In this document: positions 1-64,000 of the stretch, piece by piece
Numbering within the stretch: the stretch's first letter is position 1
Layout: each line of letters begins with the position of its first letter
Source: Rhodothermales bacterium
Lineage (GTDB): Bacteria > Bacteroidota > Rhodothermia > Rhodothermales > Bin80
Assembly (NCBI GenBank): GCA_958296045.1
Contig: CATQHT010000002.1
Span: 62,001 to 126,000, forward strand
DNA: 64,000 nucleotides
Reading direction: 5' to 3'
Notes under the pieces: model-generated
Told to the model about the DNA's origin: nothing
What the model saw: only the letters and a program-made list of their open reading frames with translations
The model's database searches: none
Translations under genes and position numbers: made by a program

Positions 1-1148
1 GGGCGCGAGTGCGCCGTAGCCAGCACCTGGCCTCCCAGTCGTCCGTTGTCCAACGTAAGATGCAGGCTGGCGCCTAGCTGCATGGGGGCATGCGGCGTGG
101 AATTCACGCTTGCGAAACCACTCTGCAGCCACAGTACGCGGTGACCACTCATGCCATAGCCCGTGGTGCGCGCCAGGGACGACTGCGCGCCGATGGCCAA
201 TGCCGACCCAAGAGTCTTGTGCACAGCTAGCTCCGCAGCCACCTGATCCCAGTCTACGGAAATCCCCATCGGATTGGGGCGCGTCACCAGACGCGAACGC
301 CGCGTGCTGAGCGACAGATGCACCTTAGGCCGCGCCAGATGGCCAGCAACGTGGCCGAGCAGAACCTCATGGTTGGCGGGAACCTCCAGCCCCACCGCCT
401 CAGAGAACCGAAGATCTTCCAGGCGCGCGAACGCCGCCCAGCCATGGATTGAGCCCCGGCGTCCCCGTGACCCGATGTGCAGACCAGCAGCGCGGTGATG
501 GATACGTGCGTCCTTCTCGCCCCGGTACAGCGTGTGCACGCGGGGACGGATCAGCGGATCGGTCGAATGATATTCATCTACCTGCCCGGTAAGGCGCACA
601 TGCCCGCCTGCTTGTCCCCACGACACGGCGCTATGCGTGGCCGGGCCGGTACGGTCCACATTCGGGGCTTCATCTTGGACATACCGGAAAGGGCCCGGAT
701 CGCCTGTCTCGCCACCGGCGCTGACCACGGCGCTAGCCGCAAAGCCTTGTGGTGGGGTGCATGTGCGCACGTCAATAGCACCGCTGGGGGCGAGGACAGC
801 GCCGATCTGCACGGGCTGCCGGTAGAATGCTACTTCGCATATCTCCGGCACCGGAACCGGCAGCATGTTGAGGTTGCTGCGCCCCAACGCCCGCAGATCC
901 AGCGGTACGCCATCCACAAAGAGCATCCATAAAGGCTCATGCTCCGGCGCGCTACCCAGCACCGTCGCATCCCACGCATAGCCGTCTGGCGACGATGCCA
1001 CCCACCCAAACGCCAGCCGGAATAGATCTGCTGGCCGTGTAATGCCTGCCTGTGCCAGCTCCTCTTGCGTAAAAACCTGCTGCGCACTAGCGTCAGATAT
1101 GCTGCCTAAGGCCAGTACCACGGCGGCAGCACATCGCAATCGGCACAT
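1..1148 (-). CDS. TonB-dependent receptor plug-like outer membrane protein, partial (C-terminus beyond window)
   Basis: The reading frame is open from an ATG at 1148 to the left edge (382 codons, no stop), so the C-terminus lies outside the window. The N-terminus is a signal peptide (MCRLRCAAAVVLALG, cleavage likely after DASAQQ). The next stretch resembles a TonB receptor plug: it has PLWMLFVDGVPLDLRALG, then LPVPVPEICEVAFY, and ends in GAIDVRT, matching the plug pattern of an FVDG strand and a GAI-D-RT ending. Later residues alternate as in beta-barrel strands. Its ATG overlaps the stop of the upstream gene (ATGA), so it is the third gene of a coupled envelope operon. Transport substrate is unknown; a non-transporting barrel with a plug-like domain is also possible. 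Confidence 0.6.
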   Translation of the reverse strand, partial: MCRLRCAAAVVLALGSISDASAQQVFTQEELAQAGITRPADLFRLAFGWVASSPDGYAWDATVLGSAPEHEPLWMLFVDGVPLDLRALGRSNLNMLPVPVPEICEVAFYRQPVQIGAVLAPSGAIDVRTCTPPQGFAASAVVSAGGETGDPGPFRYVQDEAPNVDRTGPATHSAVSWGQAGGHVRLTGQVDEYHSTDPLIRPRVHTLYRGEKDARIHHRAAGLHIGSRGRRGSIHGWAAFARLEDLRFSEAVGLEVPANHEVLLGHVAGHLARPKVHLSLSTRRSRLVTRPNPMGISVDWDQVAAELAVHKTLGSALAIGAQSSLARTTGYGMSGHRVLWLQSGFASVNSTPHAPMQLGASLHLTLDNGRLGGQVLATAHSR

Positions 1149-1738
1149 CATCGGAAAAAGTCGGTCCACCCTTCACCGGCGCGCAGGTGCAGGCGCAGAC
1201 CAGCAGAATAGAACCAGAGCCCCAATGCAGGCCGGGTGTAGACGCGAAGCCGGTCGATGCGACCGACCACGGATACGGGACCTAACACTTGCCATGTCAC
1301 CGCACCCCCCAGGCCCACTGCCAGCTCACTCTCTCTGCTGACGCCAGCGAAGGTCTCTCCCGCACCGTCAAAGGCCATGAGGTAGTTGCCCAGCCGCACC
1401 GTGGTGCCAGCATTAAGGCGCTCGTTGATCGGCAGGCGCACGCCCCAGCCCACATACAGCAACATAGCAACGAAGTTGGGCAACTCGGTGCGGGTGGCAT
1501 AGCGGTGAACGGCAAGCCCGGCTTCAAACACGCCGACGTAGAAGGGCATCTCCATGCCAAGGCCGATGCCATGCCCCTGGTGCCAGTGCGGATGCAGAGG
1601 GGAAGGGCCGCTGCCGCGCGTCCAGTGCAGCTGAAGATCAATGGTGGAAAATGCGTCCTGCGCCTGTGCGCACGCTGGTAGCAGGGCCGCGCCCTGCAGC
1701 AGGCCAAGCGCAGCGACCAGACAAACGCGGCCTCTCAC
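1148..1738 (-). CDS. Small outer membrane beta-barrel protein of unknown function
   Basis: A 196-residue protein with a GTG start that overlaps the stop of the upstream Wzi-like gene (GTGA), and a stop that overlaps the next ATG. It begins with a hydrophobic signal peptide (VCLVAALGLLQGAALLPACAQAQ). The remainder is rich in Gly, Leu and aromatics in an alternating pattern (GLGMEMPFYVGVFEAGL, VGWGVRLPINERLN) and ends in a short aromatic tail (WTDFFR), as expected for an outer-membrane barrel of about eight strands. I do not recognise the family. Its position between a Wzi-like barrel and a TonB-plug protein suggests a shared envelope role; this is inference from context. Confidence 0.6.
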   Translation of the reverse strand: MRGRVCLVAALGLLQGAALLPACAQAQDAFSTIDLQLHWTRGSGPSPLHPHWHQGHGIGLGMEMPFYVGVFEAGLAVHRYATRTELPNFVAMLLYVGWGVRLPINERLNAGTTVRLGNYLMAFDGAGETFAGVSRESELAVGLGGAVTWQVLGPVSVVGRIDRLRVYTRPALGLWFYSAGLRLHLRAGEGWTDFFR

Positions 1739-3258
1739 AGCGATAGAGAGGTCTGCAACGAGAACCGCAGACCCACCATAACGCTGCCAGCCAGCCGCGT
1801 CTCGCCCCCGGTCCGGTTGACGCCGCCTTCGGCACCGGCAAAGAGCCAGGGCAAAGGATGATATGCCACATGGAGAGCAGCACGCATAGTGCGGACCACA
1901 TTGCCGCTAAGGATGTTGTCCAAGAGCTCGTCATTGGACGGAAACGGCTGCCTGATGTCGCGCTCACCCTGGTGAAGCATCGTCAGGCGGGGCTGCATCC
2001 GCAACCCGGGCGTCACGCGGTCCAGATACAGGTCCGCCCACAGGGCGGCCTGTACATAGTCGCTGAACTGCGTAGCAAGCCCGCGTTGTAGGTACAGGTA
2101 GCGGCCTTCCACCTGCGGCGCGTTGTACGCGCGCGCCGACACCGCCTCAAGGCTGACCCCCACATCCGCGGCCCGCAGCGCATAGACGGCCGTGCCAGCC
2201 AGCGCAAACGTGACGGACTCATTGCCGATGCCCTGCACATTAAAGTCGTCAATCATCAGCTGTCCGTGCACGGTGACGCCACCCGCCTGGGCCCACAGCA
2301 TTCCAGCAAGAAACCCGTTGTTTTCGTCGTTCTTGGGGCTGTTGTCCACGACGAATGCGAAGGCGTGCATCGGATTCAGGTACTTCAGGCTGAGGCCACT
2401 GCTCGGTCCCGAATAGATGGCGGACTCCATAAGACTTATCGCGAAGCGCTGGCTGGGGCGATAATCCCAGCGATGCGCCGCAAGGTAGCGACGCGTGGTG
2501 GCTGCGCGGACCGTGTCGTCCGCTGCGCGCCCAGTGAAGTAGCGCCCGTCCGTGGCACTGTCCAGCTCACTGAGTATTGCGGTGACCGACAGTGTGCTAC
2601 CGCCTAATTGTAAGAACAGCTGATCCTGGCTGCGCGCGTTGTCGCTCAGAATCGTGGCGGCCTCTCCGTGAACGCCCCAGTGGTGATTCCAACGCCCAAG
2701 GTACACGGACAGCCACCGGTGGTGCAGCCCCACATATGCGGGTTCGCTCCGGCCATACAGGCGTAGTGCGACATCCAGTCCGTCCGGGTCATCCTCATAC
2801 GTACGACTGTGTCGGACGCCGCCCTCTGCTACCGCTGGACCAAACTCCGCCCAGCCGGACAGCAACGTCACATCATAGAATGCATTGAGCGTGTCGCCCA
2901 GCGGGCGCACCAAGTTCTTGCGGTCGCTGTTGACGAGCGACAGCCGTGCCTCGGGCGCATAGCCGATCGCGGCCCTGTGGCTGCCGGCTTGCGTCTGGCG
3001 CACGGCGTAGCGGATCAGGTGCAGCCAGTGTCTTTCCGTAGTGCCAAGGTGCGTGGTATCTACTTTGGCCAGAGCGCGGGCGACGGAGCCGTGGCGATAG
3101 GGCGTCGCAGTAGGGTTGAGCTCCAACAGGTGACCGCGCCGCTGCAGGCGTACGATATATTCGTAGGCCGGGTCGCGCACATCAAGTAGCCGATGCTGCT
3201 GACCCACTGCATTGGGCACCAAGAGCAGCGTAAGGCCCAGAAAAAAGAATTCGCGCAT
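1735..3258 (-). CDS. Capsule assembly Wzi-family outer membrane protein
   Basis: 507 residues. The chosen ATG at 3258 begins a clear signal peptide (MREFFFLGLTLLLVPNAVGQQ); longer upstream starts would put 46 hydrophilic residues ahead of it. The body fits the Wzi/DUF-type capsule barrel family: an N-terminal helical part, then strand-like repeats including a motif around SGLSLKYLNPMHAF and GVTVHGQLMIDDF, typical of the family in Bacteroidota. Wzi proteins sit in the outer membrane and help anchor or assemble surface polysaccharide. It is first in a three-gene overlapping set and is divergent from a polyprenyl-phosphate sugar transferase at 3524, which supports a polysaccharide role. No Shine-Dalgarno sequence is visible. 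Confidence 0.7.
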   Translation of the reverse strand: MREFFFLGLTLLLVPNAVGQQHRLLDVRDPAYEYIVRLQRRGHLLELNPTATPYRHGSVARALAKVDTTHLGTTERHWLHLIRYAVRQTQAGSHRAAIGYAPEARLSLVNSDRKNLVRPLGDTLNAFYDVTLLSGWAEFGPAVAEGGVRHSRTYEDDPDGLDVALRLYGRSEPAYVGLHHRWLSVYLGRWNHHWGVHGEAATILSDNARSQDQLFLQLGGSTLSVTAILSELDSATDGRYFTGRAADDTVRAATTRRYLAAHRWDYRPSQRFAISLMESAIYSGPSSGLSLKYLNPMHAFAFVVDNSPKNDENNGFLAGMLWAQAGGVTVHGQLMIDDFNVQGIGNESVTFALAGTAVYALRAADVGVSLEAVSARAYNAPQVEGRYLYLQRGLATQFSDYVQAALWADLYLDRVTPGLRMQPRLTMLHQGERDIRQPFPSNDELLDNILSGNVVRTMRAALHVAYHPLPWLFAGAEGGVNRTGGETRLAGSVMVGLRFSLQTSLSL

Positions 3259-3523
3259 AGAGCTGCAGTGGCTGCTCCAATATACGCCAGAGCGATGAGG
3301 CGCAGGGCCACAATAGGTCTGCATCGCTCGTAAGGCGTCGGGCGCGATACACTCCTGTGTGCGCAACACCCTGCGGAGCAGGAGCTGGCATGCCATTGGA
3401 GGCGACGTTCCAAAACCGTAGTCCGCGCCCCAAGAGCATCTCGGTACCGCCGGCTTGCCGGTGCGTGCACGGCCGCCCGGTAGCTTGTTATCTTGATTCT
3501 CTTAATGACGCTGTACCTCGGCT

Positions 3524-4924
3524 ATGTCTCGCAAAGCGGAATTTGCCGCGCTCCTACTTTCTGACACGCTTGCAGCGGCCATTGCGTGCCTTGGCTACCT
3601 GCGCATCCGTTTTGGTGGCTCGTTTCGGTGGCTTGGATTCACCATGCCGGAAGGCCAATTGGTGTTTCCTTTGTACGTCGTGCTGGGGCTAACCCTGTTT
3701 TGGGTTGTGATATTCCTGTTTGCTGGGATGTACCGCGAACGTCACGCTTCCAGCCGATTCGATGAGCTTGTGTCGTTGGCAAAGGTGGTGACAGTGGGCG
3801 TGCTTATTCTGGTGTTCAGCATCTTTATCGACACGCTTCGGGCAGGTGCCAGCGCAACGACGCTCTTTACCTACTGGGCACTGATGCTGGGGGTGGCGTC
3901 AATGGGACGCCTCACCGTGCGGTCGGTACAAAAGGCACTGCTCATCCGTGGCCGCGGCGCGCACAAGGCGCTGGTGGTTGGCTGGAGTGACAAGGTGGAA
4001 CAGCTGCATGCCGCTATCGCGCGTTATCCCGCAGCCGGCATCCAGATCGTTGGTGCCGTTCGGCTGGGACAGAAAGGTGATCAGACCCGCCAGGCGGGCC
4101 GTGTGCATGCCATAGAAGTGTTGCCTGACCTGATAGATGAGCTCGAGGTGCGCGATGTGCTTATTGCGCTGGGCTCCGAAGACCACCGGGAGCTGGGCGA
4201 GGTCCTGCGCCTATGCGACGGCAATGCCGTGACACTCAAGATCGTGCCGGACTTCTATTCGGTGATCGGCGGCATGGCGCGTACAGAGCATATCTACGGG
4301 TTACCGCTGATCGAGGTGCTGCCGTTGCCCATGCCCGCCTGGGAGCAGAGCACCAAGCGCTTGATTGACATCGCTGTAGCACTCATCGTGCTGGTAGCTG
4401 GGCTTCCCGTGTGGCTTTCTCTGGCCATAGCAGTACGCCTTACGTCCCCGGGTGGGGCGATATTTCAGCAGCAGCGTGTAGGGCGCAAGGGGCGCCTATT
4501 TACCATGTACAAGTTTCGTACGATGCGGCAGGATGCGGAGGCTGTTTCTGGGCCGGTGTGGGCCAAAGCCGACGACCCGCGCTTTACGGGTCTTGGTCGC
4601 TGGCTGCGCATGCTGCGCCTAGATGAAGTGCCCCAGCTTTTGAATGTGCTCAAAGGTGAGATGAGCCTGGTGGGACCGCGGCCGGAGCGTCCGTACTTTG
4701 TGGAAAAGCTGCGCAAAGAGATCCCGCTCTACAATAGGCGACACCGCGTTAAGCCGGGCATCACCGGATGGGCGCAGGTTATGTGGCACTACGACACGTC
4801 GCTCGAGGATGTGCGGCAGAAAGTCAAGTACGACCTGTTCTATATCGAGAATATGAGCCTGCGCATGGACTTCAAGATCCTGTTTCGCACGATGCGGACG
4901 GTGGTCACCGGTGCTGGCCAATGA
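3524..4924 (+). CDS. Polyprenyl glycosylphosphotransferase (sugar-phosphate transferase for exopolysaccharide)
   Basis: 466 residues, a normal length for the WcaJ/EpsL-like polyisoprenyl-phosphate hexose-1-phosphate transferases. About four N-terminal membrane helices (residues 7-125) are followed by a Rossmann-like CoA-binding_3 domain (about 130-240), a further membrane helix (about 278-300) and the C-terminal transferase domain. That domain has FQQQRVGRKG, YKFRTM, RLDEVPQLLNVLKGEMSLVGPRP and KPGITGWAQV, the hallmark motifs of the family. The enzyme moves a sugar-1-phosphate from UDP-sugar to undecaprenyl phosphate at the inner membrane, starting a repeat unit. Its stop overlaps the next gene's start (ATGA). 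It is divergent from the Wzi-like operon. Confidence 0.9.
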   Translation: MSRKAEFAALLLSDTLAAAIACLGYLRIRFGGSFRWLGFTMPEGQLVFPLYVVLGLTLFWVVIFLFAGMYRERHASSRFDELVSLAKVVTVGVLILVFSIFIDTLRAGASATTLFTYWALMLGVASMGRLTVRSVQKALLIRGRGAHKALVVGWSDKVEQLHAAIARYPAAGIQIVGAVRLGQKGDQTRQAGRVHAIEVLPDLIDELEVRDVLIALGSEDHRELGEVLRLCDGNAVTLKIVPDFYSVIGGMARTEHIYGLPLIEVLPLPMPAWEQSTKRLIDIAVALIVLVAGLPVWLSLAIAVRLTSPGGAIFQQQRVGRKGRLFTMYKFRTMRQDAEAVSGPVWAKADDPRFTGLGRWLRMLRLDEVPQLLNVLKGEMSLVGPRPERPYFVEKLRKEIPLYNRRHRVKPGITGWAQVMWHYDTSLEDVRQKVKYDLFYIENMSLRMDFKILFRTMRTVVTGAGQ

Positions 4925-6909
4925 CGTTTGTACCCGAACAGCTGCGCGACTTGCATCGTGCGCTGGAGCTGCCGCGCGCCATAGAGATGCGCATGCTGCG
5001 CCTGATTCGACAGGGTCGCATCTCCAAATGGTTCAGCGGGCTGGGGCAGGAAGCCATCGCCGTTGGCTGTACCTGGGCCCTTCAGCAGCGCGACGTCATC
5101 TTTCCGCTGCATCGCAACCTCGGCGTCTGGACTACGCGCGCGGTGCCGCTGCGACGCCTGTTCTGTCAGCTGATGGGGCGCGCTGGAGGCTACACCAGAG
5201 GCCGCGACCGGACCTTTCATTTTGGGCTGCCGGAGCACCGCATCGTGGGAATGATTTCGCACTTGGGCGCTATGTTGCCGGTCGCATGCGGCATCGGGCA
5301 GGCGGCGCAGTTGCGGGGTGATCCGCATCTGGCGCTAGCGTTTTGCGGGGATGGCGCGACGCGCGAAGGGGACTTTCACGAAGCACTCAGCCTCGCAGGC
5401 CTATGGAAGCTGCCGGTCCTCTTCGTAGTGGAGAACAATGGCTATGGTCTTTCCACTCCTGTTAGCGAGGCGGTCCCGATCGAAGACATCGCATCAGCGG
5501 CAGCGGGCTACGCTATGCCCGGCGAAGTGGTCGATGGCAACGACCTGCTGGCGGTCATCGCAGCGGTTGAACGTGCCGCCCAGCGCGCCAGAGACGGCCA
5601 CGGTCCTACGCTCCTGGAAATGAAGACGTTTCGTCGTCGGGGCCACGAAGAGGCTTCCGGGACGAAGTATGTACCGAAGCAGCTGATGGTCACCTGGGAA
5701 AGAAGGGATCCCGTGGACCGGTTTGCGGCCCATCTGGTACGTGAGCAGATTCTTACGCAGGCCCAGATCGAGGAGGTGCGGCAGGCGCTGGCGGCGACCG
5801 TGAAGGACGCGTCCGAGTTTGCGCTGGTGCAGCCGGCTGTCCAAAGCACGACGCACCGGGAGAGCCGAGCGGTGTATGCCACCGCGCCTAGCAGCCGAAA
5901 AAAGCCATCCGCGCCCCCACAGGCACAGGCCACGCGCTCCTTACGCTACATCGATGCCATCAGCGAAGGTCTGCACCAAGTGATGGAGCAAGACGACCGC
6001 GTGCTGCTCATGGGGCAGGATGTAGCCGAATATGGCGGCGTGTTCAAAGTCACTCAGGGTCTATTCGAGAAGTTTGGCGCATTGCGCGTGCGCAACACGC
6101 CCATCATTGAGAGCGGCGCTGTTGGGGCAGCCATAGGGCTTGCCCTAGAAGGGCTGCGCCCCGTCGTAGAGATGCAGTATGCGGACTTTATCGCGTGTGC
6201 ATTCAACCAGATCGTCAACAACCTGGCGACGACGCACTACCGCTGGGGAGCAGCGCTGAACGTAACCATCCGCGCTCCATATGGAGGCAACATCGGCGCC
6301 GGGCCGTTCCATTCCCAAAGCAAGGAGGCCTGGTTCTGTCACGTGCCAGGCTTGAAAGTCGTGGTACCAGCGATGGCCATAGATGCGAAGGGGCTGCTCC
6401 TGGCCGCTATCGAAGATCCCAACCCGGTGCTGTTTTTCGAACATAAACACCTTTACCGTTCGGTGCGCGGTGAGGTACCGGAAGCAGCACTGAGCCAGCC
6501 GCTGGGGACAGCCTGCACTGTACGCGCGGGCACCGATGCCACCGTAGTGACCTACGGGCTGGGGGTGCACTGGGCTTTGGAGGAAGCCGAGCACCTATGG
6601 CGTGAGCACGGAGCCGAAGTCGAGGTGGTGGACCTGCGCACGCTGGTGCCGTGGGACAAGGAGCATGTGATGGCGTCGGTGAAGAAGACGAACCGCTTTC
6701 TGGTCCTGCATGAGGCCACCGCTACTGGCGGCTTCGGAGCCGAAATTGTCGCGACGGTAATGCAGATGGCCTTTGAGCATCTGGATGCGCCGCCCGTACG
6801 TGTTGCGGCCGAAGACTTGCCGGTACCGTTTTCTATCAACCTGGAGCGGGAGATATTTTCCGCACAATCCAAGCTGCGACCCGCCCTCGAAGCGCTCCTG
6901 GACTACTGA
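4921..6909 (+). CDS. Fused E1 alpha/beta 2-oxoacid (branched-chain type) dehydrogenase
   Basis: 662 residues in which the alpha and beta subunits of a thiamine-diphosphate E1 are one chain. The alpha half (about 1-310) carries the TPP motif GDGATREGDFHEA ... VENN near residue 142 and the RRRGHEE phosphorylation-loop region. After a proline/serine linker (about 310-338) the beta half starts at RSLRYIDAISEGL and has GQDVAEYGGVF, NTPIIESGAVG and YGGNIGAGPFHSQ. It oxidatively decarboxylates 2-oxoacids and passes the acyl group to a lipoyl E2. Such fusions are common in Bacteroidota. The ATG overlaps the upstream stop, so a longer upstream start is rejected. E2/E3 genes are not in the window. The exact substrate (2-oxoisovalerate or pyruvate) is not settled. 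Confidence 0.9.
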   Translation: MTFVPEQLRDLHRALELPRAIEMRMLRLIRQGRISKWFSGLGQEAIAVGCTWALQQRDVIFPLHRNLGVWTTRAVPLRRLFCQLMGRAGGYTRGRDRTFHFGLPEHRIVGMISHLGAMLPVACGIGQAAQLRGDPHLALAFCGDGATREGDFHEALSLAGLWKLPVLFVVENNGYGLSTPVSEAVPIEDIASAAAGYAMPGEVVDGNDLLAVIAAVERAAQRARDGHGPTLLEMKTFRRRGHEEASGTKYVPKQLMVTWERRDPVDRFAAHLVREQILTQAQIEEVRQALAATVKDASEFALVQPAVQSTTHRESRAVYATAPSSRKKPSAPPQAQATRSLRYIDAISEGLHQVMEQDDRVLLMGQDVAEYGGVFKVTQGLFEKFGALRVRNTPIIESGAVGAAIGLALEGLRPVVEMQYADFIACAFNQIVNNLATTHYRWGAALNVTIRAPYGGNIGAGPFHSQSKEAWFCHVPGLKVVVPAMAIDAKGLLLAAIEDPNPVLFFEHKHLYRSVRGEVPEAALSQPLGTACTVRAGTDATVVTYGLGVHWALEEAEHLWREHGAEVEVVDLRTLVPWDKEHVMASVKKTNRFLVLHEATATGGFGAEIVATVMQMAFEHLDAPPVRVAAEDLPVPFSINLEREIFSAQSKLRPALEALLDY

Positions 6910-7046
6910 CAGCCTTGCCTCGCAAGTGAGGAGCATACGTTGGTCCAGCGCGCGAAGGGATCATATTGGTCGGTCCAGCATTGACACCACCGGGTGCGGC
7001 CGCAGGCCGAGCGCCCATTGAATGACGACGATTGGCCAACGGACGC

Positions 7047-7505
7047 ATGCTGCAGGTTGGAGACCAGGCTCCCGACTTTGAGCTCTTAACCCAGCACGGC
7101 ACCTCGGTGCGTCTGGTCGACTACAGGGGTCGGCAAGTGGCACTGTACTTCTATCCCAAAGACCATACGCCCGGGTGCACGCGCCAAGCCTGCAACCTAC
7201 GTGACAATATTGAGCTCTTGCAGGAGGAGGGGATCCAGGTGCTTGGTGTGTCTGGCGACAGCGTGCGGACGCATGCCAACTTTGCTGGCAAGCACGACCT
7301 GCCTTTTCTGCTATTGGCCGACACGGACGGCCAGGTGCTGCGGACATATGGCGTCTGGGGAGAGAAGAAGATGTTTGGGAGGACGTTTCTAGGCATAAGG
7401 CGCACGACGTTTCTGATAGATGAGGACGGCGTGATCCAGCACATCTTCCGGCGCCCCAAGGTCCGGTTGCACGCCGAGGAGCTGCTGGCAGCGTCTGGCG
7501 CGTAG
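7047..7505 (+). CDS. bcp: Peroxiredoxin, BCP/PrxQ type
   Basis: 152 residues from the ATG at 7047 (MLQVGDQAPDFELL); a TTG five codons earlier is possible but less likely. The thioredoxin-fold peroxiredoxin signature is complete: PKDHTPGCTRQAC has the peroxidatic cysteine in TPGCT and a second cysteine five residues on, as in atypical two-cysteine PrxQ enzymes. Later GVSGDSVRTHANFAGKHDLPF and RTTFLIDEDG match the family. It reduces hydrogen peroxide and organic hydroperoxides in the cytoplasm with thioredoxin as donor. It lies between the E1 gene and gatB on the same strand, 137 bases after the former. Confidence 0.9.
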   Translation: MLQVGDQAPDFELLTQHGTSVRLVDYRGRQVALYFYPKDHTPGCTRQACNLRDNIELLQEEGIQVLGVSGDSVRTHANFAGKHDLPFLLLADTDGQVLRTYGVWGEKKMFGRTFLGIRRTTFLIDEDGVIQHIFRRPKVRLHAEELLAASGA

Positions 7506-7539
7506 GTGCTGCGGCTTGCGCAAGGTTCGTGGCACGGAC

Positions 7540-8985
7540 ATGTATGAAGCCGTCATCGGGCTTGAGGTGCACTGTCAGCTCAAGACCCATTCGAAGGCAT
7601 TCAGCCCGGACTCCACTTCCTATGGTGCACGCCCCAACAGCTGTGTGGATCCGGTCAGCCTCGGGCATCCCGGAACGCTGCCTGTCCTGAACCGGCGTGT
7701 GATAGAATGTGCGCTGAAGCTGGGGCTGGCGACCCGCTGCCGGATCGCCAGGCGGAGCGTTATGGCGCGCAAGCATTACTTTTATCCCGATCTGCCCAAG
7801 GGATACCAGATTTCTCAGTTCAGAGAGCCGATCTGCACTGGAGGCTTTGTGGATATCGGGCGCAGGATCCGTCTGACGCGTATCCATATAGAGGAAGATG
7901 CAGGAAAGAGTCTGCACGACCGGGATCCGCATGCCACGCTGCTGGACCTTAACCGTTGCGGCGTGCCGCTACTGGAGATCGTGACCGAGCCGGACCTACG
8001 CACCGCCAAAGAGGCCAGCGTGTTCCTGCAGAAAATGAGGCAGCTGGTACGGTATCTGGATATCAGCGACGGCAACATGGAAGAGGGGTCGCTCCGCTGC
8101 GACGCCAACGTCTCTGTCAGAAAAGCTTCCAGCAGCGGACTGGGGGTGAAGACGGAGATCAAGAACATGAATTCCTTCCGCCATGTGGAGCGCGCGATAG
8201 ATCACGAGGTGGCGCGCCAGATCCGCGTGCTGGAGGCTGGGGGCACCGTCACAGAGCAGACGCGCCTCTTCGATGCTGCCGAGCGGCAGACGCGGCAGAT
8301 GCGCTCGAAGGAGCAGGCCCACGACTACCGGTACTTTCCAGATCCAGATCTGCCGCCGGTGGAGGTCACCGAAGGAATGCGTCGCGCGATCTTATTGACA
8401 CTTCCCGAGCTGCCGGACGCCCGCAGGCACAGATATGAAGAGGACCTAGGCTTACCAGCCTATGACGCTGGCGTGCTGGTGGAGGAGCGTCACATAGCAG
8501 AGTACTTCGAAGCGACCCACGCGGAGCTTGTCCGGGTGGTCCGCGATGCGGACCCAGCGGCCTGTGCCAAAGTTGTGTCGAACCTCGTTATGGGAGACGT
8601 GATGCGGGCGCTCAAGGAAAACCGGGGCGCCGCGTTCGCACTTGCTCCCGAGCGTCTCGCGGAGCTGGCACACCTTCGGATGGCGGGCAAGCTCAGCTCC
8701 ACGGGTGCGCAGGAGCTTTTTGCCAGGATGTCGCGCGAGGATGGGTCCGCGGCAGCGGTCGCTGCCCGGCATAGGCTGCTGCAGGTCGGCGACGAGGAGG
8801 CGCTGCGCCCGGTGGCGGCGCAGGTGCTGCGGGACCATCCGAAGCAGGTGGGCCAGTATGCTCGCGGCAAGCGTACCGTGCTGGGCTTCTTTATCGGGCA
8901 GGTGATGCGCCGGTTTGACGGGTCCCCAGACCCCAGACGCGTCCGCGAGCTGCTTCTTCTAATGCTGGACGAGAAAGTCTCATGA
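7540..8985 (+). CDS. gatB: Aspartyl/glutamyl-tRNA amidotransferase subunit B
   Basis: 481 residues, start ATG at 7540 (MYEAVIGLEVHCQL). Kinase-like catalytic core motifs are present: HPGTLPVLN, KHYFYPDLPKGYQISQ, EDAGKSLHD, NRCGVPLLEIVTEPD and EGSLRCDANVS, followed by the YqeY-like tail domain. GatB activates misacylated Glu-tRNA(Gln)/Asp-tRNA(Asn) for amidation. The usual zinc-binding pairs are absent: where others have FCxC and CPxC this protein has AFSP and C-V-D-P-V-S. To my knowledge that is usual in Bacteroidota-like GatB. gatA and gatC are not in the window. Its TGA overlaps the ATG of the next gene. Confidence 0.95.
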   Translation: MYEAVIGLEVHCQLKTHSKAFSPDSTSYGARPNSCVDPVSLGHPGTLPVLNRRVIECALKLGLATRCRIARRSVMARKHYFYPDLPKGYQISQFREPICTGGFVDIGRRIRLTRIHIEEDAGKSLHDRDPHATLLDLNRCGVPLLEIVTEPDLRTAKEASVFLQKMRQLVRYLDISDGNMEEGSLRCDANVSVRKASSSGLGVKTEIKNMNSFRHVERAIDHEVARQIRVLEAGGTVTEQTRLFDAAERQTRQMRSKEQAHDYRYFPDPDLPPVEVTEGMRRAILLTLPELPDARRHRYEEDLGLPAYDAGVLVEERHIAEYFEATHAELVRVVRDADPAACAKVVSNLVMGDVMRALKENRGAAFALAPERLAELAHLRMAGKLSSTGAQELFARMSREDGSAAAVAARHRLLQVGDEEALRPVAAQVLRDHPKQVGQYARGKRTVLGFFIGQVMRRFDGSPDPRRVRELLLLMLDEKVS

Positions 8986-10319
8986 AATTCAACCGGTTAT
9001 TGACGGCAGTTCTTTGTTTCGCGGTGGCGGCATTGCCCGCCTGCGCCTACCAGGATGCGTCACAGGGTGGTGGAGTGCGAAGCCTGCTAAGCGGAGTGAT
9101 CACGGTCAGCCCCGCGGTAGATCCCACGAAAGATTACCGCGGCTTTGAGGTGCTGGTGGCAGTGGACAATGACGGGGAGCCGGATACGCTCGGGTTTGCG
9201 GTCACTGACAGCACGGGTGCGTTTGCGATGGACATCGTTGCGCCTTCCCGCGGCCGATACATGCTCGTCATTAGCCGCCGCGGATCCATCTTGACGATGT
9301 CGGCACTGGCGGTCGCAGACAAGGATACCGCCACGGTGCGGGCGGTCTTTCCCATGGGCAGCAGGCCACTGAGGATCAGATCGATGGAGAACTCTGCATG
9401 GATGGCCTATGACAACACCACCGCGCAGCACCGTATTAGTCTCTTAAAGCTGGTGCAAGACGGGGAGTACGACGAGGAGAAAGCCGCGAACCTGATACGC
9501 CAGACCGGCACCATCCTGTGGGGCATGCAGGAGACGTTTCCGGGCACGATGGGCGCCGAATGGGCGGTAGCCGAAGCGGTCACGATGACTGCAAACTGGG
9601 ACGACTCACTGGCGGTGGACCGTGCACTACAGGTTTCTCCACTAAACCCCCGTTTTGTGGACGTGGCCCGTGCGGCCCGTGCGGCTCAGAGCCGCCTCGC
9701 AGGGCAGGAGGCAGCCATCGTGCTCTTGGAGCAGTTTGCGGCTCAGGCCGAGGAAGACCTGCAGCAAAGCACGCTCGAATTTGAGATTATCGCCGCGCAT
9801 CTTGACAGCGCGGAGCACGATGTTGCACTCGAGAAGGCCATCGCATTTAGGGACGAGCATGTGGGCACGCCCCAGGAGGAATGGGGTAAGCGAGCGATTT
9901 ATGAGCTCGAAAACCTTATTCCGGGCAAGCAGGCGCCGACATTTTCGCTGCGCGACTTGAGCGGCGATGCACTGGTACTAGAAGACCTTCGCGGCAGCTA
10001 TGTGCTGCTGGAATTCTACGATCCGCAGGATGATGCCTATGAGCGCGAGATGCCGGGACGTGCAGCGCTGGCCGAAAGTGTTGCGGACCTACGGATCATA
10101 TCGATCTCTATGGCGCCGGACAGCCTGATAACCGAAGCCTTCTTTGATTCGCGCGATGTGCCCGGGACGCATGCTATACGGCCGCCGGGCTTGGCGCCGT
10201 TGTACAACGTGAACGTGCTGCCCACGCGGTTTCTGATCGATGCGGAGGGCAGGATAATAGCTAAGTATGTCGGTAGCGCGATGGCCGCCATCTACGACGA
10301 TCTGGTGGGCATCCCGTAG
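8982..10319 (+). CDS. TlpA-like thioredoxin-fold lipoprotein without redox cysteines
   Basis: 445 residues, ATG overlapping the gatB stop (ATGA). The N-terminus is an export signal with a plausible lipobox L-P-A-C (Cys21). Residues about 40-130 look like a DUF4369-type beta domain, the middle is helical, and about 310-445 is a thioredoxin/AhpC-TSA fold: PGKQAPTFSLRDLSG, then GSYVLLEFYDPQDDAYEREMP, and the cis-proline segment LPTRFLIDAEG. In TlpA/ResA proteins the LLEFY strand is followed by WCxxC; here the place is taken by DPQDDAYE, so no disulfide chemistry is possible at that site. Likely anchored in the envelope. A binding or scaffold role is inference. Confidence 0.75.
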   Translation: MKFNRLLTAVLCFAVAALPACAYQDASQGGGVRSLLSGVITVSPAVDPTKDYRGFEVLVAVDNDGEPDTLGFAVTDSTGAFAMDIVAPSRGRYMLVISRRGSILTMSALAVADKDTATVRAVFPMGSRPLRIRSMENSAWMAYDNTTAQHRISLLKLVQDGEYDEEKAANLIRQTGTILWGMQETFPGTMGAEWAVAEAVTMTANWDDSLAVDRALQVSPLNPRFVDVARAARAAQSRLAGQEAAIVLLEQFAAQAEEDLQQSTLEFEIIAAHLDSAEHDVALEKAIAFRDEHVGTPQEEWGKRAIYELENLIPGKQAPTFSLRDLSGDALVLEDLRGSYVLLEFYDPQDDAYEREMPGRAALAESVADLRIISISMAPDSLITEAFFDSRDVPGTHAIRPPGLAPLYNVNVLPTRFLIDAEGRIIAKYVGSAMAAIYDDLVGIP

Positions 10320-10419
10320 CATGGGTTTTGCCTGCCCGGATACGTCGCGGTCGTGGGTGCAAACGTGGCATGCCCGGTCGCACTGGGGACTAGCACTTGG
10401 CGCAATCCCTTCGACCCCC

Positions 10420-10647
10420 TCATATACCTCCAGTACCGATACCTCCACAAATGGGCCCGAAGCCCGAGACACAGATGCCGCATATGATTTTGCGCCAGTA
10501 ATAAAAGCTGCCCTCCAATATGCCGTGCGCCACGCAAAGTGCCTTCAGACCCTGCGGTCCGCGTAAAAGGCGCTTCACCAGCGGAAACATGTCCTGCGCA
10601 CTGCGCCGTAACAATGCCATTGCACTCCCCAATGGTGCGAGCTTCAA
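10420..10647 (-). pseudogene. IS66-family accessory protein (TnpA/OrfA-like) remnant
   Basis: A short minus-strand frame contains MFPLVKRLLRGPQGLKALC followed by AHGILEGSFYYWRKI. This matches the N-terminal helix-turn-helix of IS66 accessory proteins, whose mark is an AFC..HG...STFYYW segment. The downstream part runs into glycine-rich out-of-family sequence, so only the first third survives. A separate IS66 transposase C-terminus lies on the plus strand at 21971-22216. No terminal repeats are visible here. Confidence 0.5.
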
Positions 10648-10822
10648 TCACTTCCGGCCTGCTCGCACCTTCAGCGTCAACATCGGCGACCTATGGGGTA
10701 AGCTGGACAAGAGAGTATTGGATCGTTTCGAACAGGCCTTCAAGGCTCTCAACGAGCTGTTGTAGATGGCAGCAGATCGTTGAGGCGTCACACGGAGCGA
10801 GACCCACGTTGGAGAGTCGTCT
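10648..10822. other. Intergenic stretch with an unassigned coding-like fragment
   Basis: Between the IS66 relic and the AlbA_2 gene. A plus-strand frame ending at 10765 reads RTFSVNIGDLWGKLDKRVLD then RFEQAFKALNELL, which looks like the helical end of a protein. A PemK/MazF-like toxin tail was considered but is too weak to call. No promoter or RNA structure recognised. Confidence 0.25.
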
Positions 10823-12238
10823 ATGGGGCTTGAGGAGATAGTAGCGTTAGCCACTGGACGCGAATCCGAGACGCTGGAGTTCAAGCGTACAACGGGAACG
10901 CGTCGTGAGGCGGCAGCCACTGTGTGCGCCATGCTCAATCACCGTGGCGGGCACGTGCTGTTCGGTGTGACGCGGGAAGGAGCTGTTGTCGGCCAGCATG
11001 TGAGTGACCGCACGATGGAGGAGGTGAGCGCCGAGATCCAGAGGATCGATCCGCCAGCTTTTCCAGAGATTGGGCGCGTCCGTGTCGATGGAGAGCTCGA
11101 GGTCATTGCGATCAGCGTGAATCTAGGGGCCGCACGGCCGTACCGGTACCGAGGGGACGCCTGGCGCCGGGTCGGCAACACGACGATAACCATGTCCGCC
11201 GAGGAGTACAACCGGATGCTCTTCGAGCGGATGCATAGCGAGCAGCGGTGGGAGAACCAGCCCGCCATCGGATGGACGGTCGAGGACTTAGATGTGGCCG
11301 AGATTCGCAACACCGTGGCGGAGGCGGTGCGAATCGGCCGGCTGAACGAGCCGGGCAGCCGAAAGCCGGAGAACTTGCTCCGCGGGCTCGGTCTGGTCCG
11401 CGACGGCGTCCTGTTCCGCGCGGCGGCGGTGTTGTTCGGAAACTCAGAGCGTCTCGAATTCGAGTTACCGCAATGCCTGCTTCGGATAGCTCATTTCCGG
11501 GGCGTTGACCGAAGCGAATTCTTGGACAACCGGCAGGTCAATGGCAACGCGTTCGTGCTGCTCTCGCATGCCCTTCGCTTTCTGCGCGACACGCTTCCAA
11601 TTGCTAGCCGGTTCGAATCGGGCCGCATCCAGCGTATCGACGAGCCGCTCTACCCGCCTATTGCGACACGAGAAGCAGTGGCTAACGCCCTGTGCCACCG
11701 GGATTATGCACTAGGCGGTGGTTCGGTGGGACTCGCGGTGTACGACGACCGCCTCGAGGTCACGTCGACCGGTTTGCTACATTTCGGCCTGACTCCAGCG
11801 GCGCTGTTTGGGCCGCACGAGTCGAGGCCGTGGAATCCGTTGATTGCCCGCACGTTCTACCGGCGCGGCATCATTGAGGAGTGGGGGCGGGGAACGCTCA
11901 AGATGGCCGAGCTGGCTACTTCCGCCGGATTGCCACGGCCCACGATCGAGGAACGCGGCGACTGTGTAACAGTTTGCTTCCGACATGGGCAGGTCGTGCC
12001 GTCGCGACGCATCGGCCACGACTTGATCGAACGGCAAAAAGTGATTCTTACCTTGTTGGATCGAACGGACGATGGCTTAGCACTGCGTGAGATACATGCC
12101 CAGTTGGCTCTACAGACCAGCGAACGCCAAGTAAAAAGGGCGTTGGCGGCGTTGAGGAAGCGTGGGCTGGCGGTGTCTACCGGTCGCGGTCCAGCGGCGC
12201 GATGGCGACGCACGTCCAAGTCTGTCGAGGATGAATGA
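10823..12238 (+). CDS. AlbA_2 domain / GHKL ATPase-fold putative transcriptional regulator
   Basis: 471 residues. The N-terminal domain (about 1-130) is the AlbA_2 (Schlafen AAA_4) type: RESETLEFKR, then NHRGGHVLFGVTREG. About 190-380 is the HATPase_c_4-like module with PIATREAVANALCHRDY, VYDDRLEVTSTG and RGIIEEWGRGTLKM. The C-terminal 70 residues look like a winged helix (LIERQKVILTLL ... SERQVKRALAALRKRGLA). Such proteins are usually called ATP-binding putative DNA-binding regulators and often occur in accessory regions; no specific target is known. It sits alone between an IS66 relic and an 11-bp tandem repeat, which suggests horizontal acquisition. Confidence 0.8.
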   Translation: MGLEEIVALATGRESETLEFKRTTGTRREAAATVCAMLNHRGGHVLFGVTREGAVVGQHVSDRTMEEVSAEIQRIDPPAFPEIGRVRVDGELEVIAISVNLGAARPYRYRGDAWRRVGNTTITMSAEEYNRMLFERMHSEQRWENQPAIGWTVEDLDVAEIRNTVAEAVRIGRLNEPGSRKPENLLRGLGLVRDGVLFRAAAVLFGNSERLEFELPQCLLRIAHFRGVDRSEFLDNRQVNGNAFVLLSHALRFLRDTLPIASRFESGRIQRIDEPLYPPIATREAVANALCHRDYALGGGSVGLAVYDDRLEVTSTGLLHFGLTPAALFGPHESRPWNPLIARTFYRRGIIEEWGRGTLKMAELATSAGLPRPTIEERGDCVTVCFRHGQVVPSRRIGHDLIERQKVILTLLDRTDDGLALREIHAQLALQTSERQVKRALAALRKRGLAVSTGRGPAARWRRTSKSVEDE

Positions 12239-12254
12239 GTTCCGTAAGGGCCTT

Positions 12255-12299
12255 AGGGGTCTTATAGGGGGTCTTATAGGGGTCTTATAGGGGTCTTAT
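12255..12299. repeat. Tandem 11-bp repeat, four copies
   Basis: Four head-to-tail copies of AGGGGTCTTAT at 12255, 12266, 12278 and 12289; the second has one extra G. It lies 17 bases after the AlbA_2-type gene. No dyad symmetry that would make a terminator. Confidence 0.9.
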
Positions 12300-12518
12300 T
12301 AGTCCGCCTTTGTCACTGGTAGTGAGATGAGAGGTCAGGCCTCCCATGTTCCCGGTTTAAGGAGCATTTTTTTCGGGGGTGGGCGCGCCATTAGGAGTAT
12401 TGAAGAATAACCCGCATTACGGGCTAGGAATGGCATCGTAGCCTTACTTTTACGTTTAGATGGCCAACACGGCGCGCAGCCAAAGAGCCAGAGACAGGAA
12501 CGATAAGGTGCACAAGAG
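12300..12518. other. Intergenic region upstream of tpiA
   Basis: 219 bases between the tandem repeat and tpiA. It contains a T-run (12367-12373) and AT-rich patches but no coding frame or RNA that I recognise. It presumably holds the tpiA promoter. Confidence 0.4.
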
Positions 12519-13280
12519 ATGCTGATTGCAGGCAACTGGAAGATGAATACGGACGCTGCTACGGCATCAGAGCTGGCGAGAGATGTCTTAGCGGCAATAG
12601 GGGATGCTGGCGATGTACAGGTGGCGCTCTGTCCGCCGTTCGTTCACCTGGGCACCGTGGGTAGCGTCGTGCAGGGCACGCCCCTGCGCCTGGGAGCGCA
12701 GAACATGCACAGCGAAGAAAAAGGGGCGTTCACTGGAGAAATCAGCGCACCGATGCTTGCCTCTGTAGGATGCCATTACGTGATCCTCGGACACTCCGAA
12801 CGCAGACAGCAGTATGGCGAAACCAACGCATTGGTCAATGCCAAGGTGCGGCAGGCCCTCGCGCACGGGCTGAGCCCGATAGTCTGTGTCGGCGAGTCGC
12901 TGTCTGACCGAAAGGCGGGCCGCCAGAACAAGGTGGTGGGGTCGCAGGTGCTAGAAGCGCTCGCAGGCGTGCGCGATGTCGCACGCCTTGTTATTGCCTA
13001 TGAGCCCGTGTGGGCGATCGGAACCGGCCGGACGGCCACTCCGCAGGAGGCGGACAAGATGCATGCATGGATCCGCAGCCTTCTGTCACGCATGTGGCAG
13101 GGTACCGTTGCTAAGCGGGTGCCGCTCCTCTATGGCGGTAGCATGAAGCCCTCCAATGCGCTGGATCTCCTCCGCCAGTGGGATGTGGATGGTGGCCTTA
13201 TCGGAGGCGCTAGCCTGATGGCGGACAGCTTTGCTGCTATCGTACGCGCAGGCCAAAAAGCGGTAGCAACAGCGTTCTAG
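12519..13280 (+). CDS. tpiA: Triosephosphate isomerase
   Basis: 253 residues, the usual length. Substrate lysine in AGNWKMN at the N-terminus, catalytic histidine in ILGHSERRQQYGE, catalytic glutamate in AYEPVWAIGTGRTAT, and the phosphate-binding LLYGGSMKPSN and GLIGGASL loops are all present. It interconverts dihydroxyacetone phosphate and glyceraldehyde 3-phosphate in the cytoplasm. Its TAG is shared with the convergent fmdB-like gene through a CTAG palindrome at 13277-13280. Confidence 0.97.
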   Translation: MLIAGNWKMNTDAATASELARDVLAAIGDAGDVQVALCPPFVHLGTVGSVVQGTPLRLGAQNMHSEEKGAFTGEISAPMLASVGCHYVILGHSERRQQYGETNALVNAKVRQALAHGLSPIVCVGESLSDRKAGRQNKVVGSQVLEALAGVRDVARLVIAYEPVWAIGTGRTATPQEADKMHAWIRSLLSRMWQGTVAKRVPLLYGGSMKPSNALDLLRQWDVDGGLIGGASLMADSFAAIVRAGQKAVATAF

Positions 13281-13612
13281 GCCGCCTGGGACTTATCACC
13301 AGGAGCGTCCTCCGTGGCCGTCGCTTGGCTGTCAGATGAGGTGGCCGAATCCTTGTCGCCCTTATCGCCCCTATCGCTCTTGTCGCCCTTGGTCTGGGCA
13401 TGCTGACCGTCTTCGCCCTCCAGTGCACTGGGACGCCGGCCATAGTCCGTCTTGTAAAAGCCCGAACCCTTCAGTATGAATCCCGTGCCTCCAGAAATGA
13501 CGCGGCGGACCCGCTGCTGCGTAGTAGGGCACGCGGTGAGCGCGTCGGCCGTGATGCGCTGGAAACATTCAAAGGTGGTGCCGTCTTCGCGGCGGTAAAC
13601 ATACGTCGGCAT
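13277..13612 (-). CDS. FmdB-family small protein lacking zinc-ribbon cysteines
   Basis: 111 residues from the ATG at 13612 (MPTYVYRREDGTTFE). The body follows the FmdB/CxxC_CXXC_SSSS family closely (FQRITADAL, RRVISGGTGFILKGSGFYKTDY), but three of the four ribbon cysteines are missing: the first pair is replaced by REDGTT, and the second site reads CPTT. The last 40 residues are a charged low-complexity tail rich in Lys, Asp, Ser and Ala. Function is unknown; the canonical family is a regulatory or zinc-ribbon protein. It converges on tpiA with a shared CTAG stop. Confidence 0.8.
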   Translation of the reverse strand: MPTYVYRREDGTTFECFQRITADALTACPTTQQRVRRVISGGTGFILKGSGFYKTDYGRRPSALEGEDGQHAQTKGDKSDRGDKGDKDSATSSDSQATATEDAPGDKSQAA

Positions 13613-13674
13613 GGCCAGTGGCGCTCTTGTCGTGGGCGGCCGGATATGCATGGCGCCGCCACCGGTTCCGCCTA

Positions 13675-14862
13675 TTAACGCTCGGACCCGCCTAACGCCA
13701 TAAAAGCCAAGTCCGCCAACAATGGGCGCACTTGGCTGATAAGCGGATTTTCGCGCGTCGGATACACGCGGTTAGTCAGCAAGACCACAAAGATGCCGGT
13801 ATCAGGATCAATCCATATCGAGGTGCCCGTGAAACCGGTGTGCCCGAAGCTGCGCGGCCCGAAATACTCGCCAGAAGACGACGGCTTATCACGGCTCTTG
13901 GTGTCCCAGCCCAGCGCACGTGAAGACATCATAGTATCGACCACCGTAGTGAACAGGTCCACCGTGGTTGAATCCAGAAACGGCTCGCCCTCATAGCGTC
14001 CGCTCTGTGCCATAAGGCTGGCAAAGCGCGCCACATCGCGGGCACTGGCAAAGAGTCCCGCATGCCCGGCGGTACCGCCCAAAAGCCAGGCATTCTCGTC
14101 ATGCACCTCGCCCTGCACCAGCCGGTGCCGGAAATAGTCATCTCTCTCCGTAGGTACCACAGCAGGGTCGGACACACCCGTGCTGCGAAATCCCGTCGCG
14201 GCCATCCCCAGAGGCTCAAAGATGTGCTCCCGGGCATACGCGGAAAACTCCTGACCGGTGATCGCTTCTAGTACCAGCACCAGCACGATCATGCTGAAGT
14301 CGCTGTACCTGTACTGCTGGCTAGGTGCCGAGTCCAGCGGGATAGCGAAGATGGAATCCACCACCGCTTGGCGTGTCCGCACACCTTCGGCATAGAATGT
14401 CCTAAACGGAGTGAATCCCGCGGTGTGGGTCAAGAGCTGCCTGACGGTGATGTCGGCCTTTTCTGGGTTGTCGAACGAGGGGAGGTACGATTGTACCGTC
14501 GAATCAAGGTCCAGACGGTCCTGCTCATACAGCTGCATCGCCGCCGTAGTGGTGGCAATCACCTTGGTGAGTGACGCCAGATCGAACACGGAACGCGGCG
14601 TCACAGGACGATCCGACTCGTAGGTATAGGTCCCGTATCCGGTCAGCTTGTGCACTTGGTCGTACTGGCCGATGGCGACGGCAGCCCCGGGGAAGGCGCC
14701 GCGCTTGATAAACCGCTCAACAAGCGCATCAACACGCGCAAATATGCGGGTCGTATCAACGCCAGCCGACATATTTGTGCCTATAGTCGCACTAGGGGTT
14801 TTGCAGGTCGACCATGCTACCAGCGCGGCTGCGCTGAGCAGAAAATATCGGGCAATAGGCAT
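13675..14862 (-). CDS. Serine hydrolase, beta-lactamase/class C PBP-like (envelope)
   Basis: 395 residues from ATG 14862, which starts a signal peptide (MPIARYFLLSAAALVAWSTC, perhaps lipid-modified at that cysteine). The beta-lactamase-related serine hydrolase fold is evident: the SxxK motif in DLASLTKVIATT, the Y-S-D variant of the second motif in YRYSDFSM, and HTGFTGTSIWIDP as the third. These enzymes act on peptidoglycan peptides or small esters outside the cytoplasm. An upstream in-frame ATG (14928) would give 22 extra hydrophilic residues and is not favoured. Divergent from the ferredoxin gene. Confidence 0.85.
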   Translation of the reverse strand: MPIARYFLLSAAALVAWSTCKTPSATIGTNMSAGVDTTRIFARVDALVERFIKRGAFPGAAVAIGQYDQVHKLTGYGTYTYESDRPVTPRSVFDLASLTKVIATTTAAMQLYEQDRLDLDSTVQSYLPSFDNPEKADITVRQLLTHTAGFTPFRTFYAEGVRTRQAVVDSIFAIPLDSAPSQQYRYSDFSMIVLVLVLEAITGQEFSAYAREHIFEPLGMAATGFRSTGVSDPAVVPTERDDYFRHRLVQGEVHDENAWLLGGTAGHAGLFASARDVARFASLMAQSGRYEGEPFLDSTTVDLFTTVVDTMMSSRALGWDTKSRDKPSSSGEYFGPRSFGHTGFTGTSIWIDPDTGIFVVLLTNRVYPTRENPLISQVRPLLADLAFMALGGSER

Positions 14863-14940
14863 GAGAGGCGCAGGTTTTGTAAATTCTAGCGTGTGACCTG
14901 ACCCAGCGCTGCAATCTATCAAATTCATTTGTCTCGATCC

Positions 14941-15321
14941 ATGTATACCGTCAACGTGAAGGGAGGCTCAAAGATCAGGGTAGCCGAAGGGCGGCGCCTA
15001 GCGATCGCAGTGGAAGACTCCGGTACCGAGATCGGACACCGATGCGGCGGCTATGCCCGATGCACTACCTGCCGCGTGGAGTTTGCTAAAGGCGAGCCTG
15101 AACACTTTTCGCGTGCCGAATATGAAAAGCTCAAAGACCGCAAACTGCTAGGCTCGGTTCGCCTCGCATGCCAGATCGTCGTGGACGGTGATATGACGGT
15201 ACGGCCGCTGATGACCGTTCCTGAGATGGGTTGGGCCGATCCCGGCCCGCCGCTGGAAGAAACCGTGACGCCGGAGCCCGACTGGATTACGCCGCCCGGC
15301 TCATCACCAGACAAAGTCTGA
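14941..15321 (+). CDS. 2Fe-2S ferredoxin (plant/adrenodoxin-type fold)
   Basis: 126 residues from ATG 14941 (MYTVNVKGG). Four cluster cysteines are in the expected spacing: CGGYARCTTC (C-x5-C-x2-C) and a fourth in VRLACQI. The fold is the beta-grasp 2Fe-2S domain, an electron carrier in the cytoplasm. A proline-rich tail (DPGPPLEETVTPEPDW) follows the domain. The last 18 bases overlap the 3' end of the convergent HerA-like gene. The redox partner is not evident from neighbours. Confidence 0.9.
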   Translation: MYTVNVKGGSKIRVAEGRRLAIAVEDSGTEIGHRCGGYARCTTCRVEFAKGEPEHFSRAEYEKLKDRKLLGSVRLACQIVVDGDMTVRPLMTVPEMGWADPGPPLEETVTPEPDWITPPGSSPDKV

Positions 15322-16971
15322 GTCCTCGTCGTTAATGACGGACTTTCCTTCGCCCACGGCATCAAAGAAGGTCTGATCATAGGTCCTAGAGCGGATCAGC
15401 ATGGGCATGGGGGTCGCGTGCCCCAGTAGCAACGCCTGCTGCTTGGCATCAATAGTGGCCAGGATGTTGCGTAGGCTGCTGCTGTTGCGCTCTCCTACCA
15501 GTACCGCGGCGATATCCTTGTCATCGCTGAGCTGCGCGACAAGCTTCGTGCCGATCTGACTGAGCACCTCGTCATCAATGGCACTCGGGCGCTGGTCGAC
15601 CACCAGGAGGGAGACAAAGTACTTTCGCATCTCCCGGGCGATCTTGCCAAATGGCGTCTCATGCGCCACGCCCTTCGATAGAAATTTGTGGGCCTCCTCA
15701 ATAGTGATCATGAGTGGCCGGGGCTTGTTGCCCCTGGTGCGCCGATACTCGTTGGCCTTCTTTTCGTATTGATCCCTGATGCGGCGCGTTACCACGTTGG
15801 CCACCAGAAGGTAGACCTGGATGTCACTGAAGCGACCGAACTCAAAGACGACCGACTTGCCGCGGTCCAGGTAGCCAAGGAGGCGGTCAAGGATGTCTAC
15901 CGCCTGTTTTGATTTGGAAGACTCCGTGCTGAAGAAGCTGTTGCGCGCCAGCACGCGCAACTTGCGGTATAGCGCCCCCAGTGCTCCCTCGTGGGCGCCG
16001 ACGAGGTTTGCCAGCTCCTCCTGCGCTTCCTTGCCGTCGGCCTTGAGCAGCTCCACCAGCCACTGCTTCCGGTATCGCTTGTATAGCGCATGGCACACCT
16101 CTTCGGCGGTGGAGGTGAGGTTCAGCGCGTCCCGGAGCGGAAGGATATCGCCAGGAAGGATCTGGTCCGCATACAGGGTCACCACCTGATCCGCGCTGCT
16201 GCCCCGGTCCCGCGTGCCCTGCGGATCGAGTGAAAAGATCACCACCTTCGATGGAAATAGGTCCCGCAACCCCTTCAGAAAAACAGGCTGCCCTCCCGAC
16301 TCCTGCTCCTGCAGAACCACGTCTCCATACTCCGAATGCATATCGAAGATGAGGTTGACGGCCATGCCAGAGCGGATCAGGCCGCACAACAGGAGGCGCG
16401 TCAGAAAGGTCTTGCCGGTGCCCGTCTTGCCAAACACTGCATTGGATCGCTCCACGAACCGTTTCATGTTCAGACACAGCGCGATCCCATCCATACCTAA
16501 CGGCGAACCAATTGCGAAATAGGTGCGCCCGTCTTCGTGCGTCTCGTGTCCGAAGATGCGTACCACATCGTCATCGCTTGCGTGAGCTACGCTGGAGAAG
16601 TGCGCTGGCACCGTCTTGACCGCCCGCGGCTCCGCATCGGTCAGCTCTGGATGGTCGTGGTTCTCTAGCATCAGCATCGGATGCAGCTGCACCTTAGCAT
16701 AGGCTGCCGTGCCCTCCATCACACGACGCAAGAGCCGATCGTCCGGGCCAGGCGGATACAGCAGGACGTTCTCGTTCGTAGCGGCGATAGTGACGTCGGT
16801 GATTAGCGAAAAGAAATCAAACCGGTGGCCCTGGATCACGACAAACGTGCCGGCTTTGACGTCTTCCACAGACACTCCGGCCGCAAGCTTCATTTCCACG
16901 CCCTGACTTAGCGAGCCGTGTGTGATGATGCCGACCTGTTCAGACCGGTCGGCGGGACGGGGGTCGGCCAT
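15304..16971 (-). CDS. HerA-like DUF87 ATPase
   Basis: 555 residues. The N-terminal region (about 10-120) is a HAS-barrel-like beta domain (GIITHGSLSQGVEMKL, GTFVVIQGHRFDFFSLITDV). The motor domain has Walker A GKTGTGKT near residue 185 and Walker B LMITIEEAHKFL near 410, followed by the HerA-type ending (QIGTKLVAQLSDDKDIAAVL, then LLLGHATPMPMLIRSRTY). HerA family members are hexameric DNA translocases, working with NurA in end resection or in defence systems. No NurA or other partner is seen here. It begins 8 bases after rlmN on the same strand, so the two are probably cotranscribed. Confidence 0.85.
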   Translation of the reverse strand: MADPRPADRSEQVGIITHGSLSQGVEMKLAAGVSVEDVKAGTFVVIQGHRFDFFSLITDVTIAATNENVLLYPPGPDDRLLRRVMEGTAAYAKVQLHPMLMLENHDHPELTDAEPRAVKTVPAHFSSVAHASDDDVVRIFGHETHEDGRTYFAIGSPLGMDGIALCLNMKRFVERSNAVFGKTGTGKTFLTRLLLCGLIRSGMAVNLIFDMHSEYGDVVLQEQESGGQPVFLKGLRDLFPSKVVIFSLDPQGTRDRGSSADQVVTLYADQILPGDILPLRDALNLTSTAEEVCHALYKRYRKQWLVELLKADGKEAQEELANLVGAHEGALGALYRKLRVLARNSFFSTESSKSKQAVDILDRLLGYLDRGKSVVFEFGRFSDIQVYLLVANVVTRRIRDQYEKKANEYRRTRGNKPRPLMITIEEAHKFLSKGVAHETPFGKIAREMRKYFVSLLVVDQRPSAIDDEVLSQIGTKLVAQLSDDKDIAAVLVGERNSSSLRNILATIDAKQQALLLGHATPMPMLIRSRTYDQTFFDAVGEGKSVINDEDSDFVW

Positions 16972-16979
16972 GGCGCGGA

Positions 16980-18065
16980 CTAATGCTGAGACAATTTGTC
17001 AAGGGTGGCCAGCTGCCCGCAGGCAGCGTCAATATCCTGGCCGCGGCTGCGCCGCACAGTAACAGTTACGCCGGCGTGGGCCAGCACGCGGGCAAAAGCG
17101 TTCAGCCGCGCCTCCGTGGTCCGCTGGAGTGTTACCCCAGGGACCGCATTGTACATGATGAGGTTCACCTTGCTGCGCACACGCCGGCAAAGGCGGACAA
17201 GGGTCCTGGCATCGTCCTCGTGGTCATTGAATTCCCGAAAGAGGCAATACTCAAACGTGAGCCGCTTGCCGGTGGTGCGGCAGTAGTGGTGCAGGCTGTC
17301 CATCAGCGCGCCCAGATCTGTGGCTTCTGCGGTGCTGGAAGGCATGATCTGGCTGCGCTTATCTTGCGTCGGAGCATGCAGGGACACGGCGAGGCGGACG
17401 CCAGCGGCTTCGTCTGCCAGTCGTCGGATGCGGCGCGCTAGGCCCACGGTGGACACAGTGATGCGGCGGGGCGCCATCGCCATGCCTTTCGGGTGCGTCA
17501 GCATGGCTACGCTGGCCATCACTTGGCGGTAGTTGAGCAGCGGCTCACCCATGCCCATAAACACGATGTTGGTCAGCCCATGGTCGAACCGCTCTTTGGC
17601 CAACGCGCTGAGAATGGCCGCTTGGTCATAGATCTCTCCCGGCACGAGGTTCTGCATAAATCCCATGCGTCCGGTAGCGCAGAACGTGCATCCCATTGCA
17701 CATCCCACCTGACTCGAGACACAGGCGGTAAAGCGGCCTGCAGTCACCTCGGGAATCAGTACGGCTTCGACGAGGCGCCCGCTCCCAAGCGTAAGCAGGA
17801 CTTTGACCGTCCCGTCGCTGGAGGTCTGGATCTTCGCCGGTGCCAGTCGGCGGATCGAGAAATGAGCTTCAAGTCGGGCCCTGAATGCTACCGGCAGGTT
17901 GGTCATGGCCTCAAAGTGGCGGCACCCTTTGCCATACACCCACTCAAAAAGCTGCTGACCACGATACGGGGGCTCCCCCAGTCGGACAGCCAACGTCTTC
18001 AGGCCAGCAAGGTCCAGCGCCAGCAGGTTGTTAGTGACCGGCAGCGTCTGTGCCATATTCAGCAA
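16980..18065 (-). CDS. rlmN: 23S rRNA (adenine2503-C2)-methyltransferase / tRNA m2A37 methyltransferase
   Basis: 361 residues. Radical SAM cluster motif CAMGCTFC, preceded by the family segment TACVSSQVGC, and the methyl-carrying C-terminal cysteine in RGQDIDAACGQLA. Other conserved parts are GEPPYRGQQLFEWVY and FMGMGEPLLNY. It methylates C2 of A2503 in 23S rRNA and A37 in some tRNAs. The start MLNMAQT may be used at either Met. First of a pair with the HerA-like gene; divergent from the lipocalin-like gene with 63 bases between. Confidence 0.95.
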   Translation of the reverse strand: MLNMAQTLPVTNNLLALDLAGLKTLAVRLGEPPYRGQQLFEWVYGKGCRHFEAMTNLPVAFRARLEAHFSIRRLAPAKIQTSSDGTVKVLLTLGSGRLVEAVLIPEVTAGRFTACVSSQVGCAMGCTFCATGRMGFMQNLVPGEIYDQAAILSALAKERFDHGLTNIVFMGMGEPLLNYRQVMASVAMLTHPKGMAMAPRRITVSTVGLARRIRRLADEAAGVRLAVSLHAPTQDKRSQIMPSSTAEATDLGALMDSLHHYCRTTGKRLTFEYCLFREFNDHEDDARTLVRLCRRVRSKVNLIMYNAVPGVTLQRTTEARLNAFARVLAHAGVTVTVRRSRGQDIDAACGQLATLDKLSQH

Positions 18066-18128
18066 AATTTCATTTATTATACCATAGCCAATCGTTACCG
18101 CTCACGCTCACCCCCAGAAGGCAAACCC

Positions 18129-18551
18129 ATGATGAAACTCATGAAACACTTTGTTGCCGTCACAGCGCTGATGGTACTTGCTGTCCCGCTCTTTGCGCAG
18201 CTTCCCGCCAACATCCTTGAAGGGTCGTGGCGGCTGTTATCCCAGCGCTCGGTCTATCCAGACACCATCGTGGTCACCACGAATCCGCCGCCGTCTATGA
18301 AGATCCTCAATTCGACGCATTTCTCCTGGGGATATCAGGCGGAGTCAGGGGAGGACGTGATTGCTGGCGGAGGTCGCTATTCGCTTCAGGGGGATACCCT
18401 CTACACGGAGTTTCTGGAGTATCACGTCAGCGAGGTGCTGGTCGGCCAGGAGCTGCGCTTCTCTGTCCGCATCGTCGGGGACCTGTGGTATCACGAGGGG
18501 GAATTCCCCAGTGGGTATCGTCTTGAAGAGGTCTGGCGCCGCATAGAGTAG
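18129..18551 (+). CDS. Exported lipocalin-like protein (DUF4488-like), unknown function
   Basis: 140 residues from ATG 18129. A Sec signal (MMKLMKHFVAVTALMVLAVP) precedes a single beta-rich domain: LEGSWRLLSQRSVYPD, then STHFSWGYQAESGED, GGGRYSLQGDTLYTEFLEY and LRFSVRIVGDLWYHEG. The opening GSWRL and the Y-G-D-LY hairpin resemble lipocalin-like DUF4488 proteins common in Bacteroidota. Likely periplasmic or surface-exposed and ligand-binding, but no ligand can be named. Its stop lies 9 bases from the convergent ctaB stop. Confidence 0.65.
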   Translation: MMKLMKHFVAVTALMVLAVPLFAQLPANILEGSWRLLSQRSVYPDTIVVTTNPPPSMKILNSTHFSWGYQAESGEDVIAGGGRYSLQGDTLYTEFLEYHVSEVLVGQELRFSVRIVGDLWYHEGEFPSGYRLEEVWRRIE

Positions 18552-18560
18552 GGCTCGGTC

Positions 18561-19502
18561 TTACAGGAGCCATCGGTCCGCGCAGATCAGGGCGACAAGG
18601 ACCGGTACATAGTAGATCGATGCCTTGAGCACGCGGCGAGCGTCGCCGTGGCTTCGCGAACGGTAGAAGGCCCACGCGGGTACGACAAGCCAGGCTCCGA
18701 GAATCAGCGCGCCCACCAAGTAGGTCCAGCCGGTGTTGCCAATAGCGGTAGGCAGGGTGGAGACCGCCACCAGTGCGACGGTGGTCAAGAGCAGCTGTTG
18801 CGCGGTGGAGTGGCCGTCTGGATGCACGACCGGGAGCATAGCATACCGTGCACGCGCATAGTCTTTGCGGTACATCCAGGCCAGCGCGAGGAAGTGCGGC
18901 ATTTGCCATAGCGCCAGGATAGCAAACACTACCCATCCGGCCATGCCGAAGGTGCCGGTGGCGGCGGTATATCCACCAAGAGCAGGCAGGGCGCCCGGGA
19001 TCGTACCCACCAGCGTGTTGTAGTGTGTCCGCCGTTTCAGGGGGGTATAAGCTCCCAGGTACAGCACAAGCGTCAGCGCGGCAAGGCCGGTCGTCAGGAG
19101 GTTGGTAAACCACAGGGCGCTCAGGCCCAAAGTGGCAAGGATCGCGCCATAACCCAGCGCGGCAACGGGCGTGACACGCCCTGCGGGCAGGGGGCGGTTC
19201 ACAGTGCGGCGCATGAGCGCGTCGTGTTTGCGCTCCACGAAGTGGTTGAGCGCACCACCGGCGCCTGCGCACAGCGCAGTGCCGACCAGCGTCAGCGCCA
19301 ATGTGTTGAGCTCAATGCCGGCTTCTGACCCGAGAAGAAAGCCGGCGAGGCCGGAGATGGTTACCGAGAGCGCGATTTCGGGTTTGGCCAGCTCCCAGAA
19401 GTCGCGCGCCGCGGACCATGCCGCGGGTCTGGGCATGGTATGGCGTTGCGACCGGGGCGAAGGCTCTATTGCCAGGTCCTGCGGCTCTGCTGCCTGGTCC
19501 AT
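18561..19502 (-). CDS. ctaB: Protoheme IX farnesyltransferase (heme O synthase)
   Basis: 313 residues from ATG 19502, which lies 4 bases past the ctaA stop; an upstream start would overlap ctaA by 54 bases. UbiA-type prenyltransferase with about eight to nine membrane helices. Diagnostic motifs are NHFVERKHDALMRRTVNRPLPAG and, later, YTPLKRRT and LWQMPHFLALAW. It adds a farnesyl group to heme B to give heme O in the inner membrane. Coupled to ctaA, the next step toward heme A for cytochrome oxidase. No oxidase subunits are in the window. Confidence 0.95.
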   Translation of the reverse strand: MDQAAEPQDLAIEPSPRSQRHTMPRPAAWSAARDFWELAKPEIALSVTISGLAGFLLGSEAGIELNTLALTLVGTALCAGAGGALNHFVERKHDALMRRTVNRPLPAGRVTPVAALGYGAILATLGLSALWFTNLLTTGLAALTLVLYLGAYTPLKRRTHYNTLVGTIPGALPALGGYTAATGTFGMAGWVVFAILALWQMPHFLALAWMYRKDYARARYAMLPVVHPDGHSTAQQLLLTTVALVAVSTLPTAIGNTGWTYLVGALILGAWLVVPAWAFYRSRSHGDARRVLKASIYYVPVLVALICADRWLL

Positions 19503-19506
19503 ATGA

Positions 19507-20430
19507 TCAGGTCCGCTTGCGCCACAGCTGCATGGCGATGGCGACCGAGAGACCAAGAAGGATCGTTCCGGTCATCAGGTGGGCGGAGTTCAGTCCTACC
19601 TGCCACAGGGAGCGGACACCGACGCTATCTTCATACCACAGCACAAGGAGGGCCATGACCCCCAGCATCATTTGCAGGCCCAGTACGCTGGTGAGACTCC
19701 ATCCCCATTGGCTAAGCAGGTTGTGTGCACGCAGTCTCGAGTGAAGGAGCAGGATCAGCCCCAGCACCGCGATGCTTCCGGCGATATGCGTCACTGTGAA
19801 ACCCAGGTGGATGCCAGCGCCCGGGTGGCGGAGTAAAGCTCCGAGCAGAATCTGGCCCAGAAGCGCCCCGGCTGTCGCCAGGCTCAGTCGCTGCAGCGAG
19901 CGGGGTACCCCTTGCGCAAGTTGGGTGCGCATCCATGGCGCGGAGGTGACCAGGGCTGCGGCCACGATGGACGAGAAGAACAGCTGCGCACCGAGCGCGT
20001 GGGCTACCGCTAGGTCGAGGGATACCCATACGACACGCAGCCCTCCTAGAACGCCTTGGGCTACCACAAGGAGCAGTATGCCCAGCGCCAACGCGCGTAC
20101 ACCACGTCGCTGCTCATGCGCCAGCGTCCATGCCAACAGGCCGATGGCCCAAAGGCCCAGAAGTGCACCCAGAAGGCGGTGCCCGTGCTCTGCCAGGATG
20201 GCTGGCTGCGTCCACCACCCAGCGGAAGGGTTGGCCGGATCCTCAAATCCGGTGGTTATCGGATCCAGCGAGCCAAAGGTGGTGGGCCAGTCCGGGACGG
20301 CCAGTCCTGCATCGATGCTGGTGACCCATCCGCCCCAGCCTATCAGCGCCAGGCACAGGATAATGCCGACAAGCGTGTATCGGTGACGCCAACGTGCGCC
20401 GCCGCCTTCTGGCATAGGGGCCACATGCAC
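19507..20430 (-). CDS. ctaA: Heme A synthase, COX15/CtaA family
   Basis: 307 residues with about eight membrane helices. The N-terminal half has the catalytic EHGHRLLGALLG motif and a second heme-ligand histidine in AVAHALGAQLFF; the C-terminal half has matching histidines in FTVTHIAGS and NSAHLMTG. It oxidises the C8 methyl of heme O to give heme A. The DPITTGFEDP loop after the first helix is typical of family members from Bacteroidota-like lineages. Upstream of ctaB, and divergent from glmM across about 100 bases. Confidence 0.93.
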   Translation of the reverse strand: MHVAPMPEGGGARWRHRYTLVGIILCLALIGWGGWVTSIDAGLAVPDWPTTFGSLDPITTGFEDPANPSAGWWTQPAILAEHGHRLLGALLGLWAIGLLAWTLAHEQRRGVRALALGILLLVVAQGVLGGLRVVWVSLDLAVAHALGAQLFFSSIVAAALVTSAPWMRTQLAQGVPRSLQRLSLATAGALLGQILLGALLRHPGAGIHLGFTVTHIAGSIAVLGLILLLHSRLRAHNLLSQWGWSLTSVLGLQMMLGVMALLVLWYEDSVGVRSLWQVGLNSAHLMTGTILLGLSVAIAMQLWRKRT

Positions 20431-20531
20431 ATATTCTATTCAGCCGGTGGCAACAAGAATGGCGGCCAATTTGTTCCATAGGCGGCTTTTGTCGCTGGCG
20501 TTCTTCGACGGTTTTCCAAGGTGTTGCGCCC

Positions 20532-21914
20532 ATGACGCTTATCGCATCCATCTCAGGTATCCGAGGGATTTTTGGTGCTGGCCTTGATGCTGGGGTCCTT
20601 GCGCGCTATACGCTGGCCTTTGGCCAGTGGGCGCTGAGCCGGCAGCACCATCTGCCGCCTGTAGTTGTGGTAGGGCGCGACGCACGCATCTCTGGAGAGG
20701 TGTGCGCAGAGATTGTGATCGGCACCCTGCGCAGCGTGGGCCTTGATGTGGTGGACGCGGGTCTGGCGGCCACCCCGACCGTAGCGATGGGGGTGCTGCA
20801 TGCAAGAGCCAGGGGCGGGATCGTTCTTTCCGCGTCGCACAACCCTCAAGAGTGGAATGCGCTAAAGCTCCTTAACGAGAAGAGCGAGTTCTTGTCCAAG
20901 GAGCAGGGAGAGCGCGTGATGGTGGCCGCGGGTAGGGCGCCAGCCCGGCATGGCGACCGTTTCGGGGTCTGCCGGGTGCGCAGCTACCTTGCCATGCATG
21001 TGGAGGCGATTGCGGCCTTGGATTTTTTCGATGCAGTGCCTGTGAGAAAGAGGCGCTTTCGAGTCCTGGTCGATGGCATTAACTCGGTGGGTGGTGAGGC
21101 TATCGCGGCGCTACTTATGCGCTGCGGCGTGCGACCAGAGGACATCACTGTGCTGAACGGCGAGCCCACGGGCCGCTTTGCTCATCCGGCCGAACCCTTG
21201 CCGGAAAACTTGGAGGACACCATGCAAGCGGTCGCGGCCAGCGATTGTGACTTGGGGCTGGCAGTAGATCCAGACGCGGACCGGCTGGCGCTCATCGACG
21301 AGCACGGCACCTACGTTAGCGAGGAGCTGACGCAAGTGATCGCCGCGGACTTTCTGTGGCGTCGGCACTCAGGCCCGTTTGTTACCAACCTTTCGTCTTC
21401 CTGTGCCATTGACGACGTTGCTGCGCGCTACGGGCAAGAGGTGCACCGTTCTGCCGTCGGCGAAATCAACGTGGTGAAGACGATGCAGCAGGTCGGCGCG
21501 ATTCTGGGTGGCGAGGGCAATGGTGGCGTCATCGTGCCGGAGCTCCATTTTGGCCGGGATGCGCTCGTTGCCTCGGCCATGGTGCTGCAGCACCTGGCCG
21601 AGCAGGGATGCACGCTGGGGGAGCTGCGGGCCACCCTGCCGCGCTATGCGCTCACAAAGAACAAGGTGCGCCTTTCCAACCCGGATGCCGCGTTGGGCAG
21701 GATCGCCGCTGGGCCTCTCGATGATGGTGGCATGCTTTCAACCATCGACGGTGTGAAGATCAGCTTTGCTAAGAGCTGGGTGCACTTGCGCCAATCCAAC
21801 ACAGAGCCGGTGGTCCGGATCTACAGCGAGGCGCAGACGCGGCACGAGGCCGATGCGCTAGCGTGCAGGTACGCCGCTTTGCTGCAGGCAGTGGATAAAG
21901 ATGGACAGGGGTGA
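20532..21914 (+). CDS. glmM: Phosphoglucosamine mutase / phosphohexomutase
   Basis: 460 residues of the alpha-D-phosphohexomutase superfamily. Active-site serine loop SASHNPQEWNALK near residue 100, metal site DPDADRLALID near 240, sugar loop GEGNGGVI, and phosphate-binding RQSNTEPVVRIYSEA near the C-terminus. The start MTLIASISGIRGIFG is typical of Bacteroidota GlmM-like enzymes, which convert glucosamine-6-phosphate to glucosamine-1-phosphate for UDP-GlcNAc. Phosphomannomutase activity cannot be excluded. Monocistronic; followed by decayed DNA. Confidence 0.88.
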   Translation: MTLIASISGIRGIFGAGLDAGVLARYTLAFGQWALSRQHHLPPVVVVGRDARISGEVCAEIVIGTLRSVGLDVVDAGLAATPTVAMGVLHARARGGIVLSASHNPQEWNALKLLNEKSEFLSKEQGERVMVAAGRAPARHGDRFGVCRVRSYLAMHVEAIAALDFFDAVPVRKRRFRVLVDGINSVGGEAIAALLMRCGVRPEDITVLNGEPTGRFAHPAEPLPENLEDTMQAVAASDCDLGLAVDPDADRLALIDEHGTYVSEELTQVIAADFLWRRHSGPFVTNLSSSCAIDDVAARYGQEVHRSAVGEINVVKTMQQVGAILGGEGNGGVIVPELHFGRDALVASAMVLQHLAEQGCTLGELRATLPRYALTKNKVRLSNPDAALGRIAAGPLDDGGMLSTIDGVKISFAKSWVHLRQSNTEPVVRIYSEAQTRHEADALACRYAALLQAVDKDGQG

Positions 21915-21970
21915 AGCCGCCATGCGGGCGATCCCACTCCCGCTGAGTCTTGCTTAGCCGCCCTTAGGCG

Positions 21971-22216
21971 CTGGGGCGCAAGAACTACCTGCATACCGGG
22001 TCACACGAATCAGCCCAGCGCGCTGAGGTTGTTTACTCGCTGTTGGGCAACTGCAAACTGCACGACATTGATCCGCAAACCTGGCTCGAAGATGTACTAG
22101 AGCGCATGCCTACGCACACCACAGCCATCGGCGATCTGTTGCTACATTGGTGGACCAAGCTTGAAAGCGCCGCTTCCCTACAGGCACACCTCCCACCTGT
22201 ACCCACCAGCGCATAA
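21971..22216 (+). pseudogene. IS66-family transposase C-terminal remnant
   Basis: An 81-codon frame with no start, ending in TAA at 22216. It reads NYLHTGSHESAQRAEVVYSL then LGNCKLHDIDPQTWLEDVLE, matching the IS66 TnpC C-terminus (G(S/N)xxGAxRAAxxYSLxxTCKLNGxDPxxYLxDVLxRI). Everything N-terminal is lost; glmM ends 56 bases upstream. Confidence 0.8.
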
Positions 22217-22686
22217 GCCCCTCTGCGCTGCTCTTGAGTGCAAGCCGTGCACAGCAGTGAACCGTCTCGCAAGCGCCCTGCGTACCCCCACCGTTATCTC
22301 CGCTGGAGGGCCCATCAGGTTGCTTGGACAGCTGCCGTAACACAGTCACGCCAGCAAGGTAGGCTGCCAACCGGATGCACCCAGCATCCCCACGCCCTTG
22401 CAGTACCCATCCTGGAGCCAATAAATGGCGCCAAACCACCTCCTCCCGGCATGCACTTATCGCCTGCCTTGTGCTCAAATAATCGGACTACCAGACGGAT
22501 ACCAACGAATTACGCACAGGCAATCAGCAGGGTTTCGTCACTGGTTGATTTGCACCGGAATACGCAACCCGCGAGCCGATTCCCCACTGTCCATGCGTAG
22601 CAGTTAGCCGATGCCCAGCAGCTGCTACACGGACAGTGCAACGATCTTGGCAAATTCAGCCTTTACAGGTAATGGTATGGCCCGTG
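22217..22686. other. Decayed intergenic DNA
   Basis: 470 bases between the IS66 tail and the propeller pseudogene. Frames are short and interrupted. No repeat, RNA or protein family recognised. Confidence 0.4.
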
Positions 22687-23721
22687 CTATGGCGTGACAA
22701 ATTGGTAGACCTCAAGGTATGGATTGAGGAGATTACCCTGGCTATCCAAGCTTGGCTGAACCACACGATACACGAATCCGTATCGCCCATGAAGGAAGAC
22801 GAACGGCTTGACGCCCAGCTCTTCAGCAACCAACAGGCATCTTTGGTAAAGACTTGGTACGCATCGCCCTGCCCTGAGTTCGCATAGTGAACCATGAGGG
22901 CCCGATCGGTAAACTCAAACAATCTCCCAATTACCGTTCTATCTCGGGACCACGTACCAAGGGCTCTGAAAACCTCCTGGACATCGTTCGGCAAATCTTG
23001 GCTGGGGAAGCGAAACCACGCGCTACCTGGCGAGATTTTACGTGCAAACGTTCCATCTGTGGAGAACTTGAAGATATCCGGCTCGGGCGCCGTAGCGTAA
23101 AAGAGGTGCTCTCCATCTGCAATGAAGCCTCCGCCTTTCACCCTCCAAACGGCCTTGGGGTACTTGGAGGTGGGCATTGGAAATTCCTCAAGTGTTTTCC
23201 CGGTGGGGCTCATGCGTCTCAGTATCCGTAGCTGGTCAGGCCCACCAGGATAGACGTCCTATAGGGTGCCCGCTGGGTCAATATCGAAGGCCCGCTGGGC
23301 TGAATAGTCTGCATCAGCACTACCCAAGCAGTCCCCTTCCGCTACGAAGCGACATCCCCAAGGGCTAGAGTCTTGGATGAAGATGAACGCATCGCCCCCA
23401 AAACGGGCGGTTAAGGGGCGACAGGGGAAGCCCGGATGACAGACGGCCGGGTCCAGTGAAGCCTATAGAGCTCCAGTCGAGTCAAACAAGAAGACTTGTC
23501 TACCTGTACATGTCGGTTACAAGGATTCGTCCCGCCGGATCCACATCGATATGATCGATGGTTGAGATCAACAGCGTATCTGGATCATCGAACCGGATGG
23601 TCTTCACCTTAGTGAAGTGCTTCAGCTCGAGGGGAGGAGCAGCCTGCCCACGTGCATAACCAGCCGTGGATGCACTCAAGGAGGTCGCACCGATACTGAG
23701 CGCCCAAAGGAGGTAGGTCAA
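22687..23721 (-). pseudogene. Six-bladed beta-propeller (BF-type, 6-bladed) exported protein, broken
   Basis: The start at 23721 gives a signal peptide (MTYLLWALSIGATSLSASTA) and a first blade (DPDTLLISTIDHIDVDPAGR). The frame stops at 23500; the coding trace continues in another frame (GRQVFLFDSTGAL), passes a stop, resumes as SAQRAFDIDPAGTL, then runs in the long frame from about 23220 (MSPTGKTLEEFPMPTSKYPK). Near 22815 it shifts again to VAEELGVKPFVFLHGRYGFV and ends LEVYQFVTP. At least two frameshifts and two stops are seen, so it is not functional. The FDSTG and DIDPAG blade motifs are those of the 6-bladed beta-propeller proteins of Bacteroidota. Confidence 0.75.
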
Positions 23722-23937
23722 GATTTGCGGGAATGGGGTAGGGGCTAGAAGGGAATTTCGGGGTGTGGCAGTCGGGCCCTGGTATCCTTAAGTGCCTTTC
23801 GGAGCGTGGGCAGGTATTGGCGTTTCGGGATCGTCTTCAGGTTGAGTTCTGCACACACAAGCCCGCGGCATCCAGTGGTGGACCGGTGCCGAGGCGCTCT
23901 GACTGCACACATTGCGCATCAATCTCGGTGTTGGTCA

Positions 23938-24011
23938 GTCGAGTAGCCTAGGCGAATCGAACCCCCAGGCCCTCACAGATCCAGACATGCGTGCCTCCTC
24001 GCATCCGGCTC
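23938..24011 (-). mobile_element. Group II intron 3' end (domains V and VI), remnant
   Basis: On the minus strand, 24011-23978 is exactly 34 bases starting GAGCCGGATGCG and ending GGATC, in the layout of group II domain V (GAGCCG..., catalytic AGC-type opening). It is followed by a hairpin with a 7-bp stem (GCCTGGG pairing with CCTAGGC) and the tail TACTCGAC, which has an unpaired A seven bases from an AY end, as for domain VI and the branch point. One domain V base pair is mismatched and no reverse transcriptase frame is upstream, so this is a relic. Confidence 0.5.
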
Positions 24012-24291
24012 CTGCCGGTCCGTTAGACGGTTGTTGCCAACCATATAGAGTTGCCTCACTCAGTCACTTGAGGTATTCCTCTTGCGAGTCTCCCTTAGCA
24101 ACAGGACGATAGGCTCCCACGTTTCACGCAGGAGCCTGATCCGACCTCTTGCCGCCTTTATGCCGCAGGCCGCCAGGGCAGTAAGCAGATGTCTCCCTGG
24201 CTGCTTCCGGGGCAAACGCCTAACCCCGGTTGTGACTTCGTCTAAGGATTGTTTGACTCGTCACCAGCGGTTCGCTTGCGCTCAACTTGAA
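24012..24291. other. Non-coding stretch between intron tail and groEL
   Basis: 280 bases. On the minus strand it is rich in short hairpins (for example GGCTCC pairing with GGGAGCC around 24115-24140). It is probably upstream intron RNA, but domains I-IV cannot be traced. The downstream end of the groESL transcript must also lie here; no classic terminator with a T-run was found. Confidence 0.3.
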
Positions 24292-26269
<1,978 letters not shown>

Positions 26270-26309
26270 GAGGGCTACCTCCGTTCTGTTATGGTGTTGC
26301 TCGCGCTTG

Positions 26310-26336
26310 TTAGCACTCACCGCCGGCGAGTGCTAA
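26310..26336. promoter_or_regulatory. CIRCE operator (HrcA binding site) of groESL
   Basis: A perfect TTAGCACTC - 9 bases - GAGTGCTAA inverted repeat, the exact CIRCE consensus, 40 bases upstream of the groES start. It predicts heat-shock control by the HrcA repressor; hrcA itself is not in the window. Confidence 0.97.
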
Positions 26337-26493
26337 CATTACCCTCACCCACATGGCAAGGTTCCGGCGAACTTCGCAGGGCTTTTCTGCGTATTCGGTG
26401 CTATATCAAAAACGATGCCAAGGGCTGTGGGAGCGATCCAGGACAAGAATGGCATCTGGTCACGCAGGGCATGTGACAGAATGGCAGAGTGTT

Positions 26494-27030
26494 ATGACAG
26501 ACGTGGCAGGCGGCATACGCTGGCGGGCGTGGAGTCTGGGGGTGGTGCTTCCCGTACTGCTCCTGGTGCTGGCCACGTTACCGCCGCTGGTACACATGGA
26601 GTGGCGCATACTTCTGATGCACAGCTTCTCGGCGGTCTGTCACCAGATCGTTGAGCGTTCCTTTCATATAGGCGGCGTACCGCTGGCGGTCTGTCACCGG
26701 TGCTATGGCATTTACTGGGGATTGCTGCTAGGTCCATTCGTATATTTGGTAGTCCAGCGCTGGGAGCGTCACTGGTGGAAGCACTCACGCTCCCTTGTGA
26801 TCTGGGGTTTGGTGCCGCTGGCTATTGATTGGGGTCTTGGCGTGTTGGGCCTATGGTCAAACACGCTGGGCAGTCGCACGGCTACTGGAGCGGTATTTGG
26901 GTTGATCGCCGGACTGATGGTGGCGCATGCCGTTACCCGGTCCCCGCGTGCCCGGGCGCCAGGCAGCGTGTCGGTTGGAGCCGGAGCCACCAGCGACCAA
27001 TACTTGTCCCGTGTCCCGCAGGCTCCTTGA
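26494..27030 (+). CDS. DUF2085 family membrane protein
   Basis: 178 residues from ATG 26494. About four membrane helices (residues 13-33, 70-90, 100-125, 130-148). The DUF2085 signature is present: FSAVCHQIVERSFHIGG followed by VCHRCYGIYWG, giving the conserved CHQ and CxRCxGIYxG cysteines, which could bind a metal. Function of the family is unknown; it lies in the inner membrane. The C-terminal 30 residues are loop-like. Followed after 146 bases by the first GG-rich membrane paralogue. Confidence 0.85.
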   Translation: MTDVAGGIRWRAWSLGVVLPVLLLVLATLPPLVHMEWRILLMHSFSAVCHQIVERSFHIGGVPLAVCHRCYGIYWGLLLGPFVYLVVQRWERHWWKHSRSLVIWGLVPLAIDWGLGVLGLWSNTLGSRTATGAVFGLIAGLMVAHAVTRSPRARAPGSVSVGAGATSDQYLSRVPQAP

Positions 27031-27176
27031 TCACATCGAATCGGTGGTCGCAGGATACCCCAGATGGCCCTTGCGTTTTAGCTGCGTACGGGCGCAGTGG
27101 GCTACGGTTTGTGCCTTTCGGGCAAATGGCCCATTTTGCCGATTCTGCGGCCAGACACATTCTATGTCCAGTTTCT

Positions 27177-27683
27177 ATGTCCAGGTACGTTAAGTCGGCC
27201 CTTATTGGCGGTCTCCAGGGCGGATTCCTTGCCCTTATGTTGGAGATCGCAGATCAGTTGGTCAGCGACTACATCGACATCCTGGTGTGCTTCGCATTCA
27301 TCGGATGCGGCCTATTAGCGGCGCGCTTCCATGTGCGAACGTGCGGATTGTCTCTTTCCGGCGGGGAAGCGGTCGGGATTGGCGCCTTGGCTGGCGCCTT
27401 GGCTGGCGCCTTGGGCGGGTTTATCACAGCTGCTGGTGTCAGTGCGATGATGGTGGCGGGAATCGGTCCAGGCCAGAGTGAGGTTATGGAAGCTTTGACT
27501 GCGTCCGGCGCTTTGGACGGGCCTGGGGCACATGTGGTAGAGCTGGTGATTGCGTACATACATGTGGTTCTGGCGGTGAGCTTAGCATGCACGGGGGCGG
27601 CTCTGGGGCTCGCGGGCGGCGCTATGGGCTGGCGGATCTGGAGATTACCAAAGGGCGATGAACCAGGGACTGCGGTGTCGTAG
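27177..27683 (+). CDS. Small membrane protein, paralogue 1 of 3
   Basis: 168 residues from ATG 27177 (MSRYVKSALIGGLQGGFLAL). Four predicted membrane helices with glycine-rich faces. It shares its order of features with the proteins at 32737 and 33652: an N-terminal IGGL helix, a second helix with CF-(A/S)-F/Y-x-x-CGL-(L/I)-A, then LSLSGGEAVGIGALAGALAG, an acidic loop with E and M residues, and a last Gly-rich helix. The LAGALAG segment is encoded by three near-identical 12-bp units (27381-27416). Family not recognised (DUF4199-like at best). Its stop is only 4 bases from the island IS. Confidence 0.7.
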   Translation: MSRYVKSALIGGLQGGFLALMLEIADQLVSDYIDILVCFAFIGCGLLAARFHVRTCGLSLSGGEAVGIGALAGALAGALGGFITAAGVSAMMVAGIGPGQSEVMEALTASGALDGPGAHVVELVIAYIHVVLAVSLACTGAALGLAGGAMGWRIWRLPKGDEPGTAVS

Positions 27684-28050
27684 CCTCCAGCAATTCTAAA
27701 TTTGGGGCGTTCGGTGGGGGAACGGATCTTATTTTGCGGTAGGCTACGCGCACGCGGGCTGTGAGGTAGGCGGTTGGTGGACGGAAACAGGCAATGAGAA
27801 GCTACAATTGAGGCGCCACCAATCCGCCCGAGATATACGACGGCCTTCCAGGCCTCTGGAATTCCCGGTTGTCTTGTTTATGACATACAATCTTTCAGGC
27901 TCTCGCAGCGGAAGGCGCCAGCGGAGGAGGACGACGGTACAACATGCTTTCCCAGAGACTTCGCCAGTCGGGGATTGGGTAGCTTATCGTATGTGCCCGC
28001 AACGTCTCCAAGAAATCGCGGCGCACCTGGTAGGATGCTCGGCATTGCTT

Positions 28051-28242
28051 CCACAACCCTCTTGCTTGGTCGAGCGTCGTATGCAGTCGTGGTCCAAGTC
28101 AGCCCAGTGTGCGAGGATGCCCTCGACTCCACAACCCTCTTATTTGGTCGAGCGTCGTATGCAGTCGTGGTCCAAGTCAGCCCAGTGTGCGAGGATGCCC
28201 TCGACTCCACAACCCTCTTATTTGGTCGAGCGTCGTATGCAG
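28051..28242. repeat. 78-bp tandem repeat, 2.5 copies, inside IS copy 1
   Basis: Units begin CCACAACCCTCTT at 28051, 28129 and 28207, the last being a 36-bp partial. Units 1 and 2 differ only by GC to AT in the CTTGC/TTATT part. 78 is a multiple of three, so the amplification keeps the transposase C-terminal frame. Absent from the other IS copies. Confidence 0.9.
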
Positions 28243-29409
28243 GGCAAATGCCAACAGGTTGAGGGTGGCTAACAGGTTTGCCAGCCGATTTTGCCATGCC
28301 CGAAGTTGTGTTTGAAGTTCTGTCCGTGTCGTGCGATGCAGTTGAAGCACTCGTTCTCGATCTTCCATCGAGCCCGCCCACAACGAGCAACCTCCTGTAC
28401 ATTGTACTTCGTTACCGTCAGGCTGGTGAAGAGCGTCGTGTAGAAGGTCTGCTTGTAGGTGCCCTGCTTTTGGCGTAACCGCACGGTCTTTTCCACCCAT
28501 GTGCCGTGTACGGCATCGTCCGTGTTCCGAATCGGCAGATCGGTCATCCAGCGATAGCAGTGCTCTTCGTAGCGACGTGTTTTCTTGTTCTGCACCCGGA
28601 TCCAACCGGTGCTCTGGATATAGCGCTCGTGTAAAACTTGAATAGCGTGCTATGCGACTTGGGTTTGACCACAAACAGGAAATCGGCGCCCGCATGGAGC
28701 ACCTGTTGGCAGAAGGGGTGTGTGGCATATAGGGCATCTCCCAGATATACCGGACGATAGCGAGCCATGCGAGCTCCCCACTTCGTTAACCATCGCTTAG
28801 CGGCATTGATCTCACAATCCTGCTTGCGACGCCGCACCGAGTGCTGGTCGCCAGGATCATCCTGTGTGCGGACAAACTCTGGCATCAACGGTACCACCCG
28901 GTTGTGCTCTGGAGCCACCACAACCGCCGCCACCATGGTATGGAAGAACGAGGGACGCTTGTCTTTGCCCGTGCGACGCGAGGAGCATTGCTGACATGGA
29001 TTGTCCGAGAGGAATGAAACTCGAGGCCATCAAGCGCCACGAGGATCCGATCCCTCAGACGTACAAACGGCGAAAAGTCTCCCTTGGAACGAAGCGTATC
29101 CAGCAGGTGCAGATACAGGAGCTGAAATGAATCTGGCACTAGGCGGTCCAGCAGATTGCGGATCTGCCCGTCAGAGGGAATGCCTTGCATGCCAAACAGC
29201 GTCTGGCAGTTGGAACGGCCCACGTCGTCCTGCATCCTCCGCTGAAAAGCAAGAAAGGAGGGCGATTGCAGAAAGAAGCAGGCAAATGCGCTCAACACAG
29301 CATCGGCCAGCGTATATCGCAGATTGGGCCCCTGACGGTTATCCTCAAATGTACTGGCGGCCGATCGGATGCGTTTCAGCACATCGCGCAGCAGCTTGCT
29401 TGGTTTCAT
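28177..29409 (-). pseudogene. DDE transposase of IS copy 1, frameshifted
   Basis: Coding trace of about 400 codons. The first part (29409-28990) runs MKPSKLLRDVLKRIRSAAST to the first catalytic Asp region (VALDGLEFHSSRTIH). A one-base deletion right after IH destroys the expected HCQQCSS motif and shifts the frame, which continues as MVAAVVVAPEHNRVV and LGDALYATHPFCQQV in another frame. A second shift follows KSHSTLFKF (four Ts where copy 3 has five). The last part holds the catalytic Glu region (RARWKIENECFNC). The product cannot be made without two recoding events. Family placement within the IS4 superclass is uncertain. Confidence 0.8.
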
Positions 29410-29666
29410 GGGTGTACCTCAGTGAAAGATAAAAGCACCCTATAGCAGGACATCGCAGGACCGGTATTGCCACTCCATACGCCCATCATACACATATTGC
29501 TTGCTAAACAAGTATCCCCGTAGCCTCTACATGCATCTAAATTTAGAATCGCTGGCTCAACTTGGTCTTAACTGCTTCTGAACTTCGAGCTTTGTTCTCA
29601 CCCTCGCCAGCCCGGGGCAGGTCGCCCTGCCAGCCCCGGTGCGGGCAACCGATTCCTTGGGCCTCT

Positions 29667-30299
29667 TTACGCCAAGAGCGCCGTGTCCTCCCCCGTCCCC
29701 CGGGCCAGGAACTCCGCCCACTGCTCCATCAGGACACGCCGGCGCTCGAACAGGTCCGAGCGGGCATAGGCCGCTTCCACCCGGTTGCGGATCACATGCG
29801 ACAACGCCGTCTCCATCACCGCATGGTGTGCATCGGTCTGCTCCCCCGCCCAGTCCCGGAACCCATGCGGCATGGCTCCGATTCCCAGTTCCCGCAGCAG
29901 GGTGCTGAGATCGCGGTCTGGCAGTGGGCCACCGGCCGGAGATGGAAACGCCAGATCGGAAGATCTCTCGATCCGCCTCGCCTCGGCCAGAATCTTCCGC
30001 GCTCCCGCAGACAACGGCATCCGGTGCCCTCTCTGGTGCTTCATACGTTCCGGGGGAACCGTCCACACCCCAGCCTCCAGGTCGATCTCCGCCCAGCACG
30101 CGCCGCGCCTCTCCCCCTACTGGCACGCCGTTAGCACCAGGAACTCGAAGCCGAGCTTAACCGCCTCGTCTGCCCCGGACTGCCGCACCGTCCAGATTGC
30201 CCCGGCCACCTCCCCGTAGGGTAGCGCCTTAAAGTGGCGTTGGATACCGCTCTGTTTCGGCAGCGCGGCCCCGAGCGCCTCCCCAGCCGGATTGTTCAT
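29667..30299 (-). pseudogene. P4-type tyrosine recombinase (integrase), C-terminal half, broken
   Basis: From 30299 the frame reads ALPKQSGIQRHFKALPYGEV and FEFLVLTACQ, hits TAG at 30117, then continues GERRGVCWAEIDLE, VWTVPPERMKHQRGHRMPLS, MPHGFRDWAGEQTDA and VEAAYARSDLFERRRVL to the stop at 29667. This is the catalytic domain of P4-like integrases. The Arg of the usual TAxRxGE motif is lost at the stop, HGFR is kept but the following SSF is deleted, and the catalytic Tyr (AAYARSD) remains. The N-terminal DNA-binding domain is missing: the frame ends 4 bases from the CRISPR repeat at 30304. Confidence 0.8.
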
Positions 30300-30303
30300 C
30301 CGG

Positions 30304-30726
30304 GTTTCAATCCCCTAATGAGCGGGGCAGGCGTTGCGGGGTGCTTGGATTGGAAAGAGCTCCCGTTGTCGGCACGCTAGTTTCAATCCCCTAATGAGCG
30401 GGGCAGGCGTTGCGGGTTCAGCGACAGCCAGATCTCCGAGCCGGCCTTGCGGATCGTTTCAATCCCCTAATGAGCGGGGCAGGCGTTGCGGGCTGGAGCG
30501 ATACGTCGAGGCGGCCGAGTATTTCGGCCACATGTTTCAATCCCCTAATGAGCGGGGCAGGCGTTGCGGGGGCACACGCATCCCGCCAAAGATGGGACCG
30601 ATGAGCGTGTGTTTCAATCCCCTAATGAGCGGGGCAGGCGTTGCGGGTTCAAGAAGTATTACCCATACGCAATCCTCGTCCTGTTCATTGTTTCAATCCC
30701 CTAATGAGCGGGGCAGGCGTTGCGGG
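30304..30726 (-). CRISPR. CRISPR array, six 37-bp repeats and five spacers
   Basis: Six identical 37-base repeats start at 30304, 30380, 30456, 30534, 30611 and 30690 (plus strand GTTTCAATCCCC ... GGCGTTGCGGG). Spacers are 39, 39, 41, 40 and 42 bases. Read on the minus strand the repeat ends in ATTGAAAC, the 8-base tag typical of type I-B/III-like crRNAs, so transcription is probably from high to low coordinates. This agrees with the cas2 remnant and leader lying at higher coordinates. No intact cas gene is in the window. Confidence 0.97.
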
Positions 30727-30830
30727 GGCGCCTTGTGAGCCTCGAAAGCAATCGCAACGCCATTATGAAGGCTCAATCGGCTGGTAGCAAGCACCGTGAT
30801 GGCCAATATAAGCTTTTTTCCATGTCAAAA
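30727..30830 (-). promoter_or_regulatory. Putative CRISPR leader with promoter
   Basis: Stretch upstream of the array on the minus strand. It contains TTGCTA (30790-30785) and CATAAT (30767-30762) separated by 17 bases, a fair sigma70-like pair about 35 bases before the first repeat, and an A/T-rich run at 30808-30828. The leader role follows from orientation; the promoter is a guess from matches to consensus. Confidence 0.35.
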
Positions 30831-30895
30831 CCATCTAGACGCAAGGAAATTGGGGCACTTACCTCCTATCGACATGGCGACCTCTCGACGTACGT

Positions 30896-30946
30896 GAAAT
30901 TCGTAACCCCATGGTAGTCCCAAAAAGGGCCGAGGTTACGAATTTC
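30896..30946. repeat. Imperfect palindrome site 1 (outer arms GAAATTCGTAACC / GGTTACGAATTTC)
   Basis: Two perfect 13-base arms at 30896-30908 and 30934-30946 enclose 25 bases. The enclosed part has a small CCC-AAAAA-GGG stem. The 10 inner arm bases are repeated exactly at site 2 (31223-31267). Confidence 0.85.
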
Positions 30947-31015
30947 TCGCGTACAGTGCGCTCGCGAAGCGAGAATGGCTCTATCTCCTGAGCAACAAAC
31001 GGCACCTCCCTACTC

Positions 31016-31171
31016 ATGTCGGACCATCCGACCGACAATCCGCAGCCACTTGACCACCCGATTCAGGACCACCGACCACAAGACAGCCGCCCCCGGAAAC
31101 GCCCAGATGTATGGGACCAGTTAAGGCAATACCCAATGCGCATACTCGGCGGTCACATTGGTAGACTATAA
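31016..31171 (+). CDS. Candidate 51-residue protein between two palindromes
   Basis: A short frame from ATG 31016 to TAA 31171. It begins MSDHPTDNPQPLDHPIQDH, is rich in Pro, His, Asp and Arg in the first half, and ends in a likely amphipathic helix (DVWDQLRQYPMRILGGHIGR). No clear ribosome binding site and no known family. Support is its protein-like composition and its position: it is the only fair frame between two palindromes with the same arms. A transposase scrap is an alternative. Confidence 0.3.
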   Translation: MSDHPTDNPQPLDHPIQDHRPQDSRPRKRPDVWDQLRQYPMRILGGHIGRL

Positions 31172-31222
31172 GCAAGTCGAAGAACAAACCGGCGGCTGCA
31201 GGACTGATTTCCACGGCCCGGA

Positions 31223-31267
31223 TTCGTAACCCCCCTGCATGTCAGGAACCGTTGGAGGTTACGAATG
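31223..31267. repeat. Imperfect palindrome site 2 (outer arms ATTCGTAACC / GGTTACGAAT)
   Basis: Arms at 31223-31232 and 31258-31267 enclose 25 bases, the same spacing as site 1. The core differs and has its own CCTG-CATGT-CAGG stem. It ends 5 bases from the stop of the cas2 remnant. Confidence 0.85.
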
Positions 31268-31272
31268 ACCGC

Positions 31273-31452
31273 TTAAGCGATAAAGACCTGCTCCTCGCCA
31301 ACACTGCCCGCGGTCGCACTCGCACCAACATGCTGGCGACGATCTGGACATCTGGCACATAACGTGTATACGGCCACCTGATCATCCGCCAGCTCAATGA
31401 GCGCACGGCCACGAGCCAGACACCGCTCAAAGTGGCGCCGATCAACCTTCAC
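31273..31452 (-). pseudogene. cas2: cas2 remnant, C-terminal exon
   Basis: Sixty codons from the intron boundary to TAA: VKVDRRHFERCLARGRALIE, then LADDQVAVYTLCARCPDRRQ, ending VGEEQVFIA. This fits the last two thirds of Cas2, where a beta strand and helix are followed by D-S/Q-V-R/A-V-Y-x-L-C-x-x-C and a short final strand. The N-terminal ferredoxin-fold strand with the catalytic Asp is missing; a group II intron end replaces it. It lies on the same strand as, and upstream of, the CRISPR array, where cas2 normally sits. Confidence 0.65.
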
Positions 31453-31523
31453 ATCGCGGTAGCCCCAGGGTTTCCCCTGGGGCCCCGCACACATCCGTGC
31501 GTGCGCACTAACGTACACGGCTC
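31453..31523 (-). mobile_element. Group II intron 3' end (domains V-VI) joined to cas2
   Basis: Minus strand from 31523: GAGCCGTGTACG ... CACGG, a domain V-like hairpin, then a perfect 9-bp hairpin with GAAA loop (GCCCCAGGG / CCCTGGGGC), then TACCGCGAT. The A eight bases from the AT end fits the branch point, and AT fits the AY 3' end. The next base starts an in-frame cas2 codon. The intron's upstream parts are not found before the IS at 31811, so it was truncated. Confidence 0.6.
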
Positions 31524-31810
31524 TTCCCGCAGGTCGCGCTGTTGCGCACGACGTTAGGAAGGGTTACCCCACTTCGAGCCGTAAGCGGTATGCCTATGCC
31601 GCGACTGTGGCTCTGAGTCTGCAGCCATCGAACAGATTCACAAAATCCGGCACAGCGTCGACGGTAGCCCTTTGCCATCTGATACCCTCCAATGATGAAA
31701 CCACAATACATACCAACAGCCTCTGGACCCTACGGCTCCATCGGGATGCCAACGCGCTCGCCAACCCGTTGCTCTGCCAAATCAAGTGTTGCACTTCCTT
31801 GTTAAGCGGG
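31524..31810. other. Unassigned DNA between intron tail and truncated IS
   Basis: 287 bases. It may be intron domain I-IV sequence. Minus-strand frames exist (for example ending near 31594) but show no reverse transcriptase or maturase motif. Confidence 0.35.
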
Positions 31811-32647
31811 CCTGTTTGTGGTCAAACCCAAGTCGCATCGCACGCTATTCAAGCTTTATACGAGCGCTATATCCAGAGCACCGATTGGATCCGGGTGCAG
31901 AACAAGAAGACACGTCGCTACGAAGAGCACTGCTATCGCTGGATGACCGATCTGCCGATTCGGAACACGAATGATGCCGTACACGGCACATGGGTGGAAA
32001 AGACCGTGCGTGTACGCCAAAAGCAGGGCACCTACAAGCAGACCTTCCACACGACGCTCTTCACTAGCCTGACGGTAACGATGCACAATGTACAGGAGGT
32101 TGCTCGTTGTGGGCGGGCGCGCTGGAAGATCGAGAACGAGTGCTTCAACTGCCTCGCACGACACGGACAGAACTTCAAACACAACTTCGGGCATGGCAAA
32201 AATGGGCTGGCAAACCTGTTAGCCACCCTCAACCTGTTGGCATTTGCCGTGCATACGACGCTCGACCAAGTAAAAGGGTTGTGGAAGCAATGCCAAGCAT
32301 CCTACCAGGTGCGGCGCGATTTCTTTGAGGCGTTGCGGGCACGTACGATAGGCTACCCAATCCCCGACTGACGAAGTCTCTGGGAAAGCATGTTGTACCG
32401 TCGTTCGCCTCCGCTGGCGCTTTCCGTCGCGAGAGCCTGAAAGATTGTATGCCGTAAACAGGATAACTGGGAATTCCAGAGGCCTGGAAGGTCGTCTTAT
32501 GTCTCGGGCGGATTGGTGGCGCCTCAAAGGTAGCTTCTCATTGCCTGTTTCCGTCCACCAACCGCCTACCTCACAGCCCGCGTGCGCGTAGCCTACCGCA
32601 AAACAAGATCCGTTCCCCCATCGAACGCCCCAAATTTAGAATCGCTG
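31811..32647 (+). mobile_element. Insertion sequence, island copy 2, 5'-truncated
   Basis: Similarity to copy 3 starts at CCTGTTTGTGGTC (31811) and ends at the inverted repeat AAATTTAGAATCGCTG (32632-32647). It encodes the transposase part after VVKPKSH, with the same 4-base run near 31855 as copy 1, and the final catalytic-Glu segment RARWKIENECFNC. The left half, including the left inverted repeat, is gone. It is inverted relative to copy 1. Confidence 0.85.
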
Positions 32648-32736
32648 CGTTGCCTCCGCTACTGTTGCAATATTCGCGCTGGCGGCTTAATATGGCAAGG
32701 TGTCATTGGGTCCCGATTCACCACTTCAAATTGCTG

Positions 32737-33225
32737 ATGCCATCTAACACCACGTCTGCCGTTATCGGCGGCCTCGCCGGTGCGCTCATTGCGGTTGCCT
32801 TCCAGGTCTTGGCAGAGTACGTAAACGATATTATCGGTTTGATCGCGTGCTTTTCCTATGTGGCCTGCGGGCTGATAGCCGTCTGGCATTACACCACCGT
32901 GAATTCGCTCACGCTCACAGGAGGTCAAGGCGTCAAGCTTGGCATGTTCGCAGGGGTCGTCGGTGCCATTGTGGGCACAGTGCTGCACTATGTGCTTCAG
33001 GCATTCGGCGTCTTGGCCAACAAGGAACAGGCGCTGGAAGAAGCCAGAAATGAGGTCGAGGCTGCAGGCGGCCAGGGTTTGGAATTTGCAGAAGGCATGA
33101 TCGAGTTCTTTTATGGGCTTGGCGGCATCGTCTTCGGACTTGTGTTGGGTGTGGTCATGGGCCTAGTGGGCGGTGCGATCGGGCGCGCTATCTGGAAGCA
33201 CGGCGAAGAAGAGGACGAGTCCTGA
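32737..33225 (+). CDS. Small membrane protein, paralogue 2 of 3
   Basis: 162 residues from ATG 32737 (MPSNTTSAVIGGLAGALIAV). Four predicted helices: about 8-28, 33-52 (IIGLIACFSYVACGLIAVWH), 68-90 (GVKLGMFAGVVGAIVGTVL) and 128-152 (GLVLGVVMGLVGGAIG). An acidic loop rich in Glu separates helices 3 and 4, and the tail is acidic (HGEEEDES). Closest to paralogue 3 (both have IAVWHYT and LT-GG-GVK-GMF-GV). Function unknown; inner membrane. The island IS ends 89 bases upstream, so its native promoter may be lost. Confidence 0.7.
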   Translation: MPSNTTSAVIGGLAGALIAVAFQVLAEYVNDIIGLIACFSYVACGLIAVWHYTTVNSLTLTGGQGVKLGMFAGVVGAIVGTVLHYVLQAFGVLANKEQALEEARNEVEAAGGQGLEFAEGMIEFFYGLGGIVFGLVLGVVMGLVGGAIGRAIWKHGEEEDES

Positions 33226-33651
33226 TGCAGCCGTCCAAAGCGCTGCGCCGAACCCGAACGACTTACGAGGAGACTCTCCTGCCTACAGTGCTTTGGCTTT
33301 AGAATCCGCGTGTTCTGTGAACGGAAGGTGCGCAATACACGCAGAGGCTGGGCGTACGCAGCTGTAGTTCGCCTGATGTATGGGTGGCTGGCATCCTCGC
33401 CGGTCTGCGGTGCACTTGCATAGATGCACTACTTGCCAAGTGTGCTGGCACCAGCCCACTGGGAGAAGTAGGCCAGCCTGCGTATATTGAGCCTTCATAT
33501 GATCTGTGCCCGCTAAGGGGCAGGCGGCCGAGTAGCGCGTGCCTGTTGCGGTGGCATGCTGGGCGCGCAGTGATCTGCACGAAGCGGCGAGGTTGCTAGC
33601 GCATTTAGAAACCTCGCAAGCGGCCGCACATTGAGTGTGTCGAAACCAATC
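33226..33651. other. Intergenic region between paralogues 2 and 3
   Basis: 426 bases. Several short overlapping frames on both strands, none with a recognisable motif or good start. No RNA or repeat seen. Confidence 0.4.
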
Positions 33652-34224
33652 ATGGGTGACGCTATCGTGCCGAGATTTACTTCTGTCGTGTTGGGCGGGC
33701 TTGCCGCGACCGTCGCGGTGCTCCTATTCAGCTATCTGGGCAGCACAGGAGGGTTTCCTCCGAACCCGTTGTATGGATGTCTCGCTTGTCTGTCGTATAT
33801 GATCAGCGGACTCGTAGCGGTATGGCACTACACGTCGGAGTATAGTGTGACGCTCTCTGGCGGCGAAGGCGTCAAGATTGGGATGTTTTCGGGTGTTACG
33901 GCGGGAGTGCTTGCCGCGATTGTCGTGTTCCTGCTCACGGTGCTTGGCGTGATGCCAGGGCCTGAGGAGATGCTAGAGGCAATGGAGCGAAGCGGGATGT
34001 TGGACCAGCCGGGCGCTGAGTTTTCCGTTCGTATGATGGAGATGTTCAGTGGACCGCTGGGTTTTGTTATTTCTCTGGTGCAGGGCACGGTAGTAGGTGG
34101 CGTAATGGGCGGCGGCAAGGTCCGATTCGACGCACGTCGCTGGCTTAACCTGTCGCGGATGCGCACAGCCCTGCGAGGCTGTGCGGGGTATCTTGGCTTG
34201 GACGATGCGCTGGGCCCATGGTGA
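33652..34224 (+). CDS. Small membrane protein, paralogue 3 of 3
   Basis: 190 residues from ATG 33652 (MGDAIVPRFTSVVLGGLAAT); a TTG seven codons upstream is also possible. Helices as in paralogue 2: YGCLACLSYMISGLVAVWHY, then SVTLSGGEGVKIGMFSGVTA. The loop holds PGPEEMLEAMERSGMLDQPG, close to EVMEALTASGALDGPG of paralogue 1. The last 40 residues (KVRFDARRWLNLSRMRTALR ...) are basic and unlike the short tails of the other two, so the C-terminus may be altered or fused. Function unknown. Confidence 0.65.
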   Translation: MGDAIVPRFTSVVLGGLAATVAVLLFSYLGSTGGFPPNPLYGCLACLSYMISGLVAVWHYTSEYSVTLSGGEGVKIGMFSGVTAGVLAAIVVFLLTVLGVMPGPEEMLEAMERSGMLDQPGAEFSVRMMEMFSGPLGFVISLVQGTVVGGVMGGGKVRFDARRWLNLSRMRTALRGCAGYLGLDDALGPW

Positions 34225-34465
34225 ATTGCCTCACGCGTTGCCGGTGATGTCGCGGACGACCGAAGCCACCTTGGCCTAGAAGAAGTGCTTTTGCGCGCTC
34301 CCGTCCAGCAGCCGAAATCGTGCAGCAGTGTCGCAGGAGTCATGAGAATGTTCATGCCGAATAATGTTACCGACCGCAGCCAGGCTCGAGCCAATGAATC
34401 TGGCATGGAGTCAGGGGTAAGCAGATAGGTATTCCTCAATCTGGGATCCCGAGTAGTTTGTCCAC
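34225..34465. other. Intergenic region upstream of the methylase
   Basis: 241 bases with nothing recognisable. Methylase promoter expected here. Confidence 0.4.
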
Positions 34466-37400
34466 GTGCCGGATATCAGCGTGCCGAATGACGCGGGGCA
34501 TGCAGACGGGAAAACGTTCTTAACGGGCATGACTCAGAGAGACAGACACATCATTAAGCTCGCCTGGACGGTGATTCGGGGGACTCTTAGGAATGAGGCG
34601 GAGGTCCAAGCCGCCATTGCCCGCCTTTTGAGTCGCCTGGGTATTGACCTGCGCATCCAGATGCCAGTTCCTGGTGGTAGCAGCGCGGACATCGTGGCGC
34701 CCGCGCACAGAATCGTCATTGAGGTGAAGGATCGGGGCCTGGGTGACGATCCCAACGTCGTACGTAGCTCTGAAACGCCCAAACAGCAGGTGGAACGGTA
34801 TGCACAAGCGCTGGCCGAGCATGAACGTGCGCGTGCGGGGGTGCAGGGGGCTGTGCGAAGAGAAAGGCAATGGATCGGCATCGTGACCGATGGCGATACT
34901 TGGCACGCGTGGGAATATGACGCGGATGTAAGCCGACTCGGTCGGCGCATCACGGAAGTACTGGACATTCCCGGCCCAGAAGAGCTGCTGGACTGGCTGG
35001 ACCACGTCTTCGGCGAGGATCCGCTGGCTCGGCCGATAATTCCGGCCGACCCGTACAGCCTGTTTGTGGGGTTTAGGGATGAGCTGCTGGAGATCTACCG
35101 CAGCCTGTCGGGGCATGACTACGAGCACACCACAACCAAGCAGGAGCTCTGGCTCGATATCCTCGAGGCATCGGGCATGCGACCCGACAACCCGTTTGCC
35201 GAGCTTAATCTGTTCGTGGTGCACTCGTTTCTGGTGGCTCTGGCGCGAGGGGTCATCGTGGCACTCAATCATGCAGAAAGCCAAGAGCCTGATGTCCGAA
35301 AGGTGTTGGACACCGGCTTCGTGGCCTGGATTGTTAGCGATGCTGGAGCGGGGAGCATGGGTCGTGACTGGGCTGCCAGGCTTCTGACGAAGATCCGCGG
35401 CTATGACTGGCGCCGGCAGCGTGGCGATGTGTTAAGACCGCTGTATGAGAAGTTTGTGGACGCCAAAGATCGGAGCGAGTTCGGCGAATTCTATACGCCC
35501 GACTGGATGGCTGAAGCCGTAGTGGCCGATGTTCTGGACGACGCCTGGTGCGAAGCCGCCGTGGCCGAAGCGCTGAACGCACAGGGAGAGCTGCGCGGCC
35601 GCGGAGTGCTGGACCCCGCCTGCGGATCCGGTACGTTTCTGTACCACGCTGCAAAGCGCCTGTTGCGCTCGGACGCTGTAACAAGTCGTCAGCTTTCGGA
35701 CAGGCAGGTGTCAGACGCAATATCCAGACTCGTCAATGGCATTGACGTCCACCCCGTAGCAGTGGAGATGGCGCGAGCTTCCGTACTGCGAGCGCTGCCC
35801 GCAGCACCCGATGGCGGCACATCTGCTATAAGAATCTATCTCGGCGACTCCCTGATCGCCAGTGGTGATCGTAAAGGAACACTGTTCTCTGCCGGTCCGA
35901 CCGAATACACGTTCAAATCGCCCCAGAGAGATTACCTTACGCTGCCCGCTCACTTCATAGATCAGCCCACATTCGGCCGCCTGCTTAGCCGCATGGTGCA
36001 GGCAGCGGTGGCCCAGCACCCGCTGCCAAAAGAGGTCCAGACTAAGATCCGCCACCAGGATGCTGAGGCGTTCAGCCTTGCCTGGGAAGCACTTCAGCGG
36101 ATCGTCGCGCAAGAAGGCGATTCGGTGTGGACCTGGTTCATAGCCAATGTGACGGGTCCGGCGCGCCTGCAGAAGCAAAAGGTGGACCGCATCGTGGCTA
36201 ACCCGCCCTGGGTCAAGATGTCGACCGTGCAGCCTGGCACGCAAAGAAAAGGCAACCGTAAGGACGTCCTGGAGCAGTTGTTCAGGGATCTTGATATCTG
36301 GGCTGGCGGCAAGCGGGCGCCCCATAACGATATCGCAGCGTTGTTCGTCCTGCAGTGCCGACGGCTCTACCTGCAGCATCCTGCTTCCGACCCGGCCGCA
36401 TGGCTGGTGCAGTCAGCAGCGCTGGATACCGGCAACTGGGCCCCGTTTCGGGCAAAGCATAAGACCGTACGGAGCCAGACCATCGACTTCCAAGCCGTGA
36501 ATCCGTTCGGAGATGGCCGTACGTGCTGCGCGCTATACGATTGCCGCCCGTCGATGCAATGGAGCCGCGGTGACTATGCGAACGCCCCTCGGCTTAAAGC
36601 CGAACTCGCGGGCACCAGCGCCCCTAAGACCAACATGTCCCTGGAGCGCGCACGCGAGAGGATACGCATCGTGCCAGCCACGTTGGCCATGCCTCCCAAA
36701 GCGTCAGACTACTGCGACGCGACGGGCAAACCACTCGTCAGAAATGGAGCCACGTTATTTCCTTATGTGCTCACGCGCGTGCACGAGCTTCGCGCCGTGG
36801 ACGATAAGGTGCAGGTTACTACGAAAAGGTCCACCAAAGGGCGATGGGCGAGCGTACCGCGACAGACGGCTCTGCTTCCGGCCCATTGGATCCGACCTGT
36901 AGCCGTGCCGCGACAGGTGCTGCCATTCTGTCTACTGACACCGCTGCCACAAGCGATCGTGCCCGTAAAAGATGGCAAGCTTCATCCCGATCCGGTGCAA
37001 GCGTCTAAAGCATGGGCCAACCTGAACGATATTTGGCAGAGGCATCAAGGCAAAGGAAGAAGTACACCTCAGACGTTGCTGCGCCAACTTGATTTCTACA
37101 GCAAGCTCTCTCAGCAGCTTGTTCTGACAGGAAGGCAAAGGACGCTCATGCTGCATCCGGCATTGGGCAGCGTCATGCGGGCGTGCAGAATCGTCCCCGG
37201 CACCGCCGTCTGCGACCACAACCTCTACTACTACAACGCCGCGAGCGAGGACGAAGCCGCCTTTCTTGTCGGCATCTTCAATGCCACAAGCCTCAAGAAC
37301 GCCTTCGTCGCGGCCAAAGCAAGCGGCCGCTCATTCGACACCAGGCCATGGAGAGAGATACCCGTGCCCAGGTTCACTCCCTCTAAAGCCGCACATGTGC

Positions 37401-37588
37401 AGATCGTTGCGGTAACGACGCTTGCCGAGAGAACGGTTGCTAAGTGGCTCACCGACGGCCACGGCAAAGGGGGACAGATTGCCCAGACAAGGCGGATTCA
37501 TGAGCTCCTGGAAAACAGAGGAATCATGACAAAGCTGAATGCCGCAGTACGCTCACTGCTTCCCGAATACGCTAAGAGTGCAGCGTAA
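34466..37588 (+). CDS. Single-chain N6-adenine DNA methylase with N-terminal nuclease-like domain (type IIG-like)
   Basis: 1040 residues from GTG 34466; ATG 34529 is an alternative 21 codons in. The N-terminal domain has a PD-(D/E)xK-like pattern (SADIVAPAHRIVIEVKDRG: D ... E-V-K) near residues 70-95. The methylase core has EFGEFYTPDWMAEAV (about 338), motif I DPACGSGTF (about 382) and motif IV NPPW (about 580). The C-terminal 400 residues resemble a target-recognition region (NLYYYNAASEDEAAFLVGIF; RPWREIPVPRF). It may both modify and cut DNA, as in type IIG enzymes, or be a modification-only protein. No specificity subunit or other restriction gene lies next to it. It is near the CRISPR island. 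Confidence 0.8.
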   Translation: MPDISVPNDAGHADGKTFLTGMTQRDRHIIKLAWTVIRGTLRNEAEVQAAIARLLSRLGIDLRIQMPVPGGSSADIVAPAHRIVIEVKDRGLGDDPNVVRSSETPKQQVERYAQALAEHERARAGVQGAVRRERQWIGIVTDGDTWHAWEYDADVSRLGRRITEVLDIPGPEELLDWLDHVFGEDPLARPIIPADPYSLFVGFRDELLEIYRSLSGHDYEHTTTKQELWLDILEASGMRPDNPFAELNLFVVHSFLVALARGVIVALNHAESQEPDVRKVLDTGFVAWIVSDAGAGSMGRDWAARLLTKIRGYDWRRQRGDVLRPLYEKFVDAKDRSEFGEFYTPDWMAEAVVADVLDDAWCEAAVAEALNAQGELRGRGVLDPACGSGTFLYHAAKRLLRSDAVTSRQLSDRQVSDAISRLVNGIDVHPVAVEMARASVLRALPAAPDGGTSAIRIYLGDSLIASGDRKGTLFSAGPTEYTFKSPQRDYLTLPAHFIDQPTFGRLLSRMVQAAVAQHPLPKEVQTKIRHQDAEAFSLAWEALQRIVAQEGDSVWTWFIANVTGPARLQKQKVDRIVANPPWVKMSTVQPGTQRKGNRKDVLEQLFRDLDIWAGGKRAPHNDIAALFVLQCRRLYLQHPASDPAAWLVQSAALDTGNWAPFRAKHKTVRSQTIDFQAVNPFGDGRTCCALYDCRPSMQWSRGDYANAPRLKAELAGTSAPKTNMSLERARERIRIVPATLAMPPKASDYCDATGKPLVRNGATLFPYVLTRVHELRAVDDKVQVTTKRSTKGRWASVPRQTALLPAHWIRPVAVPRQVLPFCLLTPLPQAIVPVKDGKLHPDPVQASKAWANLNDIWQRHQGKGRSTPQTLLRQLDFYSKLSQQLVLTGRQRTLMLHPALGSVMRACRIVPGTAVCDHNLYYYNAASEDEAAFLVGIFNATSLKNAFVAAKASGRSFDTRPWREIPVPRFTPSKAAHVQIVAVTTLAERTVAKWLTDGHGKGGQIAQTRRIHELLENRGIMTKLNAAVRSLLPEYAKSAA

Positions 37589-38053
37589 ACTATGGCGCAG
37601 GAGTTTTCGGTTCGATGCTGCTATGACAGCAGAGATGGTCCGCCAGCCTTTCAACACCACACCGAAGGGCAGGCAACCGCCTTATCAGACTGCTAAGGGA
37701 CCATTCTGGGCGAATAAATCCTGTCGGCGCACCTGATGGGTCGAGGAGGCAGCCCAGCTACTCCCTTCAGCATACCATGTCCGCTTGTATCGAGCGCACA
37801 GGCGATAGCCTTAACCGTCATCAAGAACGCTCCAGTTGCCAGCACACCGGAAATACGAGCAAGGATTTCCTGTCACGACGCGAGGCATGGCTGGGAGCCA
37901 CCGAAGCGCTGGGCATGTGTTCCGGTAGCAAGACCGCCGGAACCGGATACGTGGACCGCAGTCGCGTCTTGTCCAGAGCCTTGCGTTAGCGACTTTCACC
38001 ATGGACCAATGAGCGCGCGGTCGGCAGAGTCACTGGCTAAGAAGCGCCCCAGC
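37589..38053. other. Intergenic region after the methylase
   Basis: 465 bases. Frames on both strands are open but have no motif. Perhaps a decayed gene, unassignable. Confidence 0.4.
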
Positions 38054-38515
38054 TCACACTCTGCGCATCGGTCCGTTGCGCCGCAACGCGTGGGGCTGCC
38101 CGAAGATAGTGCTAAGTATGAAGGCGTTTCGGGCAGACTGGGGGTCTTTCAACTGACGGCCTAGTGTGGCGCCAGCCGACCAACGGGTATCTGCGTACGA
38201 TTTCTCTTGCTGCGAGACCGTAGCCGCGGGCGCGTGCTTATGTTTGCGGGAGGCACCGTCGCTGGCGCGGGCGGCTGGGTACAGGTCGGGCTGCACCGGG
38301 GTCGCCACTGGTGTGACCGGTGCTGACATTGGCGGCAACGCCGGCGCTACAGCATGTGCACCAGTATCTGCTGCGCCGCCAGCCATCGCGCGCAATGCTT
38401 CTTCGAGTGACATCCCTTGGCGCGGAGCAGCCTGCCGCTTGGCCTTCTTCTTGCGAAGCCCGAACAGCAGGTACAAAATTCCAGCAACGATCCACCAAAT
38501 TACGTCGATATCCAT
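38054..38515 (-). CDS. Membrane-anchored small protein with conserved C-terminal motif, unknown function
   Basis: 153 residues. An N-terminal membrane helix (MDIDVIWWIVAGILYLLFGL) is followed by a lysine/arginine cluster (RKKKAKRQ), placing the remainder in the cytoplasm. A low-complexity Ala/Pro linker (about 45-100) leads to a C-terminal segment LKDPQSARNAFILSTIFGQP. That end is the type seen in short hypothetical proteins of Bacteroidota and Rhodothermota (DP-x-x-A-R-x-A-F-I-x-S-x-I-x-G-x-P). It lies 50 bases downstream of mutY on the same strand. Confidence 0.65.
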   Translation of the reverse strand: MDIDVIWWIVAGILYLLFGLRKKKAKRQAAPRQGMSLEEALRAMAGGAADTGAHAVAPALPPMSAPVTPVATPVQPDLYPAARASDGASRKHKHAPAATVSQQEKSYADTRWSAGATLGRQLKDPQSARNAFILSTIFGQPHALRRNGPMRRV

Positions 38516-38565
38516 GAGTGCTGGCCAGTGAGGTCGTTTGGTTGTGTCGGGCTCCCGACGGCTTC

Positions 38566-39687
38566 TTATGGCTTACGAGGCGTGATGTTGCCTGGCGCCT
38601 GCACCAAGGCGTCAAGGATGCGACGGTTGGCGCGCGGAAATGCATAATCCGCCAAATCGCTAAGGGCGACCCACCGTACCGGGAGCTGCTGCGCCGACAC
38701 CGGCGTGCCAGCCACGACATGACAGCGAAAGGCATAGAGCGTGATGCGAAAGTGTGAGTACGCGTGGCGAACCCGATCTATTAGCTCATTAACGCTGACG
38801 ACGATGCCGAGCTCTTCCTGCACCTCTCGCTGGCACGTCTCACGCAGTGATTCTCCCTGACGGCGTTTGCCGCCTGGGAGCTCCCACAATCCTCCCAACA
38901 GCGCTTCGCGTGGCCTGCGTTGGATCAACAGACGCCCTGCCGAATCAAACACGGCGCCCGCAGCCACATCATAGTGAGGAACCTTCTTGCGCGCCTTCCG
39001 GGTAGGGTACCGCTCTGGATTGCCCTCGGCGTGTGCCTTGCAGCCCTCGTGAACGGGGCATTTCCCGCAAGCGGGCGCCGCAGGCGTGCAGATGACCGCA
39101 CCCAGCTCCATAAGGGCCTGATTGAAGTCGCCAGGGCGCGCGTGGGGCAAGTGGCGGGAGGCCAAACGTCGCAAGTGGCGGTCTGTGGCCTCGTGCAAAG
39201 CGAAGTAGCGCGTAAGCACTCGGCGAGCGTTGCCATCAATAGCCGGATGCGGCAGTCCGAATGCGATGGAAGCGATCGCGCCAGCCGTATAGGGACCTAC
39301 GCCGGGCAGCGCGCGCAGCGCCTCATAACTGGCTGGTAACCTGCCACCGTGATCACGCACAATGGCCTGTGCGGCCTGATGCAAGTGGCGGGCCCGTGCG
39401 TAGTAACCCAGGCCTTCCCAGCATCTGAGGATGGCGTCCAGGTCAGCAGCCGCTAAGGCAAACACCGTGGGGAACGCCTCCAGAAATCGCGTATAGTACG
39501 GCGCTGCCTGGTCCGTACGCGTCTGCTGAAGCATCACCTCGGACACCCAGATCGCATAGGGATCCGCCACATGGCGCCACGGCAGCGCCCGCTGGTGGGC
39601 ATCAAACCAGCGCAACAGCGCCGACCGGAAGGAGTCGATGTGGGCGTGGGTCAGATCCATGCGGAAGGGAACACTGGAACGGAGCAT
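38566..39687 (-). CDS. mutY: A/G-specific adenine glycosylase
   Basis: 373 residues (ATG 39687; ATG 39660 would remove nine residues). Helix-hairpin-helix GVGPYTAGAIAS, catalytic Asp in AIDGNARRVLTRYF, catalytic-region Glu in SEVMLQQTRTDQ, and the 4Fe-4S ligands CTPAAPACGKCPVHEGC (C-x6-C-x2-C-x5-C). The C-terminal NUDIX-like domain that reads 8-oxoG is present (GGLWELPGGKRRQGES; REVQEELG). It removes A mispaired with 8-oxoguanine. Divergent from the Omp85-type gene with 24 bases between starts. Confidence 0.97.
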   Translation of the reverse strand: MLRSSVPFRMDLTHAHIDSFRSALLRWFDAHQRALPWRHVADPYAIWVSEVMLQQTRTDQAAPYYTRFLEAFPTVFALAAADLDAILRCWEGLGYYARARHLHQAAQAIVRDHGGRLPASYEALRALPGVGPYTAGAIASIAFGLPHPAIDGNARRVLTRYFALHEATDRHLRRLASRHLPHARPGDFNQALMELGAVICTPAAPACGKCPVHEGCKAHAEGNPERYPTRKARKKVPHYDVAAGAVFDSAGRLLIQRRPREALLGGLWELPGGKRRQGESLRETCQREVQEELGIVVSVNELIDRVRHAYSHFRITLYAFRCHVVAGTPVSAQQLPVRWVALSDLADYAFPRANRRILDALVQAPGNITPRKP

Positions 39688-39711
39688 GGCGGACCCTCGT
39701 TTCCGGCGGGT

Positions 39712-41439
39712 ATGACTGCTGCGAACAGGGTCCGAATGCCGCTCTTAGCGGCCCTGGCGATTGTTGCCAGCACCTCTGTTGGCACCATAGCGGCGCAGCC
39801 GCTTCAGTGGGCGCTCGTGGCCGGGGGCGAGCCGGTGCCGTGGACTCCAGGGCTGGCATGGCCCGCCGACAGCACGCACCAGGCCGCACTGGCGGCGCTG
39901 GGCAGCCTGCAGCAGCAGGGGTATCTTCTAGCGCGTATTGACTCTTTCCGCACCGAGCGGGCAAGCGGCACACTCTTCGCAACCCTGGGTCCATTGGTCC
40001 ACATCGGATCGGTGCATGTTAATGGTAGCGGATCCTTGCCATCAGATCGGCTGCTTCCTCTGTTAAGGTCGCAGCCTGGAGGCCGTTTCAGCGCGGAGGC
40101 GCTTGAGCAGGACGCCATAGCGCTTGCGGAAGCATATGCGACTGAAGGATACCACCTGGTGCGCGTGACTGTGGAGGCGCTGACATTGGCGGCGCCGGAC
40201 TCAGCGCGCGTCGACTTGACGCTCCATGTAGAGGCGGGCCCTAAGAAGTCATTGGCTGACGTGGTGTTGGTTGGGGCCCGCCGTACCGCAGCCGCGTTTG
40301 TCGCTCGCGCGGCCCGGCTGCAGGTCGGCAGGCCGTTAGAGGGGTTCGATCCTCCACTGATCCAGGCACGCGTAGAGGACACGGAAGCCTTCGAAGAGGT
40401 CGGTCCTCCAGAGCTGGCCCTGGATGCAGACAGCGCGCTGTACGTGCAGATTCCCCTTGTGGAAGCTTCGCCCGGCGCCTTCGATCTGGCTCTGGGGTAT
40501 CAGCGCAACGAGTCTGGCAAGGGTGCCCTGGTTGGGAGCGGCCATCTGGCGCTTCGGAACCTTTTCGGGCGAGGCAGAGCGTTGGCGCTGATGCTGCACC
40601 GTGCGCCCGGGCGCGTCAGCAGAATCAACGTGGCTGCCCAAGACCCTTTCCTGGCTGGGATGCCACTCAGCGCCGCGGCGCGGTTTGAAGGGCTTCAGCA
40701 GGATTCCACCTTCGGAAAGCGAGCCTATACGCTAGAAGTGGGATACCGGTTTGAGGGTCGCATGCAGATCTATGCCTCGCTTTCCAGAGAAGTGACCCGG
40801 CCGGGACTGACGGGGCTACGGATCGTTGGGAACCGGCAACGCATCCCGGTGTCCACGGCGCTGTTTGTCGGTGTGGGGATGCGCATACGTGCGCTGGACA
40901 GCCGGATCAATCCGCGGCGCGGTTATCTGGTGGAGAGCACCGTAGAGACCGGGCGCAAAGATCGAACGCTGCAGGTGGTACGTGCGGACACTACCGACGA
41001 AACGACGCGATTGCGCCAGGCACGGCTACGCGTTAAGGCGCGCCTGTTCATTCCCACCGCGAGCCACCAGACCCTGGTGCTCGGCGGAGAATCAATGCTA
41101 CTGCGCAGCCCTGAGCTGGACGAGAGTGACCTCTTCCGCTTTGGTGGGGCACGCTCCTTGCGCGGCTACGATGAGGAACGGTTCCTAGTGCCCTTCGCGG
41201 CACGGGTGCTAATAGAGTATCGCTACCTTTTGGATACGGCTTCACATGTGCTGGCGTTTTTTGATCTCGGATACGTGGATGCGGAGCGCTTGGAAGGCTC
41301 ACTCCGAGGCTTTTTTCCAGGATTTGGCACAGGCATTCAGCTGGATACAGATGCCGGTCGGATCAGCGTGACGGCGGCCGCGAGCACAGAAGCGCCCACC
41401 GAGGTGCGCGTGCATCTGAATGTGTCGCTGGGGCTATGA
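39712..41439 (+). CDS. Omp85/BamA-TamA-type outer membrane protein with POTRA domains
   Basis: 575 residues from ATG 39712, the start of the signal peptide (MTAANRVRMPLLAALAIVAS). POTRA-like modules occupy about 60-270 (VHIGSVHVNGSGSLPSDRLL; KSLADVVLVGARRT). The C-terminal half is a 16-strand-type barrel with the lid-loop motif RFGGARSLRGYDEERF, the RGY/F hallmark of the Omp85 superfamily, and a final aromatic-poor strand VRVHLNVSLGL. It would insert or export outer-membrane proteins or lipids. It is shorter than BamA and closer to TamA-like members. rsmE follows 41 bases later. Confidence 0.85.
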   Translation: MTAANRVRMPLLAALAIVASTSVGTIAAQPLQWALVAGGEPVPWTPGLAWPADSTHQAALAALGSLQQQGYLLARIDSFRTERASGTLFATLGPLVHIGSVHVNGSGSLPSDRLLPLLRSQPGGRFSAEALEQDAIALAEAYATEGYHLVRVTVEALTLAAPDSARVDLTLHVEAGPKKSLADVVLVGARRTAAAFVARAARLQVGRPLEGFDPPLIQARVEDTEAFEEVGPPELALDADSALYVQIPLVEASPGAFDLALGYQRNESGKGALVGSGHLALRNLFGRGRALALMLHRAPGRVSRINVAAQDPFLAGMPLSAAARFEGLQQDSTFGKRAYTLEVGYRFEGRMQIYASLSREVTRPGLTGLRIVGNRQRIPVSTALFVGVGMRIRALDSRINPRRGYLVESTVETGRKDRTLQVVRADTTDETTRLRQARLRVKARLFIPTASHQTLVLGGESMLLRSPELDESDLFRFGGARSLRGYDEERFLVPFAARVLIEYRYLLDTASHVLAFFDLGYVDAERLEGSLRGFFPGFGTGIQLDTDAGRISVTAAASTEAPTEVRVHLNVSLGL

Positions 41440-41480
41440 CTACGCGGCGGTATGGAGTCGCCGGTGCCGGCTAATCGTGC

Positions 41481-42227
41481 ATGGTCATGAAGAAAGAAGT
41501 GCCGGTCTTCTATGCGCCCCCGGAATGTGTAGCAGGTGGCGCTCGTATCACGCTGCCGCCGGATGAGGCCACACATGCCGTGCGGGTCCTGCGGCGGCAA
41601 CGCGGTGACCGGGTGGAGGTGGTCGACGGCAGAGGAAACTGGTACAGGATTCTCCTGGATCAAGCTTCCAAAGACCAGGTAGCGGGAGCGATAGTCGAGC
41701 ATCGTAGCGGGCACAATGAGCCTGCGGCACACCTCCGTATCGGGGTTGCACTCCTGAAGCATCGCCAGAGGTTTGATACTTTTCTCGAAAAGGGCACAGA
41801 GCTTGGAGTAACAGAGATCCTTCCTCTTGTCACTCGGCGCACACAGGCCCGGGCTTTCAGGGCGGACCGCGCCCACAGGGTGATGGTCGCAGCCATGAAG
41901 CAGTGTCGGCGTTCGGCGCTGCCCCTCCTGCATGCGCCCGAGCGGCTAGAGGCGGTGCTGGGCTACCCATGGGATGGTGTGAAGTGTGTGGCCCACCAGC
42001 GCGCCAGATCACCGCTCAATGAGATCCTGGATGCTCGCCCTGCAGAAGGAGTCACGGTCCTGATTGGACCTGAAGCCGGTTTTGCAGAGGATGAGGTTCT
42101 TAGTGCCAACAGCAGAGGCTTTCTGTCCGTAGCACTGGGACCGCGGAGGCTGCGTGCAGAGACGGCCGCAATAGTTGCCGCTGCTACGGTGACGATGCAT
42201 CGTTCACGCGCGCGCCGCCAGGCATAA
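41481..42227 (+). CDS. rsmE: 16S rRNA (uracil1498-N3)-methyltransferase
   Basis: 248 residues. N-terminal PUA-like part (VFYAPPECVAGGARITLPPD, HAVRVLRRQRGDRV) and a SPOUT trefoil-knot domain with EKGTELGVTEILPLVTRR, IGPEAGFAEDEV (variant of the usual GPEGGF) and LGPRRLRAETAAIVA. It methylates U1498 of 16S rRNA using SAM. ATG at 41481 or 41487 are equally good. Probably cotranscribed with the Omp85-type gene. Confidence 0.95.
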   Translation: MVMKKEVPVFYAPPECVAGGARITLPPDEATHAVRVLRRQRGDRVEVVDGRGNWYRILLDQASKDQVAGAIVEHRSGHNEPAAHLRIGVALLKHRQRFDTFLEKGTELGVTEILPLVTRRTQARAFRADRAHRVMVAAMKQCRRSALPLLHAPERLEAVLGYPWDGVKCVAHQRARSPLNEILDARPAEGVTVLIGPEAGFAEDEVLSANSRGFLSVALGPRRLRAETAAIVAAATVTMHRSRARRQA

Positions 42228-42939
42228 TTGGCCAAAACAAATGGAGGTACCGGAGCCGGCCACCTGTGTTTGGCAGTGAAGCACGTTGTGCGCAACGGGA
42301 GAATAGCGGATGCCCTCCAGCCACGGCCTTGGGCGGCAACGGACCGAATAAGGCGCCATGCGCCCGTGGCTCGGTAGCAGACGCGGCCGCCAGGGCACGC
42401 TGATGCTGCCCGCATCTAAGGGAAATCCAGGCATCGCAACACGAATCTCCAACACCAGCCGGTCGTCGTGTCAGAGGTTGCGGACGTCTGGCAGAAGGGA
42501 CGGGATCCGTTTGTAGCGGGCATGTGCCTATACCAGAATGCAACACCTTACTAATGAACAGACAATAGGAGTCCGATATGCGTACGATGCTGGCCGTAGT
42601 GGGCCCCAGACTCTCGACGGGATGCGCGAACTTCACTCTTTCTCCAGGTGGTGCTCTTTGTGGCTTCAGCTTTGTTACTCTGCTTACAGGGGACTCTAAG
42701 ACCGCGTATCGCGGATTCCGGTCGATGATTGACTCGGGTGCTTCGCGCGCTCAGACGTAGCTGGCTCCAATGTTCACGATGGCACCATGTGTTGAGCGGG
42801 ATTGCCTGCCTGCGACGTACGCATACCAGCGGGCCGGGGAGAGTCGCAAGTGAGAGGAGATGTCCCGGCAGGCCTCACAGGACTTGGCCAACAGGCAGTG
42901 CGCTGCTAATCAATGGATGGCTTCCCAAGCGGAAAGAGC
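42228..42939. other. Long intergenic region after rsmE
   Basis: About 710 bases. A frame at 42578-42760 (MRTMLAVVGPRLSTGCANF) might be the old export signal of the Sel1 gene that follows, but this is not secure. Otherwise no gene, RNA or repeat recognised. Confidence 0.35.
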
Positions 42940-43420
42940 ACAATAGCCAGCGGACATAAGGTGTTGCACCGCGCGACAGCAGAGGCGCAGTCTGCGCGGT
43001 CTGGCGCTACGGGTGCCCCACTGACTTGGGGGCGCAGATATTCGGCCTGCACCGGTGTCACCAAGAGCTACGAGGAAGCAGCACATTGGTACCGTCGGGT
43101 AGCCATGGAAACGCTGATGCTCAGGTTGCGTCGACGAGCGTCCTTGCCGAGGGCAGGGGAGTGGCGCAAAGTCATGAAGAATCCGTACGGTGGTACACCA
43201 GTGCGGCGCAGCAGGCGACCGCCTGTGCGCAATCCATGCTCGGTTTTCTGTACGAGACGGGTCGTGGCGGTGATTAGGATCCGGTGCAGATCTATGCGTA
43301 GTTCTTTTTGGCAGAGTCAATTACAAGTTCTACTTACCGGTCTGGCTCTGCAGCCCATTTGCGGGCGGAGCGCGGACTGTCCCGCGTAAAGGAACCACTG
43401 ACCAGCAGCCAAAAGGCCTG
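42940..43420 (+). pseudogene. Sel1-repeat (TPR-like) protein, decayed
   Basis: Three Sel1-type repeats can be followed across frames: GVTKSYEEAAHWYRRVA near 43050-43105, then GRGVAQSHEESVRWYTSAAQ near 43155-43215, then CAQSMLGFLYETGRGGD near 43225-43275 and a stop. After the stop the trace goes on as DPVQIYA, another stop, FFLAES. The change of frame between repeats 1 and 2 and two in-frame stops show it is dead. Sel1 proteins are protein-protein interaction scaffolds, often exported. Confidence 0.7.
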
Positions 43421-43765
43421 TGCGCTGTCGCTGGTACTGCGCTGGTCACCGATAAAGTAGTGCTCATGGTGTGGTACAGGCATAGTGCTTCGGCTGGGCC
43501 TTCCGAACCCTTAGCGCAGGCACATGGAACCGTCGCAAGGCTGGGCACATGGCAGCTTGTCCTCCAGCGGTGGGCGCGGCCTTAAAGGACGCAGGGAGCG
43601 CACCAGCCTCTGGTAACATTGTAGCACGCACCGCCCCTGGGCGGCTGATCAAGTCTTCCACGCACGGTCCGACCGATGCCAGCGCGGTGCCCCCGCCGCC
43701 AAAACCAGGCGGAAACACTCCTCCGCGGCACCCGTACACCGCTGTTCGCAAGCCCCGTACCTCCT

Positions 43766-44137
43766 ATGTTCATCTTCCTCGTTATCGTCATTACGCTGAT
43801 TGCGATCATAATGACGTTCTTGATCCTGCTTCAGTCTGGCAAAGGTGGAGGATTGGCTGGCATCGCGGCAGGAGGGGCAACCACGCAGATACTCGGTGCG
43901 CGCCAGGCGCCAGACATCCTGGAGAAAGGGACCTGGATTCTGGCAACGATCTTCATCGTGCTGTGTATCCTTACCAACTTCGCCATCGACAAGGGCGACG
44001 CGCAGCGCAGCATCATTCAGCAGCAGAGCCAAGGCACCGAGCCCCTGGCTCCCGCGCCGCAGGAAGCCGTCCCGCTGCCTATCACGCCGAATCCGGGGCC
44101 CGCAGGCGAAGAGGGAGGCGCAGCGCCTCAGGAGTGA
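43766..44137 (+). CDS. secG: Protein translocase subunit SecG
   Basis: 123 residues from ATG 43766 (MFIFLVIVITLIAIIMTFLI). Two membrane helices (1-20 and 50-70) flank the conserved cytoplasmic loop LLQSGKGGGLAGIAAGGATT. A Pro/Ala/Gly-rich tail follows. SecG stimulates SecYEG translocation in the inner membrane. A strong hairpin follows 30 bases downstream. Confidence 0.93.
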   Translation: MFIFLVIVITLIAIIMTFLILLQSGKGGGLAGIAAGGATTQILGARQAPDILEKGTWILATIFIVLCILTNFAIDKGDAQRSIIQQQSQGTEPLAPAPQEAVPLPITPNPGPAGEEGGAAPQE

Positions 44138-44165
44138 TCGCAGCAGCCACATCGTGACACAAACT

Positions 44166-44196
44166 GAAAGAGGCAGCGCTGGGCGCTGCCTCTTCG
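44166..44196. terminator. Bidirectional hairpin between secG and rnpB
   Basis: A perfect 11-bp stem (AGAGGCAGCGC / GCGCTGCCTCT) with a 3-base loop. On the minus strand it is followed by TTTCAGTTT, so it best serves rnpB; on the plus strand it may also stop secG. Confidence 0.7.
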
Positions 44197-44203
44197 CTGA
44201 GCG

Positions 44204-44615
44204 GCCTGTGCCAGCCTGTAAGCCGAATTCTGTTCGCTCCAGGGGACGGCCGCTACGCCCCGCCAGAGGAGACCATCATCTATCTGGGACTGCCGTCACC
44301 GGCAGCCTCTAGCAGCCTACCCGCGCCGCTCGTTGAGCGGGCCACTCTAACGCCAGCCATGCCAGCGTGCAGCGCTGCTTGGCCTTGCACCCCGTAGGGT
44401 TTACCTAGCCGCCCCGGTCGCCCGGAACGCTGGTGGGCTCTTACCCGCACCCTTTCACCCATCGCCTGTGGCAAATTGCCCATCGGCTGGACTGCTCTCT
44501 GTTGCACTTGCCGTCACCGCCTGACGGCGGTGCCTTCCCGTTAGGAAGTACGGTGCCCTATGGTGTTCGGACTTTCCTCCCTGCCCCAAAGGGGGCAAGG
44601 CGATGGCCCGGCTAG
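44204..44615 (-). ncRNA. rnpB: RNase P RNA (bacterial type A)
   Basis: On the minus strand the 5' part has GAGGAAAGTCCGAACACC just after the P1-P3 helices, the middle has GGGTGCGGGTAAGAGCCCACC and GGTAAACCC, and the 3' part has ACAGAATTCGGCTTACAGGC. These are the universally conserved P4/CR-I to CR-V segments in order. About 412 bases, normal length. It processes tRNA 5' ends with RnpA. The 3' end is followed at once by the hairpin at 44166-44196. Confidence 0.97.
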
Positions 44616-44626
44616 CACATTATTCG

Positions 44627-45466
44627 CTAATCACTGATGCTCCACTCCCTACGCTTATGCGTGCCTTCTACCAGCTCAGTGATCTTGTCTACAAGATTCT
44701 TCGAGTTCGACCACTCCAGGTCTGCCGTGGACTCCGCATACATCTCCGGGTCCACTATGATGCGCCCGGTGTGCTCGCAGGCAATGATGCGGTTCCGCTG
44801 GCGAATCTCCACCTGACGCTGTGGAGGAACCGTGAAACCGCCCGCAGCCCCGCGCTCGAGCATCACCACGGCGCGTCCATCTCTAAGGCGCCTACGAAGG
44901 CGATCATAGGCGCGAAGATACCGCTGGTCCACCTTCTGGCGAGCCAAGAGGCGCACCTCCGCCAGCTCCGCCAGCTTCTGCTCCGTGGCAGCACTGACCT
45001 CTTCAAGCTGACTGCGCTTCTGTGCAACCTCCACCTCCCGCTCCTTAAGCGTCACCTGTGAGTCCGTGATTCTCAAGACCTGCTCTTCCCCCATCCCGCC
45101 AGTCTCCTCAATCATCTGCGTAGCTTCGGCGATACGCTCGCGCTGCGTCTCAATCTCCTTAGTTAGCGCGTCGTACTCGCGGTTGTTGCGCACCAGCGGC
45201 TGCTGCTCTTCGTACCGCTTGATCAGCGTTTCCGCATCCTTGATGTCCAGCTCCCAGCGCCGCCGCTTTACAAGCAGCGCCTTTTGCTCATCCTGCGTGT
45301 TGCGAATGCGCGTCTGGAGTCCTATAATTTCGTCCTCCAGGTCACGGATCTCCTCAGGAAGATCTCCGCGCTCCTTTTCCAAGCTGTTAATGCAGTTGTC
45401 AATGTGCTGAAGCCTGACCAGCGCGCGCAGCTGCTCACGGATTGTGCGTTCGGATTGCGTTGGCAT
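44627..45466 (-). CDS. DUF164/C4-type zinc-ribbon family coiled-coil protein with degraded ribbon
   Basis: 279 residues. Residues about 15-190 are a long coiled coil rich in Glu, Arg and Leu (IDNCINSLEKERGDLPEEIR; NNREYDALTKEIETQRERI is the conserved hairpin). The C-terminal ribbon of the family (CxxC ... CxxCGRILY) is reduced to one cysteine here (IIACEHTGRIIVDPEMY), while VMLERGAAGGF and the VPPQ stretch are kept. Family members are thought to act near ribosomes or nucleic acids; the role is not established. It begins 43 bases after the Nif3-like stop, and rnpB lies just downstream. Confidence 0.82.
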   Translation of the reverse strand: MPTQSERTIREQLRALVRLQHIDNCINSLEKERGDLPEEIRDLEDEIIGLQTRIRNTQDEQKALLVKRRRWELDIKDAETLIKRYEEQQPLVRNNREYDALTKEIETQRERIAEATQMIEETGGMGEEQVLRITDSQVTLKEREVEVAQKRSQLEEVSAATEQKLAELAEVRLLARQKVDQRYLRAYDRLRRRLRDGRAVVMLERGAAGGFTVPPQRQVEIRQRNRIIACEHTGRIIVDPEMYAESTADLEWSNSKNLVDKITELVEGTHKRREWSISD

Positions 45467-45509
45467 ACGAGTCGGAAAAAGTAAGCATACGTAAACGCTG
45501 CCCGACCGC

Positions 45510-46361
45510 TTAGGGTTCGCGCCTGCGCACGTACGTATTCACTGGACTGGTCGGTGCCCGTGCACGGTTCCAGGGCACCTGGGGAAAGCGCTGCCGTAGC
45601 GCGGCGCAGAGGAGGACTTCTGCATGGCGTTCGGTTTCGTAGTGGCCAGCATCGACGAGGGCCATAGCTGCGGACCCGTCCGGGCGGAGCACTTCGAAAA
45701 AGCGGTGATAGGAGACATCGGCGGTGACCAGCACATCTGCCTTGGCTCGTAGAGCGTCCTGGATCAGGCCGGATCCTGCGCCACCGCATACTGCTACGCG
45801 CTTAATCGGTGTGTCAAGAGCGCCGGTGTACCGGATCGACGGCGTCTGCAGACCAATGGCCACCGTCTCGAGAAAGCTGCTCAGCGGCACCGGGGCGCGC
45901 AGTGTTCCAATGGCACCCATGCCCGCGGTGTGGCTGACATTCGGTTGCAGAAACCGTGGCGTCTGGGCGCCCAGCAAGGTTGCCAGCGCGAATGATACGC
46001 CACCGGGCGCCGCATCAAGGTTGGTGTGCGCACTGTAAAGCGCGATCCTGGCTTCAGCCAGCTCCAAGGCCATGCTGCCAATAAGGCTGCGCGTGGTAAT
46101 GTTGCGCGCCGGATGAAAAAAGAGCGGATGATGCGTAATGACCAAGGAGACTTGCTCGGCCACCGCCTGACATACTACCTCTGGTACCAGGTCCAGAGCT
46201 ACAAGGCCGCGATGTACCAGGCGCGCGGGATCGCCCACATGCAGGCCGACATTATCATATGACGTGGCAAAGGCGGGTTCCGCCCAAGCCTCGATGGCAC
46301 GAGCAACATCACCTACCGCTGGCAGGGAAGTAGTAGATTTGATGGGTGGTGGACAAGTCAT
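45510..46361 (-). CDS. Nif3-like dinuclear metal centre protein (DUF34)
   Basis: 283 residues from ATG 46361 (MTCPPPIKSTTSLPAVGDVA). Metal-binding motifs VITHHPLFFHPARNI, SAHTNLDAAPGGVS and VDAGHYETERHAE are intact. The length is the compact form without the large middle insertion seen in many Bacteroidota. Family members bind two metal ions; a GTP cyclohydrolase-like activity has been proposed for some, but the cellular role is unsettled. Upstream of the coiled-coil gene on the same strand; divergent from rpiB with 38 bases between. Confidence 0.9.
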   Translation of the reverse strand: MTCPPPIKSTTSLPAVGDVARAIEAWAEPAFATSYDNVGLHVGDPARLVHRGLVALDLVPEVVCQAVAEQVSLVITHHPLFFHPARNITTRSLIGSMALELAEARIALYSAHTNLDAAPGGVSFALATLLGAQTPRFLQPNVSHTAGMGAIGTLRAPVPLSSFLETVAIGLQTPSIRYTGALDTPIKRVAVCGGAGSGLIQDALRAKADVLVTADVSYHRFFEVLRPDGSAAMALVDAGHYETERHAEVLLCAALRQRFPQVPWNRARAPTSPVNTYVRRREP

Positions 46362-46399
46362 TTGGGGTGTGGCGTACTTATGGCAATAACGCAGAACTG

Positions 46400-46858
46400 A
46401 TGGCCAGGATCGCGGTAAGCAGCGACGAATTTGGACACCTCGTGGCCGTAGTGCTGCGGGAGCTGGCAAAGCGCGGGCACGAGACGGTCTACTTCGGACC
46501 GGCTGAGGGTGAGGACGCGCACGACTGGCCTCTGGTCACGCAGGATGCTGTGCGACTGGTTACAAACGGCGAAGCCGCCGAGGCGATTGTGATGTGCTGG
46601 ACCGGTACCGGATGCGCTATTGTAGCCAACAAGGTGCCAGGCATTCGTGCCGCGCTCTGTCATGATGCCGCGACGGCCAAAGGGGCTCGCACCTGGAACC
46701 ATGCCAACGTTCTGGCGCTGAGCATACGCGCAACACCGGAAGCGATCGCCAAGGAAATCCTTGATCGGTGGTTTAACACGCCGTGGAGTGAGGACGAGTG
46801 GAATGCGCTTCAGGTGAGGCGGCTGCGCGCCATGGAACAGGCCATACAGGGCGACTAG
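46400..46858 (+). CDS. rpiB: RpiB/LacA/LacB family sugar-phosphate isomerase
   Basis: 152 residues from ATG 46400 (MARIAVSSDEFGHLVAVVLR). The active-site segment reads VMCWTGTGCAIVANKVPGIR, with the catalytic cysteine present, but the usual CGTGIG is CWTGTG. ARTWNHANVLALS follows. It likely interconverts ribulose-5-phosphate and ribose-5-phosphate, but the altered loop could mean a different sugar. It converges on the UMF1 transporter with a 4-base overlap. Confidence 0.85.
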   Translation: MARIAVSSDEFGHLVAVVLRELAKRGHETVYFGPAEGEDAHDWPLVTQDAVRLVTNGEAAEAIVMCWTGTGCAIVANKVPGIRAALCHDAATAKGARTWNHANVLALSIRATPEAIAKEILDRWFNTPWSEDEWNALQVRRLRAMEQAIQGD

Positions 46859-48150
46859 ACCTGCACCTGGGGGTTGGCTGCCGCGATGCCCTCCTTTTCG
46901 TCGACACGGAGCAGCAGCAGTAGGCCCGCGACAAAGAACAGGAGGATCGTAGCGATACCAGCGCGCTGCGTTCCCATCAGCAGCGTGAATTGGCCCATCA
47001 GTAGAGGCCCCAGGAAGGCCGTGGCTTTGCCGGAAAACGCGAAGAAGCCGAAGTACTCATTCTTCTTTCCTTCCGGCACGAATCGGCCCATCAGTGAACG
47101 GCTCGCAGCCTGGTTGGGACCCACCAAAAGCCCGGTGCCCAGCCCGGCCACCCAAAGCCAAGTGGCATTCGGCGCCAGTACTCCGAGCAGCACACAGCAG
47201 CACAGCCCGATAAGTGTGACGTATATCGTGGTCTTACCACCGAGTCTGTCGTCGACAAACCCGAACAGCAGCGCCCCCACACCCGCGGCCAAATTCAGGG
47301 CAATGCCAAACACGATGACTTCAGCTGTCGAAAAGCCGAAGGTGCCCGCGGCATAGATGCCGCCAAACGCGAAGATCGTGACCAGCCCGTCATTGTAGAG
47401 CAGGCGCGCAAGGAGGAAGCGGAAAACCTGCCGGTAGCGTTGCCGGATCTCCACCAAGCTTGTCCGCAGCTCGCCGGTGGCGTCACGAAACAGGTGTCGT
47501 GTGCTTGTGCTTGGCGTCTGGTCCCCGCTCCTGACGAAGAGAATTATCGGTAGCGAGAACAAAGCGAACCAACCTGCTACCAGAAGGTTGGCGGCGCGTA
47601 CGTTTTCGCCCGCCTCAGTCGAGAATCCAAACAGCGGCGCTTCGGTCTGCACGAGCCCGAACAGCGCGATGGCAAGGCACAAGATGCCGCCCGTGTATCC
47701 GAAGAAATACCCCAGCCCGGACACGCTGCCAATCCGCTCCGCAGAGGCAATGTCTGGCAGATAGGCGTTGTAAAACATGTTGCCCATCTCATAGGCGATC
47801 TGGGCAATGACGAACACGGAAAGGGCCAAGACCACCTGGCCTTCCAATGGGAAATACAGGGCGCCGGCGCCCAGCGAGGCGCATGTGATGCACGCGACAA
47901 GCAGCCGCTTTCTGAGGTGCCCATGGTCGGCTAGTGCCCCTACATACGGCGCGATAAAGGCAACCACGAGTCCGGTAACCGTAGCGGCCCAGGACCATTG
48001 CGTCAGCCCGGTCACGGGGTCCGCCGCTATGGACTGGGTAAAGTAGGTGGCATAGATGAAGGTGCCGATAATCGTCGGAAACGACGAATTGGCAAAGTCA
48101 TACAGTGCCCACGAGATGATGGTTTTCCGAGGTTGAGGTGGTGTGCGCAC
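46855..48150 (-). CDS. MFS transporter, UMF1 family (copy 1)
   Basis: 431 residues, about 12 membrane helices. It opens with the family mark ISWALYDFANSSFPTIIGTF and has GPNQAASRSLMGRFVPEGKK between helices and GFFAFSGKATAFLGPLLMGQ later. UMF1 (Atg22-like) proteins are predicted effluxers; substrates in bacteria are unknown. It shares the same layout and most motifs with the gene just upstream (48180-49478), so the pair is a tandem duplication. Confidence 0.88.
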   Translation of the reverse strand: MRTPPQPRKTIISWALYDFANSSFPTIIGTFIYATYFTQSIAADPVTGLTQWSWAATVTGLVVAFIAPYVGALADHGHLRKRLLVACITCASLGAGALYFPLEGQVVLALSVFVIAQIAYEMGNMFYNAYLPDIASAERIGSVSGLGYFFGYTGGILCLAIALFGLVQTEAPLFGFSTEAGENVRAANLLVAGWFALFSLPIILFVRSGDQTPSTSTRHLFRDATGELRTSLVEIRQRYRQVFRFLLARLLYNDGLVTIFAFGGIYAAGTFGFSTAEVIVFGIALNLAAGVGALLFGFVDDRLGGKTTIYVTLIGLCCCVLLGVLAPNATWLWVAGLGTGLLVGPNQAASRSLMGRFVPEGKKNEYFGFFAFSGKATAFLGPLLMGQFTLLMGTQRAGIATILLFFVAGLLLLLRVDEKEGIAAANPQVQV

Positions 48151-48179
48151 GGCGATCCGGGTTGGGTGGAGCCAACGGG

Positions 48180-49478
48180 TCAGCGGCCGATGGCGACATG
48201 CTGCGTTGCGGCGCTTATACCATCCTTCTCACTGACGCGCCCTAGAAGCCAAAGGCCGACCAGAAAGAAGGCGAGGATGGTAGCCATGCCCGCCCGCTGG
48301 CTGTGGGCAAGGAGCGTCACTTGGCCCAAGAGCAACGGACCCAGGAAGGATGTGGCTTTGCCGGAAAAGGCGAAAAATCCAAAAAACTCAGTCTGCTTGG
48401 CTCGGGGCACAAAGCGTCCCATAAGAGAGCGGCTAGCGGACTGGTTGGGTCCCACCATGAGGCCGGCACCTAGGCCGGCAACCCAAAACCAGGTGGCGGA
48501 GGGAGCCAGGATGCCCGCGGTGCCAAACACTATCAGACCGAAGAGCGATAGGCGAATCGCGGCCTTGCCCCCCAGCCTGTCATCAATAAAGCCGAACAGG
48601 AAGGCTCCCAGACCAGCGGTGACATTGAGCGCAATACCAAAAATGATGACCTCTTCGGTATTGAAGCCGAAGGTGCCGACCGCGTAGACTCCACCGAATG
48701 CAAAAAGGGTGACAAGGCCGTCGTTGTAAACCAGGCGCGCAACGAGGAAACGTAACAGCGACTTATAGCGAGAGCGTATCTCCGTGAATGTGTCATACAG
48801 CTGCGCATTGGCTTCTCGCACCACGCGGCGCACATCGGGGACACGAGCCGCTTTGCGGTGCGGGACCACAAGGAATATCGGAATGGCAAAGAGGCCGTAC
48901 CAGACGGCTACCAGGAGGTTGGTGGCACGAATATGTGCACCGCCTTCGGTAGAGAAGCCGAGGATCGGGCTGTCCGTCTGCACAAAGCCGAACAATGCCA
49001 CCACTAGGCACAGGAGGCCACCAATGTACCCGAGGCCCCAGCCGAAACCGGAGACGCGTCCGATCTTGTCTTTAGGCGCCAAGTCGGGCAGATATGCGTT
49101 ATAGAAGACGCAGGCCACCTCGAAGGCGATGTTCGCCAACGTAAAGATCACCAGCGCAAGGAGCACCTGCCCTTTGCCCGGCAAGTACAGCAGCGCACTG
49201 CCAGCAATGGCTGCAATGGTTGACAGCAACAGCAGCCGGTGCCGCACGTTGTACCGGTCTGCTATTGCGCCCAGGTAGGGTGAAAGCACGGCTACCACCA
49301 GCGCGGTGATGGTGATGGCCCAGGCCCACTGGGTAGTTCCAAGCGTCTCGTTTTCAGCGATGCTACGGGTGAAGTACGTCGCGTAGATGAAGGTGACGAT
49401 CAGCGTGGTAAACGCAGAGTTGGCAAAGTCGTATAAGGCCCATGCGGTTACGGACCCGCGGGGGCGGCCTGCATTCAT
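48180..49478 (-). CDS. MFS transporter, UMF1 family (copy 2)
   Basis: 432 residues from ATG 49478 (MNAGRPRGSVTAWALYDFAN); a longer start would add 44 non-membrane residues. About 12 helices. Motifs match copy 1: NAYLPDLAPKDKIGRVSGFG, GPNQSASRSLMGRFVPRAKQ and GFFAFSGKATSFLGPLLLGQ. Copy 1 follows 29 bases downstream, so they are probably cotranscribed. Substrate unknown. Divergent from the serA-like gene. Confidence 0.88.
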   Translation of the reverse strand: MNAGRPRGSVTAWALYDFANSAFTTLIVTFIYATYFTRSIAENETLGTTQWAWAITITALVVAVLSPYLGAIADRYNVRHRLLLLSTIAAIAGSALLYLPGKGQVLLALVIFTLANIAFEVACVFYNAYLPDLAPKDKIGRVSGFGWGLGYIGGLLCLVVALFGFVQTDSPILGFSTEGGAHIRATNLLVAVWYGLFAIPIFLVVPHRKAARVPDVRRVVREANAQLYDTFTEIRSRYKSLLRFLVARLVYNDGLVTLFAFGGVYAVGTFGFNTEEVIIFGIALNVTAGLGAFLFGFIDDRLGGKAAIRLSLFGLIVFGTAGILAPSATWFWVAGLGAGLMVGPNQSASRSLMGRFVPRAKQTEFFGFFAFSGKATSFLGPLLLGQVTLLAHSQRAGMATILAFFLVGLWLLGRVSEKDGISAATQHVAIGR

Positions 49479-49601
49479 GTGTCGTTGGGTGCAGCCATGC
49501 GTGGCGTCGAAAGGTACGACCTCTGTAGCCGCCTTGTAGTGGCCACGGACGCAGCGTACTAAGACAGCTGCACTCGGTGTCTGTGGGAAAAACCGCCTGG
49601 C

Positions 49602-50774
49602 ATGGTGCACATCAGAACGTATGATACGATCTCTTCTGCGGGGCTGGAGGAGTTTCCGGGCACCTTGTATGTGGTCGGTACCGCCACGGATGAGCCGGAT
49701 GCCATACTGCTACGCAGTCAGGATCTGCACGGGGTCGTGCTTCCAGCGGCCCTCAAGGCGGTGGCCCGCGCCGGGGCGGGCACCAACAACATCCCTATAA
49801 GAGCTTGCACCAGGCGGGGGATTGTCGTATTCAACACGCCGGGCGCCAATGCCAACAGCGTCAAGGAACTGGTATTGTGCGGCATGCTGCTATCTTCCAG
49901 GCGCATTGTGGATGGCATAACATGGGCCCGATCGCTGTGTGACGACGATGTTGCGGCGCAGATTGAGCGAGGCAAGCGCAGGTTCAAGGGCCCCGAGCTC
50001 TTGGGCAAGACGCTAGGAGTGATCGGTCTTGGAGCTATCGGCGTGATGGTGGCCAATGCCGGTTGTGCACTTGGCATGAACACCATCGGGTTCGATCCAT
50101 TCATCAGCGTGTCGAGCGCGTGGGGGCTGGCGCGCGAAGTGCAGCGCGACGACAGCCTTGAGAGTCTGTTGTCCAAGGCGGACTACGTCACGCTTCATGC
50201 GCCGCTAAATGACAAGACCCTGGACTTGATTGACGAAGCGCAGTTTGCGCGGATGAAGCCAGGGGCTCGGCTTCTCAACTTCGCGCGCGGACCGCTGGTC
50301 AATCGGCAGGCACTGTTTGCCGCACTTGATACCGGACGGCTGGCCTGGTATGTGACGGACTTTCCAGACCGCGCCATGGCTGCGCACCCTAACGTCCTGC
50401 CCGTGCCCCATCTGGGTGCATCTACGCCGGAGGCGGAGGACAACTGCGCCGTAATGGCTGCAAGGCAGCTGAGAGACTACCTGGAGCGTGGCATTGTGAT
50501 CAACTCGGTGAACTTTCCGACGGTCAGGCTGCATCCGACCCCGGGTGCTTTTCGGATTCAGATTGTCAACCGCAACGAGCCTAGTATGATAAGCAAGCTT
50601 ACAGCCGTGCTTGGTAAGGCGGGCATCAACATTGTCGAACTTATCAACCGGGGTCGCGGCGCTTTGGCGTATAATATTATCGATGTGCATGATGATGTGA
50701 GGGGACCGGTGTTGGGACGCCTTCGCGCCATCGACGGCGTGGTGCGTGCCCACCAGCTTCACCCAAGCGTATGA
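49602..50774 (+). CDS. serA: D-3-phosphoglycerate dehydrogenase, short form with ACT domain
   Basis: 390 residues. NAD-binding GVIGLGAIGVMVANAG near residue 145, catalytic Arg in NFARGPLVNRQALF, and the catalytic His in PVPHLGASTPEAEDN. A C-terminal ACT domain (about 315-390: FRIQIVNRNEPSMISKLTAV, GINIVELINRGRG) could sense serine. It oxidises 3-phosphoglycerate in the first step of serine synthesis. Its stop overlaps the acyltransferase start (ATGA). serC and serB are not in the window. Confidence 0.92.
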   Translation: MVHIRTYDTISSAGLEEFPGTLYVVGTATDEPDAILLRSQDLHGVVLPAALKAVARAGAGTNNIPIRACTRRGIVVFNTPGANANSVKELVLCGMLLSSRRIVDGITWARSLCDDDVAAQIERGKRRFKGPELLGKTLGVIGLGAIGVMVANAGCALGMNTIGFDPFISVSSAWGLAREVQRDDSLESLLSKADYVTLHAPLNDKTLDLIDEAQFARMKPGARLLNFARGPLVNRQALFAALDTGRLAWYVTDFPDRAMAAHPNVLPVPHLGASTPEAEDNCAVMAARQLRDYLERGIVINSVNFPTVRLHPTPGAFRIQIVNRNEPSMISKLTAVLGKAGINIVELINRGRGALAYNIIDVHDDVRGPVLGRLRAIDGVVRAHQLHPSV

Positions 50775-51409
50775 AGCCGCTGCCTTCCCTTCCTGATGCG
50801 GTCCCGAGCCGGGGCGGAATGTTTGAGCGCCGATGCTGGCTGCTGCTGCTGCGTGTGATGGGCTGGGAATTCGAAGGCGAGGTGCCCAATCTGTCGCGGT
50901 TTGTGATAATCGGTGCGCCGCACACCTCGAACTGGGACTTCGTGGTTGCTTTGGGCATCATAGGATACCTGGGGCTGCGCATCCAGCTCTTTGGTAAGCA
51001 CACGATTTTTCGTTGGCCGTTGGGTCCGTTGCTGCGCCGCATGGGGGGCATCCCAGTGGATCGCCGGAAGGCTCACGGACTGGTGGAGCAGGCTATAGAG
51101 ACCTTTGCTAGCGCCGATAAGCTGGTGGTAGCTATGGCTCCAGAGGGCACAAGAGAGCGGACAAGGCGCTGGAAGTCGGGCTTTTATCACATCGCAGCGG
51201 GCGCTGCTGTACCGATTGTGCCCGCATATATTGACTTCAGCCGGCGTCGCGTCGGTATGGGAGAGCCTTTAGTGCCTACTGGCGACATGGAACGGGACGT
51301 ACACGCGCTGTACACATTCTATGTCTCGTTCGCGAATGCCGCTAAGCACCCGCAGAATTTCGGCTATGCCTTGCCGCACGCTGGGGAGCCTCCGCCCATA
51401 GGAAGCTAG
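50771..51409 (+). CDS. PlsC-type 1-acylglycerol-3-phosphate acyltransferase-like
   Basis: 212 residues. The HX4D motif is in IGAPHTSNWDFVVAL, followed by RMGGIPVDRRKAHG and the EGTR motif in MAPEGTRERTRRWKSG, then GAAVPIVPAYIDF. This order fits the lysophospholipid acyltransferase family of the inner membrane. This short subgroup (GAPHTSNWD) is common in Bacteroidota and is not certain to be the main PlsC. Translationally coupled to serA. Confidence 0.88.
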   Translation: MKPLPSLPDAVPSRGGMFERRCWLLLLRVMGWEFEGEVPNLSRFVIIGAPHTSNWDFVVALGIIGYLGLRIQLFGKHTIFRWPLGPLLRRMGGIPVDRRKAHGLVEQAIETFASADKLVVAMAPEGTRERTRRWKSGFYHIAAGAAVPIVPAYIDFSRRRVGMGEPLVPTGDMERDVHALYTFYVSFANAAKHPQNFGYALPHAGEPPPIGS

Positions 51410-51722
51410 AAGCGAGCTGCGCGGCACCTGGCCCGTCGCCGTACCTGTTGCGTTGCAGCACCGCGGCACATCCACATGCAAAGTGGAAGGCTGTAGTAAG
51501 GGGCGATGGCTCGATCTGCCCAGTAATGCCGTCAATGCACACCACGGGCGCCTGCAGCACTGCAGAGAGATCCACTTCGTACCGTAAGAAAACAACGCAC
51601 CCATCGACAAAGGATCGTACTCCAGAGAATCTCATGTTACCTGATAGCCGGAGCGATAGCATCCCTTCAGTGGGGACAGGCTGCGCTTCGGTCTGGCGGC
51701 CCATTCACGCACCCACAAAAAG
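51410..51722. other. Intergenic region between acyltransferase and T9SS protein genes
   Basis: 313 bases between convergent genes. No gene or RNA recognised. Confidence 0.4.
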
Positions 51723-51775
51723 CCTGCGGGCAGAAAGCGGCGCGGGTAAGCCGCTCGCTGCCCGCAGGACTTTAT
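51723..51775 (-). terminator. Terminator downstream of the T9SS-secreted protein
   Basis: Arms CCTGCGGGCAG (51723-51733) and CTGCCCGCAGG (51758-51768) form an 11-bp stem, with an inner AGCGGC/GCCGCT stem. On the minus strand it is followed by CTTTTTG. It lies 20 bases after the stop of the gene at 51795. Confidence 0.8.
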
Positions 51776-51794
51776 TGACTTTCTGCTGCTGGCG

Positions 51795-54700
51795 CTACTT
51801 GATAAGCATCATCTTCTGCGTCTGAATCAGCTTGCCCGCCGCCTCCATACGGTAGAAATACACGCCGCTGGCATAGGCGCTGGCATCCCATACCAGCTCA
51901 TGCGCACCAGGCGGGTAGGCCTGATCGGTAAGCACGGTCACGCGCCGACCGAGCGCGTCAAATACCGTCAGCCGTACCAAGGATTCCTCTGGCACAGAAA
52001 AGTTGATCGTGGTGGTCGGGTTGAACGGGTTGGGATAGTTCTGCTCCAAGGTGAAGGTCTTGGGCAGCTCGCCAAAGTCATCGTCATCCACAGACACGTC
52101 AATCTCTGACCAGGGCACTGTCCATATCCCCCGACCGTGTGTGGCAACTACGATCTCATCGTCCTGGTACTTCATCCTGAATACGGACACTGCTGGCAGA
52201 CCGTTGTGGGCGTAATTCCATTCCTTGCCGTAACTCTTTGTCTGAAACAGTCCGATTTCGGTTCCCGCCCACATCACGTTGGGAGCATGCGGCAGCACCA
52301 GAAGATCAAAGACAGCGGCATTGGGGAATCCTCGTACAGAGTGTCCATCTGTGGATTCAGAGAATCCAGAAATGTCTGCCCAGGTGGCGCCATAGTCCTT
52401 CGTCTCAAGAATTTTGGGATACTTGCTGCGAGAAAACAGCGCGTATGCCGTGCCAGCTTCGGTCGGATGCGTTGCTAGTCCAGAAGTAATGGTCTTCGGC
52501 GCTCTGGGGATGTCTGGCAGGGCTGTCGGCGTAAAGGTCTGGCCAGCATCTGTGGAATACCAGAGGGTCCGCCTCGGGGCATCGTCCAAGCCAGAGCCCG
52601 CCCACACGATGGAATCTGCCGCCGAGCCCGCCCGAACCTTGCCGATATAGGTGGTACTCCATGCCGAGTCCATAGGCGTTAGGGACACCGTCTGGAACCA
52701 GTCATACGTACGCCAGACCCCGAACGCCCCCATCACATAGGCCGTGTCAGGTGAAAGAGGTGAGTTCGAGACTGATGTGATAAAGATCCCAGGATCCCCG
52801 AAAAACAGGTCAAAATTAAGGTTCCAGTCAGCTCCGCCATTGTCCGTGCTGAAAACAAAGTTAAACTGTGATGTCACGACGATCTTATCCTTGTCACGCT
52901 GGTGCCAGATCGCCTCGAAACCGTCGCCCCCCAGGACGCTGGTCCAGCCTCGCCGGTTGTTGGCATTGCCGTACGAGCGCCAAGAGCCATTGTCTTGGGT
53001 TCCGCCGACATATTGCACGACTCCAGGACGCTTGGCTACGCCGTAGAATTGGCTTGTGTTAAAGCCGACGAAATGCTGATCGGTTTCGGTGAATGTTAGG
53101 CCAGCGTCTGTCGATATGGCGACACCACCGTCGTTGGAATTGATGACCCAAAAGTCATTGTCCGCCTCGTCGATCGGGATGTGCACAATGGCATGGTGAT
53201 CAACATGGGTATCGACTGTCGGATCGAGGTTGCCGTCGAACTCGTAGCCCAAAAGGCCGCTTGCTCTCATGTAGGTGATGGTAGTCGTCTGAGGCGAGAG
53301 GTTGGCAGGATCCCAAGTCGCACCTCCAGCCAGAATTGGAAGCACCATGTACATCATGCCAGTTGTTACCCCTCCATCCTGCGCTACCGAATCGTGGGGT
53401 GCTGAAGCATCGTACTCGTACTTGTGAACGAACAGCTGCTCATTGCTGACACTATTACAGGATCCTGCGATAAGGAAGTTGATCAGGTTGTATGTGCTGT
53501 CCATGGCCGTGTCGCGGAACGAAACCGCCAGCTGCTGTCCGGTATCGATGTTCCAGACGGTAAACGGAACCTCCACATAGTCCTGGTACTCGTTCCGATC
53601 ATAGGGCAGGAAGAAGCAGGCCACATCAGAAGTGGTGGAGTCGTTAGAGGTGAACCGATGCGCATACTGGGTCCCCTGACCGTACCGTATCTCCACCGAG
53701 CCGTTGTCTGCCTCTTCGATATCTGAAAATACTGCGTCTTCATACCCAGCCAGTAGAACGCCGAAATAGTTTCCAAGTCCGCTAACGTAGTTCACGGTGA
53801 CAGACTGACCCGGCTTAAAAAATTGAAAACCCGAAGGCTCGGCCACGTCGAGCAGCTGGCCGTCCATCATCAGCCTCCATGTGAAGATACCTCCTACGTG
53901 GACGGTATCTGGCGCGAACGGGTGCACCGCAATGGCGTTGTCGTACCAGCCTTGACCGCCAAGCCAGTTTAACGTAAACAAGCCGGACTGCCGCGTATTT
54001 CTCCACGTAGCACCGCCATCGGAGCTGCGAACCAAGGAAGCTCCCCCGCTTCTCTGGACGGAGGCATACGCAATGGCTGGGTCATACGTGGAATACGCCA
54101 GCTCGATACGCTGGCTGCCGCCTAGGATTTCGCTGGACCCGATTGCGAAGGTCCAAGTTTGGCCGCCATCTATCGAACGGAGAATGCCGCCAGGGTTCGC
54201 CCCTGCGATCATCGTGTTGAAGTTGCCCGGTTGTGCCTGGAGGTCCTGAACTCTGGCGCCATTGGCCGACCAGGACTCGGTCCAGAAGAGTCCGCCATCC
54301 GTCGTTCTGTATATGCCGCTGTTTGTGGCTGCGACCACTACATTTTCGTCTGTAGGATGTACGGCCAAGCGGTTTACGTATGCGAAGGCGGTATCCGTCG
54401 CTGTGGACAGCAAGTGATCCCAGGATTGCCCCCGGTCGTACGACTTGAAAATCCCAGCGCCCCTAGAGGCGTCCACGTTTCCAAAGCCTTCGCCCGTCCC
54501 GGCGTAGAGCACGTCGTGATTGCTTTCGGCCATTGCTAAGGCAGAGACGGCCAGCGCCGGCTGGTCGTCGAACAGATATCCCCAGGCATAGCCTCTGTTC
54601 TGTGTCCACCAGACCCCGCCACCAGCCGTGCCTACAAACCAGGTGTGCAGGTCAGGGTCGTCGGGATCGATCAAGATCGGGCGTGTTCGACCGCCCACGT

Positions 54701-55025
54701 TGCCAGGGCCGCGCTCCACCCAGTTTAGCGTGGTTGAAGCGCTCTTGAGGGCTGCCCGGGCTTTGTTGAACTCAAGCACCTGGAACCCCATGGGGTAGTC
54801 ATTGACCCCCTCCTCGTTGGCGCGGATCGCATGGTGCACCTCAAGAAAGAGCTCTGGATGTCCTTGTGCACCCGTAGCGCGCTCTGGTCCATCATGAACC
54901 GCTAGCGACGGTGACACAGGTTCCACGCTGGCGGTGGGCATCTGCAATCCCGGTTGCACCACCAGCAAGAGCAGGGCTGCCAGCCCTACTGCTGCAATAA
55001 GAGATCGTTTCACAGTCTTGGTCAT
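51795..55025 (-). CDS. Large secreted beta-propeller (sortilin/VPS10-like, BNR repeats) protein with T9SS type A sorting domain
   Basis: 1076 residues. Signal peptide MTKTVKRSLIAAVGLAALLL. Many propeller repeats with the BNR/sialidase-like S-x-D-x-G-x-x-W motif are seen: KSYDRGQSWDHLL, RTTDGGLFWTESW, RSIDGGQTWTFAI, RSSDGGATWRNTR, FSTDNGGADWNLN and YSTDAGQTFTPT. The C-terminal 90 residues are a type A T9SS sorting domain: FTLEQNYPNPFNPTTTINFS then LTVFDALGRRV and YASGVYFYRM. It is probably exported by the type IX system to the surface or medium; ligand or enzyme activity is not evident. Followed by a strong terminator. Confidence 0.9.
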   Translation of the reverse strand: MTKTVKRSLIAAVGLAALLLLVVQPGLQMPTASVEPVSPSLAVHDGPERATGAQGHPELFLEVHHAIRANEEGVNDYPMGFQVLEFNKARAALKSASTTLNWVERGPGNVGGRTRPILIDPDDPDLHTWFVGTAGGGVWWTQNRGYAWGYLFDDQPALAVSALAMAESNHDVLYAGTGEGFGNVDASRGAGIFKSYDRGQSWDHLLSTATDTAFAYVNRLAVHPTDENVVVAATNSGIYRTTDGGLFWTESWSANGARVQDLQAQPGNFNTMIAGANPGGILRSIDGGQTWTFAIGSSEILGGSQRIELAYSTYDPAIAYASVQRSGGASLVRSSDGGATWRNTRQSGLFTLNWLGGQGWYDNAIAVHPFAPDTVHVGGIFTWRLMMDGQLLDVAEPSGFQFFKPGQSVTVNYVSGLGNYFGVLLAGYEDAVFSDIEEADNGSVEIRYGQGTQYAHRFTSNDSTTSDVACFFLPYDRNEYQDYVEVPFTVWNIDTGQQLAVSFRDTAMDSTYNLINFLIAGSCNSVSNEQLFVHKYEYDASAPHDSVAQDGGVTTGMMYMVLPILAGGATWDPANLSPQTTTITYMRASGLLGYEFDGNLDPTVDTHVDHHAIVHIPIDEADNDFWVINSNDGGVAISTDAGLTFTETDQHFVGFNTSQFYGVAKRPGVVQYVGGTQDNGSWRSYGNANNRRGWTSVLGGDGFEAIWHQRDKDKIVVTSQFNFVFSTDNGGADWNLNFDLFFGDPGIFITSVSNSPLSPDTAYVMGAFGVWRTYDWFQTVSLTPMDSAWSTTYIGKVRAGSAADSIVWAGSGLDDAPRRTLWYSTDAGQTFTPTALPDIPRAPKTITSGLATHPTEAGTAYALFSRSKYPKILETKDYGATWADISGFSESTDGHSVRGFPNAAVFDLLVLPHAPNVMWAGTEIGLFQTKSYGKEWNYAHNGLPAVSVFRMKYQDDEIVVATHGRGIWTVPWSEIDVSVDDDDFGELPKTFTLEQNYPNPFNPTTTINFSVPEESLVRLTVFDALGRRVTVLTDQAYPPGAHELVWDASAYASGVYFYRMEAAGKLIQTQKMMLIK

Positions 55026-55770
55026 GACTCAGATGTCCAGTGAACAGAAACTACGGCACTGTGCTAAAGGTAACGATATTCGGGTAAACGTGCAAGTTAC
55101 CGGTTTCCCTGGCCTGCGCTACAGGGTGCTGGTGTAGGGGTCACGGAATCGCGACCTCTGTTGCACTATAGGACATGGCCCAGCGGGTTCGCCTGCGGTC
55201 TGCTGCGTCGTCCGAATTCGGTGGCGCTACGCGAGATCACCCAGCGTTACGAACGGCTGTTGAGCGACGATTAGAATTGCGGTTGTGTGTCACGTACAGG
55301 CATGGAGGTGAGACTATGACATAGCCTGATGACTGCGTGGGGGATGGCCCTCCGCAGCCGCCAGTCAGGTGGAGGCTGCAAACCGCCCACTGCTGCTGCG
55401 CTCAAGAGGCGTGGTGGTTAGCGAGCTGAGAGTGCGCCAGGCTAACTCTGCCCTGTACTTACTTGAGCAACTTAACAACAAGCGTTCAGGGTGCACAGGG
55501 CGGGCCCAGCTTAGCCCCCAGCCACGCGGTTATCCGACAACTACAGCATAGCCCCTCGCAGCGGGAGGCCTGAGCTACACGCTGGAGGCGAATATCACAC
55601 TGTTCTAAGTGGTAGATGCGAAAGGGCAAGACCTTTCGCGGAGCGGGCGTGGGTCAAGGGTCTATGCGCCGACCGCGACAGGTGCGTGTACCCCCCTCGC
55701 TTTGCGGGCATGCACCTTGTGCAGCGTGCGGTGAGCGAAACCGTTCAGATTGCCGAGCCTACGCCATGCG
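55026..55770. other. Long intergenic region upstream of the T9SS gene
   Basis: About 745 bases. A plus-strand frame near 55175-55275 reads GLLRRPNSVALREITQRYER and stops, perhaps the end of a lost gene. No insertion sequence end or RNA is recognised. Confidence 0.35.
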
Positions 55771-56571
55771 CTATGGTGGCGGGCGCTCCACAAGGTCGTA
55801 AATCGCTCCGAGTCCTTCGTAGGCTATGGCGCGCACCTGCAGACTTGCGTACCCACGCCACATGATGTCGTGCCCAGGCGGCGGGTCGTGCTTTCGGTTC
55901 ATGTAGCCGCCCATCATCGCCACCAACATAACTCCCGAGGCGCGGTCGGTGAGTTCGGGAAGGTCGTAATTGTGGGCATAGACCCGCAACATATGTATCT
56001 CCGCCTTCGTGAAGATCACTTCCGCGTCCATGCTGGCAGTCGCACGCTCTAACAGAGTCATGTGCATGAGCCGCCAGAACGTGATACAGCGTTATTGCCC
56101 GGTGCAGGTTCTCTGCCTGCTGCATGCGCAGCTTTTCGACTCGGCAACCCGTCGTGAAACCCCAAAGGTGTCCTCCACGTGCCAGCGCAGGGCGTAGAAT
56201 TTCAGTATCTGCTCTGCCTCCTGAAGTGATGTCACCTCCACCGTGGTTAGCAAGAGCCACTCAATCCGATTTGCACCTTTGGACGGCGCTATCTCACGAA
56301 CATGGACCGCAGAGACCTTGACGGGACTTTCGGAAGGCCCGCCTGTTGCTGGCAGCATCACCTGGCAAAAACGCACTTCCATGCGTGCATTACGTTTCGG
56401 ACGGCCTTTGTGCGTGATCCGACCAGACTTCGCCCGATCACTCAGACGCTCTACCGAGAGCTCCAGCACTCCGGCAGGAGGTCCACAGCGCATTGCTTTA
56501 AGCAGGCGATCATGGTCGTTACCCAGCTTCCGATCGTGTTTGGCCCGAATCAGCACTTCCCTCCGCTTCAA
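55771..56571 (-). pseudogene. IS4-family (Tn5/IS50-type) transposase, C-terminal part
   Basis: The trace begins near 56571 (REVLIRAKHDRKLG), passes PPAGVLELSVERLSDRAKSG, WLLLTTVEVTSLQEAEQILK and the YREK region YALRWHVEDTFG, then shifts frame (VEKLRMQQAENLHRAITLY) and again (MTLLERATASMDAEVIFTKA) to the stop at 55771. Two frameshifts. It continues the N-terminal piece at 58919-59427: that piece ends at DREADVFEIFAR, directly before LIRAKH in this family. Confidence 0.8.
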
Positions 56572-56590
56572 TGTGCGCTGCGCCGCAAAC

Positions 56591-56734
56591 CCATCTTTGG
56601 CACTCGGGCTGACGGCGGGGCCTCGTTCGCCCTCAATTATCCGCCTGGAGGGCCGATTTCGGCCATCTTTGTCACTCAGGCTGACGGCGGGGCCTCGTTT
56701 TTCTTCGTTTTCCTCCTAGCGGGCCGATTTCAGC
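56591..56734. repeat. 72-bp direct repeat, two copies
   Basis: Units begin CCATCTTTGGCACTCGGGC at 56591 and CCATCTTTGTCACTCAGGC at 56663. Both continue CTGACGGCGGGGCCTCGTT, and both end with a GGGCCGATTTC block. They lie at the left end of the IS1634-type element and may belong to its terminus. Confidence 0.75.
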
Positions 56735-56888
56735 GCCGTTTTTCGTCGATATTGTCGCCGATCGCGTTGTAGTGAAATAGATAGGGCCTCCGGGAACGCG
56801 CCGCGATCGGCGCCGTAACACCACCCCGGACCAGACGCGCAGCGCCATCTTCGTACGAGCCTCTAATTACCGCCGCAAAAACGGCCAG

Positions 56889-58679
56889 GTGCGAACCTCA
56901 TTCGCGCTCCTTCAATCCGTACGCGTCGAAGGACAATCCACCCACCGTACCCTACTCAACCTCGGACGGGATTTCAGTATCCCTAAGCAAGACTGGCCCG
57001 AACTCGCCAAGCAGGTCACCGCCCGACTGAAAGGACAAGCTCGCCTCTCCGTACAGGAAGAGGACGAGCACCTGAAGAACGCGGTCGATGACATCGTCAA
57101 ACGACTCCTGGACCAAGGCTTCGACATCAATGCAAAACACCCGGATGGTCGCGACACCATTCTCACAGATAAGGTCTACAACCCCGACGCCAAAACCGTC
57201 GGAGGCGAGCGCCTAGCGCTGCAAGCGCTCGAACTGCTGGGCATGGAAGAACTCTTGCGTGAACTCGAGTTTCCCGAAAATCATATCAAACTCGCCTGTG
57301 CGTTGATCGTCGGACGCATGCTCTGTCCCGGCAGTGAACGGCGCACCCATAAGTGGATGACGGAGACCTCCAGTATCCTGGAGCTGCTGAACCTCCAGGA
57401 GCCAAGTCTGAGCATGCTGTACCGATGCTCAGACCGGTTGCACAAGCACCGGCATGAGATCATGAACCGCCTCTTTGGAAACACAAAGAGGGTGTTGGAT
57501 TTTGACGAGACGATCGTGTTTTATGATCTAACAAATGCCTTTTATCACGGTCGGGAGAAAGGAGAACTCCTTCGTCGTGGGCGCAGCAAAGAGAAGCGGA
57601 GCGATTGTCCTCTGGTCACGCTGGCGCTGACGCTCGATGCCTCGGGATTCCCGCGCGGTGTGGAGATTCTACCTGGCAACGCGAGCGAGCCGGCTACGCT
57701 CCAAAAGGCCATAGAGAACCTGAACGGAGCGACGCCCACCATCATCATGGATGCCGGTATTGCCACCAAAGCAAATCTGGCGTACTTGAAGGACAACAAC
57801 CTCAACTGGATCTGTGTGGAGCGAAAAAGGGTGCCTCCTGTGCCCACCCAGGCACCCGATCAAGAGTTTGTAACCGCTAATGAGGTGAAAGTCCGGGCTT
57901 GGAAGCTCCCCGAGGAGGAGGGAGTAGTGCGCGTCTATGTACACAGTGAAGCCCGGCAGGCCACCGACGAGCAGATCTTGCAGACCAAATGCGACCAGTT
58001 TGAAGCGGCACTGCAATACCTCCATGAGGGACTGCCCGTGCCCAGACGCCTGAAAAATATCAAGAAAGTCGAACGCAAGGTTGGTCGCCTGCAGGAGAAG
58101 TACAAGTCGGTGGCCCACCTGTATGAGGTTGAGGTGAAGCAGAAGGAGGGGACACAGCGTGCCGCATCGGTCACGTTTAGCAAGCGTACCTCCCATCAGA
58201 AAAAAACCCAGGCCGCCGGAGGGTATGTGCTCAGCACCAGCCATACCACCTGGTCTGCCAAAAAGATTGCGCGCACCTACTGGCGGCTCACGGAAATTGA
58301 GGCCACGTTCCGAGTCATGAAGTCCGACCTGGGATTACGGCCTATCTATCACAGCAAAGATGAGCGGATTGAAGGACATCTGTTCATTACCGTGCTGGCC
58401 TACCACGTGTCCCATTTGATCCGCACCAAGCTCAAGGCCAACCATGTCCATGAAAGCTGGAATGCGCTCCGCTTCAAACTCAACCGGATCCATCGGATTA
58501 CCACGGTGCTACCAAAGAGTAAGCACCGCTATATCGTCCTCAAAGTGGATCAGAAGTTGACGCCATGCTTGCAGCGGATCGTCCATTGTCTGGGCATGAG
58601 CTACGATCCCGCGGCGACAAGAAGCAAGGAGGAATACTCCAGTGAGCCGAACGATCTGAAAAAACCTCCTGATTCATGA
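56889..58679 (+). CDS. IS1634-family transposase
   Basis: 596 residues from GTG 56889. DDE transposase of the IS1634 type: LLNLGRDFSIPKQDW near the start, first Asp in IVFYDLTNAFYHGR, second in PTIIMDAGIATKANL, and the catalytic Glu region TEIEATFRVMKSDLGLRPIY near residue 475. The frame is intact to the stop. The family normally begins with MFVRxxxY; here FVRASNYRRKNG is encoded upstream, at 56850-56885, but the codon before it is ATC, not ATG, so the native start seems lost. The element splits an IS4-type transposase gene. Confidence 0.88.
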   Translation: MRTSFALLQSVRVEGQSTHRTLLNLGRDFSIPKQDWPELAKQVTARLKGQARLSVQEEDEHLKNAVDDIVKRLLDQGFDINAKHPDGRDTILTDKVYNPDAKTVGGERLALQALELLGMEELLRELEFPENHIKLACALIVGRMLCPGSERRTHKWMTETSSILELLNLQEPSLSMLYRCSDRLHKHRHEIMNRLFGNTKRVLDFDETIVFYDLTNAFYHGREKGELLRRGRSKEKRSDCPLVTLALTLDASGFPRGVEILPGNASEPATLQKAIENLNGATPTIIMDAGIATKANLAYLKDNNLNWICVERKRVPPVPTQAPDQEFVTANEVKVRAWKLPEEEGVVRVYVHSEARQATDEQILQTKCDQFEAALQYLHEGLPVPRRLKNIKKVERKVGRLQEKYKSVAHLYEVEVKQKEGTQRAASVTFSKRTSHQKKTQAAGGYVLSTSHTTWSAKKIARTYWRLTEIEATFRVMKSDLGLRPIYHSKDERIEGHLFITVLAYHVSHLIRTKLKANHVHESWNALRFKLNRIHRITTVLPKSKHRYIVLKVDQKLTPCLQRIVHCLGMSYDPAATRSKEEYSSEPNDLKKPPDS

Positions 58680-58918
58680 ATGCTGTGACGCCCCCCATGC
58701 CTCACGCCAGTACCCACTCCAGAAGGAGTAGCGTGAGCTGTGTCCGATTCGGACAGATGAGACCCGATCAAGGGGCCCCAATACGACGAAGGACACGCAA
58801 GACAGGGGCGAACACCCCCTAAGCCACCACCGACCGCTCCGGTAATCAGAAAGGCTCCATAGCACCCGGAAAAACGCCCCCAAAAACGGGGACAGGGGAG
58901 GTCCGACCTCTCACTTCA
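58680..58918. other. Right end of the IS1634-type element
   Basis: 239 non-coding bases after the transposase stop. They run to the resumption of the IS4-type transposase trace at 58919. Terminal inverted repeats could not be fixed. Confidence 0.4.
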
Positions 58919-59427
58919 CTACAAGTGACAAAGTCGAGCAAAGATCTCGAATACATCCGCTTCCCGGTCCATCACGCTAAGCACGCGCGTCTTGCGCGGT
59001 AACGTCTGCGCAGCCTCATCTATGTTACGGAGCCCGCTAATCCATTGATGGGTCTTGGTTTGTCCTTCCTCCTTTCTGTACGAACACCGTAATACTCCCA
59101 AGGCAGTCCCTCGCCGTTCAAAGCGAGGGTCGCGTGCAGATGTACGCCACGAGCCTTTGCCGTGGTCTGGTTGTGACCGATTACGTCCAATCCGTCGCAC
59201 TGCGGACGCGCGCTGTAACTAATGTCTGTACCATCCTGCACGCACAGCACCGTTTTCTGGGTGCGCATCCGCTCAATGGTCCGCTGCCTGTGCGGCGCCA
59301 GTATCTTTGCGGGTGTTATGCCGAACCTATCGGCCTTCTCGATGACTCGCCAATATCCCCTTACAGCAGTCATATCTCGGTTGGAAACCGTGGTTACGGG
59401 CTTTCCCATTGTATCTGCTATTAGTGC
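58919..59427 (-). pseudogene. IS4-family (Tn5/IS50-type) transposase, central part
   Basis: Minus-strand trace from 59427: WRVIEKADRFGITPAKILAP, TVLCVQDGTDISYSARPQC (first catalytic Asp), GVHLHATLALNGEGLP, a frameshift near 59105, then LGVLRCSYRKEEGQ and VLSVMDREADVFEIFARL (second Asp). The N-terminus is cut by IS copy 3 at 59429 and the C-terminus is displaced to 55771-56571 by the IS1634-type element. Confidence 0.85.
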
Positions 59428-59428
59428 C

Positions 59429-61142
59429 CAGCGATTCTAAATTTAGATGTATGTAGAGGTAACGGGGATACTTGTTTAGCAAGCAATATGTGTATGATGG
59501 GTGTATGGACTGGCAATACCGGTCCAGCGATGCCCTGCTATAGCGTGCTTTTATCTTTCACTCTGAGGTACGCCCATGAAACCAAGCAAGCTGCTGCGCG
59601 ATGTGCTGAAACGCATCCGATCGGCCGCCGGTACATTTGAAGATAACCGTCAGGGACCCAATCTGCGCTACACGCTGGCCGATGCCGTGTTGAGCGCATT
59701 TGCCTGCTTCTTTCTGCAATCGCCCTCCTTTCTTGCTTTTCAGCGGAGGATGCAGGACGACGTGGGCCGTTCCAACTGCCAGACGCTGTTTGGCATGCAA
59801 GGCATCCCCTCTGACGGGCAGATCCGCAACCTGCTGGACCGCCTAGTGCCAGATTCACTTCAGCTCCTGTTTCTGCACCTGCTGGATACGCTTCGTTCCA
59901 AGGGAGACTTTTCGCCGTTTGTACGTCTGAGGGATCGCATCCTCGTGGCGCTTGATGGCATCGAGTTTCATTCCTCTCGGACAATCCATGTCAGCAATGC
60001 TCCTCGCGTCGCACGGGCAAAGACAAGCGTCCCTCATTCTTCCATACCATGGTGGCGGCGGTTGTGGTGGCTCCAGAGCACAACCGGGTGGTATCGTTGA
60101 TGCCAGAGTTTGTCCGCACACAGGATGATCCTGGCGACCGGCACTCGGTGCGGCGTCGCAAGCAGGATTGCGAGATCAATGCCGCTAAGCGGTGGTTAAA
60201 GAAGTGAGGAGCTCGTATGGCTCGCTATCGTCCGGTATATCTGGGAGATGCCCTATATGCCACACACCCTTTCTGCCAACAGGTGCTCCATGCGGGCGCC
60301 GATTTCCTGTTTGTGGTCAAACCCAAGTCGCATCGCACGTTATTCAAGTTTTTACACGAGCGCTATATCCAGAGCACCGGTTGGATCCGGGTGCAGAACA
60401 AGAAGACATGTCGCTACGAAGAGCACTGCTATCGCTGGATGACCGATTTGCCGATTCGGAACACGGACGATGCCGTACACGGCACATGGGTGGAAAAGAC
60501 CGTGCGCGTACGCCAAAAGCAGGGCACCTACAAGCAGACCTTCTACACGACGCTTTTCACCAGCCTGACGGTAACGAAGCACAATGTGCAGGAGGTTGCT
60601 CGTTGTGGGCGGGCGCGCTGGAAGATCGAGAACGAGTGCTTCAACTGCATCGCACGACACGGACAGAACTTCAAACACAATTTCGGGCATGGCAAAAATG
60701 GGCTGGCAAACCTGTTAGCCACCCTCAACCTGTTGGCATTTGCCGTGCATACGACGCTCGACCAAGTAAAAGGGTTGTGGAAGCAATGCCGAGCATCCTA
60801 CCAGGTGCGCCGCGATTTCTTTAAGGCGTTGCCAGCATGTACGATACGCTACCCAATTCCAACTGGCGAAGGCTCTGGGAAAGCATGTTGTTCTGTCGTC
60901 CTCCTCCGCTGGCGCCTTCCGCTGCGAGAGCCTGAAAGATTGTATATCGTAAACAGGATAACTGGGCATTCCAGAGGCCTGGAAGGCCGTCGTATGTCTC
61001 GGGCGGATTGGTGGCGCCTCAAATGTAGCTTCTCATTGCCTGTTTCCGTCCACCAACCGCCTAACTCACAGCCCGCGTGCGCGTAGCCTACCGCAAAACA
61101 AGATCCGTTCCCCCACCGAACGCCCCAAATTTAGAATCGCTG
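59429..61142 (+). mobile_element. Insertion sequence, copy 3 (full length)
   Basis: 1714 bp between CAGCGATTCTAAATTT (59429-59444) and AAATTTAGAATCGCTG (61127-61142), a perfect 16-bp inverted repeat. Same element as copies 1 and 2. It carries about 60 bases of unspent sequence after the transposase and sits next to the IS4 relic. Confidence 0.92.
59576..61086 (+). pseudogene. DDE transposase of IS copy 3, frameshifted and with a stop
   Basis: Starts MKPSKLLRDVLKRIRSAAGT. The first frame keeps VALDGIEFHSSRTIH, then a one-base deletion (CATGTCAG for CATTGTCAG) shifts it, exactly as in copy 1. The trace continues MVAAVVVAPEHNRVVSLMPE to RWLKK, where TGG has become TGA at 60205-60207, then MARYRPVYLGDALYATHP in frame through KSHRTLFKFLHERY to RARWKIENECFNC and the end. 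Here the run of five Ts restores the frame that copies 1 and 2 lose. Not functional as it stands. Confidence 0.8.
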
Positions 61143-61290
61143 CCTATTTCTCCGCGGGGTTGCATTTGGAGAACTCTTATGTTACGTTGTGTCAGTTCCT
61201 CTATCTGAGTTGGAGATTTACCATGAGAAAGTTTTACACTGGAGTAGGGTTGGTCGTCGCGGCCCTACTAATCATAAGAGGACAACGGCA

Positions 61291-61539
61291 ATGACTACAC
61301 GCTCCCGGCCTCGGCATCCCTTCTTCTCGATCCCATCCACAAGAAGGATGGCTTGGGGCATGTCACCGCTTGTGCTCTTGGCTCTTTTTATCTTCGCCCT
61401 AGGCATCTATGCAAGCGGCGGCTTCGGATCGTTATCGATTGTCGATGTCGCGATATTTGCGGTCCCTGGACTGCTTGGCATCATTTTGGCCGTATGGGGG
61501 GTCTGGGCAATTCATCGATATTGGAAAGCGCAAGACTGA
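61291..61539 (+). CDS. Small membrane protein, unknown
   Basis: 82 residues from ATG 61291, with AGAGG about 10 bases upstream. A basic N-terminus (MTTRSRPRHPFFSIPSTRR) is followed by two membrane helices (about 24-42 and 52-75, AIFAVPGLLGIILAVWGVWA) and a short tail (HRYWKAQD). I do not recognise the family. It is isolated between IS copy 3 and the IS21 element. Confidence 0.5.
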   Translation: MTTRSRPRHPFFSIPSTRRMAWGMSPLVLLALFIFALGIYASGGFGSLSIVDVAIFAVPGLLGIILAVWGVWAIHRYWKAQD

Positions 61540-61842
61540 TCGTCGCTTTAGAGTTGAACATTCTCTGAGCGAAGGCGCTCATTCTCGGCCGCAGGCTGGC
61601 CTGTGCGATGGATGCAGATCATGTTGCTGCGGCCACTGCAGTGTGGCTGCAGCAGCAATGCCTCGGACAGATGGGAGCGTTGTCTAGGACTGCGTGGATC
61701 CGCGAGATCCAGATCGACGTCCACCGCAGGCAGCGGCTGCTGGAAATCACGCGGGGGTGGCGGAGGCAGGTTCGTAAACGGCGCGGCACGCGCCGTAGGG
61801 TTCCACAGGGCGTAGCCCCCAATTCGCATGCCTGCAGCACTC
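61540..61842. other. Intergenic region left of the IS21 element
   Basis: About 300 bases with open frames on both strands but no motif. Nothing recognised. Confidence 0.35.
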
Positions 61843-61848
61843 TGCATA

Positions 61849-61901
61849 TTCCACGGAAAAAAACCACTCGTTCCACGGTATGGCGACTACCGATTCCACG
61901 G
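61849..61901. repeat. IS21-type multiple terminal repeats
   Basis: TTCCACGG occurs at 61849, 61871 and 61894 (22- and 23-base spacing). On the minus strand this reads CCGTGGAA three times, interspersed with GGTCG/GTCGC. Such repeated transposase sites are typical of IS21 ends. Confidence 0.75.
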
Positions 61902-61976
61902 TTAATCGACCACCTGATTCGGCGTGCTGAGTCCGCGCTGGATAGCGCTGCATCGTGACTGTTCTGGGTACCATTT

Positions 61977-62756
61977 TCACGGCTGTCTGGCGTCAGTTAC
62001 GCTTGTCTTCTCTGGAAGGTTCTGCCATTTTGGCAGACGTTGTCTCATGGACTCTCCCTTCAGCGCGATGTGGTGTGCATTGTGAATGAGGCGATCCAGG
62101 ATGGCATCTGCGAGTGTTGGGTCTTCCATGCCTTCGTGCCACACATTCACAGGCATCTGGCTGGTAACGACGATGGATCCTTTCTGATACCGATCATCGA
62201 TAAGCTCAAGCAGGTCCCGCTGATGCAGCGCACTGATTCGTGACAACCCCCAGTCATCGAGAACCAGTAGGTGGAAGCGCGTCAACTGCTTCAGCAGTTT
62301 CAGGAAGCGTCCGTCCCCGTGCGCGAGTTGCAGATCTTCCAGAAGACGATGCAGTCGGTGGTAGCGTACGGTGAACCCCTCCATGCAGGCTTTATGCGCC
62401 AGCGCGCACGCCACGAAGCTCTTGCCGACACCGGTGGGTCCGGTAATGATCGCATTGTGATGTTTGCCCACCCAGTCGCAGGTGGAAAGCGAGGCCATCA
62501 GGCGCCGATCCAGATTGCGACCGCGACGATAGTCCAGATCGGCCATGGAGGCCTCCTGGCGTAACCGGGCGCGGCGTAGGCGCGACCGCAGGCGATTGTT
62601 GTATCGCACGATCTCCTCGTGGTCAACCAATAGGCCCAGGCGGTCCATGAACGGGAGCTGTTCCATTTCCGGTTGGGTAAGCTGATCACGCAGCGCGCGC
62701 GCCATGCCATGCAGACGCATCTGCTCGAGCTTGTCAAGGGTAGGGTGTAGGAGCAT
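61977..62756 (-). CDS. istB: IS21-family ATP-binding helper protein IstB
   Basis: 259 residues, AAA+ ATPase. Walker A GPTGVGKSFVACALA near residue 105, Walker B FHLLVLDDWGL near 165, and the C-terminal LDRLIHNAHHIALKGESMRQ typical of IstB. It helps IstA choose and use target DNA. The ATG overlaps the istA stop (ATGA). Intact. Confidence 0.97.
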   Translation of the reverse strand: MLLHPTLDKLEQMRLHGMARALRDQLTQPEMEQLPFMDRLGLLVDHEEIVRYNNRLRSRLRRARLRQEASMADLDYRRGRNLDRRLMASLSTCDWVGKHHNAIITGPTGVGKSFVACALAHKACMEGFTVRYHRLHRLLEDLQLAHGDGRFLKLLKQLTRFHLLVLDDWGLSRISALHQRDLLELIDDRYQKGSIVVTSQMPVNVWHEGMEDPTLADAILDRLIHNAHHIALKGESMRQRLPKWQNLPEKTSVTDARQP

Positions 62757-64000
62757 CAGTCCTTCGAGGTTTGGTGAGGAGAATCCGATTTGGTGTCGTA
62801 ATAGCTTGGGCCCCGGATGTTGTCATGGTCTATGGGAGGCGGAGACACCGAGTCCAGCGGATGCTTGTCGAGTCCATTCTTCAGGATGGACGCGATGCTC
62901 CTGTACGAGCGGGTGCCGATAGCGATTGCCCGCGTACACGCGTTTTCCATGCGGCTCTTACCGTAGATGCGAGCCAAGCGGAGCAGGCCCATGAGCGTGC
63001 GGTAACGAATCAGCGGGTGCCGCTCAGCATCGATGATCTGCCGCACGATATTGTGTGTGTCCGGCCCGATGCGTTCTGCCTCGGTTACGAAGCGGCTCAT
63101 ATCGTTCATTTGGCGTTGGGCGTCCGGCATGTGTTCATCCTTGGTGGTGACCCCTTTCTGGTGGCTACGCGGGTGCGTCGCCACCCGTTTGTCGTCAAAA
63201 AATACCTCCAGGGTGGTATCTGTAAGGCGAACCTGTACCGAACGACCTACATATCGATAAGGAACGCTATAACGGTGCCAGCGCACCTCGATGTGCGCAT
63301 CTCTGTGCACCTTGGCTTTGCGCCACTCCGCGTGCTCGTACGGCTCCGCCGGCAAGGGCTTCATCGCTGATCGCTCCCACGTGTCAAACCAGCTCTTACG
63401 ACTGCCTTCCAGCTTCTGAAAAGGCCGCTCGTTAAGCTCCTTCAGATGGACACGAATGTGCCGGTTCACGTGCGCTAGACCGATGAAACGCTTATCGCTT
63501 AACGGAGCCAGAATGCGCCTCTCTGCATGCAACACGGCTTGCTCGACCTTGGCCTTGTCCCTGGGCTTCCCGGGACGCGTAGGCACAACCACGGTCTTGT
63601 AGTGCATCGCAAGGTCCTGATACGACGGATTGATCTCCGGATCGTATCGGTGGGCCTTGCGCACGCCACTCTTCAAATTGTCACAGACCACATAGGAAGG
63701 CACCGCCCCGAAATACTCGAACATGCGACGATGCGAGCCCAGCCAGTCCCCAAGACGCTGCGTCCACGTCGCCTCAACGTAGAGATAATTGGAGAATCCC
63801 AGCACACCAACAAAGGTCTCCACCCGACGCCGCTTACGCGTAAGCTGGTCTATCGCCTCCAGGCGCATGCCTGCATAGTCCACGAAGGCCGAATGACCCG
63901 CAGGATGATCCATCGGAACCGTCACCTGGCCAAATTCCTTCTTCCAGGCAGAGTAAAGAGCGCAGAACTTGCTGTAGCCGTAACCATCGCTGTGGTCCCG
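62756..64000 (-). CDS. istA: IS21-family transposase IstA, partial (N-terminus beyond right edge)
   Basis: The frame is open to the right edge (RDHSDGYGYSKFCALYSAWK) and ends at 62756, so about 415 residues are seen. An rve-type integrase core: PAGHSAFVDYAGM (first Asp), VPSYVVCDNLKSGVRK (second Asp) and KPRDKAKVEQAVLHAERR (Glu). The C-terminal part HIEVRWHRYSVPYRYVGR is the family beta domain. It is intact as far as visible. Confidence 0.95.
   Translation of the reverse strand, partial: RDHSDGYGYSKFCALYSAWKKEFGQVTVPMDHPAGHSAFVDYAGMRLEAIDQLTRKRRRVETFVGVLGFSNYLYVEATWTQRLGDWLGSHRRMFEYFGAVPSYVVCDNLKSGVRKAHRYDPEINPSYQDLAMHYKTVVVPTRPGKPRDKAKVEQAVLHAERRILAPLSDKRFIGLAHVNRHIRVHLKELNERPFQKLEGSRKSWFDTWERSAMKPLPAEPYEHAEWRKAKVHRDAHIEVRWHRYSVPYRYVGRSVQVRLTDTTLEVFFDDKRVATHPRSHQKGVTTKDEHMPDAQRQMNDMSRFVTEAERIGPDTHNIVRQIIDAERHPLIRYRTLMGLLRLARIYGKSRMENACTRAIAIGTRSYRSIASILKNGLDKHPLDSVSPPPIDHDNIRGPSYYDTKSDSPHQTSKD

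Follow-up and report, generated by a model that had tools for sequence, protein, structure and literature searches.

A group II intron and a gene of CRISPR adaptation appear side by side in a 64,000-nucleotide stretch of a Rhodothermales genome (hereafter the window, C2:62001-126000), which raises the question of whether the intron was once inserted in cas2 and what is left of both. By a MutY search the genome falls near Rhodothermales. A sequence-only reading had proposed that cas2 was split by the intron and that only the intron 3' end and the second exon remain. Positions 31270-31830 of the window were used as a query against the own genome (4.78 Mb), and three separate sets of matches were obtained, corresponding to cas2, to the intron and to an insertion sequence.

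The intron remnant and its junction with cas2

The intron part of the query (172-381, positions 31659-31450) is present in about 27 other places of the genome with 82-87% identity (E down to 7e-67). Full-length copies of this family are 706 nt long, carry no ORF and start with GTGCGCC at the 5' end. Their common sequence ends in CCGCGAT (or a one-base variant) and diverges beyond it, hence 31453 is the last intron base. The cas2 part (query 376-561) has two genomic matches, with 95% (E 2e-80) and 94% (E 3e-76) DNA identity, at C3:1722290-1722475 and C3:2100914-2101099, both within intact cas2 genes. The end of the intron family and the start of the cas2 homology, which are two independent homologies, meet at 31453/31452. 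The locus holds a truncated group II intron with its 3' structure, joined exactly at its 3' end, and in frame, to the homologue of the second exon of cas2 (Table 1).

The remnant was located correctly by the sequence-only reading, but it is longer than had been stated and comprises the whole of 31453-31659. Domain I (D1) and the 5' splice site GUGYG are absent from this copy; it stops at 31659 and is therefore a fragment and not a complete group II intron. The EBS sequences are gone along with D1. Moreover, the window copy is about 86% identical to the family, and the other copies are mostly 94-99% identical to each other.

Table 1. Features of the cas2-intron locus (positions in the window)
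Feature	Positions	Strand	Basis
CRISPR array, six repeats, CRISPR-DR10-like	30304..30726	-	RF01323 matches below gathering score; spacers
Leader between cas2 and array	30727..31272	-	Homologous to intact loci L058 and L059
cas2 second exon, codons 37-95 + TAA, phase 0, open frame	31273..31452	-	DNA and protein homology
Group II intron 3' remnant (part upstream of domain V, domain V, domain VI)	31453..31659	-	207 nt of the 706-nt ORF-less intron
Domain VI: bulged branch-point A 31460, 3' splice site after 31453	31453..31489	-	Fold, covarying pairs
Domain V: AGC triad, AC bulge, 32 nt	31492..31523	-	Alignment, pair counts; weak RF00029 match
IS30-like element, first 153 nt (left end 31812), fused to the intron remnant	31660..31812	-	Genomic copies
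ISAs1-like element, truncated by the left end of the IS30-like element	31811..32650	+	93-96% matches to other copies

Domains V and VI

Read on the minus strand from 31523 to 31273, the sequence passes through domain V (D5), domain VI (D6) and CTACCGCGAT, and then enters the open frame VKVDRRHFERC...QVFIA with its stop codon. D6 consists of a 10-bp stem (one G.U pair) closed by a GAAA loop, with a 4-bp basal stem beneath. The hairpin and its loop had been recognized before, but with a stem of 9 bp. The branch-point position proposed then agrees with the fold, since the bulged A at 31460 is separated from the splice site by 7 nt (CCGCGAT), within the 7-8 nt that define domain VI of group II introns. 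The D5/D6 fold has a z of -5.1.

The alignment of D5 and D6 covers 18 distinct copies, drawn from this genome and from its relatives. In the named structure 97% of the cells are paired, versus 26-48% when the partner is slid, and seven pairs are altered on both sides. The D5 helix is 96% paired with three doubly changed pairs, and the D6 helix is 97.6% paired. The D5 of the window copy has two base-pair mismatches, G1.G32 and A10.C21, as expected from decay; G1.G32 is present in one sister copy too.

The covariance-model search suggested with the original claim gave a sub-threshold but well-placed result: with a 301-base query, RF00029 (group II D5/D6) matched 31453-31525 weakly (24 bits, gathering 40, E 0.0087), over the full model length and with its 3' end exactly at 31453. 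Sister copies reach up to 40 bits with this model. An Rfam scan of 6 kb, with E up to 1, did not detect the intron. A Moco-riboswitch match obtained with the 301-base query was discarded as chance (20.7 bits versus a gathering score of 36, overlapping the intron).

The second exon of cas2

The second exon comprises 59 codons and TAA with no internal stop, and its protein is 87% identical to residues 36-95 of intact Cas2. This identity, together with that of the DNA to the two cas2 genes, bears out the proposal that the in-frame tail is the C-terminal part of Cas2. The profile search proposed as a check had a mixed outcome. The fragment alone (61 and 81 residues) had no matches among Pfam and NCBIfam profiles, but the full form of the intact paralogue matched PF09827 (4e-19) and TIGR01573 (3e-15) and passed both cut-offs. 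The intact cas2 genes, at C3:1722185 and C3:2100920, score 68.8 and 65.7 bits with PF09827. No matches were found for the 61-residue fragment among PDB sequences, or for the intact Cas2 query in GTDB. The 81-aa ORF is spurious, since its frame extends across the end of the intron.

In the intact allele, ...GTGCAGGAGAGCGTATTTGAA is followed directly by GTGAAGATTGATCGG, and the intron position lies between the two; hence the intron sits after codon 36 in phase 0, between ESVFE and VKVD. Exon 1, which is missing from the window locus, encodes the N-terminal strand and its conserved Asp (in the paralogue, MPRYVFCYDIAN), so that what remains is a cas2 fragment and not a Cas2 gene. The exon has one synonymous and five nonsynonymous private changes, which would fit loss of constraint, although they are too few for a test.

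Uninterrupted cas2 was also looked for outside this locus, and it was found both in the own genome, twice, and in relatives. Eight relatives of the same family have an uninterrupted Cas2 that matches over residues 1-94 or 1-95 with 49-62% identity, and full-length uninterrupted examples occur in G002, G006, G010, G013 and G015. The intron-cas2 junction is absent from all relatives searched.

The leader, the array and the intact type III-B loci

Downstream of the exon, the homology continues. The segment 31455-30303 was aligned to loci L058 and L059 with about 83% identity, unrelated spacers included, and the homology goes from exon 2 through the leader to the array, whose repeats are common to both of these intact type III-B loci. 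L058 encodes Cmr2, Cmr3, Cmr4, Cmr6, a CARF protein, Cas1 and Cas2. Only exon 2, the leader and the array are retained at the window locus, without cmr genes or cas1.

No intron-targeting spacers were found in the three arrays compared, where the longest shared word is 11 nt. One spacer of the L058 array has 18 bases in common with a spacer of the L059 array (L059 7975-7997), suggesting that the same invader may have been sampled by both arrays. In L059 (C3:2101.4-2104.3 kb), the second type III-B locus, an insertion sequence interrupts cas1; an intron was ruled out there, as the insert has a short target duplication and transposase-like ORFs.

The 5' side of the remnant

On the other side of the remnant, query positions 19-171 (31812-31660) match several genomic places with about 92-96% identity. 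These copies have a left boundary common to all of them and a common continuation beyond the window fragment, which we read as the start of an IS30-type transposase; the element is therefore taken to be IS30-like. The neighbouring element, presumably ISAs1-like according to a reading of its transposase, recurs at 60306-61143 and 27688-28679.

The window locus has thus lost exon 1, the cas genes upstream of it and the 5' part of the intron (the first ~500 nt). The IS30-like fragment lies directly 5' of the remnant and is followed by the ISAs1-like one. The earlier description of the locus as an intron 3' end plus a second exon is accurate. Exon 1 had been described as lost to the truncated insertion sequence at 31811; the loss is real, but the remnant adjoins the IS30-like fragment and not the truncated element directly.

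The target site

A target-site matrix was built from 13 sites of the main intron subfamily. All 13 have G at -4, and 12 of them have G at -1. In the cas2 site, position -4 is T and position -1 is A (G in the other allele). Depending on the allele, this site is among the best 0.1-1.3% of positions, and higher scores occur elsewhere around cas2; the matrix gave weak support to an insertion here. Since the site is unlike the main subfamily at -4, the window copy may have had a different EBS1, in the part that was lost.

Introns across the genome

The whole genome has 58 RF00029 matches and 31 matches to the maturase domain PF08388. Its maturases are of three kinds, with open frames of 453, 462 and 504 aa. 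Most copies of the 706-nt family are full length or nested, and several have a second group II intron inserted at about position 388. In one place (L034/L045, C3:1394.9-1398.2 kb) two 706-nt introns lie in tandem, the second beginning exactly at the 3' end of the first. The first also contains a nested intron, and all of them lie within an IS605 OrfB-like gene. Elsewhere in the window, group II introns have left a D1-D4 match at 55339-55456 (+) and a D5/D6 match at 23938-24013 (-).

When the flanks of 19 family members were joined, long sense ORFs were restored at about ten sites. They encode transposases, an M1 peptidase, a PD40 protein and an Ig-like protein (the Ig-like protein and some transposases were named by reading). 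The cas2 insertion fits this family pattern of sense insertion within ORFs. The intron insertions in the M1 peptidase gene (L038, C1:892.8 kb) and in the PD40 beta-propeller gene (L053, C3:2694.4 kb) are in sense and in phase, and both genes are candidates for naturally spliced bacterial genes.

Antisense copies were observed too. One is a full-length copy in cmr2/cas10 (L175 11212-11917, C3:2067.2 kb), near the N-terminus between TDWEH and LLVYLHDPID; joining its flanks restores the frame, and its orientation allows no splicing from the cmr2 mRNA. Thus, cas genes are touched by two of about 28 family copies, which is not enough to claim a preference. Another lies in a long ORF (L033, C3:1770.4 kb) that we take, by reading, to encode an aspartate kinase/diaminopimelate decarboxylase fusion. 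Should the genome have no other copy of this ORF, the corresponding step of lysine synthesis is expected to be missing.

Proposed history of the locus

Our explanation, to which we give a probability of roughly 0.93, is that the window locus is a decayed type III-B module in which the intron was inserted in cas2 after codon 36 and the 5' side was deleted afterwards. The starting point would have been a type III-B (Cmr) CRISPR module with cas1, cas2 and an array. The ORF-less 706-nt intron, probably full length at that time and mobilised in trans by the reverse transcriptases of other introns, would have entered cas2 in sense and in phase 0, within the ESVFEVK strand. In this orientation splicing could in principle have left an intact cas2 mRNA. 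Later, the arrival of an ISAs1-like copy carrying the IS30-like element, followed by a deletion, may have removed exon 1 together with the intron's first ~500 nt and the cas genes further upstream. As the 5' junction is missing, the insertion is proven at the 3' side only, and exon 1 presumably once stood upstream of this intron copy. Splicing is impossible at the window locus today because D1 and the 5' splice site are missing. No Cas2 is made from it; it is a dead fragment. The surviving leader and array could still be served in trans by an intact Cas1-Cas2-Cmr locus with matching repeats.

Other histories were considered. Incomplete target-primed reverse transcription is known to yield copies truncated at the 5' end, and the 3' 207 nt are all that remains here, so the intron could have arrived already truncated by an early stop of reverse transcription, killing cas2 at once and never being spliceable. 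This is unlikely: full-length or nested copies make up most of the family in this genome, and the upstream neighbour of the remnant is the interior of an IS30-like element instead of cas2 exon 1, a loss that a later deletion explains better. It is still less probable that recombination or deletion brought a stray intron up against a piece of cas2 into which it had never inserted. The region is indeed a patchwork of broken mobile elements, but the join falls exactly at the 3' splice site and at a codon boundary, in sense orientation, and a random breakpoint would rarely hit the last base of an intron. An ordinary terminator hairpin next to a chance likeness to cas2, for which the fragment's lack of a profile match might speak, is hardly credible given the 94-95% DNA identity to intact cas2. 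Moreover, the hairpin recurs at the 3' end of the whole intron family with covarying pairs and is a real D6.

Relation to known systems and significance

In Thermosynechococcus elongatus tens of related introns have been described, including ORF-less members, introns within introns and trans-acting members that bear a reverse transcriptase; a small number lie within genes, and the text mentions neither CRISPR nor cas2 (PMC2882425). The present genome is alike in having been invaded by tens of introns with ORF-less and nested members, trans action being presumed here, and differs in that many copies are in sense within ORFs and two touch cas genes. In reverse transcriptase-Cas1 fusions (PMC5513706), a reverse transcriptase protein has become a functional component of adaptation. 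Both cases bring an element related to group II introns together with a CRISPR adaptation module, but here, unlike in those fusions, the RNA of an ORF-less intron interrupts the gene and nothing is recruited. Sequential splicing is reported for a group II twintron in Trichodesmium (PMC4649490). Nesting of bacterial group II introns is seen in both organisms, but the window copy in cas2, unlike that twintron, is truncated and cannot splice. By title and abstract, the open-access literature on group II introns in cas genes yielded papers on reverse transcriptase-Cas1 but no intron in cas2, which is weak evidence of novelty because the search covered open-access work only.

This is a known kind of element at a new and unusual site, and the locus is a relic. 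The uninterrupted cas2 alleles of the same genome allow the 3' insertion point to be known to the base. As a rule, group II introns are excluded from bacterial genes; in this case one was inserted, in sense, within a gene for defence. It is conceivable, though rather doubtful, that the ORF-less introns of this lineage were carried as spliced passengers by working genes, including cas2, and that cas2 once depended on a self-splicing intron and a maturase acting in trans. With its dozens of small introns, several of which lie in sense within protein-coding genes, this genome offers a natural setting in which to ask whether bacteria tolerate spliced genes.
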